Part shown: positions 1-64,000 of the stretch, piece after piece
How positions within the stretch are numbered: position 1 is the stretch's first letter
Layout of the letters: each line of letters starts with the position of its first letter
Source of the DNA: Owenia fusiformis
Taxonomy: Eukaryota > Annelida > Polychaeta > Sabellida > Oweniidae
Assembly: GCA_903813345.2 (NCBI GenBank)
Contig: CAIIXF020000006.1
Span: forward strand, 16,620,348-16,684,347
DNA: 64,000 nucleotides
Direction of reading: 5' to 3'
Notes under the pieces: model-generated
Databases searched by the model: none
The model's input: only the letters and a program-made list of their open reading frames with translations
Told to the model about the DNA's origin: nothing
Made by a program: the position numbers and the translations under genes

Positions 1-80
1 TGATATATGGCCTGGCCTTGGGAGGGACATTGATCTCTGAGAACCAAGGGCATATGTGCCACGATAGTGACATAAACGAT

Positions 81-326
81 TTATAACATACCTATGATGA
101 TGTAGACTGGTCAGAGAGTACCGTTTTCTTATAGAATTGACAAACAAATGGTTTGAAAATGATTGAAATGAGTTTAGAAAAATTGCTCGCGCAGTTTTAT
201 CTTCAATTGATTGGTTATGACGTCAGCGCCTTGACCAATCAGAAAGTTAGCGGGCTTTTCAAAACTGATATTGGCCCGCTGTCTTGTGTACACTTTGCAC
301 TATACATCATCATAGGTATGTTATAA
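81..326. mobile_element. MITE with 24-bp perfect terminal inverted repeats
   Basis: Bases 81-104 and 303-326 are exact reverse complements (24 of 24). The ends are the palindrome TTATAA, so the target duplication could be TA (Tc1/mariner-like) or the whole hexamer; this cannot be decided here. The inside is non-coding, about 200 bp, with a further GATTGGT/ACCAATC inverted pair near 218-240. It is a short non-autonomous DNA transposon. Confidence 0.8.
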
Positions 327-474
327 GAATGGTTATTTCATCGCAAATATAGAGTAAAAACACAACATGCATGTAGCACTATTCTTAAGTCTGCGCCTTC
401 ATATTACTTATCTCAAGTCCAAATCAGATTTACTGCCCTCTATTCCTTTGCAAAGATGTCTCACTTTCATATAT

Positions 475-1428
475 TATTATTCAATGCTTTATTGTACTAA
501 AAATCCCTTTCGGGTGAGTGTACAGCAAATAAACACGATAAAATAAAAATAAAACTATACATACAATTACAATAACATACAATGCAAATTTTACATGGCA
601 TATAATGACAATATAATGTGATTGACTGATCATTAGATGTATACCAACAACTACTATTAGCCTATATATTTATATCGATAATATAGTTGATCTCTTTTCA
701 ATTATTTCATAAAGGTATTTTGCAAAGGCGATACACATGTTACCCTCAGCATTAAACATATAATAAGCCTTTTCTTCGGTAGTCAATACAGTTAGATTTG
801 GGCAAATCGAATTAAACGTATCAAAGTATTCATATCTCATTTTTTCCAATTTTTGACACTCAAAAATAAAATGAGTTTCCGTACCAGTGTTGATTTTACA
901 TAATTTGCATTTTCTTTGATCTCTCGGAATTATTGGTCTTATATATCTTCCTCGCTCTATTTCTAAATTGTGTGCACTTATTCTTAATCGCGTCATAGAT
1001 TTCCTAAGTTCAGGGTTCTTTATTAAATTCAAATATGGTTCTTTTCCCCATCGTTGTTTGATATTATTCAAAAATTCTAATTTCCCTTTATTATCATTGA
1101 CAGTTTTTTCCCAATATTTTATATATCTTTTTTCTAGGATTTTCTTAATATCAAGCGGTTTGCTATTAATGTAATTTTTATCTTGTGGTTGAACATATGC
1201 CATTATTCTATCAATGTCATAGTACCATGATGGTTGATTATGAACTTTTGATAGTTCAATACTATCTGCATATGCATTAATTAGTAATGAACTCGTTCCT
1301 TCATTTTCTATATGATCTAAGTATTTAACTTGTTGGTAAAATATATTGATAAACAGAGGGAATCTACTTAACTCACCCATCGTAGCTAAATTACTCGTTT
1401 TTCTATGCACCCCTAATATAAACTTCAA
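475..1428 (-). mobile_element. LINE 3' end: reverse transcriptase C-terminal region plus 3' UTR
   Basis: An open frame on the - strand (1428 to 670, 252 aa) is the C-terminal tail of a non-LTR retrotransposon polyprotein. It opens with the GxxRKTSNLATMGELSRFP type segment that follows the RT and thumb in many animal LINEs. It ends with the cysteine/histidine motif CKLCKxxTGTETHFIFEC (C-x2-C-x8-H-x4-C) typical of LINE C-termini. No RT catalytic motifs are present, so the copy is 5' truncated. The 3' UTR runs to about 475 and contains AATAAA on the - strand. It lies upstream of the first visible SERGEF exon, so it is probably intronic to that gene. The clade is not certain. Confidence 0.8.
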
Positions 1429-1642
1429 AAAAGATAGATGTAGTAATTCCGGTGGAAGTGACTTGTTTATATCACTACGGTACTGTAGACAAACTCAACA
1501 TTAGGATAATTTGTTTTGCCACATGATATCTTACTTTTCTCGACTTCTCAATTTGGCAAAAATGTGTCAAAATCAACTTCCATGGTGCTTATTAGGTGAT
1601 GCGCACTTATAACAGAGAATATGGTATATTTTTTTCTTTCAG

Positions 1643-3495
1643 GGAGCCAACAGCTATGGACAACTGGGACAAGGGCATATAGATGACAAGTTTTTGCCTA
1701 CTCTTTTGCCAACAAATGAATGCATCTTTTCTTTGAGTGGTGGTGGAGGACACACCCTTGCAATAACAGGTATTGCAGTATTTAAGTTAATTGTTGGTTA
1801 CACATGTATTGGGTTATCTGTAAAATATAACTATATTATTAGTATTTGCATACTTCATGGTTTTGCTAATTAAGTGTTATGTTTCAGAAACTGGGAAGTT
1901 AATGTCATGTGGTTGGAACAATAAGGGTCAGTTAGGTCTTGGTCATACTAACAACATCTTCAATCTGTCTTATGTAGACCTCCCTAGTAAAATCATCAAG
2001 GCTGCAGGTGGTTGGGATTTTACTCTGTGTCTTACTGAAGATAATAACCTCTATACCTGGGGTAGCAATGCATTCGGTCAGCTTGGTAGTGCAGAAGTGA
2101 AAGGATGTACATTACTGCCAGTGAGTCAAAATGAAAAATCTGTCTCAAATAAATAAATTGTAAACTGTACTTGCATATTCTATCAAATTAAATCGTTGTA
2201 TTGACTGATGAAGTTTTTAAAATTATTTACTAATTTGAAGGCAAAATCTTTTTCAGATTCAAATTAATGGAGCCTTTAAAGTGAAAGATATATCTGCTGG
2301 TCTGCGGCATGCTATAATTGTTACAGGTATGTTTTCATTGAATCTCTCATTTATTTTTGTTTTCTTACAACATATTAGCATCAAGAACATATTTTCAAAC
2401 CAGCTCTATATTTCAGACAAGGGAGACATTTTTACATGGGGATTTGGTAAGAATGGCCAACTAGGTCATACACACCAACAGGATGTAAGCAGTAAAAGGC
2501 CAAGCCATGTATATCCCAACCCTGAAGCTCTTTCACTGCCGGAATCAATTGGACAACCAATTATGGTAATAGCCGGCTCTCACCACAGTGGCTTTTTAAC
2601 CAACACTGGTCAAGTTTGGATATGGGGTTGCAATAAATATGGACAGTGTGCTAGAGACTTAGATGTATGCAAAGTACAAAGTCCCTGTGCTGTACCCCAA
2701 GGATTCTTTAACAATGAGAAGATAGTATTGTTGAAAGGTGGTTGGACTCACATGTTAGCTGTAACAGGTGCGTTTTTTCATTTGGTAACTATGGTGTAAA
2801 TATCACCTTTATATTCCATGAATAGTCGGAAAAGCCATGATCTTTTATAAACATTATATACAAAAGCATTATAATACCTTATTCAGCATTGAAATTGAAT
2901 ATTTCAGAATCAGGTGCGGTGTATAGTTGGGGTCGAGGTGATTACGGCCAACTTGGCAGACCTTGTAATGCGAAATGTGATCCTCGACCACAGAAAATAG
3001 TGGGTTTACAGAATCTAGTCACATTGTGCTGTGGTTCTGAGCATAACATGGCAATTACAGGTGTGTGTATTCACTGAAATGAGATTCATTTTATTAGTCA
3101 TTGATAAAATTATCACATCTAAGAAGATGTGCAGTATTACTAGCTTTATTAAATCAATAATTGACGTCTTAACATCTACAGTACCCATATACTTTAATCA
3201 TTGTTTGAATATCTGAGCACAATCATGAAAATAAGAGAGCATAATTTAAGAGACAGGAAGAAAATACTATTACTTGTTGCAGCTATAACGATTTCAGTGG
3301 ATGTTTGCATATATATTTGTAGAAGATTGTAGATTCTTGTGCTGGGGTTGGAATGAACATGGAATGTGTGGAACTGGGGATGAGGTCAATGTTGACCTTC
3401 CAAGGCCTGCACAACTGGATGTAATTAAGACTATGCATTTAACATCTGTTTGCTGTGGCTCTGGGCACTGTTTCCTGTCATGTCAAGCTACATAA
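1643..3495 (+). CDS. SERGEF: SERGEF orthologue, RCC1-repeat protein (3' six exons)
   Basis: Secretion-regulating guanine nucleotide exchange factor (DelGEF), an RCC1-like beta-propeller protein linked in vertebrates to the exocyst (Sec5). Exons: 1643-1769, 1888-2120, 2257-2326, 2417-2767, 2908-3060, 3323-3495 (TAA). All introns are GT-AG, phases 1,0,1,1,1, and the joined frame is open for 368 codons. RCC1 blades are visible as GANSYGQLG, SCGWNNKGQLGLGH, TWGSNAFGQLG, TWGFGKNGQLGH, IWGCNKYGQ, SWGRGDYGQLGR and CWGWNEHGMCGTGDE, each with a partner such as GGGGHT, AGLRH, AGSHH, GGWTH, CGSEH or CGSGH. The WGWNEHGMCG blade and the order of segments match SERGEF rather than RCC1 itself. The first exon starts in frame 0 with GGA, as expected after a preceding exon ending ...TGG; that exon was not found and is probably upstream of the window. 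The protein is shorter at the C-terminus than the vertebrate one. Confidence 0.9.
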
Positions 3496-3826
3496 AGTAA
3501 GCTTTTAACATACATCCTTTAAGCTCAAATGGATGAGCTATTGCAGTTAATTGTTTGTTATTTTATGAATAGAGAATTTGGACATTCGTGGTGTTTAGAG
3601 TCTAGAGAATTCACGGCATTTTGGTTGCAACTATACTTTACATACTTGTTCCTCATTTAAGAGGCACTCCAATATCTTCCATTTAGTTGCCCTAATTTTG
3701 ATACTCCTTATTTATCTTCTGCTTAATTATAAAAGGTAAGTGATATGCGCAAAACATTTTGAAAAAAGGTCTTGAATGACTTCTCATAGTGTTTAAAATT
3801 CTCTCACTTCAAGAGGCAAGTTTGAA

Positions 3827-3832
3827 AATAAA
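3827..3832 (+). promoter_or_regulatory. candidate polyadenylation signal of SERGEF
   Basis: AATAAA on the + strand about 330 bp after the SERGEF stop codon. No experimental support; other AT-rich matches exist further on. Confidence 0.3.
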
Positions 3833-4073
3833 GAGATTTCTAATTTGTGTGAAGGCTAGATTTAATGCCGTACCCAGTCTAATGGTAACTGGTTTCCCCC
3901 AATACCATCCTCCTAACCAGGTGTCCAGTATCCATACCTCCTTCCCCCCTGCTCTAAGCAATTTGAATGTGATCTAACTATTTTGAAGTGGAGCATGGAT
4001 TTCATGCACAGGTTATTTACACCGTTAAATTGAATAATTAATTGCTCCAAGCAAACATATACATGTATACCTT
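3833..4073. other. intergenic stretch
   Basis: I see no gene or repeat structure that I can support here. Confidence 0.4.
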
Positions 4074-4441
4074 AGGCCATAAGAAGTTGATTCTTTGTTT
4101 TGCGTCCTGGTAAAATCCAAATCTTGCAAGGGTACAAGGAAAACAAACACAAATTAAAAAAAAAACACAAACTTATTCGCAAGGAAATGTATACACTTAA
4201 TGGATCTAATAATGGATGACATACCTATATGCAGTAATTGCAATGTGAATCTATATTTCTACTTTGGTTCAGCCTTTGTAGTAGTTTGCAATAACAAACA
4301 ACAAATAACAACATTTCAGAGGTTGATAATCTTATTCTAATAAATTGAATTAAATCGGTTAAAGTACAACTTTAAAGACTTGCAAGTATTGAAGATGTGA
4401 TTTTAACTATACTAGAAGTGTCAGTGTTTAATATGTAAAGT

Positions 4442-4666
4442 CTATGTTGTTGTTGTTTTCGACTTGTTTCTTGTTCTTGGTCTTGCACCCTTCGCAAAGC
4501 AAGCTCCACACACAGGGTGCACAGACTGAAAGGATGCCCTGTCCTCAATTGGAAGGAGGCTGACCATGGTGCCACAGGAGAAACAACACTCAGGATATTT
4601 GCTCCTTGACGAGTAGTAGTGTGGGCTCACATCAGCTCCACATGGTAATGTGGACATTTAGCACAC
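4442..4666 (-). pseudogene. cysteine-rich exon-like segment, frame disrupted
   Basis: On the - strand a good acceptor (TTTTACTTCAG) precedes 4666. One frame starts CAKCPHYH and stops after twelve residues. A second frame is open from 4657 to 4442 (71 aa) and has CCFSCG near the middle and CGACF about 27 residues later, the spacing of paired Cys zinc ligands. The two C-x2-C parts lie in different frames, so the copy looks frameshifted. It could be the 3' exon of the unit that starts at 5723, but splicing from that exon's phase gives an early stop. The family is not recognised. Confidence 0.35.
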
Positions 4667-5530
4667 CTGAAGTAAAATAAAATTTCTTCTGTTTCAAAAT
4701 TTAAAAATTTGACAACGTGAATGTATTCGGTCTAGGGAAGTGAGAAGCAGCTGGCATGATTGTTTTGTTGAAGGTATAGTACTGAACAGAACAGCATATA
4801 GAGGTAGATATTTACTGTACTGCATTTGCATTTTTATTCCTATAGATTTAATGAATGTTAATATCTATTTTACATGTCATTCATTGTTAAAGCAACGCAC
4901 AGTCTGGTCTGAAAATGAGAACAGGAAAAATTCTAATTGAAGTGTATACCTAAATAAATAAAAAATAAAATGTGTGTTGTTTTTATGTATGTGTGTATGT
5001 ATGTTTGTAATTTCCCACCACCCTACCCTAGTTCACAAACTTTAAATTTTGAAGTTCAACAAAAAATCCAATTGGCGCAATTTACAACTCCTAAAATAAA
5101 TGAAGAACAATTTCCAAACTGTATCATTTCCCTTGGCCGTAAAATCGCGATATTCGATATTCACTCTATTATCGCCCACAAAATTTCTGCATGTTTTGCA
5201 TGAAGTTTTCTGGTTTGCAATTACGTGGTCTGTTGACATAAAACAAACTATGAATTGTTATTTATACCTAGTTTGCGATCAACTATTTATACAGGTATTC
5301 ATGATCTCTATTGATCTACGAATTCAGACAAGAAGTCGGGGAACGGCTCTTGAAAAAAATCTGTCACCAAAAAGACGACCAGCGTTGCCACTATAATATC
5401 GATCGAAAACATTTATTTTAGTCTTCACATGAATGAATTTCAAATATATCTTTGAGAAATAATTGAAGTGGGTGAAAATAGGAGAGAATGGAAGATCGAT
5501 CCTAATTCAAGTCTGAAAAGCCTTGCCTAC

Positions 5531-5723
5531 CTTTTCCGATTTCAATGGCTTTCTTGAATCTCTTTAGCGGTGGGCCTGACGTAGTCCTACCGGGAAGATC
5601 TTCCTGTCTGCTAGCGATAGACAGGCCTTCTAGCACAGTACTAATCGTCGTTTTAGGCCCCATCTCAATGGCAAAATAGTCAATGAATCCTTCAATTCGG
5701 ACGCAGATCAAATCGCCCGCCAT
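5531..5723 (-). CDS. first coding exon of an unrecognised gene
   Basis: ATG at 5723 lies in the strong context AAGATGGCGG. The frame is open for 64 codons and reaches a donor (G|GTAGGC) at 5531. The peptide begins MAGDLICVRIEGFIDYF, is acidic then basic, and includes a PLKRFKKA stretch. I do not recognise the family. It lies inside the 4074-5869 inverted repeats, 113 bp from the right-hand one, so it may be the first exon of a transposon gene rather than a host gene. No downstream exon in a compatible frame could be assigned. Confidence 0.4.
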
Positions 5724-5869
5724 CTTTTTTTCAAATTAAATCGACTGAACGAAATTTGGTTCAAATTTAGATCCCGGGGATCGATATTTGAGTGTGTTTG
5801 TTTTTTCTGATTTGCTCAAAATCGTGCACGCACGGGGACGCAAAACATAGAATCAACTTCTTATGGCCT

Positions 5870-6914
5870 TATGAATAAAAATGTTTCATTCCAAAAACTC
5901 ACATGCCCTCGATCATGCATAATTTGAATGTTTTTTTGTGAAAGCTTTAAAAGAATTGGTTTGAAATGCTGTAACTTAAAAGCCGCCTCAACAGGAAGGT
6001 ATGTAAAAGATTATTTGCTTGGCTGTTGCATCTCAAATCAGATCGCGAGTTATTAATCAGGGAAATGCTAACTGCTTATGACAGGGGGAAAGAGAAAGAA
6101 AATATTGTAGATCTTGAAGCCCTGCGATCAGAGGATGCCCCAATACCCATTCTCCTTCTCGATGTAGTGATATAAATCTTTAAAAGTGAATTGGCTTCAC
6201 ACATCCACACAGTTATCAAATTTTGCAAACAGAGAAAGATAAATAACAACACCAATATCAATCTACTGCACTGAACAATAGAACTTAGACATAACAAATC
6301 TACAACCTCTATTCATTGAAAACACTAAATATCAACATTTCTGAATGTGTATGCTTACAATCCAAAATCCACAATCCTTGAAGAACATTGTCTTAAGTAA
6401 ATTGGAGACCTGTTATTAACCTCTCTACTACCTGGAGTGACGAGATTTCACGTCACTTCAGAAATGACCTTGAAACTCAGAGTGACAAGAAAATCTGTCA
6501 CAAAAAGTTTCACTTAAATTGCTCTTATTTGAAAAATCTCATCCAATTTAAACAAAAATGTTTAAAATGTGTAGAAATGTTCTCTGCCGTCTAATTTTAT
6601 TGCAACTTGTAATTGTTCAAGTCATGTATGAAATATTGTAAATTTCAAAGGAAGTACCAGTGATTTTCCACTTCCTTTCTTCCTCCAGTCTACAGTTACT
6701 AGTTCTTTAACTGCCTACCTACTGTATTGATCCCACATTCATTACTTGCCTGTCTTTTTATCATCATACAGTTTCTGCCTTTCGCTCAATTCCATTGCTC
6801 TGGACACCTTACGGGCTACTACTTGATCTGTTGGGGGTGGTGTCTTAGGGGTTATTGTACGAGATATTTTCCTTGGATCATTTTCGGCGATTGTAACACT
6901 GCTGCTCTTTTTTT
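5870..6914. other. no gene seen
   Basis: AT-rich sequence with no supported coding region, apart from short random open frames. Confidence 0.4.
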
Positions 6915-7346
6915 TTATTTTACTTTTCCCTTGCAGTACTTTGCAACTATGGCTGATTGCATGTGAGGGATGTAATCATATGATTTAGACTCTTTCACCT
7001 CACTAACGACCCATTCACTGGTTCCCTTGGAAAAATACCTATGCTGCCTGAAGGACAAAGAATGGTAATATTTTGTTTTTTCATTTGCATACAGTGAACC
7101 ATGGCTAAGTGAACACTTTTCTCTAGCAAACACATATGTCTAGTGAACATAACACCTCTATACAATTCTACCTCAGTATAAAAGTGTCTCTATGTAGTGA
7201 ACATCTACCTACAGTGAATATTTTTGTGACTCCCAAGGTGTTCAATATACTCAGACTTTACTGTATTTAAATTGATTACTTGATTAGATGGCATTGGTTT
7301 GACTTGATGAAACAGAAACATGAATATTGACAAATACCCTTACCTT

Positions 7347-7880
7347 GGGCGCCGTAACAACGAGGTTGCGAGTTTGAGACATGTCCGTTGTGCTTCCTCT
7401 GGTGTGTTCGAGCGTTAACATCAGCTGCCTCTAGTCAGATTGACTGACAAAACAACCTTTTTTGGGGTTGTCAAGTTGGCCGAGAAGGCTTGAGCGCCGG
7501 CACGTTTGAGCTATGCGATTGGGCGCCGTAACCACGAGGTTGCGAGTTCGAGACGCATGTGCTCCTTGTGTTTATGTTTATTTATTTATGATCACTGTCT
7601 GAGCTTTCAGTTGCAGAGGTATTAACCTGCTCTGGGTTCTTAAGGACAGTTGAGCAGTGCCTGTGTGTGTAGAAAATGTCCGTTGTGCTTCCTCTGGCGT
7701 GTTCGAGCGTTAACATCAGCTGCCTCTAGTCAGATTGACTGACAAAACAACCTTTTTTGGGATTGTCGAGTTGGCAGAGAGGGCTTGAGCACCAGCACGT
7801 TCGAGCTAGGTGATTGGGCACCATAACCACGAGGTTGCAAGTTCGAGATGCATGTGCTCCTTGTGTTTATTCATTTATAT
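7347..7880 (+). repeat. two tandem tRNA-derived SINE units
   Basis: Units start at 7381 and 7676 (295-bp spacing), preceded by a partial unit at 7347-7380. Each has a segment like a class II (Ser/Leu) tRNA: a box A-like TTGGCCGAGAAGG (about 7475-7488) and a box B-like GGTTGCGAGTTCGAGAC (about 7538-7554), with a long variable part between. The cloverleaf is not intact. They lie in the last intron of the Kolobok-like relic. Confidence 0.7.
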
Positions 7881-8087
7881 TCCCTTCCTTGGTTCGAAGT
7901 GCAGGTCTGTCTCTGTGTTTGATAAAATCAATCGCAGCTAGCTGGCATCTTCTTTTATAGGCTGGATAGCTAAAATATTCAATACAATTACACTGAAATA
8001 CAGGTATCAGGTAGTTTTGTACAATAATTAAGTAGGCCTAATACATTCATATGTCTATGAATATATCTATGTTTGTCTTTCCAACTT

Positions 8088-8368
8088 ATGTATCTAATAG
8101 TTATGCAAATTAAATATGTCCAGTGAAAGAAAATGTTATCTGTTAAATACAAAAAAAGATATTTCACTTTTTGTGACATCAACCCGAACTAGAAGTCACA
8201 TTTTCAAAAAAAAATGTTTTTCAAAGTTGAGAAACAATTTCCGAAACCATATTTCTAGATGTACTTTTACATGTAGATTTCATTTCAAATATGACACCAC
8301 TTTGACTTTGAATTATGAATATTTGATGACGTAAATCAAGATTATTTCTACTCGATTCAAGTATATTA
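8088..8368 (+). repeat. dispersed repeat R1, copy a
   Basis: About 280 bp that recurs in direct orientation at 12014-12316, sharing ATCTAATAGTTATGCAAATT at the start, AACCATATTTCTAGATGTA in the middle and ATGACGTAAATCAAGATTAT near the end. It is non-coding, so it is probably a MITE or SINE family member. Confidence 0.75.
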
Positions 8369-9011
8369 AAATAAAACAATTATTTCAAAACTCCTTTTGT
8401 ATTTCTATGTTTACTTACTCATAGCCATAATTCTTGGCAGCATACATAAGTATCAGGCTATTGAATGTCTCACAGTTTGCATTGAACCTGTAACCAAGAT
8501 AATTCTAAATAAAAATGAAGATTAAAATTGAGTCTGTAACCATGTAAGAATATCTTACTATATATATATATATATATGCTATAGATAAGAACACCTTGTT
8601 GCTGAGTCAATTCATTCATATATCAATCGCAACACAAAAACAAAAAGTGATCAATACAACTTACCTGCATCTGGTGTAGTGCTTCAGTTTTCAAATGACG
8701 AATTTATCCATTATGATCTCTTTCAGCTCCAAGTGGGCCGGTCCACCTTCAACCAACCAATCTGCCTTCTCATTTGACTGTTTTTCCATAGGAGGGTGGG
8801 GATATTTATGAAATATCCATTCGTGTGTATGCACCACATGGTGCAGAAGTGACTTCCAAATCACCTGAATCAATAAATAAAGTTAGCAATAGTTTAATTA
8901 TAGATTGAATATTTAGTAAAACTGTTGAGTGGAACACCTGTAGATGAGGAATACCTCTGTTACTTGAACACTTTCCCAAAACCAACTGACTTATATTTAA
9001 ATGAAGTATTA

Positions 9012-9080
9012 TGACTTTGCAACAATGTCACTCCTTAAGGTGAATGGCAGGTTTAGGTAGACAGGGAGCAATAACACCAC
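9012..9080 (+). repeat. short direct repeat, copy a (partner at 17014-17100)
   Basis: Shares the core AAGGTGAATGRCAGGTTWAG and GTAGACAGGGAG with 17014-17100. The two copies flank the two halves of the split gag relic, so they may be remains of its LTRs. Confidence 0.5.
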
Positions 9081-9299
9081 ATTTTCCTTTCGGGATAATA
9101 ATAGAATGTTATAACATGCAATGACATCATAAAAAATACAATACGTCTACATCCTTGTCTTTTAAAGCAAACACGGCCTTCATTTAATGTTCCATAGGTT
9201 GTCCACATATTAGACTTATTTGGTATGTCGATAACAATTTTGCCCTAGAGATAATATGAGTTTGTATGAGAATCATCAGAGTCACACGTAACTTCATTT

Positions 9300-9885
9300 T
9301 CAGTTTTACAGTACTCATTGAAATTTCTTTTGATCTTACATCTTTTACAGGTCACTTTAATGGTTGAGCATTTTTCCTTTTGGGTGTGGCACCTTCCCGC
9401 AGCAATAGCAAGATTTTAATCCATGTGATTCTGATTTAGATCCAGATGATTCACGATGAGATTTATTAAACTTTTTTGTACCTCATTCAAGTTTTGTGGA
9501 GTAGCGGCTGGCATATCATGCAGCAGAGTCTGTTCATGTTTTACAGCCTCATTCTGACGAACTTTTGTGATGCACGTTTGCAGAGTCAGATGTGCATATA
9601 ACTGCATTTTCTCACTTAGTCTGGTATCATGAATACCAACAACAGTTCTGTCCCTGATAAGTTCCTCCTTTAAGTTCTGTAGGATCAATGTTTCAATAGT
9701 TTGTATAAATTGGTGATGAATGTGTTCACAGATTCAGATTTAGTTTCTGAATATCTGTTCAATTGCGCTTGCTCATAAATGACGTTCTTTCTAACATCAA
9801 AATGTTTTTCAAACTTAGTTTTTATAGTTTTATATACATCCTTTGAGGCCTCAGTTTCAAATTTAAATGACAAGAATGTTCTTCT
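9300..9885 (-). pseudogene. LTR-retrotransposon gag, C-terminal half
   Basis: Read on the - strand: FKFETEASKDVYKTIKTKFE, then HFDVRKNVIYEQAQLNR, ESVNTFITNLYKL, ELIRDRTVVGIHD, SEKMQLYAHLTL and a decayed cysteine region (GRCHTQKEKC, CKRCKRS). This is the capsid to nucleocapsid part of a Ty3/gypsy-type gag common in invertebrate genomes (KFD-HF--RKNVIFERA-F, MIRDRIVVGI). One frameshift near 9687 and a stop at 9416 make it non-functional. It begins where the gag half at 16534-16715 ends; see that entry. Confidence 0.75.
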
Positions 9886-10125
9886 TGACCAATGTCCATT
9901 ATTACTTAAAGTCTTTTATGATCAATGTTATTGGTGTCCCTTATTTGGTAAACGGATCTAAAGTTACTAAACCGCAGCATGGCAGCAAGCCTGTAGTGGT
10001 AGACTTAGTTGTTGTTTATCAAATAACCACCATTAGCGCTAGCATAGCTCAGCATGTACATTTAACTCTAAGTAGGCATTCGCTGTAATTAATACCTACA
10101 CACAAGTCAATTAACCTTAAAGTGC
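9886..10125. other. no gene seen
   Basis: Short stretch between the gag relic and the hAT target duplication; nothing supported. Confidence 0.4.
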
Positions 10126-10481
10126 CCAATTACTAGGGGTGGGTTGGGCGGCCCTCAGTTCGGGCACCTTGGGGCCGGGCTCAACTGCTTCGGGCTACGG
10201 GCCGGGCCGGGCCGGGCTGTATAGTCAGTTCTCTAGTTTGAATGACACCATAAGTACAAATGAATAAATAAACATATAATACTGAATCAAGTGTCTTAAG
10301 TTTTTTGTTAATATTGTTTAACCATGTTCTGATGATTTTACTTCAATGACTAATGATTAGAAATTAGCCATTAGCTCATCAATCTATCAACACCAGGGGA
10401 AAGCTAGCAAACATTACTCAAATATAATGATAAACACAAATGTAATGTTCCAAAATCCAAATGCAATTTTATTGCTTTTAT

Positions 10482-10750
10482 GTATGTAACATATGAGACT
10501 CCCTTGGGGGTCAACAAACATGAACAAAGTCCAAGTATTTTAGAACAGTACTTCTCAATTTAGCAAATGTTCAAAACGCAAATCTGTGAATATAAGTACA
10601 GTAGTTAAGTTCAAGTAGTATGTAACATGTGACTCCCTTGGGGGTCAACAAACAATTATAACTAGAAAATGGGGACACTCCAAGTATTTACTGTTCTTTA
10701 TCAATTTAGCAAATGTTCATAAAGCAAATCCGCGAAAATAAGTACTGTAA
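10482..10750. repeat. tandem duplication inside the hAT element
   Basis: Two units of about 135 bp (10482-10612 and 10617-10750), each beginning with ATGTAACAT and CTCCCTTGGGGGTCAACAAA. A 17-bp duplication (ATTATCAATTACTATGG) follows at about 10752-10785. Confidence 0.8.
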
Positions 10751-10913
10751 TGATTATCAATTACTATGGATTATCAATTACTATGGAGTCATTATTAAGT
10801 TAAATTACAAGTATAAAACAAGAGGCTACTAAACTTAATTTTATAAAATTATTTATTGAATTGAAAAAAACTTTTAAAAAAATCGCTGATATTTTCTCAA
10901 AATGCTTACGTAC

Positions 10914-11067
10914 CGGTAGAATATGTAAATGACACCTTGCAGATCCGGCAAATAGTTTTTTTAGGATCGTTTCTCTGAAACCCAAACACTTTCCAAACAG
11001 GGCTCCTAAGCCCTGATGGCACATCTTTGATTTCTAGCTCAGCGTTTTCACGTTTACTTTCAGCCAT
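10914..11067 (-). CDS. hAT transposase first exon, BED zinc finger
   Basis: ATG at 11067 opens a 51-codon frame ending at the donor GTACGTAAG. The peptide contains SPVWKVFGFQRND, then KKTICRICKVSFTYSTG, the N-terminal part of a BED-type finger (aromatic residues, then C-x2-C); the His pair would be in the next exon. BED fingers bind the element ends in hAT transposases. The start is 194 bp inside the right TIR, as expected for the promoter end. No later exon (RNase H-like core, dimerisation domain) exists before the left TIR, so this is a leftover. Confidence 0.8.
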
Positions 11068-11463
11068 TATTAGCTCTTCAATGTGGAGGAAACAAATTTT
11101 AATTGTACACTGAACGAAACGAGCATAATCCCCCGGGATTTAAGTGGCCCGTTTAGCCCGATGCCCGAGGTTCTGATGCCCGAGGTTCTGATGCCCGTGG
11201 CCCCACCCGTGGAGCTAATACCCGCGGGCACTCGGGCAACGGGCCGCCCGACCCACCCCTACCAATTACCCTATCAGATTAAAATGTTAGTGGAAGAGAT
11301 GTATGAAATATGTTAAGATATGTGTTGTTTTGCTTGAAAGTGAATCGATGCAGTCTTTGAATAATAAGTGTATGACTGATTAAGATGGGGATGTATGTGC
11401 TAAACTACTCATGCTCTACAGCTTCAATTAAAATATACTCACATCAGAAGCAGAGTAGTGGTG

Positions 11464-13503
11464 TCATACTTTAATCTTAGAAGGGTTGCGCTTTTTTATT
11501 ATTGGATTTGAAGTTATTAATTCGGGTTGGAAAGTTACCAGGTGCTTTGTCACAATAGATGTAAATTTATTTAGGTGGTGACGTATTCCATTCATTTTAC
11601 GGTCCAAGTCATTGAATATCTTATGAACATTTTCAAATTCCCTGTTCACCTTGAAGACCCATCCCACAATTGTATCTTTCTATCCATTCCGATATGTGAT
11701 CTTCAAGGAGATGTTGTTTCAGGTGATATTTGTCCAATTACCTCCTCACACTTAAAGCATAAACAGAAGATAACTTAAAAATGTATAAAATTATTATTAA
11801 GGCAGAAGCTCGTACACATTATTAATAAATATAATAAGATACAACATAACAGAACAAGGAAAATACAAGAATAATGACTCAGATGCGAGTAGGTAGTTAC
11901 CAGTTTAACCACCAGGTGGCTCGTTCGGGTCAGATAGCATGGCGGGTATAGGAGAAAGTTTGCTTTAACTTAATATTCATCTGTTTTAGCGGTTCAATTT
12001 TCATATCACCATTATGTATCTAATAGTTATGCAAATTAAAATATGTCCGGTTAAAGAAAATGTTATATGTCCAATAAAAGAAAATATATTTAACTTTTTG
12101 TGATTTTTAAAACATGGGCTCTATGGAGAATCTCCCCGAACTAGAAATTACATTTTGAAAAAAATTAAATTTTCAAAGTTGATAAACAATTTCCTTAACC
12201 ATATTTCTAGATGTATTTAAATTGTAGATTTCAAATATGAAATCAATTTGACTATATTCTGAATATTTAATGACGTAAATCAAGATTATATCTACCCGCA
12301 TCTAGTCTATTAAATAACTGCACTACAAAAAAATATGCACAAATAAAATATTTCATGCTAAAATACTGCAAAAAGGCAACTAGGATTTGGCTGTATGAAC
12401 TTCTGATTCGAACCTGAAAGGAGATGAAATGAGAAATGAGAAAAGACGTGAAAGTAGAAATGAATATGTGAATATATTGATAGTTCAATTTAATGTTAAA
12501 GGTGAACATGGTAAAAATATAGAACACCAAAACTGTAGACTATTTGATGAAAATACTAAACAAGTGAAATAACATTAATGCTTTAAGCTTGAGCGAGGTT
12601 TTTTGATAAAATAAAATTTGCAAAACTATTACCTGAAAGCAAATATACACAGTATGAGGAATGACGTGAAAGTGAAGGGTTTTGGAAGGGAAAGTATAAA
12701 AGTAGAATTATGATTGTAATGAATCTGATTGGTTGATATTAAAGATATTAAAGTTCCGATTGGTCGGAACTGGATAAATAAAATAGGGCCTTTTTTCCAT
12801 GAGAGCGATTCAAAGTAGCTGAATGAAAAGCTAAAGTGCCTCAGTAATTAAAGTTTTACAATGTGTAAACTGCATTTTAAAGTAGTGTCTATATGCTTCC
12901 ATGTAGCTGTCAATCTTTGCTTGAATCATTGATACTTGCCCAGCCTTGATTTTTTTGTCGTGAGAAACTGCGTTGTGAACAATTGAAAGTTCTTTATTTA
13001 CATCCTTAAAAATATTACTAATGCGATGTGCTGCTTTCACTAATTTATTTTCAGTTTTTAGTCCTTTTGAAATTGACGTTGTAGCCTGAACAACTGCATC
13101 GCAAAGATCAGTGTACACCTCTGGCTTTAAAAACTTGTGGCAGTGGTTGCCAACAAAAGATTTTCCATGGTATGGTGCCCTTTGTATGTAATGCTTTTTT
13201 AGAACCTGGTCAAGTGTGGCAGCTACAGTTCAAGATTCTAAGTGAAGTTGGTTTTTTGTTTCCCTGTCTTCGATTTCTTTTTTAATCTTTTCCCGTTTTT
13301 GTTCATTTGGAATACTTTCAAGTTTTTTTTAGTTTGGAAATTTTCTCAAGTTGAGTAATATATTTCCCATACGGCGTATCTCGCTTGCTTTCACTCAATG
13401 ATTCATTGCTGGCTATTTGGTGTGCAATTCTCAGATCAATTTTGTTGCAAAGTGACAGTAAGAGATCATGGTGTTTTATCACAAGTCCCAATAATATATG
13501 CAA
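11464..13503 (-). pseudogene. multicopy transposon protein relic, copy A
   Basis: Three open pieces on the - strand follow one protein: 13503-13318 (HILLGLVIKHHDLLLSLCNK, KIDLRIAHQIASNESL), 13230-12831 in overlapping frames (VLKKHYIQRAPYHGKSFVGN, NHCHKFLKPEVYTDL, then a long helical part) and 11667-11464 (DLDRKMNGIRHHLNKF, HLVTFQPE, NPIIKKRN). The same three parts recur at 25450-26340 (copy B). The G(E/x)...E-x2-H-x2-F/L segment before the C-terminus is like the last catalytic part of a DDE transposase, but that is inference. Frameshifts and the R1 insertion at 12014 break it. I recognise the family as widespread in invertebrate genomes but cannot give it a superfamily name. Confidence 0.6.
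12014..12316 (+). repeat. dispersed repeat R1, copy b
   Basis: Direct copy of 8088-8368, inserted within the copy A transposon relic. Confidence 0.75.
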
Positions 13504-13855
13504 GTAAGGGGGACATACATATTAAGTACAGTAATGAGTTTTTTGCTTTGTAATAAAGTTACATATTATTTCAATGTAAACTGTTTCTTATACAGTCCAA
13601 ATCGTTATCTATTTGAGAATCTTTAATTAATGACCGTCTGTGGGCATAAACCATCTCTTAGTTGAATTTATGATGCACCCTGACGCTTTGAGCCCCGCTT
13701 GCCGTAGCTCGGTTTAGTAGACCTGAACTACGTTTAGGGTTGCTGGTACGCCTGGCCTTAAAACGAACAAAATTGCATATAACATTATTCAATGTCAATG
13801 ATTTCAAGTAATTTATTAATAGCATTTGCGTTATGAAATTGTAATTCAAATGGTA

Positions 13856-13970
13856 CATACAATACAATGCAAGGCAATGCAAAACAATACAATACAATTT
13901 AATGAAATTCAATGCAATATAATACAATACAATTCAATACAATACAAATGAAATAAAATACAATACAATG
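13856..13970. repeat. degenerate (AATAC)n microsatellite
   Basis: Pentanucleotide array with many substitutions, about 115 bp. Confidence 0.85.
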
Positions 13971-14242
13971 GGCGTTAGGCAAAATACTTCAAACATCGTC
14001 CACAAAAATAGGAACCCATTTCACTGATGGTTGAGACATGAAAACATACCTGTGTCATCGACGATTCTCTTTACTTTGAGGTTCAAATTAGAGTCTACTT
14101 GTATTAAATTATTAAATTATACAAGAGTCCATTTCTGCCAATATGGTTGCAGAAATCATAAGGTAATTAAATGAAAATAGTTCTACGTAAACGGCATACA
14201 CCGCACAGCGAATTTTGAATAATTGGCGTCCTGCGTGCACAA

Positions 14243-14540
14243 ATGCAATGTTCCCAATATTGTCACTATTGTTTGTATTTCAGCGTGTAGTGGCGAATTT
14301 GATAAATATAAAATACAATGCTCCAAATATTGTCGCGCTTCGAATGAATTATCAGCATGGCGAATTCGTTAGTTGCACAAAATAGAATGAATTATCAGCA
14401 TGGCGAATTCGTTAGTTGCACAAAATAGATATAATGTTCCAAATATTGTCGCCCTTCAAATTAACAATCAGCACGGCGAATCCATTAAGCAGCTCAAAAT
14501 ATAATGCAATGTTTCAAACGTTGTATCACTTCATGATCAA
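14243..14540. repeat. tandem repeat of about 45-75-bp units
   Basis: Units share AATGTTCCAAATATTGTC and CAGCATGGCGAATTCGTTAG; one 44-bp unit is duplicated exactly (about 14344-14387 and 14388-14431). On the - strand it lies immediately downstream of the gag-like frame. Confidence 0.75.
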
Positions 14541-14544
14541 ATGT

Positions 14545-15195
14545 TTATTTCTTATGAGGTCTGTCCAGCGTGACGGACTCCACCACCTTCTGCTGGACGG
14601 CCCCATCTTGTCCAAAGGTTTCAGTGGAACGCTCCCAACGACGAACGGTGTACCCTTGTTCCAGCAGGGCCCTTACGTTGGCTGCGAGACCTGCCGCCGG
14701 CCCAGTAATGGGGAAAATCCTCTCAGTATCCTTGTTCGCCAGGATTGCTCCTTCTGCCGACCGTGAGGTTGACGTTTCTCCGCTAGATGGGCTGGCGGAC
14801 CTTCTCTTCGCGGCCGACGATCCTTTGGATGGCGAGTCCTCAGTACGTCCTCTTTTCGTGGCTCTGTCTCCCGTTGATGCTAGTTGGGCCGCTGCGTCCG
14901 ACATGAGGTTCAGCGGATCCCGCGCGTTGACCTGCACGGTGCACGTGGGTGATGCACCTTCTCTCACGGCTGTGGATGACTTAGGGGTACGTTGGGCGTT
15001 TGCCGTCTTTCTGGAACGCGAATGGGAACGTGACCAGGATCTGTCTTCAGGGTTCCTGGCACTTTCTTGGGCTGGTACGCGCACTCCCCGCCACACATCG
15101 GGATGGCTCTCATCTAGGTGTTGGCGTAATTCGCCAAACGTGTTACATCTTCTCTCGCATATCGCACATTTTCTAGGGATTTTGAATTCTGACAT
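14545..15195 (-). CDS. gag-like protein of an LTR retrotransposon, N-terminal C2H2 finger
   Basis: A 216-aa frame starting at ATG 15195, 107 nt downstream (- strand) of a primer binding site and LTR end, the position of gag. The N-terminus has one finger-like motif, KCAICERRCNTFGELRQHLD followed by ESH (C-x2-C, then H and H). The middle is rich in Ser, Arg and Pro (SRSHSRSRKT, KRGRTEDSPSKGSSAAKRR). The C-terminal part (LAANVRALLEQGYTVRRWER) is compact. No capsid motif that I recognise and no pol follows; the element is truncated at about 14540. Its base composition (high GC) differs strongly from the AT-rich surroundings. The function as gag is inferred from position. Confidence 0.55.
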   Translation of the reverse strand: MSEFKIPRKCAICERRCNTFGELRQHLDESHPDVWRGVRVPAQESARNPEDRSWSRSHSRSRKTANAQRTPKSSTAVREGASPTCTVQVNARDPLNLMSDAAAQLASTGDRATKRGRTEDSPSKGSSAAKRRSASPSSGETSTSRSAEGAILANKDTERIFPITGPAAGLAANVRALLEQGYTVRRWERSTETFGQDGAVQQKVVESVTLDRPHKK

Positions 15196-15244
15196 TTTGC
15201 GTGTGTCGCCTGGAAACTTCGTCTGTAGAATGACTGAATTTCAT

Positions 15245-15301
15245 CTGGTTTTAGGCACCAGTCTCATTGAGGCGTGGGTTCGGATCCCACCGCTGCCACC
15301 A
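15245..15301 (-). other. primer binding site with extended complementarity to tRNA-Leu(UAG)
   Basis: Read on the + strand this is the 3' part of tRNA-Leu(UAG): anticodon stem CTGGT/ACCAG around loop TTTAGGC (anticodon TAG 15252-15254), class II variable arm, T-arm GTGGGTTCGGATCCCAC, acceptor strand GCTGCC, discriminator A and CCA (15299-15301). The 5' half of a tRNA is absent, and the CCA is encoded. On the - strand it reads TGGTGGCAGCGGTGGGATCC one base after an LTR end (...TTCTACA|T), exactly where an LTR retrotransposon PBS sits. About 57 nt match rather than the usual 18 or so. Confidence 0.75.
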
Positions 15302-15302
15302 A

Positions 15303-15793
15303 TGTAGAACCGAGTGAGGGGGTGCTGTACTTTATACCGGGGCCGGTCCTTGCTCCTAGTCCGGTCACCTTAACCTGAGGGGGGGGTCTGTTGGTCTCTG
15401 CATCACCGCGCCACTCCGTCATAAGGTAGACTTGATGTGGGGAGGGGGAAATTAGGTCAGCTGCTAACAGTCAAGGGATGTGGGTATGAAAGCCCCAACC
15501 TCCCTGGGAGGGGGAGGACGGGAAACACAGAACTAGTAACAAATACGTACAATATACAACAACTTTATTGTAACATCAGGATCTTCAAGGTGTGTGTGTG
15601 TGCCTCTAGTTCTGAGTAACTCTAATGAAAAGGGGATCAACAGGGTATCTTATACTGGGGTGTAATAATGATGTACAAAGATGATGATTGGATAGTTATC
15701 TAGCCAATGACACGATCTGAGGCACACACCGACTTATGATTGACATACATATATATATCTACAGTGAACAATAACTGGGCCACGTGCTCCACA
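15303..15793 (-). mobile_element. 5' LTR of an LTR retrotransposon
   Basis: The inner end (TGTAGAACCG on the +, so ...TTCTACA on the -) abuts the PBS. The outer end is either 15793 (CTCCACA) or 15763 (ATCTACA); both give TG...CA on the - strand. A TATA-like TATAAAG and an AATAAA are present on the - strand. No second LTR was found in the window, so the boundary cannot be fixed. The element is a 5' fragment. Confidence 0.6.
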
Positions 15794-16533
15794 GTAGTGT
15801 TGAACATGTGTAAAGTGAATTCTCATGTATTGGAATAGTATATAGACTTTTGGGGGAGGGGATGTTTAGATAAACATTTCTCAAAACCTTGCGCTTCAAA
15901 TGCTTTCAAACCTTTTTCATCTCATAGGAGATATAACATACTAAAAGAAGGTTTGAATTTTAGCTCATTTGAAACGCACACTCAATGCATTATTCAGGTT
16001 TAAAGTAAATGTACATTAAGATAATCACAAGAATTTTCAGAAACAAGTTGGTAAGGATCAGATGGTTCTAATGAGGGTTAATCTTATTCCCATCCAAGAA
16101 ATGAGTCAAGGGTGTTAAGTAGGGGATCATTATAAATGTTTTTATTTCAAATACTTTACTAATAATACCTTGCCAGGGACTTAATTAAACATTTGAAGAA
16201 TTAGTTGGTTAATAGGTTACCAATGTAGTAGACTGAATGTCTGGGTATAAAATGTGTACAAATGTGAGACAAGACAAGGAACAAGTACCTCGTGTGGAAG
16301 CAAACTTACTTTTCCTTATGATATGAACAATCATGCCAGAATGTGACATGTGTATGCCAAAATCAGACACGCTGATGCCAAATGATAATTGAAAGTCGCT
16401 CAAGCTTTCTTTTCCTTAAAGTATACTAACATACCGTATTCACTATACTGAGCCAATTTGAACAACATCACCTTGTTCATTACTAAACCTGCCCTTAATA
16501 TTTCATCTATGTATTTGAACCAATGTTATATTA
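15794..16533. other. no gene seen
   Basis: AT-rich, no supported coding region or repeat. Confidence 0.4.
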
Positions 16534-16715
16534 CTCACAAATATATGATTCGACTGTCTCACCCATAGTAAAGATGAGCATATTCTCATGCCTTTCCTGA
16601 GGGTAACGATCAAGTCCTGAGGCCATACCAAACCTCTTGAAGCACCTAATCCATTTCTGCCACTCCTTGACTCCATCTGGTGGTTGCTGTGGAACTTGCA
16701 TTTCATCCTCCTCGC
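16534..16715 (-). pseudogene. LTR-retrotransposon gag, N-terminal half
   Basis: The - strand reads PDGVKEWQKWIRCFKRFGMA, SGLDRYPQERHENMLIFTMG and ETVESYI, the start of an invertebrate Ty3/gypsy-type gag (W--W---FERFR-ASGL----E--Q---LIY-MG--AEDI). The match ends at ESYI, and the relic at 9300-9885 begins with LSFKFETEASKDVY, the next piece of the same domain. The two are most simply one gag split by about 6.65 kb of nested DNA. It ends in a perfect-looking donor (T|GTGAGT), so an intron is the alternative, but the phases I tried do not join. Confidence 0.7.
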
Positions 16716-17013
16716 ATGATCATTTTCATCAGCCATAGTATGATGAGACAATGTATCCCGATAATATATAGTTTGTAGAATAATCCAATAGTCAATGAAT
16801 GTTCAGAAAAATTGAATTTTCCGAGAAAAATTGTCATATGGTTTTCCTTAAAATACATATAATTTACTCAATTTGCAGATATAAATCCAGTTTTTAAGAA
16901 TTCTCACATCTGACACAATGTAGTGTATTTATATATATATAACAAATTAACGTATGTGTAATATTATCAAGTTTATTCAGACTGAAGGCTAAACATAATT
17001 TTCATCCAATATA

Positions 17014-17100
17014 GCTACTTTGCAACAGTATCCAGGTACTTATGATGTCTTTCCTCAAGGTGAATGACAGGTTAAGGTAGACAGGGAGAAAATACACCAC
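17014..17100 (+). repeat. short direct repeat, copy b (partner at 9012-9080)
   Basis: See the partner entry. It lies 5' of the N-terminal gag half on the - strand. Confidence 0.5.
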
Positions 17101-17853
17101 AGTAAGTGATATTTATTACTCTGTTTCAAAATGTAAGAATGAATGAAAGTGTAAGTTTGAATTGTTTCTATTTTTTCCATTATTAATTTTTCCCGGGGAC
17201 TCAACTTTCAATTTTGAAGTCGACTTCAGTGAAATACAAGTTGATATTGACTTCTTAACTATAGTGTCGTCATATTGAAGTACGAGTTGATATTGACTTC
17301 TTGACTAGTTGTTTAAGCACTAGTGCCAGCATATTGAATTTCCTCGTCCACAAAAATTATTTTTGTCTTTTGAATCAAATGAATGTTTCATGCGAATCCC
17401 AGATTTTGCGCTGTCAGTGAGGTCACTGTTTTGGATACCCCAATGTAAATCGGCTGACTTTATGAAGTCGGAAATTGTCTTTGTATGACTTAACTACCCA
17501 AAACCTGTGTACAGTAACTCTTACATCATCCATACATTTCAGTTCTGTCACTTGCTAAAGGTGCGCCAATTCAAAGTAATCATTTCGATGATATTTTTTG
17601 AGGATTTTTTATCAACCCGATTTTCTTGAGGAATACAGGTTTTCAATGATATGTATTTATGAGACTTTAGAAATTTAGTGGCTGTCAAAGAAGACTCGCC
17701 TGTTATAAGTTCTGAAATTGCGAATCCAATTTTGGATCGTCGCTTGTTTGATTGGAAGACTTCAACTTCGCTTCCACTAAGCCCCACGTTGGTGCAGACA
17801 ACCAGTTTATCTGTTTATGATATGTATTACCCATGTGGAAGTAGCACTTCTAC
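17101..17853. other. no gene seen
   Basis: Contains a short imperfect duplication of GTTGATATTGACTTCTT (17238 and 17285) and no supported gene. Confidence 0.4.
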
Positions 17854-19338
17854 CATTTTCTCAGGCTTTGTATAAAAAACCTCCTACCCACGTACCCTCG
17901 TGGGTCCTGACCCAGTCTTTAAAGAGTTAAATTTTTAAATGTTTAAAACATTATTCAATCTCAGTTTATCCTGAATTATAGATGAATTTATGCATCCATA
18001 TGCCTTTATTTATAGGTCTGACATCTCTCTAGTAAAATAAAATAAAGCCGGAATTGCATAAATGTTCATTATTTTTGAGCTATTTGATTTATGTTTTTGA
18101 TATGTCGAAATGTTTTTTGTTGATCAGGCAGTCTTACCTGTTTAACACATCAGTGCTGATTAGCAATCTCCTAGCCTTCGTTCAGTGCAATCCGTGCCTC
18201 CTGTTACCTCATGCAGATTGTAAATGTCCCGGGAAGTTTACCCTTGTCCAAAAGTTGACATCTTTTTAAAAATATATTTCTTGGAGTTTCCAACCAATTA
18301 AATTCACCACATTTTATTAGATGTTTATTTCAAATGTTATTAGAATTCATTCTTATGAATATTATACGTTATTAACGTATGTTAGTCAAAGATTTGGTGT
18401 CGTTGTTGTCCATTGTATTCACGTTTTACGCGCAAAAAGCTAGAAACTACAAAGCTGAACTTTTATCATTCAAACCAGTTTTACATCAAATCATTGTCAA
18501 AATAAAACTCTACTCTTCATTATACCTAATTATGGATCAAACGGCCATGAATAATGTCGAAGTTTACAAAACCAAACTTACACTCCCCTGCATAAGTTTG
18601 GCAACTCTAACTTTTAATTCCATCTAAATGATTCACTGAACTAGTGCGCACAATTATCCTTAAATTGTGCCAAAAAGCGATTAAAAACGAATATAGCGAA
18701 TCCTTCTACTTTTCAAATATTTCGTTATTAGATTATTCATGTTATTTACCTAATTTTGTTGCATTCGTCTATTAGGCTTCCATTGCGGTGCAAGTAATTT
18801 CGATTTGCATTCTCCTGACTGGAGTACAAATGTAAGAAATGAGAGGAAGTAAATGTTTCCAAACCCTTTTCTTGCAACTTTGCAACTTTTCAAGTGTGAA
18901 CACAAGAAGGCAACAGTCGGACACGACGGACAGTGCTACTTGAACGGCAGATCTGCATGAGCTTTTACTGTTTAGGTAAGTTATGTAGAACTTAAAGGTA
19001 CGTATCACACTACCCTGCCCCTGCCCCCAAACTGTAGGCTAGCCTTTATTTCTTCAAAGGGTGCTGCAAAGAGGTTACAAACTGTGGAGAACGTTTGTTT
19101 ATTTCCATAGTTCTGAAGGTACAGTATACTAGATTTTAGCTACATATATTCCAAGTGTTCTTCCCTTGCATTACATAGATTCATCGAGCAGTTTGCAAGG
19201 TGGCAGAAAAGCCCCATGGATAACATTTGCAAATTCACTTCAGTCTGTAATTAATTTTAAGAAATACATGCTACAGTATGGCGGAGGACAGTGTTTTATA
19301 ATGTGTTACCTTGTTTACTACGCCAGCATCATTAGTTG

Positions 19339-19480
19339 ATGCCATGGTCACATTTGCCCCGATTTTCAGCACCGGCGCCCGGCCAATGAGTATTTTGTTC
19401 AAAAGTGAATTCAATTCTGAACGAAATACTCAATCGGCCGGGCGCCGTAGTGAAAATCGAAGCAAATGTGACCAAGGCAT
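19339..19480. mobile_element. foldback element (near-perfect 142-bp palindrome)
   Basis: The arms begin ATGCCATGGTCACATTTGCC and, inverted, ATGCCTTGGTCACATTTGCT. They match at about nine bases in ten to the centre near GTGAATTCAATTC, with the GC-rich CGGCGCCCGGCC in both arms. Such DNA folds into a long hairpin; a MITE of the foldback type is likely. Confidence 0.8.
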
Positions 19481-20492
19481 AAGCAACCCTATCCATTCAT
19501 AATAGATCTGATTTTCCTAAGACCTGTAGATAAGGAGTTTGTTGTCCGGGTGCCCGCTATAAAAAACAGCTACTCCATAGTAAGATAGTGTTCCTAGTAA
19601 AATTAATGATGATTTGAACAAAGATGTATTGACTTCAGACGGGGCTACAGGTATGCATTATTGCCATTATTGACTTTATATGGGGATATCATAATATTCA
19701 AAGCCAGCATTGATATTTATTTGGCTGTCATTTTTGTGACCTTGTTAACATACATGTATCTTTATAATACATGTATTATATATGTCACCTTTTCAAGCTT
19801 CAGACGTTTTTATTATCACTTGGAATGTATGGACACCAAAACATTTCACAATGTAGAATTTGTACTATTGCAGATCTATACATTTGCATCCTTCATCTTT
19901 TTTATATTTTTCAAAATTATATACTCTTTTGTTAATCAAAATTACCTATTTTTTATCAAAATTGATTGATATAGGCATACTTGAATTGCAGTATTGTTTG
20001 TGGGAACTTCATTTTTGGAGCAGATCACGGACTATGTAACAGTCCTCCTCAAACTAAGTTTGATAGGGATAAAGCAAGGACCTCCGTCCGGAACATGTCT
20101 TGAATATTAGTGGATGGATTTTTTTGATATTTGGTGGAAAATTGATATTGGTGAATAGTTTTACGGAATTTCTTTAAACTATTTATAAAAGAATAAGTGT
20201 TACTGTTTGAAACGTTGGTAGTGTATCTATTCAACATTTCTATGAAGGGGGCGAGGCGCTTGATAAAACATGATTGATCGTCAATTTTGATATCTTTCTT
20301 ATAAGTAAAGGTTAAAATGACAGCTACATAATGTAGATTACCAATTTGTATAATTTTCCTATAAAAGTAAGGAAAACACAATCAGACAATGGGCTACCCA
20401 CGTGATTCGGTAGATTATTGCAACTGTTCAATTGATGTTTCAAGATAAGATTTATATGTTACGCATTTAACAGCTGGTTCACTGGTCAATAT

Positions 20493-20924
20493 CTAGCACA
20501 TTTTGCTTTTTGCATTCTCAACCTCCTTCTCGGACAAGTTTTCAGACATTAATTGTTCAATGGCGTAATAGTTCCTGTGTCTTAGTTGAACACATATTTG
20601 GTTTAAATGATAATACCTGTTACCTGCTACGGGGGTAACGATATCAGTGCCAGCAAGAACATTTTTTTCCTTGTGCTTTAAAATGATATATTCTGAGCTA
20701 AATGGTGATTTGCAACCTGCACACTTTCTTGCTCTGGTATCCACCCTCTTTAGAGCAAACCATGGCTCATTTGACAGTCGCCACGGTTTTCTTCTCTCGC
20801 TGCAGAGGTTTCTCACATGCTGACTACTTTGACTTGATTGACTTTGTCTTTCAGTTTCTACAATAGGCTTTTCCGGGGAGAATGGTATTATTTTTTTGTA
20901 TTGTTTTTTAATGGATCTGCGCAT
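20493..20924 (-). CDS. uncharacterised 143-aa zinc-binding protein in a TIR element
   Basis: An uninterrupted frame from ATG 20924. The N-terminal 35 residues are basic then Ser/Gln-rich (MRRSIKKQYKKIIPF). The core reads EPWFALKRVDTRARKCAGCK, SPF, a short loop, then NRYYHLNQICVQLRHRNYY. PW-(x)-KC-GC--PF ... RYYH---C is a pattern I have seen in uncharacterised invertebrate proteins; two Cys, His and Cys could bind one zinc. The C-terminus is a helical LSEKEVENAKSK. The only substantial frame in the 17864-21313 element, it may be an accessory or DNA-binding protein of that element; an exon of a larger host gene is the alternative. Function unknown. Confidence 0.55.
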   Translation of the reverse strand: MRRSIKKQYKKIIPFSPEKPIVETERQSQSSQSSQHVRNLCSERRKPWRLSNEPWFALKRVDTRARKCAGCKSPFSSEYIILKHKEKNVLAGTDIVTPVAGNRYYHLNQICVQLRHRNYYAIEQLMSENLSEKEVENAKSKMC

Positions 20925-21323
20925 CGATCTTTGTAACGTTATTTAGATTGTCATAGATATAATTACACTTCATTTATACAAAATTCTATATACATTATGG
21001 TAAATTAAAAGGTATAGGACTATTAAAAGTATGACTGACAAAAATACTAAATATATGCGCTTGGTCGAATTTGCGCCAAGCAATAGATTGGTTGTACACT
21101 GTAAGACTGCCCGATCAACAAAAAATTGCTTCGATATATCAAAAACAACACTCAAATAGCTCAAATGAACATTATGCAATGCCGGCTTTATTTTATGACG
21201 AGACAGATGTCCGATCTAGAAATAAAGGCATATGGGTACATAAATTCATCCATGGTCAGGACCCACGTACGTGGGTACGAGGGTACGTGGGTAGGAGGTT
21301 TTTTATACAAAGCCATTTTCTCA

Positions 21324-23403
21324 ATATGGTAAACATTTTGATGCGGCCGTGAATTGATATTAGAATAATTAAATATATAATTATTAATATCCAACAGCCC
21401 TCGTTGGTACTGACAAGATAGGATTTAAAATATTACCGATGTGGTAATTTGTTATTCTACCATGTGCATTGAATGAAGAAGATGCAATGTCAGTGGAGAG
21501 ATCAGACCCTTTAGTCAGGACTTTTAGGTACAGAAATGGAATGACCAAATCATCTTGAACATCAGATATATGGGTTTGACTTGACATTGCAGTTTCACTG
21601 AGGGTGGAATTTAGGGAGGGGTACCTGTCAATATGAACTATGTTGTCTCATCAAGTCCATGTATTGATATCACTCCTGAATCATTAACATTGATAATAAC
21701 GTGGTCTGAAACATTGATAATATGTCCATTTGAGCTCTAGTAGATATTGCTTTCATGGATTTATTCTTGTAGAATGTTTTGAAAGCATCAATCAAGGTTA
21801 TATCCTCTCTGTGAAGAATTCTACACTTTTACCCTCATCAGTAAATTCTAGTATTCCTGTATTATCTTAGTCACTGAACTGATATCATGAAGAATTTCTG
21901 ATTTGCTTTTCAATGTTTTCATGTTTTTTTGTTTTGTTTTTTTCCTCTTTTTGCCCTTTGAGAAGTAGCGATCTTTTGTCAAAATTGTTTTTCAGTATTG
22001 ACCCAGATATTAATATTGATGTACTTTTATAAATCATAATACTGTAGTCGTTAATGTACGAATTATTACATAGTCTTTGTTATGGCTCTCCTTTATGTTA
22101 TTGTTAATATGTGGTAATTAACAACTGTACATCTTGAAAGGAGAAACAGATTTGGGATGCAGTAAGCTGGCTATTCATTTTACTCCCTTTAAAACACTAT
22201 TGTTGCTTCAAACCTTTTTTATTTAACTTTTAAAACTGATTTTCAATTACATTATATAATGTTGGGTATTGCTGAACACAATTACAATATTTTACCTTTT
22301 ATGTGCTGAATTGATGTTCATAAAGGATTTGTTTAAAAAACGATGCCATTATCACATGTACAGTACCATTGGTATTAAGGTCAGATGCTGTTGCTGTATG
22401 TATTGCTGCAGTTGTAGGAGTATTCGTGGCAATGTTTGTAGTTGTGGCAGTTGATACGCAGATCAGTGTGTATGGCACTGCAGGAGTATTTGTATCTGTA
22501 GATATACTTGGAGAGAATGAAAAAATATTTTATTTAATTTCACCTCAATTTCGACACTTAAAAGAATAAGGTGGTAAGGTGTTTCTTTTTTGTCGAAAAG
22601 TACACTTATGATTGTATGCTGTGTAAATATATATATCATATATGCTCTATTTTTAACAAGAATTTTATATATTCTGATTTTGGAGGAGATTTTGAATTAA
22701 ATGCAAAAAATAGATGTAGATTTCCAACACATAATGGATAACATATTCAAAAAATTCAAAAATTTATGAAGTAATAATGAAGTTCAGGTTTTATGACAAA
22801 GAAAGGCTACAATATATGAAATTTCATACCATTTAAAAATTTCCATTTGACAAAAAAAGCATATTCATGCTCAGTATTTAAAAAAAATATAAATATGGCC
22901 TTAGATTGTACAAGGTTATAGCTGATTAATACATTATTTTCGTAAATAAGTTTGCATTTAGGGGTGTATTTCCTTTTACCAGTTCAATATTATCCATGTA
23001 GTTCAATTAGATAAAAAATTGAAAAAAAACTTCACATAGAAATGCAAAGCTACTTGGATACAATTTTGTTTACAAGGTTTCACTTAAATACACTAAGTAG
23101 TGAGCATTGCAGAACCTGAAGAGGCTTAATATCATATCAGTGAAAAGGGTTAGTCAAATGAAATCCCTTACCAGAGATCCTCTCTTGGTGTAAACCACAT
23201 AATAAACCACGTATTAAGAGGTAATGTCCCATAACGCCATTTGACCTTGACACGGATACTATTAGCTGTGGTTTCTATCAAGAACATTGATTAGCCATAA
23301 GCAGAAGATGTATTTCTACTTCAAAATACACCAAAATTGTACAGTGTGTAGCTTATTCAATTTTGCATAGTCTATTATGTTTTCATAATTAGTCCATCAT
23401 GGT
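21324..23403. other. AT-rich stretch without a supported gene
   Basis: Read in all frames only short random frames are seen, including a Val-rich one at 22369-22569 of biased composition. Homopolymer and AT-rich runs are common. No inverted or tandem structure beyond simple sequence was found. Confidence 0.4.
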
Positions 23404-23573
23404 AACTTGTATATGAGTCGATGTTTGATTGGACCCCCTTTCTCCTTAATTGCAAGGCATAGTCTAGGTCTCCATTCTGCTATCATGCTATCTGTCTGAC
23501 ACTTTGTGATATTCCCCCATGCTGTCTTTATGGCTATCTTTAACTGGGCTAAATTTTCAAGTGGTTTGCCTCA
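23404..23573 (-). pseudogene. Tc1-like transposase C-terminal fragment
   Basis: The - strand reads KPLENLAQLKIAIKTAWGNI, then SMIAEWRPRLCLAIKEKGGP and IKHR. This matches the tail of Tc1 transposases (--L---L--AW--I-------L--SM--R--AVI---GG-TKY). Only the tail after the last catalytic residue is present. Confidence 0.6.
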
Positions 23574-23593
23574 ATACACCATTTCCTGGAGCA

Positions 23594-23905
23594 TACCCTA
23601 CAATCTGTAGCCACACATCATAGTCTCTTCAGTGCTCCAATGAAACTCATAATGAGTCACGTTCCAATCATCGGGAAACTTGTACTTGGGGTGACAGGTT
23701 GTTGTCTTCCCAGCATAAATGAGCTGTTGAGGTAATAATGAACCAATTCATGCTGCTGTCAAGAAAACTGTGATTTGTTTCTTGTCATCAAGACCTTTTA
23801 CATTGACTTGCTTAATGCCACGCTGAGCCATTGTCCACTGGGCCACAGGTATGAGGGATACTCCACTTTGATCCCAGTTAAATACCAAATTTGGGGGAAT
23901 TTTCA
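23594..23905 (-). pseudogene. pogo/Tigger-type transposase fragment (DDE_1 domain)
   Basis: The - strand reads IPPNLVFNWDQSGVSLIPVA, QWTMAQRGIKQVNVKGLDDK, KQITVFLTAA, then (after an in-frame TGA) LPQQLIYAGKTTTCHPKYKF and HYEFHWSTEETM. NWDQ carries the first catalytic Asp; LIYAGKT--CHP and HWS-E are typical of the jerky/Tigger branch of pogo transposases. The stop and the absence of both ends show a dead fragment. It directly abuts the Tc1 tail on the same strand. Confidence 0.8.
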
Positions 23906-24169
23906 CTCACTTGATGGATGTAATGTAAGAATATTGGTTGACAACAAATCAACGTGCATATTAGAAATGAAAAACAAGAACGAAGGAAACCATTAGTATA
24001 CTTCTCTTGTAGTGGCAGTTAAGATTAACACTTTGATTAGCAGATATGACCCAACACTTTAGGTGCTTGGTTTCATAGTCCATTGATAATGCCAGAAGAG
24101 GTTACTTACTATATACCCAGACATGTTTTACCAGGATTTCCTGTCAGTAGAGCATTTTTTACATTAAAT

Positions 24170-24267
24170 TTTTTCTTCTTTCCTGTTGTCAAATGTATTG
24201 AAACTATCAGACAACAGTTTACCAAGAGATCATGCATCAGAGAGTGTTCTTTGTTTCTTTCTTACAC
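24170..24267 (+). repeat. direct repeat R2, copy a
   Basis: Shares CTGTTGTCAAATGT, CAACAGTT and AGTGTTCTT with 24897-24985, 727 bp away, same orientation. Read on the - strand both give (R)TLSDA-SL--LL-D-F-TFDNR, so the repeat may descend from coding sequence; the family is not recognised. Confidence 0.6.
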
Positions 24268-24896
24268 TTAAGGTACAATTAATTTGTCAAAATCTTCAAA
24301 CTTATTCTTAGACCTTATTCAGCCTTGTCACTCTTTGACAGTTTGTTCTTCACAAACTTTGCAAATGTGTGGTGTCTGCCAGAAAAGAAGGTCTTGATTA
24401 GAAGTTCCAATATCAGGATACCAGAATCTTCCCCAAATTAGTTTGTCCCAATACAAAATTACAGTGGTTATTACAGTGTTGGACAATTTCTGTTAATTTT
24501 GACCGATCCAAAACCTCAGAGAGGAAAAATTGTCACTAGCAGAGGTCACCACACCCCCACACCCCTCTTGAGGGCTACTTCCAAATTTCTGTATTGGGAC
24601 AGGTAGTTTGGCTTTACCCGGTCATTGTCGCACACCAACTGGTTTAGAATATGATTCAATGGAACATATTAAGAATTCTTGGAATATCTTCTATAGACAT
24701 TCTGCAAAGCCTGTAACATGTATCCAGCTATATACATAAGCACTTGTTGCTCATTATCACTAAGGGAACAAAGTTTACCAACACTCTGAATATGAAATCA
24801 CATATGGCAAGTAAAACAGTATATTGTAAAAGGTAGTGTGAAGCATTTTTCATTTTCCTCTGTGCTGTTGTCAAAAATTGTAAATAGTAAATATTT

Positions 24897-24985
24897 CCCC
24901 CTCTTCTGTTGTCAAATGTTGGGAAACAATCAGCCAACAGTTCACTGAGAGAGAATGCATCTGAAAGTGTTCTTGGTTTCTCAGT
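24897..24985 (+). repeat. direct repeat R2, copy b
   Basis: Partner of 24170-24267. On the - strand its translation is open through the whole repeat, unlike copy a, which has a stop. Confidence 0.6.
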
Positions 24986-25449
24986 CAATTGAAAACCTCA
25001 GCGGAGGTTACTAAAATACACATTTTTGGTGTAAAACAGACACATTTGATTATTTTTATTCTGTCCTGTTAAACACCTTATCACTCATAGGGTGATTACC
25101 ACTCCAGTGTCCATGGTAATTAGATATCACTTAAAGACACTGCCATGGGTTTAATTAACATGTTCACACTGCAGTTCTTGTGAGGAGAATATAGCACAAA
25201 CATGCATGCATATTGTCTTTCAAATTCATAGATTTAATAATGACCCACAACTAAACATCTTGTCTAAATAAATAGCCTTATACATGTAATAGCCTCCAAA
25301 TTAATAAAATGGAGCCTAAATATAAGATATTAATATAAAGGTATTAGTTATATAGGTTATATAAGATATCGGGCATGTTTTTATGTGTGTGGTACTTTGT
25401 GCAAATGCTTGTAATTCTAAATTAAAATATATACTCATATTCTATTGAG

Positions 25450-26340
25450 CTTTCTTCACAGCATTCCGTCTCTTAATAATTGGGTTCGCGGTGCTAATTT
25501 CGGGTTGACAGTATAGGAGATGTTCGGACATTGTGGTTAGCAGGCAATTTAATGGATTTCTGATGCTGCACATCCTCCTTTCAAGTTCATTAATATTTTA
25601 TGAGTTAATTCAACCCCTTGCTCTCCCTGGAGTCCCCATTCCGCACTTGAATTTTTGTATCCATGATGTTATATGATCTTCCAAAATATGCTGCTTTGGT
25701 ATTATTTTAATATATTTGGAAACAATGTCCTATATTGTTGCATGTAATTGTCTATGTGATTTTGAATAGTTGGAATGAGTGAAGATTCTATTGTTTCACA
25801 ATGACTTACTGATGTATGGATCAGTGAAAATGCATCATTGATCTTGCATCATTGATCTTGATAGTTTTGTCTTGTCGAATATGCTTTGTCAAGAGCTTTT
25901 TTCTCTACACTAAAATTTTGACCTAAATGTTGTGTTTTCCTGACAACTTTGTTTGCGAAGTCTTCATAGACTTCCTTTTGTAGGTACTTATTACAGTGGT
26001 TTCCTTTTATTCTCTTTCCATGATAGGCAGCTCTTTTTATATTATGTCATTTTAAAACATTATCAAGTTCCGCTGCAACAGGATCAGACTCTGATTTAAG
26101 AACCAAAGGACTCTTTTCCTCTCGAATTTTATCTTTCAAAATTTTATGTGCTTTTCCTCTTTTAATATTTTGTAATGTATTTTGTTGATCAATGATTTTC
26201 CCCCATTTTTTGATATATGTTGCATATGGAGTGTCAGACTTGTTTTGTGCCAGCATGTTATCCATGGCTATTCCTCAGCCAATAATCCTCTCAATGGAAT
26301 TGCATTGACTGATTAAAATATTGTGGTGTCTTAAAACAAT
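25450..26340 (-). pseudogene. multicopy transposon protein relic, copy B
   Basis: On the - strand: KSDTPYATYIKKWGKI, then DPVAAELDNVLK, a stop, HNIKRAAYHGKRIKGNHCNK, YLQKEVYEDF, FSLIHTSVSHCETIE, IQNHIDNYMQQYRTLFPN, then HILEDHITSWIQKFKCGMGT, PGEQGVELTHKILMNL, and finally QPEISTANPIIKRRN. Segment by segment this parallels copy A at 11464-13503. The EDH-x-WI-KF-GMG-GEQG-E--H segment is better kept here and looks like the end of a DDE-type transposase core (Glu in GEQG-E), an inference. Several frameshifts and stops. Confidence 0.6.
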
Positions 26341-26455
26341 ACCTAGCATGATATGAAAATATGGGGGGCAGACATGATTAATTTCAATGTCAAACGTTAA
26401 ATTGAGATTCATAGTCAAATTATAACTCATTGGCAATTACGGCTATCACAAGGTT

Positions 26456-27329
26456 CTAGTTTACCGATCGCTGCGCCCTTGGCAAACCATTGTTTCTCGG
26501 ATTATCTGGGCATTGTTTTATGAGATGCATTTCACTCTTACATATAAAACACATCCGGTTATGCTGACACTCTAAAAATGCATAACCCCATTCGCCGCTA
26601 TTTTGACAAGCAATCTCGTATTTACCCTTGTATCCCCTGGGTTCCCATCCCTGTGGATTGTTGTGAGCTTGGATTGGAAAATGTGTTACTGTCGGATAAC
26701 ACCTCAAGTTTTCGAATTGTGTGCCATAGTTATTTTCGGGGTTCTAATACACTGGCCTGGGAATGTACGTATTTGGTTGCATGAACTCCCAACGATGTGG
26801 CATCAATTGATTAACCGATCCGGAACCTTGAATTACCTGGTTTTGACCTATTTGTTGCAATTTTGCTCAATTCTGTCTAACCTGTTATCCGTATTTTGAT
26901 CAAATGAGGCCTGCTTTACCACATTTAAATTACCTGCGCCTTTCCGACCTTCATAAAAAATTTCATATTTGACTGCCATTTGCATAGCCTCATTTAAAGT
27001 TCCTGGGTCTTTTTCAAAGACGTACCATTCGATTGTCTGGTCATTTAGTGCATCTTTGAAACTTTGAAGTGCCTTCCTTTCCCTTTCTTCGAAGGAAGCG
27101 CTGGGAAAAGCCAGATGTACCAATCGTTTAATGTCATACGCGAGAGCCATAACATCTTCATTCCGCTGGCGTTTTGAGTTTTGAACTGGTTTCTAAACTT
27201 TTCATGTTTATGTTTAGGCTCAAAGCGATCTGTCATTGCGCTCACTAGTTCGGCATAAATGTAACACCCCAAAACTTGCCTTTGAATACCCTCATTAAAT
27301 TGATTAACATGACTGACATCATTCATCAT
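26456..27329 (-). pseudogene. Ty3/gypsy gag with CCHC zinc knuckle
   Basis: Overlapping frames on the - strand follow one gag: AELVSAMTDRFEPKHKHEKF, RNQFKT, then MALAYDIKRLVHLAFPSASF, a helical part ending PGTLNEAMQMAVKYEIFY, and CFICKSEMHLIKQC, a perfect CCHC knuckle (C-x2-C-x4-H-x4-C). The LA--I--L---A-P and DP-TL--A---A--YE pattern is that of gypsy capsids. At least two frameshifts (about 27100 and 26800). It is followed at once by copy B, which probably interrupts pol. The 5' leader, PBS and LTR lie at 27330-27658 and 29336-30241. Confidence 0.75.
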
Positions 27330-27680
27330 TTTGCATGCTCATTTTTTCGACTGTTCCATTAAAATGTAGCCTCTGTTTCAGGGTCTTTGGACGAGCACCT
27401 TGATTTGTAAACCTTTTTAACTCACCACCGTCTACCTGTTTACCATTAGGCGGTTTAAGCAAATTTGTACTTGACAACTTTACAGAAGCATTTCCCGCAA
27501 TTTCAGAATTATCCAGATCAAACGCATAGACAACGGAACCTAATATTATTACACAATTAACTCAGACTCGACTCCCCCAATTTTAGTCGAAATGGAGCAC
27601 CTAATTGCGCCAAATACCATTAATTAACTAGATTGGTAAATTGAACAAAGTTCAATTCAAGACTCCAGATTGATTTTCTT

Positions 27681-27822
27681 GAGTAAAGAGCTGAGTAAGT
27701 AACTGAGTAGGAAGCTGAGTACGTAGATGATTAAGTACTTGAGTAAGTAGCTGAGTAGGTAGCTGAGAAGTAGGTAGCTAAGTAGGTAGCCGAGTAGGTA
27801 TGTAGGTAGGTAGGTAAATAGG
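27681..27822. repeat. GTAG/GAGTAAGTAGCT microsatellite
   Basis: A degenerate tetranucleotide/12-bp array (GAGTAGGTAGCT and variants) over about 140 bp. Confidence 0.85.
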
Positions 27823-27869
27823 AATTTTTGAAGGTATATTTGATGGATCTGCATCGTGGATATTGGCAA

Positions 27870-28985
27870 ATTTGAATTTTAAAATGGCGTAGAATCTAAA
27901 CCGGGAGTCGGATTGAAAGTTGATTTGCAGATTTGGATTCCTGAGAAAATTCTACCCTTAATTCATAACTCTTAAGTTAAATTTGGAGAACTTTTTATAT
28001 TGACCTACTTTTCGGACACCATATCTTAAAAGTAGGTCAAAATACTTTCTGACGGCAAAAGGCTTACACTATTAGCACACTCTTTGCTACCTGTATATAA
28101 AATTTTGAAGCAAATTATTAAAGTGTAATGTCAGAATCGCAAAAATAAGGAAAAACTATGAATTTGACCTAGATTTTGACCTTGGCATTTTGGTGTCCAC
28201 ATTTTGAAGCTAGGTCGCCTTTGAGGTCCCCTTTTTTTATAGGCTTTCATTATGTTGAGCTGTACTCAGTCTATTTCTGGTATTTTACACTTCAAAAAAT
28301 CTTTTTCCCTATTGACATAACATGGGGCACCAAATTTAGCGATTTTTGAGCTTTCAAAATGCCATAACTTCCGATCGGGAAGTCGGATCGAAATTTTGTT
28401 TGCAGATTCGGATTCCTGAGAAAATTCTACCCTTATTTCATAGCTCATAAATTAAATTTGGAGAACTTTTTATTTTGACCTACTTTTCGGACACCCATAT
28501 CTCAAGAATGGGTCAAAATACTTTCTGACGGCAAAAAGCTAACACTATTAGCACACTCTTTTCTACCTGTATACAAAATTTTGAAGAAAATCATTAAAGT
28601 GTAGTGTCAGAATCGCAAAAACAAGGAAAAACTATGAATTTGACCTAGATTTTGACCTAGGCATTTTGGTGTCCAAATTTTAAAACTAGATGGCTTTTGA
28701 GGTCCCCTTCTTTTATAGGAATTCATTATCTTAAGCTGCACTCAGTCTATATCTCGTATTTTACACTTCAAAAAAGTCTTTTTTCCATTGACTTAACATG
28801 GGGCACCAAATTTAGCGATTTTGAGCTTTCAAAACGCCATAACTTCCGAACGGGAAGTCAAATCGGAATTTGGTTTGCAGATTCGGATTCCTGAGAAAAT
28901 TCTACACTTATTTCATAGCTCATATGATAAATTTGGAGAACTTTTTTAGTTTGACCTACTTTCTGGACGCCATATCTCAAAATCG
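27870..28985. repeat. 475-bp tandem repeat, 2.3 copies
   Basis: The marker GGATTCCTGAGAAAATTCTA occurs at 27935, 28410 and 28885, exactly 475 bp apart each time. Copies also share CTTTCTGACGGCAAAA and the TTGACCTA-rich part. Non-coding. Confidence 0.95.
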
Positions 28986-29370
28986 GTAAGAGTAATCAAA
29001 AAACGGATGGCACACTCTCGATTTGTTTTTTTCTAAGCTACATGTTGAAAAAAAGACGAAGGAGTTACCACAAGTAACAACGAAGATAATTGACAGAATG
29101 TTGATTTGACCTAAATTTGACCTAGTTCTTGACCTTTGACCTAGATAAAAATTTGACCTAATTTCCCAGAAACTAGGTTGATGGACTATGTTAGCCATGT
29201 AAGTAGGTTAAAGTAAGTTCTTCTAGTTGCTGAGAAAAAGTGTTCGGAAAGAAAGAAAGAAAGAAAGAATGAATAATAATAATAATAGGAAAACTGGCAA
29301 AAGCAATAGACTCCAGATTTTCAATCTGGAGTCTAATTATGTTTAATTATCAACACTTAAAATTGTTGAA

Positions 29371-29600
29371 CGGCCTATATGGAATCGACTAACCTGTTTT
29401 AGTCAAAATGGAACATGGAATTGCTCTTATACAACCAACATATAATTTCTAACAAGTAATTAGGCTCATAATCGACGATGACTGATATCGTTGTACGGCC
29501 TATATGGAATTGACTATCCTGTTTTAGTCAAAATGGAACACAAAATTGCGCTAACACAACCAAGTAATTTCATTTCATTTCTAACACGTAATTAGTCGAT
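29371..29600. repeat. 125-bp tandem repeat in gypsy leader
   Basis: CGGCCTATATGGAAT occurs at 29371 and 29496; TTTTAGTCAAAATGGAACA follows in both, and a diverged relative lies at about 27579. Part of the LTR-element leader between PBS and gag. Confidence 0.7.
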
Positions 29601-29726
29601 TTTTCTTATATCCACGCCGAATAATTGTAAACACATCAATAATTACTTGGAGGTAACCGTAAAAAGTGTTTTTGACATGAAAGTAATAAATAAAAGCAAA
29701 TCAACCTTGACAAACACACGTTTTAT

Positions 29727-29744
29727 ATCCTGCCGACTGCACCA
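29727..29744 (-). other. candidate primer binding site (tRNA-Ser-like)
   Basis: The - strand reads TGGTGCAGTCGGCAGGAT, complementary to a tRNA ending ATCCTGCCGACTGC-A-CCA. The CCTGCCGACT part is the 3' end of tRNA-Ser; the last bases of the acceptor strand differ from the usual ACG, so the exact tRNA is uncertain. Three bases on, the sequence TGTATTTAATG (...ATACA on the -) can be an LTR end. Confidence 0.45.
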
Positions 29745-29747
29745 AAA

Positions 29748-30241
29748 TGTATTTAATGACCTGCCGTAGGCAGACGTAAGTGGTTGGATAATTAAAGTGT
29801 GTTGGAGAAAGTTAATTATCGGGGAAATGAATTTAGAAAGTAATTAAGGGAGTTTGACTCAAATATGTTGGAATGAAACAACAAAATAGATATAAAAGTT
29901 TATGTAAATCAAAATCTTTTAATGCATACTAAAACTATTTAATACAGAAATGTGTTCACAAACTTACAACAAGACAATACCAGTCATTTAATTCACATGT
30001 ACTCTGCTAACTACTATACCGCCCGATGCTATGTGGAAATATCAAACACATAAACAATATAACAATGAATCAATGCAATTAAAAGAATCAATCAATTCAT
30101 AACTCACCAATACTTCAGTGCACTAACAGGTTCAATATGATATATCCTATTCCTAAATGTGCTCTCTATATATATCCTAAACTATCCTATCCTATAAGTC
30201 TGCTGATTAGCAAGAGAGAAGCGGAAACGCGAAAACCAGCG
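29748..30241 (-). mobile_element. putative LTR remnant of the gypsy element
   Basis: Sequence next to the candidate PBS, starting TGTA on the + strand, with a TATATATA tract near 30165-30180. It is cut at 30241 by the Mutator-like element; I could not prove where the LTR resumes beyond 34775. No second LTR in the window. Confidence 0.35.
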
Positions 30242-30687
30242 GGTGCGAGATGGTCGGCGCTATTTCATATCCGAGATTGCCTGATTAGTTTGATGAAATA
30301 AAGATAGGTGGCGTATTGTATGACATTTGTTTCGTTCAGTACATCTATGGCAACATATCCAAGATTACCTGATTCCATTTCCCCGGGAAAGAGAACTTGC
30401 ATCCGAGATTACCTGATTTCAATACACCAGGAAGAAATCTCATATCATATTATTAAATTGCACCGGGAACTGAAGCTATTATGTAGAATGTATTCTACAA
30501 AATAGTATTGTAAATGTATTCTTTATCTTAGTCCAAACTTAGTTGTTACTAGTTGTTACTCTATTTGAAAGCCCATGCATGTATATACTATTGTTTCATT
30601 ATCTACATTCTCATTTTTATTCTCTTAGTGTATCTCCATTGTCTATGGTACTTATTAAAATAGGGCTTACATTAAAAAAAATAGGGC

Positions 30688-30712
30688 CCACCCCCCCCCC
30701 CCCCCACAGATT
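30688..30712. repeat. poly-C tract
   Basis: A run of about 17 C within the MULE. Confidence 0.9.
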
Positions 30713-31339
30713 TCCATATTGATAGGTACGAATCATGCAATAATCTATGCATTCAGCTTCATGTAATGTACATTGTACTATCATGATCCACAATACTCAT
30801 AAGCAGGTTCCAAATCTTACATTTACTACAAGTACAAGTAATGATAATTTGTGGATATTATGGCAATATTAATTGTTCAGTAGATGATAAACACTTCACT
30901 GTATTATACCTTTAGACAGAGACATATGCATTTGTATTTAAAGCTTGGAATTCCCCGACATTGCTGAGAAAAGAGAATACATGTGGAATTTGTAGAAATT
31001 TCTATTTAAAATGAGTGAGTCTCAATAGAATGGACCAGTAGAGTAAAAATTATCTATCCAGATGCCTTCTGCACATGTATGCCATAACAAATAATTCAGT
31101 AACTATTTCATCTGAAATTGACAATGGAGAACTATGTGTAGTTAAAGAAAAAACACAAAGAAAGATACAGTTTAATATTCATCATTGATCAAGAGAAGCA
31201 AAGGGAACCATTTAATGACAACTTGCCCTCTGCTTTTTCAAGGACTTGGGACCTTCTAGCTAGGCTAGGTAGCATTACAAGCTTGTTGGTGTTTACTAAA
31301 CTTGGAGCATCGCTCTACTGCAACTAGATTGTTACAGTA

Positions 31340-31682
31340 CCCCTTCCTGCAGAGGGGAGTAGCCTTGAAAAAGGCTGTTTGTACCAGACATTTGAACAAA
31401 GTGAAAACTAGGAGGGAGGGGTGGGGCTCATGCATACTCGGAGCAAGTGTTCACTTTAGGGGTGTCTGGGGGGATGGCAGAGTCGAGTAGCCTTGAAAAA
31501 GGCTGTTTGGGGGATGGCTCACACATACTCGGAGCAACAGTGTTCATTTGGGGGATGTCTGAGGGGGATGGCTCACGCATACTCGGAGCAAGTGTTCACT
31601 TTAGGGATGTCTGGGAGGATGGCAGAGGGGAGTAGCCTTGAAAAAGGCTGTTTGGGGGATGTCTGAGGGGGATGGGTCATGT
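31340..31682. repeat. minisatellite
   Basis: Interspersed copies of AGTAGCCTTGAAAAAGGCTG (three) and CATACTCGGAGCAA(G)TGTTCA (three) with GGGGGATGTCTGAGG-type links. It lies directly downstream of the MULE gene stop codon. Confidence 0.85.
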
Positions 31683-34600
31683 TTAGTTATCAAGTTGAAG
31701 GAGTCTCTGACATTTTGCACAGTCGTATCTGTCAGCTGTTACAAGTTTGCGGGCTTCTCGAACATTGTACCGCTTGATGCACTTGGTGTGAAACCAGTTC
31801 TCACATGTGTCACATTGCACCATGTGGCTTCCAGGTACATGAAGGTGACATTTACAATGTACACTAATGTTTACTTCAGTGAGAGATGTACATCTTGCTG
31901 ATTTAGCCTTGTGGGGAAACATTCTGATTGAGCCATTGACAAAGCAGCTTCTTAGATGGTCCCTCATCTTCTTCTTGTCAAACAGAAGTTTTTCCGGGCG
32001 TTCACCAAAAGCCAGAGCAGTAGCATTAGCTAATGCAAACAGTCCACAGTCATGTCCATTTTGCTGATTTTGGGCACACACAAGTTTGACAGGCAGCATT
32101 CCACAATTTTCCTCATCACTTGAAGGGATAGCATAGCCTCTGTACAGATGAACTAACTGTGATCTCAGAGCAGCATTGATGTTACAGTTTGGTAGCGAAT
32201 CATATACAGTAACAGTGCCACCAAAACTGCTTGAAACTACCCAATGGTTTCCAATGTGGTGGACCTGCAAGGACTCCTTATTAGCTGACTGGGCATCTAA
32301 CCTTTCCGGGTGAACAAGAGCCAGTGTATCATGGAGACTTCTTGAATCCCAAGGAAATTTTTCAGCAGTTCCCTGATGAGATACTGGCCAGCTGCAATAT
32401 GTGCATCATTGAGCCGAGCTTTTTTGTCATCAATGATTCTCTGATCCGCCTTACGCAGCTGAGTGGGGCCAACTTTGATCCAATGGTCTAAATTGGGAGG
32501 TGGGACACTATCAGTGGGGTCATCAATAACAATCTCTTCAGGAACAGGAACAACTTCCTCAGATATGATTTCCACAGTGATTTTGGACTGGTGATTGGGA
32601 GTTTCTAGATGTGGCATCTTGGGAAGTGGGGGCTCACAATCATGAAGGGATGACACCCTAGCCTTTGTGTGCTCTTCTGCCCAGATTCCTACCCTTTTCC
32701 TAAACTTGTTTTTTTTTATTGGTACATTTTGTCTCCATTTAGGAAGGAAACCTCTTATCTTTTGTGATTTTCTCAACTTCCTAGGTGACGAAACCTTTAT
32801 ATTTAGTCCATTTATCTTTGGTTGAGATTGTTGCAGTTCGTCACTCAGAATTTTGGCTTTTCGGTGCTGTTGATCAAGTAGCATTGATCTATAAGTGTTT
32901 TAAACACTTGAACTGCCCGATTTCTCGCTGCAGTTGTTGACACAGTCCAATTACCAGGCGTGTCTGGTATATTGGCTTCAACATGAACAGGGCTAGGGAA
33001 AGTTATGTCTGGATTATCTTTGGGGTCCAATGTTCCATCTGCATCATTGTCTGTATCAACGATACCAGAGTTGTCACCAATATCATCTTTGTCTCCCATC
33101 ATTCCTGTCAGATCTGCATCAGATGGATGCATGAAGGGATCTTCATACATGGCATCACAACCAGGCACAATCACCTCATCCAGTTTATGGACAGGATTGG
33201 ATAAGAGGGGACTGTGTAAGAGCCATAGGTTTCTTTCTGGTGCTTTACAAACTGTCAATATATGTTTACAAGGCAGCATGTGCTTCAGCCAGTAATCACA
33301 TTGGCAACAGCAAGCCTCCTTGGTGATGGTAATTTCATACTTCTGATCACTTGATCCAATTACAGTGAAGAGGCCATTACCATGCTCAGAAAATTTTATT
33401 GGGGGGATAGTGTCTAGTTTATTCCAGATATTCCTGATGGGGAGAACAGTGCTCCTTGGCCTTTGTACCAGGGCTAGTGGTACATCCTTAGAATACTTGC
33501 AATACCCTGATGATGACTTGGCATTCTCCTCTTGGTACCTGGAATGACAAAAACACAATACTGTCTCTTGAACCCAGGAAAATCCAAAAACAATGAAAAA
33601 CTTTTACTGCCTGAAAAAATGTCAAATGCCCATATCGCAATATATTTCAAGAATTTATTTTCTCGTGAGAGATAATATTTGAATTTCTTGAAAACTAAAC
33701 AATTTGGAAAATTGTGATGACTGTTAAATAGATACTATAAATAGACATGAAACCAATGTGTATACCATCAATGATCAATACTGTAATACAAATAGAAGCT
33801 TTAATTTTAAGCAATGATCTCTGGATGAACATCCAAAATGTGTTTTCAAACTTTGTATGGGCCCTTTACTTAAATACTTCTTCAATTCAAACTAACTAAC
33901 TACACTTAAGATACAGGTCTGGTATAAATTGGTGAACAATGACCTGGCACAGCTCAGTGATCCTACAGTTCTTGTATCCAGCCAGAAAACTGTACTTGAA
34001 GGTTTCATTCTGCCTCTCAACTCCATTATTTGTCTCAAGAGCTATGTTCATTTTATGGGTACGTCGGATCAAACCCATTTCTGCAATTGAAAAGTAAAGA
34101 TATGTGTTAGTTAAATAGAGTTACTGTATCTTTCTACATGTCAATGAAATTATTTATAACACGAAACAACATAACAGAGCTTCAAAATGTTTCTTTTCCA
34201 AATCAAATTGATTAAATTAAAAATAGTGTTCCTTCATGAAAAATGAAAATAAACATTATAAACTTTAATGCCCATGCAAAATAAGGCCCAGACTAGCACC
34301 TAGCACCTGGCTACGGGCCTGTTCACTACACATGTTTAAGCGAGGATCAATATGATTTTTTACACAAAGCAACGCGCTGTATTAAGGCTTTGTAAAGGGG
34401 TAAAAATCACTTTGATAGTTATATACAACCTTTAGCTTAAGCTAATAGGCCTAAGCTTAGATTAAAAAGATTTTTAATAAAATAATTCACAAATTTATAA
34501 ACTCTTTCTAGTTCAACAATGACATGTCAAGCTTTGTCAAGAGGTGACATCACGTCAGTTCCTTACCAAAATCCTTCTCCTTTTTGATTACCCTCCACTT

Positions 34601-34684
34601 TGTCCTCAGATCAGATGAATACTCACTAAAAAACTCGTTTAATTCATCAACATTTTCAAAACAGAAATCGAAATTCCCCACCAT
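31683..34684 (-). pseudogene. MULE transposase-derived protein: SWIM, Ulp1/C48-like and PHD domains
   Basis: Exon 1, 34684-34567 (MVGNFDFCFENVDELNEFFS..., a FAR1/FLYWCH-like N-terminus); exon 2, 34080-33906 (NNGVERQNETFKYSFL, the region after the DDE core in MULE transposases); exon 3, 33538-31683. Phases fit (G|AA, AA|G). Exon 3 has a SWIM finger CQCDYWLKHMLPCKH, an acidic linker, then a C48 cysteine protease-like part (NHWVV with His, VYDSL with Asp, QQNGHDCGLF with Gln and Cys) and a PHD finger (CKCHLHVPGSHMVQCDTCEN, WFH, CAKC). Frameshifts lie near 32870 and 32320. About 300 residues that should hold the DDE core are absent between exons 1 and 2, which nevertheless splice in frame. SWIM binds DNA; the Ulp1-like part would act on SUMO-like substrates. 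Confidence 0.75.
34307..34322. repeat. end fragment of the CAGGCCCGTAGCCAGG MITE
   Basis: CCTGGCTACGGGCCTG, identical to the right end of the MITE at 44988-45174. It lies in the MULE's first intron. Confidence 0.55.
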
Positions 34685-34774
34685 TTTGATATGTGATGTT
34701 TTACGCCACTTATCTTTGATTCATCGAACTTATCAGGCAATCTCGGATATGAAATAGAGCCGACCGGTGCGAGA

Positions 34775-35647
34775 CTGATGTTTTTTAATGTGGGGAAACT
34801 TTCATACTTCCCCAGAGACAAAGCAAGGGGCAAGGAAACTCCCCAAACCAAGAAATGACAGTCTTGCATTGGTCATCTTACTGTCGCAATATAATTTACA
34901 ACCTAAAGGTAGTTTTTTGTAAATCATGCCTTTTTCGGCTCCAGGAGCATTTTTATCCCCGTGAAGAAAATCCATTAACTTTCCTTTTACTTTAAGTTTT
35001 TTCATGAAGGATTTCTTGTACTGAATTTGATTATTCTGACTCTCAATATTTATGTTTGCATCTCATAAATGCCTTGTTATGGTTTTCATCTGACCATATG
35101 ATAACCTTGCGGCACTTTTCATTGAAACAGTTTGTCGTTGTATTGTCTTTATTGTATGTCAGCATGTTCCTTTGTTTCTTTTTCCTGGATTCATTGAGAA
35201 TTTCTTTAAGACATCTGATGTAACATGGGCTCATTATTATCACCACCAATCACTTTTCTGCATTTTTATTTTACGCGCTCTTTTACGTTTTAAAGGAGAT
35301 GATGCTTTTTCACTGGAGACTTGAGATTTCTCTATTTTCATGAAGATGAAGGGCTGAAATAAGTTTATTATCTATGATTAAAATCTAATGACTTTATAAC
35401 CCCTAAATCACTACAGTCATAAAAAGATTAAACAAGAATACATAAGCGCAAATGCCAAAGGGAAGGGTGACTAAAAACTTTAAAGAAACGCAACTGTAAG
35501 TGTAAATCTGTCATAAGAAAAGTAGACCCTATATATCCCAAAACCATGATCTAAGTTAACGTGAAAAGAAACAATGTCAAACACCCCCCTCCTCCTCCAA
35601 TCGAGAACCAATATGACAATCCAGGACCAGAACACCAAGGGATGCAT
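34775..35647 (-). other. region with unassigned exon-like frames
   Basis: Short - strand frames: 35005-34802 (KKLKVKGKLMDFLHGDKN) and 35249-35043 (CFNEKCRKVIIW, HNKAFMRCKH), plus a basic segment after an acceptor at about 35350 (SSPLKRKRARKIKMQK). The Cys/His content and basic stretch suggest coding ancestry, but no frame joins convincingly and the family is unknown. Confidence 0.25.
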
Positions 35648-35655
35648 TTGAAGAG

Positions 35656-38210
35656 TAGGGTGGTCCAAAATATGGCGAAAAACCAACTTTTTTCAGATCA
35701 TGTTCCTCATTTCACTTACTGTTGTCCATGACCTAAAACACCTGCACACCAAATTTTAAGACCCAAATCACATGGGAAATTTACCCACGCTTCGACTGAA
35801 AATTCGGTTATTTCATGATTTTTTGCTATTTTCGATAAATTGTCATCTCCCTTTTCCTGGTATAATATGTTTCTATTTTTTCATAATAAACATTTTTGTG
35901 GGACTCTTTATTACTTCATAATACTAGGAACCCATACACCAAATGTTGAGACCCAAATCCCATGGGAAATTTACCCACGCTTCGACTGAAAAATTCTGTT
36001 ATTTCATGATTTTTTGCTATTTTCGATAAATTGCTATCTCCATTTTCCTGGTATAAAATGGTAGATGTCTTTTCATAATAAATATTTTTGGATGACTCTT
36101 TATTACTTCATAATACTTAGGAACCCATACATCAAATTTTGAGACCCAAATCCCATGGGAAATTTACCCACGCTTCGACTGAAAAATTGGGTTATTTCAT
36201 ATACAATACAATACATCTCTATTTTCCTGGTATTATATGTTTCTATTTTTTATAATAAATATTTTGGGAGGACTCTTTATTACTTCATAATACGAGGAAC
36301 CCATACCCCAAATATGCACCAAATTTTGAGACCCTGGCCCCATGAGAAATTAATTCATGCTTCAACCAAAAATTTTTGATTTTCTGCGAATTTTCTCCTA
36401 TTTTCAATAGATCAATATTAATCTTATATTTAGTTTTTAAACATTTTAGGAGGACATTAATACGTTCTTAATACTAGGAACCCATTGGCATACATTTAAT
36501 ATGTACCAAATGTTTAGACCTGAACCCCATGGGAAATTCACGTTTGCTTTGATCATATAATTTTGATTTTTGTCGTTTAGAGCACCATATCATTGTTGTG
36601 TGATGTGCAATTTGTAATAAATTGTATTACACGTTGTCTTAATTATCCTGTTTGGCCTTACATACGTTACATCGTGAAAGATGGTTATATAGTACTTTAA
36701 GGTAATTCCTTATTTTCAGTTTTAATGGCTTCCTAATTGGAGCCCCGTGTTTTTTCAGGAACACATAACTCATTCCATTCAGATGCACAAACAGTGTATA
36801 AACATAGCACATAGTACATTATAGAAAATTACTAACCATCAACTAATAATCTAAATACATATTTGAACTCAGTGTAAAATTGAAAGAGCTGACCAAGTAT
36901 GGAATGAGTTCCAGAAATAACATTGGATTCCACTTAAAATTTCTGAACATACAGAATTACCTTAAGTGTTTCTCATTGCTCTTCCTATCTTCTACATTGT
37001 GTACTTTCAGGGCATGAACATTTTCAGAGAAATGACAAAGCTCAGTGGAAGCTTGAATCCCTTGAAGATTTGGTACAGGCTTACTGGTTACAACAGAGAC
37101 CATGCCATTGATACATTGATCAATCAAAAAATCATTTCTCCAAAGAAAATCAGATTTGATATTTGACCTTACCCTGCAAAGATGTGAGAAAGAATATGAC
37201 ATCTCACACAAATCCAAACAAAGTCCTGTGATGTATCCCTACTGAAACCAACAAACCAAATCTTCAAGGCATTTGAGTTGCTGTCGAGTCATCACTTCTT
37301 AATATTAACCACAGTATATAAATGTACAAGTAAAAGATCCTAAATTTTCCCCAAACTACTGAATTTGTCGCCTTTCAATAAGACTTAAAGTCTTGATATT
37401 TAGGTGTTTCTTTGGATTAAGAAGGAATTACCATAATGTTTATTAACATATTATGCCCCTAAAACAGACATCATAAGCTATCATAAGCACCAGTTTTCAG
37501 TCAAAGCATGGGTAACGTTCTCATTGGATTTGGGTCTCAAAATTTGGTGGATATTTGGTGTATGGGTTTTTAGTAATTTGAAGTAATAAAGAGTCCTCAA
37601 AAATGTTTATTATAAAAACATATCGTACCAGGAAAATGGAGACAGCAATTTATTGAAAATCTGAAAAATGTGAAAATCACAATTTTTCAGTCAAACCATG
37701 GGTAAATTTCCCATGGGATTTGGGTCTCAAAATTTGGTGTATGGGTTCCTAGTATTATGAAGTAATAAAGAGTCATCCAAAAATATTTATTATGAAAAAA
37801 TAGAAACATATTATACCAGGAAAATGGAGACAGTAATCTATTGAAAATCGGACAACTGTGAAAATCACAATTTTTCAGTCAAAGCATGGGTAAATTTCAC
37901 ATGGGATTTGGGTCTCAAAATTTGGTGTTTGGGCTCCTAGTATTATTAAGTAATAAAGAGTCCTACAAAAATGTTTATTATGAAAAAATAGAAACATTTT
38001 ATACCAGGAAAAAGGAGATGGCAATTTATCGAAAATAGCAAAAAATCATGAAATAACCGAATTTTTCAGTCGAAGCGTGGGTAAATTTCCCATGGGATTT
38101 GGGTCTTAAAATTTGGTGTGCAGGTGTTTTAGGTCATGGACAACAGTAAGTCAAATGAGGAAGATGATCCGAAAGAAAGTTGGTTTTTCGCCATATTTTG
38201 GACCACCCTA
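35656..38210. mobile_element. hAT-like foldback transposon with 8-bp target duplication
   Basis: The ends TAGGGTGGTCC and GGACCACCCTA sit between perfect duplications TTGAAGAG (35648-35655, 38211-38218). The arms, about 880 bp (35656-36540) and 720 bp (37490-38210), are inverted copies and each is built from tandem units of about 190 bp marked by GGGAAATTTACCCACGCTTC (35774, 35964, 36158, with a diverged one near 36344). No gene. Length 2555 bp. The TIR start and 8-bp duplication fit hAT. Confidence 0.9.
36691..36970. mobile_element. possible MITE nested in the foldback element
   Basis: ACTTTAAGGTAATTCC at about 36692 and its inverse AGAATTACCTTAAGTG at about 36954-36969, with a second inner pair (GGAACACATAACTCATTCCA / TGGAATGAGTTCC). 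It lies in the loop between the long arms. Confidence 0.4.
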
Positions 38211-38218
38211 TTGAAGAG

Positions 38219-38869
38219 ATGCACCTGAAGAGTTAATGGGCTTTTCATAATTAAGATCAAGGGGCAGATAAGAGTTGTTAGAACTTAATCAAAATTAATA
38301 AATAATTGTTTAATTGTTCTTACCTTGCTTTTGGTTTTACAAACACGATGGTCTTTGATAGATGATTTTCTACGTACAAGATGGGTGAGCAGTTGTTCTT
38401 CTAGTTTTGAGAAGTTCTGAGAAGCTTATACATGCATCCCATGCATCATGGAGGTGCCTATTGCTGAACTGTCCAGACATTGTTTTTAGGAGTACTCTGG
38501 ATGGTTAATCATTCTCATTGGAGGTTAAGTCTATTTAATCTTCCTCAGATAGTTTACGTTTAATTGATTTGACATTTTGAGAGAACAGCTCACAAATGGT
38601 ACAAACATTTTCATTCATTCATCAGAATTCCACATTTTGTTTGTAGTTTGAATAACTTCTTAAAGTCTATTATCTATTTTCGCCTTATACCTAAACTGTT
38701 TCATGCATTATAGCATCTCTGACATACTTTACTTGGATGCTTGTCCAGAACATCATTGTCCAGATTTACATTGGGGCATACATTCACAAGTTCACTTTGA
38801 ATAATAAAAATGACATCATTTTATAATTTCAAAACATGCAAAATAAAGTTTTTTGTTCGACTTTATTTA
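38219..38869. other. no gene seen
   Basis: AT-rich, nothing supported. Confidence 0.4.
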
Positions 38870-39769
38870 CATAAACAGATGTTCAATATAGCCACCATTT
38901 TGATTAATAATAGCCCTCAATCTTGCCCTGAACTGGTCAATAGCATCATTTATGTGTTGTTGGGACATTAAAGTCCACTTTTCAACTATTCTGTCTTTAA
39001 GGGACTGAGTTGATGTAAGGGGGTCATGGTACACCATTCCAGTTAGTTCTCCCCATATGTGGTAGTCACGTTGGCATCTGGTGATCTTTTGGGCCAGTGA
39101 TTAGGGGGGTGAATCTTGGTACACTCTCCTCTAAATATTCGACTGTCTTTTGGGATCTGTGGCTCTAAGCCCCATCTTGTTGGAAAATGTAATGATTCGA
39201 AAATGAGCGCATATCAGGAATAAGTCCTCTGTGTAAGACATGATCGATGTTATATTGCGCATCCATCTTTACACCTGGCTCAACAAAGTGGACTCTTGAT
39301 TTTCCTTGTTTAGACAGAGCTAATGATGCCATTATTTTACTCTGAGAACTGAGAATGTCCTACAATTAATCGACTAGGTGAACCATCTCTCTTCCTTTCT
39401 TTAACGCTGTACACTCTCTCATTCTGTGGGTTTACTGGTGCTTGAAGAGAAAAACATTTTACCAGGTAGGTCCTCTCGACTGCAGATGAGCTCCTCTACC
39501 TTTGCAATATTCTCCTCAGTCCTTGCAGACTTGGGCCTTCCACCCTTCTTACGGGATATATCACCAGTTTGTTTTAATTTGTATAATACTTTAAGTACAG
39601 CTGATTTATTCCAGTCCTTATAATGAAATTCCTGCACTATTTTACTTGCAGTCCATCCTAGATTACGATGAACCTCTACTATAACAACACAATCTTCTTT
39701 TGTCAGAACCATTCTCACAGGCAGGTATTGAAAGATTTGTCCGCTGTGACGGAGCTTGCTATTTTTCAT
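38870..39769 (-). pseudogene. mariner/Tc1-superfamily transposase relic
   Basis: The N-terminal frame (39769-39419, 116 aa) has paired helix-turn-helix features: VLTKEDCVVIVEVHRNLGWT, KIVQEFHYKDWNKSAVLKVL, GRPKSART. Downstream, in broken frames, are SRVHFVEPGVKMDAQYNIDH, VLHRGLIPDM, YIFQQDGA and SHRSQKTVEYLEESVPRF, the second catalytic Asp region (QQDGAPAHRS) of mariner-like transposases. There are several stops. The start codon lies inside the palindrome at 39720-40550. Confidence 0.75.
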
Positions 39770-40550
39770 AAAAACAGTAAGAATGCTTCACGATTTATTT
39801 TTTAACTCATATGTTTCGATATATCAAAGATAATTACTTACTCTATGCAATGGATATATCATTTGCGTGTAACCTTCACTTCTGTTTGAAGTCCAGTAAC
39901 GCTAGGAGTAAAATCTATTGAAAATGGCGCCAGAGTATCAAACTCTAAAATGAACCATTTCCTTTTTAACCTTTTAATGGCATGATATAGTGACACGATA
40001 ATATTAACATATGTTTTCAGCATAACTCTGAATGTATTAATGATATATTAATGCATTGGGTCTTTTTAATTTTTTTTTATAAAAAATAATATTAATATTT
40101 TTTGTCCGCTGTGACGGAGCATTTTCACAGTTCACATTTGCAACTGCTCCGTCACAGCGGACAAAAAAATTCAACATTATTTTTTATAAAAGAATTAAAA
40201 AGAGCAAATACATCAACATCTCATTTATACCTTCATAGTTATGCTGAAACCATGTGTAAATATTATCGTGTCACTATATCGTGACATTAGAAAGTTAAAC
40301 AAGAAATGGTACATTTTGAAGTATGATACTCCGGCGCCATTTTCAATAGCTTTTCTTCCGAGCGTAATTGGACTTCAAACAGAAGTGAAAGTTACCCGCA
40401 AATGATATATCCATTGCATTAAGTAAGTAATTTTGTATGGTATAACGAAAGATATGAGTTAAAAATAAATCGTGAAGTATTCTTAGTGTTTTTATGAAAA
40501 ATAGCATGCTCCGTCACAGCGGACAAATATTTCGATACCAGCCTGTGATT
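39720..40550. repeat. large palindrome: two head-to-head mariner 5' ends
   Basis: The arms (about 39720-40120 and 40145-40550) are inverted copies at roughly 85-90% with a 24-nt centre. The motif TTTGTCCGCTGTGACGGAGC occurs four times: near the outer and inner end of each arm, at 39739, 40103, 40145 (inverted) and 40508 (inverted). The left arm holds the transposase start codon; the right arm holds the equivalent start, which stops after about 20 codons. Confidence 0.85.
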
Positions 40551-40741
40551 CTGTAAAGTGAAAAATGAAGTCAATTATTCATGATTTTCATAATCAGTCA
40601 GGAGCTTAGAGTGATGTTTATATTCAACAAAATACATCCTTAAGACAGGAAAAACAAAACTTAAAACTCTAATAAATACAGATAGTTAATTCACACTCTA
40701 CAACACTTATGAAAATGTTCTGGTTTGAAACCCCGGCGAAA

Positions 40742-42900
40742 AAGCATGGAATAATTCCTGATTATTCGTGAATTATTCATCAATATTCATGTAAAATATT
40801 CATGAATAATCCACCAATGAAGAATAATTATTCATGAACTATTCATGAATATGCGTGATCATCAATTTGGACACTTCCCCAAAATTCTTCAAAACTGAAT
40901 TACTGGAATATTCATGAATAAACTTTCAAGGACCCGTGAAGAATAAACAAGAACAAAAAAGAAAGAAATATCAAGGAATTTTTGAAGAATAAACATGAAT
41001 TTATATTCCTTTTTATTCTTCACATTCTGATTCAGCAAAAATCATGAATTCTTCAAGCATATGCTTGAACATCAATTTGGATATTCTTCATTATTCTTCA
41101 AAATCCTTCTATGTTCATCATTTATTACTCATTTTTCATCATATGATAACTAGCACACCTGCCATGAATTATTCAAGAATAAAGATGAATAAAAATTTTA
41201 ATTGTCGTGGAATTTTATAAGAATAAAGAAGGAGAAATTTTTATGAATCTTTAAGAATACACAAGAATGAGCATTCATGATTTTTGACGAATAAACAAGA
41301 ATTAATATTCTTCTTTATTCTTCAAATTTCTAGTAAGCAAATTCATGAATTATTCAAGCATATGCTTGAACATCAATTTGGACATTCTTCATTATTCTTC
41401 ACAATCCTTCTATGTTCATCATTTATTCCCCAAATTTTCATCATATGATAACTTGCTCACCTGCCATGAATTATTAAAGAATAAAGATGAATAGAAATCC
41501 TGATTATCAGGAATTTTTTAAGAATAAAGAAGGAGAAATCTTTATGAATCTTTAAGAATACACAAGAATAAACGTTCATGATTTTTGACGAATAAACAAG
41601 AATTAATATTCTTCTTTATTCTTCAAATTTCTAGTAAGCAAATTCATGAATTATTCAAGCATATGCTTGAACATCAATTTGGACATTCTTCATTATTCTT
41701 CACAATCCTTCTATATTCATCATTTATTCCCCAAATTTTCATCATATGATAACTTGCTCACCTGCCATGAATTATTGAAGAATAAAGATGAATAGAAATC
41801 CTGATTATCAGGAATTTTTTAAGAATAAAGAAGGAGAAATCTTTATGAATCTTTAAGAATACACAAGAATAAACATTCATGATTTTTACGAATAAACAAG
41901 AATTAATATTCTTCTTTATTCTTCAAATTTCTAGTAAGCAAATTCATGAATTATTCAAGCATATGCTTGAACATCAATTTGGACATTCTTCATTATTCTT
42001 CACAAACCTTCTATGTTCATCATTTATTCCCCAAATTTTCATCATATGATTACTTGCTCACCTGCCATGAATTATTAAAGAATAAAGATGAATAGATTAT
42101 CAGAATTTTTTAAGAATAAAGAAGGAAAAATCGTCATGAATCTCTAAGAATAAACAAGAATAAACATTCTCGTTTTTGAAGAATATATATTAATAAATAT
42201 TCTTCTTTATTCTTCAAATTTCTAGGAAGCAAATTCAAGAATTATTCAAGCATATGCTTGGACATCAATTTTGATATTCTTCAATATTCTTCACAATCCC
42301 TCTATGTTCATGATTTATTCCTCAATTTTCATCATATGATAACTTGACACTTTCCATGAATTATTCAAGAATAAAGATCCTTATTATCAGGGATTTCTTA
42401 AGAATAAATGAGAAATCTTCATGAATAAACATTCATGTTTTTGATGAATAAAGAAGAATTAATATTCTTCTTTATTCTTCAAATTTCTAATCAAATTGAT
42501 GAATTATTCAAGCATATGCTTGAAAACTAATTCTTAAATATTCATCGGTAATTCTTCAATTTTCAAACTTCCAGTCACTATTGAGTTCCCAAGAATAAAG
42601 ATGAATAAACATTCAGGATTATTATTATCACTTTAGAATAATGAAGAATAAATTCTTCATGAATAAACAAGGATTCCTTTATGATTTTTAAGAATGAAAA
42701 TATTTTAAAGAATAAATGATAAAAACTTACCTCATTTCTTTTTACTGAGTTATTCATGTATATGCATCATGGGTAGTAATCAGAAAATGCTTCATTATGC
42801 ATCACCTCAATTTTTTATCTGATGTTTGCACTTTCCCTGAGTTTCTCAAGAATAAATATGAATAAAGAATAAACAATTCAATTGAAGTTACATAGAACTG
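40742..42900. repeat. left subterminal tandem array, about 300-bp period
   Basis: The perfect palindrome CAAGCATATGCTTG occurs at 41054, 41355, 41656, 41956, 42247 and 42509 (spacings 301, 301, 300, 291, 262). Units also share CATCATATGATAACTTG and AATATTCTTCTTTATTCTTC. The central copies are nearly identical; the outer ones are decayed. Confidence 0.95.
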
Positions 42901-43019
42901 CTTTATATTATTCTTAACAAATACTGTCAAACTACAAAATGAGTGTCCTTCTACAGGAAAGTTACAAAGTTACAAATACAAGTGTCTTGTCAAGTTGCAA
43001 ATACAAGTGTCTTACGCAT

Positions 43020-45545
43020 CTACATTCTATTTTTTAAGCGTAATGCCTTTTGAATGTTAGCAATTTTTTCCTTCGTAATTTTTGGAGAAGTCTTACAATG
43101 TCTTTCCACTAAAGTTAGCACTCTGTTAACATTAGTCTGGTCTAGTGGGGGTCTAGAGCTCTCTGAACGACTTGATTTTTTCCCGGTGACACTATGGAGT
43201 ATCAACTCTTCTTCTGTGAAAAAATAGCTTACCAGCTTTTTTGTCACTGAACGGACATCACTTGCTGGTAGATGCTTAATAACATCATAAGCAATGTCAT
43301 TTTCGTCCATATGCATTGCTTTTCTTATTTCAGCAACTTGGTTCTCGAGGTCCTTTACTCTCCTCTTTAGGCTTCTAATAGTTCTAGCAGACCTATATTG
43401 AAATAAATTGGAGACATTCAAAATCACAGGTATTTTTTCATACTTTTTTCTGAAAGGTAAACATGGTCATGCAGGGGTTTCAATAAATATGTTTTCAACA
43501 GGCTTTTTTGGCGATTTCAATAGGCTGGAACTTATTTCACCAAAATTGCTAAGGACAATGAATTTTTTTCTCAATATTTGAACAGGCATACTTGTGATTT
43601 TTTGCCGTCTGCCTGACTCATTATGAAAAGGCCAGAGGGATTAAAGAAGTAGTTTAAGTAAACCTCTTTCAGTAACTAGTAATTTATGCTTGAGTTAACA
43701 ACGTGAAATAAATAGGTAAAAATTATCTTACTTGTTCCCAGAGTTTGGGGGATTTTCTTCTTCCAAGTCTTTCAATGAATGCTCATCTTGGTTGGTTTTA
43801 ATTTTTTCCCTTGATGCCTTTGCAGATCTGTTATAAATAAATTGGTGGCATATTTAAAATCTGAGGCATATTTTAATTTTATACTTTATTTCTGAAAGGT
43901 GAAACATGGTCATGCAGGAGTTTCAATAAATATGTTTTTAATAGACCTTTTGGCAATTTTAATAGGATTTCACTAAAATTGGTAATTTCTCAAAATTTGA
44001 ACAGGCTTAATTGTGATTTGAAATGGTTTTTTGCCATCTGCCTTTGACTCATGGTCAAAATGGCAGAGGGAATTCTTTGAAGTATGGTAGTTAACTTAAA
44101 GGGGCAATAAGGCTTGTAGAGAGAAAATAGGAAAATTTCAACTTTTTCTGAGCTATCAAGGCAACATTTGGCTTAACATCTTCTTTGACATACCTATTTT
44201 CTTAAAATGTATGGATAAACTATCAATTTCAGCATTAAGAAGTGTAAATTCAGTTCAAAGCTAAATGGGACGTCCACTTTTATATTTTTAAGATCCACCA
44301 TGTTTCAAGAGGAATATCAGCTGAAATAATGTTTATCTAGAGACTAGCGGGTTTCATTGTAGATAATAAAAATAGATGTTAGTCTTGATGAAGTATCCAA
44401 ACTTAAATATATTTTGACACTGGTCCATGATCGTTAAATAGCCCCTCTGCACTAATTGTTGCACCTAAATTATGCTTGACTTAACAACATGAAATAAATA
44501 GGTAAAAATTATCTTACGTGTTCTCAGAGGCTGAGGCATTTTCAGAGGCTGAGGCATTTTCTGGCGAACTAGCCATATCATCTGTGTCACTCGATGAATG
44601 CTCATCTGTCATGTCTGTCTCCCTGTCCCCGGCATCTTCAATGCAACCACCTCGGTTGCGTGCGATGTTACCCCAATATGCCTTGATTAGACATATAATC
44701 TCATCTTGGGTTAAATTCTCATCAATGTACTTATCTGTCTTTTTGGCAGCTTGTACAAGCTCTGCATCGGACAATGATGCTAAAATAATAAGAGAAATTT
44801 CTCAGTCTAAAACTCAATCAGTCTCTAACTATAATGTTAGCCTGTAAGCGCAAGTCTTCAGTGATCAAAATAGAATAAAATCAACAACCCCAAAATTTTA
44901 CGGGTGACAAAGTTTTTCATCCGTCAAAATAACCTACCTGTCAATATTTCGACAGATTAAAATTAGTTCCCTTCGAATGATGACCTGCAGGCCCTTAGCC
45001 AGGATTTGCCAAGGGGGGGTTCACTTTTCAGAAAAATTCCAGGGGGGTTCACGTTGACAAAGTTGACCCAAAATCACATGAAAATGCTCAGAATGGTGAT
45101 GCATGATTTTGAAAGAATGTTTGGCCAGGGGGGGGTCCGAACCGAATCGACCCCCCCCCCTGGCTACGGGCCTGACCAAAAGGTCAAAAGTCAATCACAC
45201 GAGTCGCAACTGACAGAGAGAGAAAAGTTGTTGGGCCAAATGTGTTACAGGGCCTCAATTAATGTGCCTTTATGTCATTAAAAGGCCTTTAAGGGCCTCA
45301 TTTTTAAAGAAACTGACCCTAAATTTTCAAAATTTTGAATTCTAACAGTCTTGCTTACCTCCGATCCCCAAGCAAATAGCGTCGTGTTCTTTAGCTTTCT
45401 TTCCAGCACCAAATCTACAAACGACAAATTCACCTAGTTCTGGGCATGTTCCTTTAGATCTATTGACAAGATTCCTGGCAGGCTCGATACTTTGTGTAAA
45501 ATCTTCCACCCAAAGTAGCAATAAATAGTCTGTTTTCTCCGCCAT
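43020..45545 (-). CDS. BEN-domain protein of the EnSpm-like element, 305 aa
   Basis: Four exons: 45545-45359, 44779-44518, 43827-43732, 43392-43020. All introns are GT-AG, phases 1, 2, 2, and the total of 918 nt is open to the stop. ATG 45545 is in AAGATGGCGG context. Residues 1-62 are a compact N-terminal module (KTDYLLLLWVEDF); exon 2 is acidic (EHSSSDTDDMASS, then a doubled ENASAS repeat); residues 187-212 form a probable coiled coil (LKRRVKDLENQVAEIRK); residues about 228-300 fit a BEN domain (VTKKLVSYFFTEEELILHSV, TGKK, then VLTLVERHCKTS and a C-terminal helix). BEN domains bind DNA. Divergent from the transposase gene in the same element, it may be the partner that binds the subterminal arrays (inference). 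The domain call is by eye. Confidence 0.7.
44988..45174. mobile_element. MITE in BEN gene intron 1
   Basis: The ends CAGGCCCTTAGCCAGG and CCTGGCTACGGGCCTG are inverted copies with one mismatch, followed inward by G-runs and C-runs. 187 bp. A fragment of the same family is at 34307-34322. Confidence 0.8.
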
Positions 45546-46110
45546 CTTCTTCGAAAATTCGCGCGTCTGAAGATTGACGTAATGAAATATTAACCAATCA
45601 GCAGCAATGATGCTGTACCCAGGATGCATCGGGGAAGTGAAAGAAAATGGCAAAATTTACTCTGTGATTTTGTATCGGATTTGTTAAATATTATTATTGA
45701 TGTGCATACAAACGTAAATGTTATCCTATTTTCGGTATAAATACGTACAAAACTACAGTATAATAAGAGTAAAACAGTCTGATTTATGGAATTTACATTA
45801 AAAGTAAAGGCGCGACGGTGTAATTTCGTTTAGTTGAGGTTTCAATTTAGACAGATTAACTACTTCCGGCAAATCCGTAAAAACAATTTTAGATCAATAT
45901 TTTGATTAAAAATAACAAATCAGGTTAGTAAATTCAATCTATTTCCATGCATAGATGCCGGCAAGATTATTTTTTAGAAGGATAGCTCAATATTATATTA
46001 TTCAGATGGGACGGTCCCCTCGAAAAAAATCAAATTTAAAATTTACGTCAACGATCACGAGTCGGGGGGGGGGGTGCCGCTGAGACTCAAAATATCTACC
46101 CACATCTTGG
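45546..46110. promoter_or_regulatory. start of the divergent intergenic region of the EnSpm-like element
   Basis: Non-coding DNA upstream of the BEN gene. Together with 46376-47889 and 49203-49369 it separates the two divergent genes and must hold both promoters. No TATA box can be singled out in such AT-rich DNA. Confidence 0.3.
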
Positions 46111-46375
46111 GATTTTGTTCTCTAAAAATGAACCCGGTTTTCTTTCAAAAATAGACCCACTTCAAGGTAATTTTTAAAACACAAGACCCACTTCCGGCGA
46201 TTTTTTTCAAAAACAATACCCAGTTTTAGGATTTTTCCAAAAATAGACCCATCTCTAGGGATTTTTTCCCAGATTTTTTTTATCAAAATGAAACCTCAAT
46301 CTAGGGTTTTTTCTTCAAAATGGGACCCACACCTAGGGATTTGGCGAAAGAGTGACCCATTTTAGTGGCACGTCC
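46110..46375. repeat. minisatellite, about 38-bp units
   Basis: Seven or so degenerate units of the form AAAAATAGACCCACTTCTAGG followed by a T-run. Confidence 0.75.
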
Positions 46376-47889
46376 CCATATATTACTCGAGTCTCTAGCT
46401 TACAGCTAGATGTAACTTGATTGATTTCGTATGTTTTCCTGAAAAAATGTCATACACGCACCTTGAACTCATTTTTAATAGTTTCTATAAATATTTATAA
46501 GAATATTAATCATATTGATGTAGAAGCTTTGCTTGTCTGAATTTAGATATTTCAAAATTTCTTTTCGGAAAAACATTCAAACTCAATGGATCCGCCATTT
46601 ATACACCTCAGTGACCTCATTCGCAGAAAAATGGTGGCCATTTTAAAATGAAATTTCGTTTTGCGAAATTAAATGCTAAATACACTCGATTAAGACGGGG
46701 ATATGAGCTGATTTTCTGCAAATGTATGCATAAAGGTATGTTTCATATAATAATGACGAAACAACTGTGCGTGGTCACCATGCATTGGCAAATATTGAAT
46801 ACCACAGCTGCTGTAACAGTGGCTCAAAGCCAGATCATAGAGAAGGCTTTGGAACTAAGTAACCCATATAGATCTAGCCAATATATGGGGGTTGGTTTAT
46901 ATCCTTTCTTTGAGGTGCTTTAATGTCACCTAGGTGGTCTCTAGTGCTGGTTTTGTCTCTTGTACATTTAGTTTTGCGATTAGCTACTCTTGTGGTTTGT
47001 AGAGTCCTTTTTTGTTTTATATAAAATCCTGTACAGGTTGGCTAAGATCATATTCATAACTGCGATTGTTATTCACATTGTCGTGCAGCCATTTCAAAAA
47101 AATATGAGACATCTCATATCAAATCATATCTCATTCGAAGCGTCTTGTTATTCTTTAACTTTCTTATCACTAACGAATCGTATACAAACAATTAGACAAA
47201 ATAGTGATATATATTCAATATTGGTGGAAGGCTGTCCAAATCTGAATGTGCTTCTGTGATCCGAGAAATGTGAAGTCAGCATTACAATTATATTTGAATA
47301 CACAGGATCCCAGAACAAGATTCGGTGTCTCATCTTGAGGAATATTTATTGAGCTTCTGATCCCTACTACAAAAGAATTTTGCTGGCATCTATGTTTCCA
47401 TGTACGTTTTTACTGAAAATACATGTCGCATTTCTAAATTGACTTTTTCCTAGAAATTCAAAATTTTGAACCTTAGTCTACAGCACATACAGGGAACAGA
47501 TAGTACACTGACTGAAATTCTCTCTGTACCCAGTAGGTAAATTTTGTTCGGTGTACTAAAACTATCTGTTCCCAGGCCTATGGTCTACACAGCCCTAAAG
47601 GCTAGAGTTGGAGGAAATGTAAGTTGGTAGTCGACTTTTTGTGATTTTGATGTCATTTCTGCATTTCACAATCCACAATCGTGTGATTCATAATTGAAAA
47701 TTAACATGTGACTCTATTGAGCGTTGCAACAAAATTCACCCTGACCTTTACACCAGATTCAAATTTGTCCCACTCACTTTCGATTTATATTTCTCACATG
47801 ACAAAACAATAATCAAAATCAAAAAAGTAGGAGATATATCTAATTTGGTAAATTTTGTATCAGGATTTCCCATCACAAAAAATAATGAC

Positions 47890-49202
47890 TGCAGACTTGC
47901 CAACCTAAAATGAAAAATTTGCGTGAGATTTTCAAAAAATTGCGGTACTTTTACATGAGAGTTCTCCAAAATACGGTAGTTTTTGCGGGAGATTTTTGAA
48001 AAAACTAGAGTTTTTTACGCGCGATTTTTGAAAAACTGGAGTTTTTAAGGGAGAGTAGTTTTTAAGTAAATTTTATAAAAAGTGGTAGTTTTTGCGGGAG
48101 ATTTTTGAAAAAACGGAAGGTTTTGCGGAGGATTTTTTAAAATACAGGAGTTTTGCGGGAGATTTTTGAAAAACGGGTGTTTTTGTGGGAGATTTTAAAA
48201 ACGGCGATTTTTATGGGAGATTTTTGAAAAAAGGGAGTTTTTACGGGAGAGTTTTGATAAAACAGGAGTTTTCGTGGGAGAGTTTTGAAAAAACGGCAGT
48301 TTATGTGGGAGAGTTTTGAAAAAAACGGCAGTTTTTGCGGGATATGATTTTGAAAATAAACGGAAGTTTTTGTGGTAGACTTTTGACAAACGGTAGTTTT
48401 TGCGGGAGATTTTTGAAGAAACTGTAGTTGTTGCGGAAGAAAAAATGGGAGGAGCAGATTTTATTATTCTAGAAGCTGATTAAACATGCGTAAAATGCAT
48501 GGGGCGTGCTACCACTGATCATATCAGACTAAATCATGCAAAGTATGCAAACTATAGACTCTAAAAAGTAGTTCTTATCATTTCCATCCCGTTTTGAACG
48601 ATATCGCCGATTCATACATGAATCTGTGACATTAAGGATGCAGTACAGGGTTAGCGTAGCTTACGTTCCAGATATTAGATTATGCTCATATTTTTCGCAC
48701 TGTATCACAATGATGTTATCATTAGCCAAGTGCAATATAAAGAGGACTGACCAGCTGGTTACTACAAGATAAATTATTTACATTGACGGAATTTTTGAAA
48801 AAGATTTCTATGCATTTTTCATTTTCGGGTCACAGTTTCTTCATAAATATTGACTATGTCCAATAGAAACTTCATCTACCGACAGAAATATAAACCATCT
48901 ATATTACGGATCCATAAAAATGATAAATGGCATGCAAACAGTTAAAAATGTATAAACATATATAAAATGTGCAAACAGATAAGAAAATTGTTGAAAAAAT
49001 GAAACGGTCCCCGAGTTTGCAAAATGTAACGCCCAATGCGGAAATCGAACCGAAGACCTTTCGTTCCCAAGAGAGATTTTAGTAGAAATACGGTACGGGA
49101 GTGTTTACGGGAGAAAACGGTACAGGAGTTTTGTTATTTTTTACGGAAAAACAAAAAATTTACGGGAGATTCCCGTAAAAAAACGGGAGGTTGGCAAGTC
49201 TG
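47890..49202. mobile_element. TIR element built on a roughly 33-bp minisatellite
   Basis: CAGACTTGCCAACCT (from 47891) and its exact inverse AGGTTGGCAAGTCTG (to about 49202) are 15-bp ends. The flanks repeat GACTG on both sides, a possible 5-bp target duplication. Units like TTTTTGCGGGAGATTTTTGA fill 47925-48440 and, diverged, 49075-49175. It is inserted 5' of the transposase gene. Confidence 0.7.
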
Positions 49203-49369
49203 GACTGCAAACTTACATTTCTGCTGAGAATAGATATATGAGACTGGCGCCAAATTTTGCTCCCCAACTTCTTACTTTCACTGTGCAGCTTGTGGATTGA
49301 TTATATACATATCATCATAAAAATTTGTCTTTTTTATTTTGCAGTTAATAGCTTGACTCACCATTTATT

Positions 49370-52300
49370 ATGAATGAATGTGAGAATACAAACCAAAACA
49401 GTCCAGGTTTCTTGGTTCTGCAGGAAAATGGAAAGAAACAATTTGAGTGCAGGGAATGTAGGCGGACTTTTACAAATAAAAGAAACATTGAAATGCATCT
49501 ACATTCAAGTCATGGCTATTGTAAGTTTCCATTTTTGAAGTTCAAAAAGTGGTTTTTGAAGGACTTTTTGTTGGAAAATTGTGAATTTGTTTAAAACTAA
49601 CTTTTAGAGGCCACACGTATCAATCGCCCATATACAAATGCATGTAGCATTCTCACATAAATAGTCATCATAGTAGTCATATACTATCAGATACATGAAG
49701 ATTGATCCACTAGAACTGATGAATATTCAAGTTCAAAAGAACCTTTTTCTATACTTGCTATGGTATCTGACCCGATGTAGCCACCTTGTGGTGAAATTGG
49801 TAACTACCTACTGGCATCTGGGTAATTAAAACTCGATGAATTTTATAATTTATTTTTGAATCCATTTCCCATTGTGGAGTTAACAAATATATTTTCTTAC
49901 AGCTTCACCAGTGAAGAAGTATAAATTGTACGAAAACAAACCAGGATTAAAAGAGAATGTACCAAGGAGTACCGTTTGGTATAGAGCAAATAGGAGTAAA
50001 TTGGAGAAAGAGCAGGAAGGTAAATAATTTAGATTTATGTAACCTCATCTTTTAAGCTCACATGGGTCACGGGCTTATCTACCTTGATCCAATCTTATGT
50101 TACTATTGTTTTAGTATAGGATTCCCTAATATATAAATATGCTTATTCGGCAAGTTTGAAAAGTGCAGCCCCTCTCTATAGGGAAAACCTCTGAACAAGG
50201 AAACTTTCCTCCAGTCTCAAGAGCATTCCCTGTTCGCAGGTTTTACTGTACATATAATTTAATTAAATTGTGCACTTTTCAGGTACAGATGATCAAGGGC
50301 CAGATGGAGAACGTCAAAATGATCAGAAAGATTCACAGGATGACATCACCCCTGAGTATTCAGACAAGGCCTATACAATTTCTGAAAAAAGTGAAACCAC
50401 TAGTATTGAACTTGAGAATTCTATTGCTATTTCATCACTCGTGGGTAATGGTACTGTAGTCCAATCTGTCACTCAATTATCAGATTACAATCATGGTGAC
50501 AAGATTGATGAAAGTTCATCTGCAACTGACTATGTTAATGGTAGCGAGCCATATGGCAAACTTGATATTGACTCAGACTCAACATCTATGAACTCGCATT
50601 CAGAATTGGACTCTGACGGTTATGAAAATATATTTTCTGACTCTGAATTTGATTCTTATAGTGATTCAAGCATATACAGTTGTTCATCTGATTCGGAGAC
50701 TGAACGCACATCCTGTTCAGAAATTGAAAATGACTCACTTGATCTTGACAAAGATATAATTGGCAGTGATGTGTATTTAAAGATACTGTCATGTTTTATT
50801 CGCAATGAACTTTCAGCTACAGCTTGCAAAGATGTGTTACAAACATTTCAGAAACTAACTCCAGAATCTCAGGTTTGGAATCAAATATCATATGACAAGA
50901 TATGGAGCATAGTGGATAATGTTACCAAGCAAATTCATTATTGCCCAGATTGTAGCAGGATATTTCCCGAGGATGACGTTGACTGTGTGGAATGTCCGTG
51001 TGGTGGTCTAAGATATATTGGTACAGCAGAGGAACAGAGAAAAGCTAATCGACAACCATGCAAAAAGTTTGTGTTTCTTGATCCAAAGAAATACATAAAG
51101 GACCTACTTGAGCTACCAGGTAAAGTATTATTGGAATGTTTCAGTTCAATTGAATAATTTGGCATTATTTTCTAAAATCCTACTTTTCAAGATGGCCACT
51201 GAATTTCAAAATGGCGGCCATTTTCCCTTAAAAAAAAACGTAATCTTTGATAACTTAAATACCAGTGAACGGATTTGGTTCAAATTTTATATGATGATGC
51301 CTAGGGACAAAGTAGATCTGTTCGAGTAAGAATTTTCAAGATGGCAGCTGAATTTCAAAATGGCGGCCATTTTTCGTAAAAAAAATAATCTTTGATAACT
51401 CAAATACCAGTGAACGGATTTGGTTCAAATTTTATATGCTCATACCTAGGGACACAGTAGCTCTGTTCAAGAAAGAATTTTCAAAATGGCCACTGAATTT
51501 CCAAATGGCTGCCATTTTTATAAAAGAAAGTAATCTTTGATAACTCAATTGCTAATTGACGCACAAGACTGTGGGTCCTTTATTACATTGTCCTAATTAT
51601 CTTTTACAGGAACTTATTTTATTTATCTTTTACAGGAATGTGGGATGGCCTACAGAAAAACAAAGGAGTCATACTCGAACGCTATGAAACTAGTGATGGG
51701 GTACTAAAAGATGTTACAGATGGTGAGGTCTACAGAAACCTAATAAAAACTGGATTTTTATCAAATCCTCACAATATTAGTGTCATGATGAATACAGATG
51801 GTGTTAACCTCTATAAATCAACAGGTGTTGAAATATGGCCGATTTTCCTATCAGTGACTGAACTCCCTCCTGCAGAGAGGTTTGCTCGTGAAAATATGAT
51901 CCCAGCTAGTTTATGGCAAGGAAAGGGTAAGCCACCTTTCCAACAGTACATGGAAGTATTCTCATCGGAAATGAACAAACTATATACAGAGGGCATAGAT
52001 ATTCATGTAAATCAAGAAATGATAAATGTGAAAGTAGTAGTCATTACATCACCAGCAGACCTACCAGCTAGGGCAAATATGATGAACATGACATATTATA
52101 ACGGCCAGTATGCTTGCACAACTTGTGAAATACCAGGCAAAACTGAAGTACAAGGTGGTGGACACACTAAAGCATTTCCAGCCCAGCACACCTACAAATA
52201 CAGAACAGACAAGGAGATTCGCGATTGCATGACAAAAGGCCAAGAGAAAAAAAGAATCCTGGGTTTTAAAGGTAAATCTGGGCTCTATGATCTGAAAGGA

Positions 52301-53386
52301 GTGGACTTGAGCAAACTTTGCCCACCCGACTACATGCACTGTGTCTGTATGGGTGTAATCCCAAAAATTAATAAAAGGTGGTTTTCTTCTGAAAACAGCA
52401 ATGAAAGTTACCATGTTGGTAAAGAAATAAAAGAAATTTCAAGAAGAATGCAGTATATTAAGCCACCAAACATGATAGAAAGGTTACCACGAAACCTGGA
52501 GAAACATTATTTACACTTCAAGGCAACTGAAAATCAAACATGGATGCTTTTTTATGCAGTACCTTGCCTCGAAGGAATCCTCCCTAAGAAATACTTGGAC
52601 CATTTCAAAAAACTCTCTGAAGGCATACACATTTTGCTTGGTGACAGTATAACTACAGAACAAATTAACAGAGCAGAACTTCTCCTCAAAGAATTCTACG
52701 TTGAATACCCCAAGCTATATCCCCCTGGAGACTGTACATTGAACTTGCACTACATTGGAGCCCATTTCGGATATTGGGTCCAACAATTGGGACCATTGTG
52801 GAATTGGAGCTGCTTTCCCTATGAAGATTCAAATGCACATATATTAAAAATGTGCCATGGAACAGGGGATGTAACAACACAGATAATGAGGCAAAAAACA
52901 GCTGAGATTAAAATAAGGACACAAAATCAACCAGTCAAAATCAAAGAGTTGAATACAACTGAGGAAAAACTTAAAATACATGGTAAAACAAGGCCATTAT
53001 CTGATTCTGATCATGATCTGGACTCTGTGCCTCAGAACTGTACATCAGTGGCTTCACGAATCTCCATAAATGGAGAGATGTTCTACTCTGATGAGTATGC
53101 ACGCATGAAGAGGAGAATTTGTAACTGTGTGGAATTAAAAAATGGAAAACGTGGTTTCATTAAGAGGTTTGTTACTGATGGCAAAGAAACACATTTTGCA
53201 GTAATTGATATGCTCAGAGTGCAGAGAGGTTCAACTTATGCAAATAAAGCAAAACCTTCAGGGAAAACAGAGCTGTATCACATAAGTGAGCTAAAGAGAA
53301 AACTTGTTTTAGTTCAGTGTGGAGAAAATATGCAAATGTATGTTCTAGCAATGCCTAATGGCATTGGACGCTCCGTTTTCAAATAA
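49370..53386 (+). CDS. Tnp2-type (EnSpm/CACTA) transposase, 951 aa, four exons
   Basis: Exons 49370-49520, 49903-50019, 50283-51119, 51636-53386; all introns GT-AG, all phase 1; 2856 nt open to TAA. A further acceptor (TTTTGCAG) at 49344 suggests a 5' UTR exon upstream. Residues 25-48 are a C2H2 finger (C27, C30, H43, H48). About 160-250 is Ser/Asp-rich. A Cys-rich knuckle (YCPDCSRIF, CVECPCGG) precedes the Tnp2 core. Likely catalytic acids: D423 (MNTDGVNLYKS), D510 (SPADLPARANM), D600 (LCPPDYMHCV) and E765 (SCFPYEDSNAH), in the order of Tnp2 transposases. Other core marks are ELPPAERF, YACTTCE, GPLWNWSCF and KMCHGT. A C-terminal module (about 845-945) follows. No stop or frameshift: a potentially active transposase. 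The DDE assignment is by motif, not structure. Confidence 0.88.
51187..51550. repeat. tandem repeat in transposase intron 3, about 147 bp, 2.5 copies
   Basis: GAATTTCAAAATGGCGGCCA and variants at 51200, 51350 and 51495; each copy also carries ATCTTTGATAACT and GAACGGATTTGGTTC. Confidence 0.9.
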
Positions 53387-53961
53387 AGCATCTGTTCGGG
53401 CGATAACTGAAATATTTTCCATTGTGTTCCTTACACCATATTGAACATAATATTCACATGAAATTGACTTTTATAAAGTTCTTATGCATTGACAATAATC
53501 ATAATTCTTGAATATTAGAATATTTGTAGAATATTTTCCAGGACTTAGATATTTCACTTTATTCTGAAAAAGCTCTGCAAGTGTTGCCAGGATGAATATA
53601 TATTGAATATTAAATACACAGTAAAATAATTTGTATCTTTAATACAAAATAATGTTTTATTTTGAATAAATTCTGTAAGTGTTCTTAAACCTAGTACATA
53701 GCGTTCTTGAACCTAGGTAAATAACAATTTTATGTAATAAAACATACTATAACATACTAGTATGTTGCTGTTGGATTCAAATACAATTTCTTACAATATA
53801 CTTAAATACTTTTTGAACTATAATTCAGAATTCCTGTTATTCTGAAGATAATTCTTGAATTTATATATATATATATAATAATAATATGTATAAAAGTCAA
53901 AATTCTTAGTGTACATACTAAATATAATAAAATAATTTGAAATAAAAGCAGAGAAATTCTT
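53387..53961. other. 3' flank of the transposase gene
   Basis: AT-rich sequence with several AATAAA matches; the polyadenylation site cannot be chosen. A TA microsatellite lies near 53860-53875. Confidence 0.35.
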
Positions 53962-54022
53962 CCTACATGTTTCTTTATTTAAACATCTTTCTTGAAGATT
54001 TTTAAATAAAGAAACATGTAGG
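53962..54022. terminator. 22-bp perfect hairpin
   Basis: CCTACATGTTTCTTTATTTAAA (53962-53983) and its exact inverse (54001-54022) are separated by 17 nt. It marks the border between the transposase 3' region and the right array. A transcription-end role is only a guess; it could also be a recombination or protein-binding structure. Confidence 0.4.
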
Positions 54023-55176
54023 AAACATGTGGTGAAAAAGTGAAGAATATCTGAGAACATATTTTTTAGTTCTTCATTATTATTCAAATATCCTTCAAAG
54101 AAGTAGGTGAAAATAAGAAGAATTTCCAAGATTACCAATAATTCAAAATGTTCTTTGTTATTCTTAAGATATTCTTCAAATAAGCTGGTGAAAAATTGAA
54201 GAATATCTAAGAACACATAAGTTCGTCATTATTATTCAAATATCCTTTAAATAACATGGTGAAAATATGAAGGATTTCCAAGATTACCAGTAGTACAAAA
54301 TGTTCTTTATTATTCAACAAATATTCTTCAAATAAGGTGGTGAAAAATTAAAGAATATCTAAGAACATAGAAGTTCTTCACTATTATTCAAATATCCTTT
54401 AAACAAGGTGGTGAAAATATGAAGAATTTTCAGGATATCGAACAATACAAAATGTTCTTTATTATTCTTCAGATATTCTTCAAATGAGGTGGTGAAAATG
54501 TGAAGAATATCTGAGAACATTGTAGTTCCTCATTATTATTCAAATATCCTTCAAACAAGTTAATGAAAATATAAAGAATCTCCAAGAATACCATAACTAC
54601 AAAATGTTCTTCATAATTCTTCAAATATTCTTCAAATGAGGTAATGAAAAATTGAAGAATATCTAAGAACATAGAAGTTCTTCACTATTATTCAAATATC
54701 CTTTAAACAAGGTGGTGAAAATATGAAGAATTTTCAGGATATCCAACAATACAAAATATTCTTTATTATTCTTCGAATATCCTTCAAATGAAGTGGTGAA
54801 AAAATGAAGAATATCTGAGAATATTTTAGTTATTCATTATTATTCTCTCATTCCTTAAACAACATGGTGAAAATATGAAGAATTTCCAAGATTTCAAGAA
54901 ATAGAAAATGTTATTCATTATTATTCAAATATTCTTCATTCAGGGTGGTGAAAATATGAAGTATTTTGAAGAACATGAAACATTCTTTATTTTTCTTCAA
55001 TTATTCACCATAGAATTTGAAGAATATTCAAGAACATAAATTATTCTTTATTATTCTTCAAAAATACAAGAATATGGTTAAATCTTTATTCTTCACAATT
55101 TATCTCGATATTACAATATTCATCACACCTGAATATTCATGAATAATTCATGAATATTCATATCACAAGAATATCA
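54010..55176. repeat. right subterminal tandem array, exactly 152-bp period
   Basis: ATTCTTCAAAT-type markers occur at 54171, 54323, 54475, 54627, 54779 and 54931, each exactly 152 bp apart. Each unit is itself two related halves of about 76 bp (ATCCTTCAAA...GAAGAATTTCCAAGA and ATTCTTCAAAT...GAAGAATATCTAAGA). It is not homologous in unit to the left array, although both are rich in GAAT/ATTC. From 55010 it decays into ATTCATGAATAATTCATGAA before the end. Confidence 0.95.
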
Positions 55177-55187
55177 TTTCGCCGGGG

Positions 55188-56117
55188 AAGGAACATAGGT
55201 AAAAAAAATAAGAAAATATCATAAATTTTGACAAAAAATCATCAATTCTAGCAAAAAATCTCAATCTCTTTGCTGATACATTTCTGGTCCCAATATGTAT
55301 AATATAGTCTTTTAAAATTCAATAAGTAGATTTGAAAAATAATACATTAAAGTATTTTTATGCAAAAAAACAGGTGAAAAATAATGAAACTTACCTTGAA
55401 TAAGGCCAAATATGATTGACATAAAATAGTCTGCTATTTTTCCCTTTTTAACTCTTTTAAGAGCTTTTTCGAACCATGACATGCCTCACTTTTGTTTTTC
55501 AGCTGAAAAACATGAAAAACAAAGTTTTTAATATCTTCAACTTTGTGGTTTATTTAGATCAATGTATAAACTATATTCCCTGAAAATTTGGAGGTTATCG
55601 GAAAACATCTACCATATAATCTATTTAAAATCCTAGTATCCCATTTTTGGACCACCCTGTACACATGATTTTGCAGTATACTTTTTGCGCCGTAATGCTT
55701 TTCTATGTGCATCTTTGTTATGGCCATCCATAATATATCCTTTTTATTGCTAATAGCCAGAAGTTATATTATCCAAAATGCGTGTGAGGTTGTTTGAGGG
55801 TGTGTACTTTAGAAATAAAATTCTTGATGTAAAACCAAGTAAATCCTGATGGAACTTACCTTTTTATAATCAGATGATGTTACATTTAAAGTTAATACAA
55901 TTTTAAAGAGAGAATCAAATCTAGCAGGAAGGCAAACAAAAAATTGTTTCAACTTTAGGATTTTTCCGGCTCATGTCATTTATATTCATTTATTGTCATG
56001 TCTATTTTCTAAAAATTTCTTTCTTTAAAAAGAGAAAAAGTTTCAATGGTTCTGAATAATGCAATAGAAAAAGTTGGAATTTCTCAGAACAAACAAACAA
56101 ACAAGAACGTATATCGC
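55188..56117. other. no gene; one possible hAT end
   Basis: AT-rich. CCATTTTTGGACCACCCTG near 55638-55656 resembles the right end of the 35656-38210 family (GGACCACCCTA), so a diverged relative may end here; no matching left end was found. Confidence 0.35.
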
Positions 56118-56131
56118 TCTAATGGCAGTTT
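56118..56131. repeat. LINE target-site duplication, left
   Basis: TCTAATGGCAGTTT, identical to 57673-57686. Confidence 0.85.
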
Positions 56132-57672
56132 TTTTATTTTATTTTTTTTATTTATTTATTTAGTATTTAAGTCAGTGGCTCGGTCAACTTGACATTATGA
56201 GCCATTTTTACAGAAATATAGGAGTTGACGTACATCGGTGTTACATAGTTGAAGGTATACAGCCAAGTGAGGCTCGCACGACTAGTAGCATGTTGGTGGT
56301 GCTCTAAAGAATGACCCAGCGGTTAGAAAATGCTATGTCTAGATATTCAGCAAATGATTTGATGATACATGAATTTTCATTTTTATTACAGAGATGATGA
56401 CCAAATAGTAAAGTGTTAGCCTTATTGGCTCGAGTTAGAGAGTTAAACTTTATCATTGGATTTTCACGTGTTATTTTATCATTAAGCAACTTGAAATCAT
56501 CTACATGGAGGGGGCATCTGAAAAGAAAATGGTTGAGTGTTTCTGATTCTAGTTCGCAAGCGCACATTGGGGAATTAACATTGTTAAAATTATGTGAGTG
56601 TAGTTGCACTTTGAGGACTAGGTCGCATCAGAGTTGGTTGAAGAGTTTTTCCCGATGTCTGGTAAGATTTAATGAAAAACTTGCTATTATAGGAGTTGGT
56701 AGTGATTTGGAGGCCATTTTATGTTTTAATGTATCAAGTGTGTTTGATTGTTTGATTTTCAGAGGTAGATCATTCCATTCTTTTATACTTCTGTAAACAC
56801 ATGATTTTGATTTAATAATAGCACGTTTTGCGGGGAGGATATATGATGGTTTGTTCAAAGAACGCGTCTATTGTCAGGACGTTGGAACTTTCTGAAGATG
56901 TCAAGTATATAATTTGGACTATTTCCATTTGTGACACTATACATCATGTTCATGCGGCGGTGGAATCTTCTAGTTTTGAGCGGTAACCAGTTTAGGCACT
57001 TGAGGACTTTGACTGAGCTAGATCCTGAAATGGTACCGGATATAATAATACCAGCTTTATACATTAGTGAGTCAAGGGATTTTAATTTGTTTATATTTGC
57101 ACAGCCATAGATTATATCACAAAATTCAAAGTGTGGCCTTATGTATGTATTGTAGATGTTTAATAGGTGGATACCATTAAGTTTTGATTTTAAGACTTTA
57201 AGGGGATTGATTAATTTGTCAATGCGCTTCGAGATTTCAGTAATGTGATGGTTAAATTTTAGATTTCCGTCCAATATAAGTCCAAGGTGCTTATGGTGAT
57301 CATACTTAGGTATAGGCATATTTCCCAAATGAAGAGGATAAATGTTTTCAATTGTTTTTCTTCCATGAAATATCAGATGGGCACTCTTAGTTGCATTGAA
57401 ATTGAGATGCCATAGGTTTGACCAGTCATTAATAATATCCATGTCTTCTTGAAGAGTTGTCATTTTATCAATTAGATTATCTTTATTATATGGACAATAG
57501 ATGGACATGTCGTCGGCGTAAAGAAAGGATGTATTTGTTAACTTGTCTGGCATATCATTGATGTACAGTAGAAACATAAGGGGACCTAATATCGACCCTT
57601 GTGGCACTCCTGCATTTATATAAGAATCAGCTGAGTAGTTATATTCGTGACCGTCGACCAATACGCGAACTT
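56132..57672 (-). mobile_element. 5'-truncated LINE with reverse transcriptase
   Basis: On the - strand the copy begins in the RT and ends in an A-rich tail (TAAATAAATAAATAAA). RT motifs: NAGVPQGSILGPLMFLLYIN and SFLYADDMSIY (the catalytic Asp pair), then LNFNATKSAHLIFHGR, KHLGLILDGNLKF and a thumb/C-terminal part. The polyprotein tail shows CACELESETLNHFLFRC, the same kind of Cys/His motif as at 670-1428 but a different family. Frames: 57661-56855, 56858-56628, 56609-56304, so two frameshifts separate it. It is bounded by a perfect 14-bp duplication, the mark of target-primed reverse transcription. A CR1/Jockey-like clade is likely. Confidence 0.9.
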
Positions 57673-57686
57673 TCTAATGGCAGTTT
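57673..57686. repeat. LINE target-site duplication, right
   Basis: TCTAATGGCAGTTT, identical to 56118-56131. Confidence 0.85.
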
Positions 57687-58549
57687 CTGACTTTGGCAGT
57701 CGCACAGTCAGTGACTTCGAAGGTATAAAAAGTTAGTTTTGAAATTGAGCCAGCATCGGGGCAAACCAAATGAACAATCTGATTGGTTGAAAAATGAACT
57801 TGCCCAAAAACATCTTAAATCAAGTTAAAAACCCAAGTAGTAAAAATACAATACATGGTGCTCTAAATAAAATACATTAAATACAATTTCAAACAGCATA
57901 AAAATCCTCTCAGAGCTTCTTGATTGTAAAATAAGTTTACACTCCCATCCATTCAGGAACCTGGAACCTGAAACATAAACAAGATGGCAGCACTCAAACA
58001 AGGAAGTAAAAGATTTATACATTAAAAAGTGTTTTCATCTCGCAAACTAATATAAATCTAAAGAAAGTATTGAGGTGCCAAGTAAGTAAGATAATATGAC
58101 AACACCCATACCAGTCAAAAGAAAATGTTATTCACTAAAAACGGTAAAAAATTGACTGGGCTGAGAGGTTGTCACACTACCCCCACCCCCCTTGAATGAA
58201 TGTCCTTCCATCGACATAGAAAAATGAAATAAGGATTACCAAATGGATGGTTGTGTAATTCACCAAACTACTAATTTGATTTCGTAATATACATTTATTT
58301 ACAAACTAGCTTATGGTAGTGTTCTTGGTGACCATGTGATATGGTGATCTGTGGTAACACTTTATCACAGGCACACGTATCTGGTTGTTTTGTTACAGTC
58401 TCTGAAGATTGTTTTGTTACTGTTTTGGGGATTGATAAATCAAGTCCACTATCAACCTGTACCAGTTAAACTGGCAAATTTGCAGGTAACAGTAAACGTC
58501 TTTTCCTTGCGACTTTATTGTTGTTTTCATCCTGTTTCTGAATAGCTGG
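57687..58549. other. no gene seen
   Basis: AT-rich, nothing supported. Confidence 0.4.
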
Positions 58550-59530
58550 CTTGTTGCACTACTTCAACTGCTGTAATGTCAACTGTTGAACAAGCGACCT
58601 GATTTTAAGAGTCTGTTGATAGGTTTTCTTTATGAGGAACTGCTTTGTCTCACATAACTGGAGAACAATCAACATGAGATGAATTTGTTGATTTCTTTTC
58701 CTTCTGAAGCACTGCAATGTCTGACGGAACTGAATAACAATTGCCTTGATTTACAGATAAGTCTGTTTTACCGGATTTGACAGTGTCTTTTTGTGATACT
58801 GTTCAAACTGACATAACTGTTGAACAAGCGGCCTGATTTTCAGATAAGTCTGTTATACTGGATTTGACAGTTTCTTTCTGTGATACTGCCTTGACTGATG
58901 TAACTGTTAATTGAGTGGCCCGATTTTCATATTTCTTCACAGTCTTACTCTAAGGCGTGGAATTTGTTTTCTTGGGAACATTAACCTTACGATTTTCCTT
59001 TTTCTTATTATCCTACCAAGGATGACTGGACGATTTTACTGATTCGGCTTTTTTGCTGGCTTCTCAACAATTGGCATGTCAGTACCAACTATGTGATGAT
59101 ATGTAGAAATTAATGCATCCAGTTTCTGTTCTGTGTCTGGCTGTTTGGCACTTTTCGTGGTGTACTCAACACACTGAGTATCACCACAATTCAAATCAAA
59201 TCATTCGTCAAACTGCAGTATATTCATTAGGCTCACTATTTATGATAGATTCAGGTAGACTGTCAAACGTAATGTATTGCATTGGATCATAAATCGTGGT
59301 GCTATCGAAATCATTCTTGAATATATCTAATGGAGAGTCATCAGGTACATTGTCTTTCGTCCAAGGCTGTAATGGTACTAGAGCGGATGTAGCAGATGTA
59401 GATGGCGCTGAGGATGTAACTGTAGATGGCGGTTTTGTAGGAAGAGGCATGACATAGGTTACCACTGGCTTTGTAACAGGGTTCTCCTGATGTTGTTTTA
59501 TTTTTTGGGATTTAACTTTAATTTGCATCT
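58550..59530 (-). pseudogene. degenerate open frames with 87-bp tandem repeats
   Basis: CAGATAAGTCTGTT occurs at 58754 and 58841, with a third, weaker unit before. On the - strand the repeats read as about 29-residue units (SQKETVKSSITDLSENQAAC, SQKDTVKSGKTDLSVNQGNC). Upstream is a 106-aa frame (59528-59208) rich in Pro, Ser and Thr (KPPSTVTSSAPSTSATSA) and ending in an acidic part. It probably belongs to the neighbouring retroelement; no family recognised. Confidence 0.35.
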
Positions 59531-59905
59531 GTCTGTTTCACATGCAACATAAGAATGAAAATAATAGTTCACAATGTTGCCTTAGCTGATTCACAGTTGG
59601 AAACGTTGCGCAACAGCGTTGCCCGTGACACCTAAATCCATCGCATATAAACATCTGCAAGTATAGATGCATTTATTACTCATTTATAAGCATTTAATAG
59701 TTATTCAAGATCGCATTCTTTCAACCAAGCTAGCTTTTTTCTCTGTCGTCCAGACAGTTTTTGAGAAGGTTCACCCTGAAGAATGGGTTATTCATTCATG
59801 TCACTCCTTTCAAGATGCAATTTAGAATCACCATTAGTGGATACATTTTTTGGCAATGTGCCTTGAAATTTTTTCAGGCGATTTTCATGGACAATTTTGA
59901 GATCA

Positions 59906-60151
59906 TTAACCAACAGTTGAAAAGTATGTAGTGTCTGTTAGGTTATCAAGAACTTTGTAGAGACCTGTCAAGGGGTTCAAAAATTTCAGACTATGCCCCA
60001 GTTTAGTTACAGGGACATGGAGCCAAACAACCTCTCCAACCGCGAAATGATCACTTGTAGCTTTGAGATCATAATATTTCTTTTGGGATTGAGAGCTAAT
60101 TTGAATATTTGATAGAGCGCTTATAAATGTGGTTACAAGGCGACAAGGCAT
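59906..60151 (-). pseudogene. Ty3/gypsy integrase C-terminal fragment
   Basis: The - strand reads QKKYYDLKATSDHFAVGEVV, WLHVPVTKLGHSLKFLNPLT, GLYKVLDNLTDTTY. This is the GPY/F-like end of gypsy integrases (YYD-KA----F-VGDVVWLH-P----G-S-KF--PW-GPY-V---L-D--Y). The core with the catalytic acids is absent. Confidence 0.75.
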
Positions 60152-60195
60152 CTAAAATTGTCATTTTGGTGGTTTCAGAAAAAATTCTAGGTACT

Positions 60196-60708
60196 TCAGT
60201 TTAAGTGTCTAAAGTAGGTGAAGCAATTTAAATACCTGAGACTAATGCATAAGCGTGGCTTGTTAGGCTCGACTGTAATGGGACTAATTATATGAGGGGG
60301 AGGCACTTCTCCCACCTTACGTGATTGCCCCTGATTGCACTCTTGATTAAATGCCCTCGTGAGTGGGTATGAATGGATAAATTGCTGACCCTGAAATTCT
60401 CCTTTAAATGGTATCATGAATATTGACACAGTTGGTTAGCCAGTCTATGATACTCTCTCTATTAGCTGAGTCCTTTGGTATGATAGTATCCCAATTATGT
60501 AAAATGTTTTGTACATTACCAGCCACAAAGTAGTTGGGATCTGGTAGTGGTATAGATAATAAGTCCACATGTCATGAAAGGGGGCATCTTCAATTGCCAC
60601 AAGACCTGAGTTAAAGTCTAGGGTTTTTCCACCAATGTTTATATAAGGAATATGAGTAGAGCTTCTAGTGTTTGTATTGGCCAGCTGCGAATTATAGTCC
60701 TGAAACAA
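60196..60708 (-). pseudogene. reverse transcriptase N-terminal fragment (YR/DIRS-like)
   Basis: In broken frames on the - strand: QNILHNWDTIIPKDSANRES, IIDWLTNCVNIHDTI, KGEFQGQQFIHSYPLTRAFN, then KVGEVPPPHIISPITVEPNK, PRLCISLRYLN. The GKVGEV-PPH---P-TVEP-KPRLC motif is the first RT block of a retroelement family often joined to a tyrosine recombinase, so it may be kin to the YR relic at 61281-61650. The RT catalytic YxDD is not reached. Confidence 0.55.
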
Positions 60709-60930
60709 GAGTGTTGGTTATCACCTTTTGCAGAAAGATTGTAATTGTTTATGGCTTGATATGAACATGGTTCTCCGTAACTGTTTGTTTAATTATCTTA
60801 CTTTTTTGAAGTACACTCGAATGACCTGTGACCCGATTTGTTACAGATCCAGCATACTATTGAATGACGATTTTTTCCAAAACCCTCCCCCTTGTGTAGT
60901 TGGGTTCCAGCGGTCCGAAGCGGTGGATGT

Positions 60931-61236
60931 TTAAGTTGAGGAGGATGTGTGCGCTTTAAAAAACTTAAGCTCCCTGTAAATGACGGCAGCCTTAGCTTTG
61001 GTAGCCAGCAGGCTGGAAACTAAAGCCCCGATTTTTCGACTTGATTTGTTTGCCATGAACCTCGCAAATACGTGGGTGTAGGTGTCTGCGTCTTTTTGAC
61101 CTGCTAAGCCTGCTCTGTGGTCCAGGGCAGAGAGCTTGTTATGAAGGACCTCTGTGTCTGGGTCACGCAAAGCTGCATACTCCTTTACCTCTCGTAAAAT
61201 TGAAACAACCAAGTCGAAGCCCTGAGCCTTTTTCAC
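60931..61236 (-). pseudogene. uncharacterised retroelement-associated frame
   Basis: A 101-aa - strand frame, helical and Ala/Lys-rich (VVSILREVKEYAALRDPDTE, HARDYG-like part absent, RFMANKSSRKIGALVSSLLA). It follows the tyrosine recombinase relic. No family recognised. Confidence 0.3.
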
Positions 61237-61280
61237 ACTGTGTTTTTGAACCTGGGTAAAGTACTGGGAAGGGGGATTGT

Positions 61281-61650
61281 TTATTTACTTTGTTTCGCCA
61301 TGTTATCAGATAAACTTTTTGAAATGGATAATTGTAGTTTAGAATGGGTTAGAGCTATATAAGTCCTTAATACTCTGTCCGAGTTAATGCCTATGTGTGC
61401 TTTAATTCCTTCATTGGAAACCCCCAGAAGCATCAAGGTTGATGCTACGTTGCACCGGATTCCATGTGAGGATTCCCCTTGCCATAGTTTAAAATGTGTG
61501 AGGTAAGACTTCAGTCTATCATTGGCCAAGGAAGATGAGGATGGTCAGGCGATAATGATTTATTATCTGGTAGAAGTGGCTTGAAGCAATATCCGGTTTG
61601 TTGTAAAATTTTTTCATTGAGAAATGAATGGTATGTTTTGTATGAATTGT
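61281..61650 (-). pseudogene. tyrosine recombinase (YR) C-terminal catalytic fragment
   Basis: The - strand reads GYCFKPLLPDNKSLSPDHPH, then (after a frame change) RLKSYLTHFKLWQGESSHGI, RCNVASTLMLLGVSNEGIKA, HIGINSDRVLRTYIAL. HGIR gives the H-x-x-R pair, HIG the third-position His, and TYI the likely nucleophile Tyr of a phage-integrase-type recombinase; the GESSHGIR context is that of animal YR elements (DIRS/Crypton-like). The first Arg block was not found. At least one frameshift near 61525. Confidence 0.65.
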
Positions 61651-61696
61651 AAATGCGCTTACACCTGTAACACACCTGTACAATACATAGTTTAAG

Positions 61697-62850
61697 TTAA
61701 ACTAGAGTTACTGTAACTAATGATTTACAGTTAGGACAGTTTATCTGTCCAGAATGATTGTTGTTTTCATCATTGTTTGAAACGTCTGCAATCACAATCT
61801 TCACTACAACAGTGCGAGTTCTAGTAGACAAGTCCAGGGCTTCAGTAAGTAAAACTGGCAGCACAATGGGATGGGTTGGAATAGGAGCGGGAGGTTTGCG
61901 GGACCTCGGCAGCGCTCCGACCTTGTTCAAGGTATCTTCTACGGCTGATGCTTCCTGTTGCACTGGATCTTATCAGGCCTCTTTGACACTGAGGCTGCGG
62001 GTTTTGGTACCGCTAGTTCTTTTTGCACAGGCTCCTTGGTAATAGGTGCAGAAACTTCCACTTCTTATTTGCCAATGTCGAAAGTCCATCCTTCATTGGT
62101 GGCTTATTCAAGGCAGTCACTTTCTTTACCAACTTTGATTTAGATTTTGATTTTATCACCTTGGCTTTCTTTACGGCATGTTCAACAATTACTTTGGAGC
62201 TTTTGGGCTTAAGCTTCATGCCAGGAGGAAGCCTGGTTTTGTGTGAGAAAGGCTTTGAAGTAGATTCTGCTGCAGCTTTTGAAGAAGCCATGGTTATATC
62301 ATTACTAATATGTCCCTTATTGAGTTGAGCAATTCTCTCGCTTACTTCGGCCGCATAGGCTTGAGTTGGCATGGCATCATTTGGCATAAAACTAGGTGGC
62401 GATTTAGCAACTTTTGACGACAACCTGCTCCAATCAACAGGGTCATGAACATATGCTGTCTCATATGTCTCATCTTACAAGACAGTTTCTGTGTCTGACT
62501 GTTCACAGTCTAGCAGATTTCTGGGTGGTTTTTCAGGAACGGTCCAAGACTTTTGACAGATTCACTTTAGGAGAGAACATGGCATCATTTTGCTTGGATT
62601 GTGTTTGTGACTGATAGTATTTGTCCCTTGCCTGATGATTGAGTCTATGGCGAATCATGGATTCAGAGTCTCTTTTAAGCATTTTAATGGCGCAACCATT
62701 TATTCCACAGGTGAGATATTGATGGCATTCCATATATTGTGTCGTTGCAATTGATAATCTTTTTGGAAACGTGCGATACAAGGACGACCGCTTTTTATGT
62801 CCCCACCACATAGTTTGTTTCTCTTCTCGCACTGGAATGGCCACCTTCCC
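61697..62850 (-). pseudogene. possible N-terminal exons of the YR element
   Basis: Three - strand frames in order: after an acceptor (TTTGTTTCAG) at 62850, VAIPVREEKQTMWWGHKKRS and a finger-like CGINGCAIKMLKRDSESMIR, HRLNH (C-x4-C, H-x3-H); 62423-62013, basic (KPKSSKVIVEHAVKKAKVIK); 61963-61697, ending INCPNCKSLVTV. The order finger, basic linker, recombinase fits a YR element, but frames do not join continuously. Confidence 0.4.
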
Positions 62851-62870
62851 TGAAACAAAAAATTGTTCAC

Positions 62871-63920
62871 TTAGTCCACATAGTCATCTAAATATTTTGG
62901 TCGTTGTCTTCTCCTTGGAAGATTGTCAGTGGGTCCTGAAATGGAAATAGGGTCTTTAGTAGAATTTTCAAGCTCCAGTGGTTTGTCTTCACCTACAACA
63001 GCAGCCTCTTCAGCCGTTGGCTGAAGACTCGCTGAATCCTCGCTGAATCGCCATCTATGTCGCCCCACTCAGGTGTAAGTCCCTTGAATGGTTTGAGTTT
63101 TTGTGGACAACTTTTAGTGTCCAAAATTTGAAATGTGGTATATGAGAGTTTTGCAACAACCTGGTAAGGTCCTTGCCATGGATTCAAAGATTTCGGCCAG
63201 TTTTTTTGAGCACTTGATTTGAGGTCATAATGTTTTTTCTGAGTTCCAGATTGTATGTGATTATTACCCCTTGCTATTTCATGTGTACTGGAGAGTGTTT
63301 CTTGCAGCTTTTGAACATAATCGAAGACATATGTGGGTTCAGAGCCATGAAAGTGCTCTGGTGGTGGCCCCAAGACAAGCTCAGATCCTAGTCATGGTTG
63401 CCGCAAGACAAGCTCGGATCCTAGTCATGGTTGCCGCCCAAACATAAGAAAGTTGGGGAGTAACCAGTGGTTTTGTGCGATAGGCAGCCGCTATGTATGG
63501 GAGGTGGTCATCCCAATCACGGTGGTGAGGAGCAACAACCTTCGCCAACATGGCCTCAATGGTTCGAGTAGAACGCTCTACCATCCCATCTGACTGGGGA
63601 TGGTAGGCTGTTGTTCTGGTCTTAACTGTGTCCAAAAGGGAGCAAAGTTCTTGGAAAACTCGACCCTCAAATTGCCGACCTTGGTCTGAGTGACAAATTA
63701 AAGGAGCACTGTACTGGCAAATAAACTCGGTCATGAAAGCATTAGCAACTGTTGATGCCTCCTGATTAATCATAGCAACAATTTCCACGAATTTGGAAAA
63801 GTAATCTTTAATGACGGACGTACTTGTTGCCCTCACTGGGTGCAACTGGCTGAATGGTGTTTCTTTGGAAGAGTACTCAACTGCAGTGGATGAAGATCCA
63901 TTGCTTGCTCTCTTGGTCAA
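62871..63920 (-). pseudogene. Ty3/gypsy pol, integrase core to C-terminus
   Basis: The element enters from beyond the right edge. On the - strand: VIKDYFSKFVEIVAMINQEA (first catalytic Asp), PLICHSDQGRQFEGRVFQEL (second Asp), KTRTTAYHPQSDGMVERSTR (Glu), HRDWDDHLPYIAAAYRT, then, after a 33-bp tandem duplication at about 63375-63440 and a frame change, VFDYVQKLQETLSS, QKKHYDLKSS, LNPWQGPYQVVAKLSYTTFQ and a C-terminal RRRQRPKYLDDYVD before the stop at 62871. All three acids of the DDE triad are present. The duplication and two frame changes disable it. Confidence 0.85.
63375..63441. repeat. 33-bp tandem duplication in gypsy pol
   Basis: AGACAAGCTCRGATCCTAGT followed by CATGGTTGCCGC, twice. It is a multiple of three, so it adds an 11-residue repeat without itself shifting the frame. 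Confidence 0.85.
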
Positions 63921-64000
63921 ATGGTTAAACAGTGGTCACCGACCCCCTTGGGAGAATCTTGCTTCATCGTCTAATGAATTGAAACGTCTTTGGTCTCAAT

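Follow-up and report, generated by a model that had tools for sequence, protein, structure and literature searches.

In the maize En/Spm transposon, the TnpA protein binds short motifs repeated close to both ends of the element, and to our knowledge TnpA is not a BEN protein. Plant Spm requires both TnpA and TnpD, TnpD stabilises the DNA binding of TnpA, and TnpA acts on the promoter too, as stated in the 2006 report on the animal element SmTRC1 (PMC1636069). That report suggested a CCC core at the SmTRC1 ends and found 2-bp repeats at 7/14 copies, and its authors anticipated that a protein without known match would bind DNA in the manner of TnpA (PMC1636069). The BEN domain was described later, in 2008. 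For animal CACTA/EnSpm elements, the identity of the second protein has so far been missing. Among the transposases, an acidic triad whose second D and E flank the C(2)C and H(3-4)H motifs has been defined for EnSpm, Mirage, Chapaev and Transib (PMC12730594). Several host BEN proteins recognise short palindromes, among them CCAATTGG, and ACATGT with the core CATG; a non-palindromic binding site was reported for NACC2 (PMC7764960), and a palindrome is therefore not obligatory for BEN binding.

The window analysed here (a stretch of 64,000 nucleotides at C6:16620348-16684347 of the 498-Mb Owenia fusiformis genome) contains a transposon at 40731-55187. A preliminary description, made from the letters of the window, had proposed an intact EnSpm-like element with two genes, whose exons join in consistent phases into frames of 305 and 951 codons, placed between long tandem arrays and an 11-bp inverted end motif. 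Both frames were recovered with GT..AG introns, the arrays were found inside the ends and the two end motifs matched exactly (Table 1). The end motif CCCCGGCGAAA occurred only twice in the window, in inverted orientation, and 0 times in 100 shuffles. The genes lay head to head and diverged from each other, and arrays of ~30-bp repeats were located at 48070-48440 in the region between them. When compared with Pfam, the 305-aa protein matched BEN PF10523 (E 7.5e-11; 42.5 bits, cut-off 23.2) and the 951-aa protein matched Transposase_21/tnp2 PF02992 (E 1.5e-15; 57.4 bits, cut-off 28.6), bearing out the two domain assignments proposed earlier. The BEN protein consisted of an N-terminal part, an acidic linker, a stretch that looked like a coiled coil by eye and a C-terminal BEN domain. 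The window BEN exon had a weak sequence match to host BEN proteins (best E 0.0066).

Table 1. Features of the element and its borders, numbered from the first base of the window.
Feature	Position	Strand	Basis
AA, left half of 2-bp target duplication	40729..40730		flank comparison
Left end, 11-bp inverted repeat CCCCGGCGAAA	40731..40741	+	exact motif match
Nine TTCATGAA palindromes, left side	40799..42663		motif count and shuffles
TTCATGAA on left side, first bases	40799, 40831, 40842, 40911, 41342, 41643, 41943, 42418, 42656		
Left subterminal tandem array, 301-bp unit x 4.7	40978..42378		tandem repeat search
BEN gene, 4 exons, 305 aa	43020..45545	-	ORF joining, Pfam; exons same in 9/9 copies
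BEN gene exons	45545-45359, 44779-44518, 43827-43732, 43392-43020	-	predicted splice sites, GT..AG, phases consistent
BEN gene last exon with BEN domain (residues 232-298)	43020..43392	-	Pfam
Region between the two divergent genes, with putative promoters	45546..49369		ORF joining, repeat search
Transposase gene, 4 exons, 951 aa	49370..53386	+	ORF joining, Pfam; exons same in 9/9 copies
Transposase exons	49370-49520, 49903-50019, 50283-51119, 51636-53386	+	predicted splice sites, GT..AG, phases consistent
Candidate C2H2 zinc finger in transposase exon 1, FECRECRRTFTNKRNIEMHLHSSHG	49442..49513	+	Pfam 17.6 bits, under cut-off 25.2
Exon 4 in frame, catalytic core	51638..53386	+	sequence alignment
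Transposase_21 (tnp2) domain match	51695..52165	+	Pfam
Right subterminal tandem array, 152-bp unit x 6.2	54029..54976		tandem repeat search
TTCATGAA on right side (n=2), first bases	55136, 55147		
Right end, 11-bp inverted repeat of CCCCGGCGAAA	55177..55187	-	exact motif match
AA, right half of 2-bp target duplication	55188..55189		flank comparison

Genome searches scored the best candidates only, exon by exon, and the copy counts are lower bounds. The 25-bp left end was found with 0 mismatches at no fewer than 10 genomic places, and the right-end pattern (up to 3 mismatches) at no fewer than 16, of which 9/16 had a left-end partner. Other full copies, which the preliminary description had proposed to look for, were present: at least nine two-ended copies were counted with the window included, all nine contained both genes, and the BEN exon and the transposase exon each occurred at 100% identity in at least nine places. 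Seven copies measured 14.45-14.46 kb, one 16.0 kb and one 18.6 kb; copy C9c had ~1.6 kb extra and carried an insertion within the first BEN intron, and C1b exceeded the others by 4.1 kb. The ends were the same in all nine copies, save that 3 of the final 4 right-end bases deviated in C7. Apart from this deviation, copies without the BEN gene or with other ends, which the preliminary description had named as contrary evidence, were not seen among the nine. All eight coding exons were letter-identical to the window in 8/8 other copies. The 2737-bp BEN region showed 0 differences from the window in 5 of 8 copies; the remainder had 1 substitution (C6a), 1 indel (C1a) or the intron 1 insertion (C9c). 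Over the 4.2 kb of the transposase region, the window was set apart from all 8 other copies by a 2-bp indel in intron 3, and C6c had 1 substitution. The noncoding parts compared in the two regions thus held at most 1 substitution and few indels per copy, plus one large insertion. Together, the identical exons and near-identical noncoding parts indicate a very recent spread of this family (family 1), and the element is a complete, young, recently active and apparently autonomous cut-and-paste DNA transposon. Further, a left-end fragment with 1413 identical bp was found at C7:32808690.

Exact 2-bp duplications were observed at 5/9 copies (window AA, C1b TG, C9a TC, C9b CG and C9c CT), for which the chance probability of five or more was 2.3e-4; they were absent at the other 4/9 (C1a, C6a, C6c and C7). 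The flanking DNA differed among the nine copies. The preliminary description had also suggested searching for empty sites, and these were present for two copies. C9c was inserted in a minisatellite; when the element and one CT were taken out, the restored unit aligned without gaps to the adjacent one, with 2 mismatches in 40 bases. C9b was inserted in a dispersed repeat. When its flanks were joined with a single CG, junction-crossing matches were obtained at no fewer than 38 other places, 33 of them at least 175 bases long, with 40 of 1535 candidates scored and 2 of the 40 rows representing C9b's own flanks. In the three C9b-type empty sites that were read, the insertion point was unbroken with a single CG, and a 1-base gap lay a few bases off. 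The empty sites of C9b and C9c demonstrate precise ends and a 2-bp duplication. The distance from the left end to the start of the BEN profile match was 2310 bp in 9/9 two-ended copies. Insertions into the element do occur, as the longer C9c and C1b copies show, and the BEN gene might likewise be a separate host gene or a nested element lying between the ends by accident; this scarcely credible reading was refuted by the constant spacing in nine copies with differing flanks.

When the genome was searched with the transposase, two further places (C4 and C12) were found at 43% identity to the window; across the comparisons made, their transposase was 41-43% identical. These loci (family 2) matched each other in two blocks, 98.8% over 3.8 kb and 99.0% over 5.9 kb, with ~415 bp extra between the blocks at C4. 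The match broke off sharply at the ends CCTTGTCGAAA/CCTTGGTGAAA, the flanks of the two loci differed, and 2-bp target duplications (AT and TA) were seen at 2/2 full copies; the C4 copy was 10.05 kb long. The family-2 Tnp2 gene scored 38.0 bits with Transposase_21 (cut-off 28.6), and its product scored 37.3 bits with DUF1258, over the cut-off of 33.1 that the family-1 transposase (28.5 bits) fell below. Upstream of this transposase, on the same strand, a stretch resembling a C2H2 finger, FECLICQKELSSKRNVQLHLVDIHG, was noticed by eye. Two damaged family-2 copies were recovered in the end-pattern search, one at C10:35642303-35647984 with a BEN piece and the other a right half with a BEN exon at C2:30.97 Mb.

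Head to head with the family-2 Tnp2 gene lay a BEN-like gene, predicted to have 3 exons and to encode 263 aa. Its intron phases, 1 and 2, were the same as those of the family-1 BEN gene, which has one small exon more (phase 2 to 2). The last exon of the family-2 partner matched the window BEN exon with E 3e-11 in the locus comparison and E 5.7e-10 in the genome search, and the spliced BEN proteins of the two families matched pairwise with E 6e-17, acidic linker included. The first exons had a weak likeness, equalled by 60/2000 shuffles. The family-2 partner scored under the Pfam cut-off for BEN (14.7 bits, cut-off 23.2), and also under that for DUF4806 (19.5 bits). When its structure was predicted (mean pLDDT 73.6), the 12 best PDB matches of the model were all BEN structures (BANP, Bsg25A, Insv, BEND6 and NACC1), with probabilities of 0.85-1.00 and E values of 0.12-1.9, none below 0.001; a BEN fold of the partner is supported by this model.

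The two genes are parts of the mobile unit. Their exons are intact and identical in nine copies, and family 2 has retained the pair. When codon positions were compared between the families, identity was 0.51/0.57/0.31 over 112 BEN codons and 0.55/0.65/0.36 over 555 transposase codons, a pattern that points to selection on both proteins. Transposons capture host genes, and other BEN-like loci are present in the genome; on this reading, a host BEN gene would have been captured by chance and carried as a functionless passenger. We consider this very improbable, since the pair, its head-to-head order and its intron phases are common to two families with 42%-identical transposases and the codon positions carry the mark of selection. 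Nor was a near-identical BEN gene found outside the element among at least 16 other BEN-like places, the host location that the preliminary description had named as contrary evidence; none of these places exceeded 55% identity over more than 47 aa, and the top match was 69% over 47 aa. The presence of the gene pair in a diverged second family indicates that the BEN gene is an inherited part of the element and no chance passenger.

Beyond family 1, 5/16 BEN-like loci had a Tnp2-like place within 15 kb, compared with 0.02 expected; for this count the nine family-1 copies were dropped, 17 BEN places were merged to 16, and the Tnp2 places were reduced from 30 to 21 by merging. Of the five close pairs, two were the full family-2 copies, and a third (C2:11.0 Mb) had a family-2-like BEN piece. 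At 11/16 loci, which may represent remains or host BEN genes, no Tnp2 relative was found within 15 kb. On C2 (10.95 Mb), a relative was 54-56% identical to the window in BEN and 32-34% in its Tnp2-like protein. Its two genes lay 2.8 kb apart on the same strand, with ORF pieces of a different transposon type between them by eye. It was rejected as a third family, as Transposase_21 scored below the cut-off (20.4 bits) and the two likenesses fit one history poorly. The locus at C3:8.25 Mb was a decayed relative. Seven extra right ends (C1, C2 x3, C5, C6 and C11) belonged to related sequences; among the matches listed, no BEN or Tnp2 match lay within 100 kb of them, and the 3 kb inward of each matched the element in its end regions only, with the outermost right-end piece at 82-84% identity. 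Two of them (L034 and L036) had a left-end piece too, and the DNA adjoining it was alike in both. A 2-bp duplication (TA) was observed at L034 only and was missing at L036, so that the limits assigned to both are tentative.

The catalytic residues of the 951-aa transposase, assigned from sequence, were D423, D510, C529xxC532, H740(4)H745 and E765. The first two acidic residues and CxxC were kept in 3/3 aligned proteins (the window and relatives 42% and 32% identical), and H(4)H with E765 in both aligned proteins that reach that far. The arrangement is that of CACTA/EnSpm, in which the second D and the E of the acidic triad enclose C(2)C and H(3-4)H. The predicted structure of the protein was unreliable, with a mean pLDDT of 31.5. 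The motif DxMHxxx(L/M)G was present. The metazoan form, L/V/I-D-x-L/M-H-x3-L-G, was full in the C2 relative; family 2 deviated by P at the first place, and family 1 by P at the first place and M replacing the last L. The earlier label of EnSpm-like was upheld for the Tnp2 transposase and did not extend to canonical En/Spm, as the termini were CCCCGG in place of CACTA and the duplications were 2 bp in place of 3 bp. As for the traits of the TRC group, CCC at the ends was seen in family 1 (CCCCGGCGAAA), while family 2 starts with CCTTG and has CC only; 2-bp target duplications were seen in both families (5/9 copies, and 2/2 full copies). The element resembles the animal TRC group of CACTA/EnSpm, unlike canonical CACTA, because of its Transposase_21 domain, CC(C) ends and 2-bp duplications.

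When palindromic 8-mers (256 possible) were counted near the ends, family 1 had TTCATGAA as its top one, and family 2 had TTCTAGAA. With the arrays collapsed to one unit, family 1 contained nine TTCATGAA in 1385 bp, whereas any palindrome reached at most 4 in 500 shuffles; family 2 contained 11 TTCTAGAA in 2582 bp, and any palindrome reached at most 6 in 500 shuffles. The two palindromes have a common TTC..GAA frame with the two middle bases exchanged, and they plausibly form a pair of candidate binding sites, one per family. The left tandem array abounded in TGAAGAATA/TATTCTTCA. TTCTTCA/TGAAGAA occurred 24 times per side in family 1, compared with means of 1.7 and 1.0 and maxima of 9 and 4 in 300 shuffles. 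The tandem arrays raise this count. As TTCTTCA/TGAAGAA outnumbers the palindrome in family 1, two sites are candidates for a BEN binding motif there; TTCATGAA would be the best and TGAAGAATA the second.

All eleven TTCATGAA were close to an end, at most 2 kb from the left one or 60 bp from the right one, and none was found in the ~12.5 kb between the two groups, the intergenic region included. This distribution bears on a role of the BEN protein outside transposition, in which it would repress, activate or insulate the element promoter or act in host chromatin. Host BEN proteins are described as chromatin and boundary factors, and the genes are divergent, so that both could be governed by a single protein bound upstream, between them. 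The confinement of TTCATGAA to the two ends, with zero between the genes, speaks against such a role and makes it unlikely as the whole explanation; moreover, plant TnpA is reported to combine both roles (PMC1636069), and regulation is hence compatible with a transposition function.

A two-gene TRC-like transposon, in which the divergent BEN gene does a TnpA-type job, is in our judgement the best explanation and a probable one. The TnpA-like role, which the preliminary description had proposed, is motivated and unproven; it is strengthened because family 2 has the same gene pair and the palindromes cluster near the ends. The Tnp2-type DDE transposase would cut at the CCCCGG..CCGGGG ends and insert the element, giving the 2-bp target duplication. 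The BEN protein would most likely bind the arrays of short motifs beside the ends, where dimers or higher oligomers could coat the ends and hand them to the transposase. In this way the protein might join the ends, aid the transposase and regulate how the element itself is expressed, as TnpA does in maize Spm. For the BEN system, we infer DNA binding, its motif, a role in excision and expression. An animal CACTA-type lineage in which a BEN protein replaced TnpA, and the subterminal palindromes TTCATGAA/TTCTAGAA co-evolved with it, is a more tentative proposal, possible but held with somewhat less than even confidence.

With its recognisable DNA-binding domain, the BEN protein is now a concrete candidate for the second protein, and transposons of this type seem to have it as a regular second component. 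The system further connects mobile DNA with a domain known from host chromatin factors, and a nine-copy family with identical coding exons makes the BEN question testable by a simple excision assay. Among the open-access matches listed, none described a transposon-encoded BEN protein; in the one open-access text that combined BEN domain, CACTA and transposon, BEN was confined to the reference list.

Host BEN proteins (Insv, Bsg25A/Elba1, NACC1, BANP and BEND6) share a BEN fold with the modelled family-2 partner and a weak sequence match with the window BEN exon. The coiled coil of BANP mediates oligomerisation (PMC11472053); here a coiled-coil-like stretch, seen by eye, precedes the BEN domain. 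Unlike the genes of those host chromatin factors, the BEN gene here sits inside a transposon. Fungal EnSpm/Plavaka elements with TET/JBP are likewise of the CMC type, with an added chromatin-related gene and C(2)C and H(3-4)H motifs; their added gene is a dioxygenase and their hosts are fungi, and the word BEN is absent from the main text of that report (PMC12730594). SmTRC1 and the animal TRC group are closer, with a Transposase_21 domain containing two D and CxxC, CCC ends, a tandem-repeat region, 2-bp duplications (7/14 copies in SmTRC1, 5/9 here) and additional proteins without a Transposase_21 domain (PMC1636069). However, the extra proteins of SmTRC1 are described as splice forms with no known match (PMC1636069), whereas the second protein here has its own divergently transcribed gene and a BEN domain. 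Maize En/Spm resembles this system in that it encodes a Tnp2 transposase together with a second protein, and it requires both in order to transpose; by contrast, its TnpA and TnpD arise from a single unit by splicing (PMC1636069), its duplications are 3 bp (PMC4158355) and its ends are CACTA. The transposase, ends and duplications thus fit the known TRC group, and the new part of the system is the BEN gene on the opposite strand, whose product is possibly the animal counterpart of the maize Spm helper protein.

Exon 3 of the BEN gene is probably a duplicate of the end of exon 2, because a 78-bp stretch that includes the donor side of exon 2 (window 44466-44543) recurs at exon 3 (43680-43757) with 88% identity. 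When exon 3 was skipped in the predicted exon set, the reading frame of the BEN gene was also maintained. Repeats were also found between the divergent genes and in intron 3 of the transposase gene (see table). An A run in this intron was 2 A longer in the window copy than in the other copies of the element (8/8).

Copies of the element in the host genome (G000) differed in length. The copy at G000:C1:26120971-26139564 was 4.1 kb longer than the remaining copies, and that at G000:C9:20332428-20348446 was 1.6 kb longer, with extra DNA located in BEN intron 1 of the latter.

BEN-like exons with 35-54% identity to the BEN exon of the element were observed elsewhere in G000, at C10:31367876, C10:31370246 and C12:16773596. 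Among the matches listed, no relative of the Tnp2-type transposase (Transposase_21) was found within 15 kb of these three exons, which may represent host BEN genes or the remains of older elements.

The right end of the element was shared by seven relatives in G000 that carried no genes. When 3.1 kb was examined at each of the seven, TTCATGAA was present 6-23 times per relative. These gene-less relatives may be non-autonomous partners that are mobilised by the element's own proteins.

Repeats within the element and gene-less relatives that share its right end
Feature	Position	Location
Array, ~30-bp units	window 48070-48440	between divergent BEN and transposase genes
Array, ~30-bp units	window 46153-46342	between divergent BEN and transposase genes
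145-bp repeat x 2.5, containing AAGATGGC and GCCATTTT	window 51184-51548	transposase gene intron 3
Gene-less right-end relatives (n=7)	C2:2652653, C2:19237437, C2:20625239, C6:11590185, C11:5171356, C1:32238337, C5:4310956
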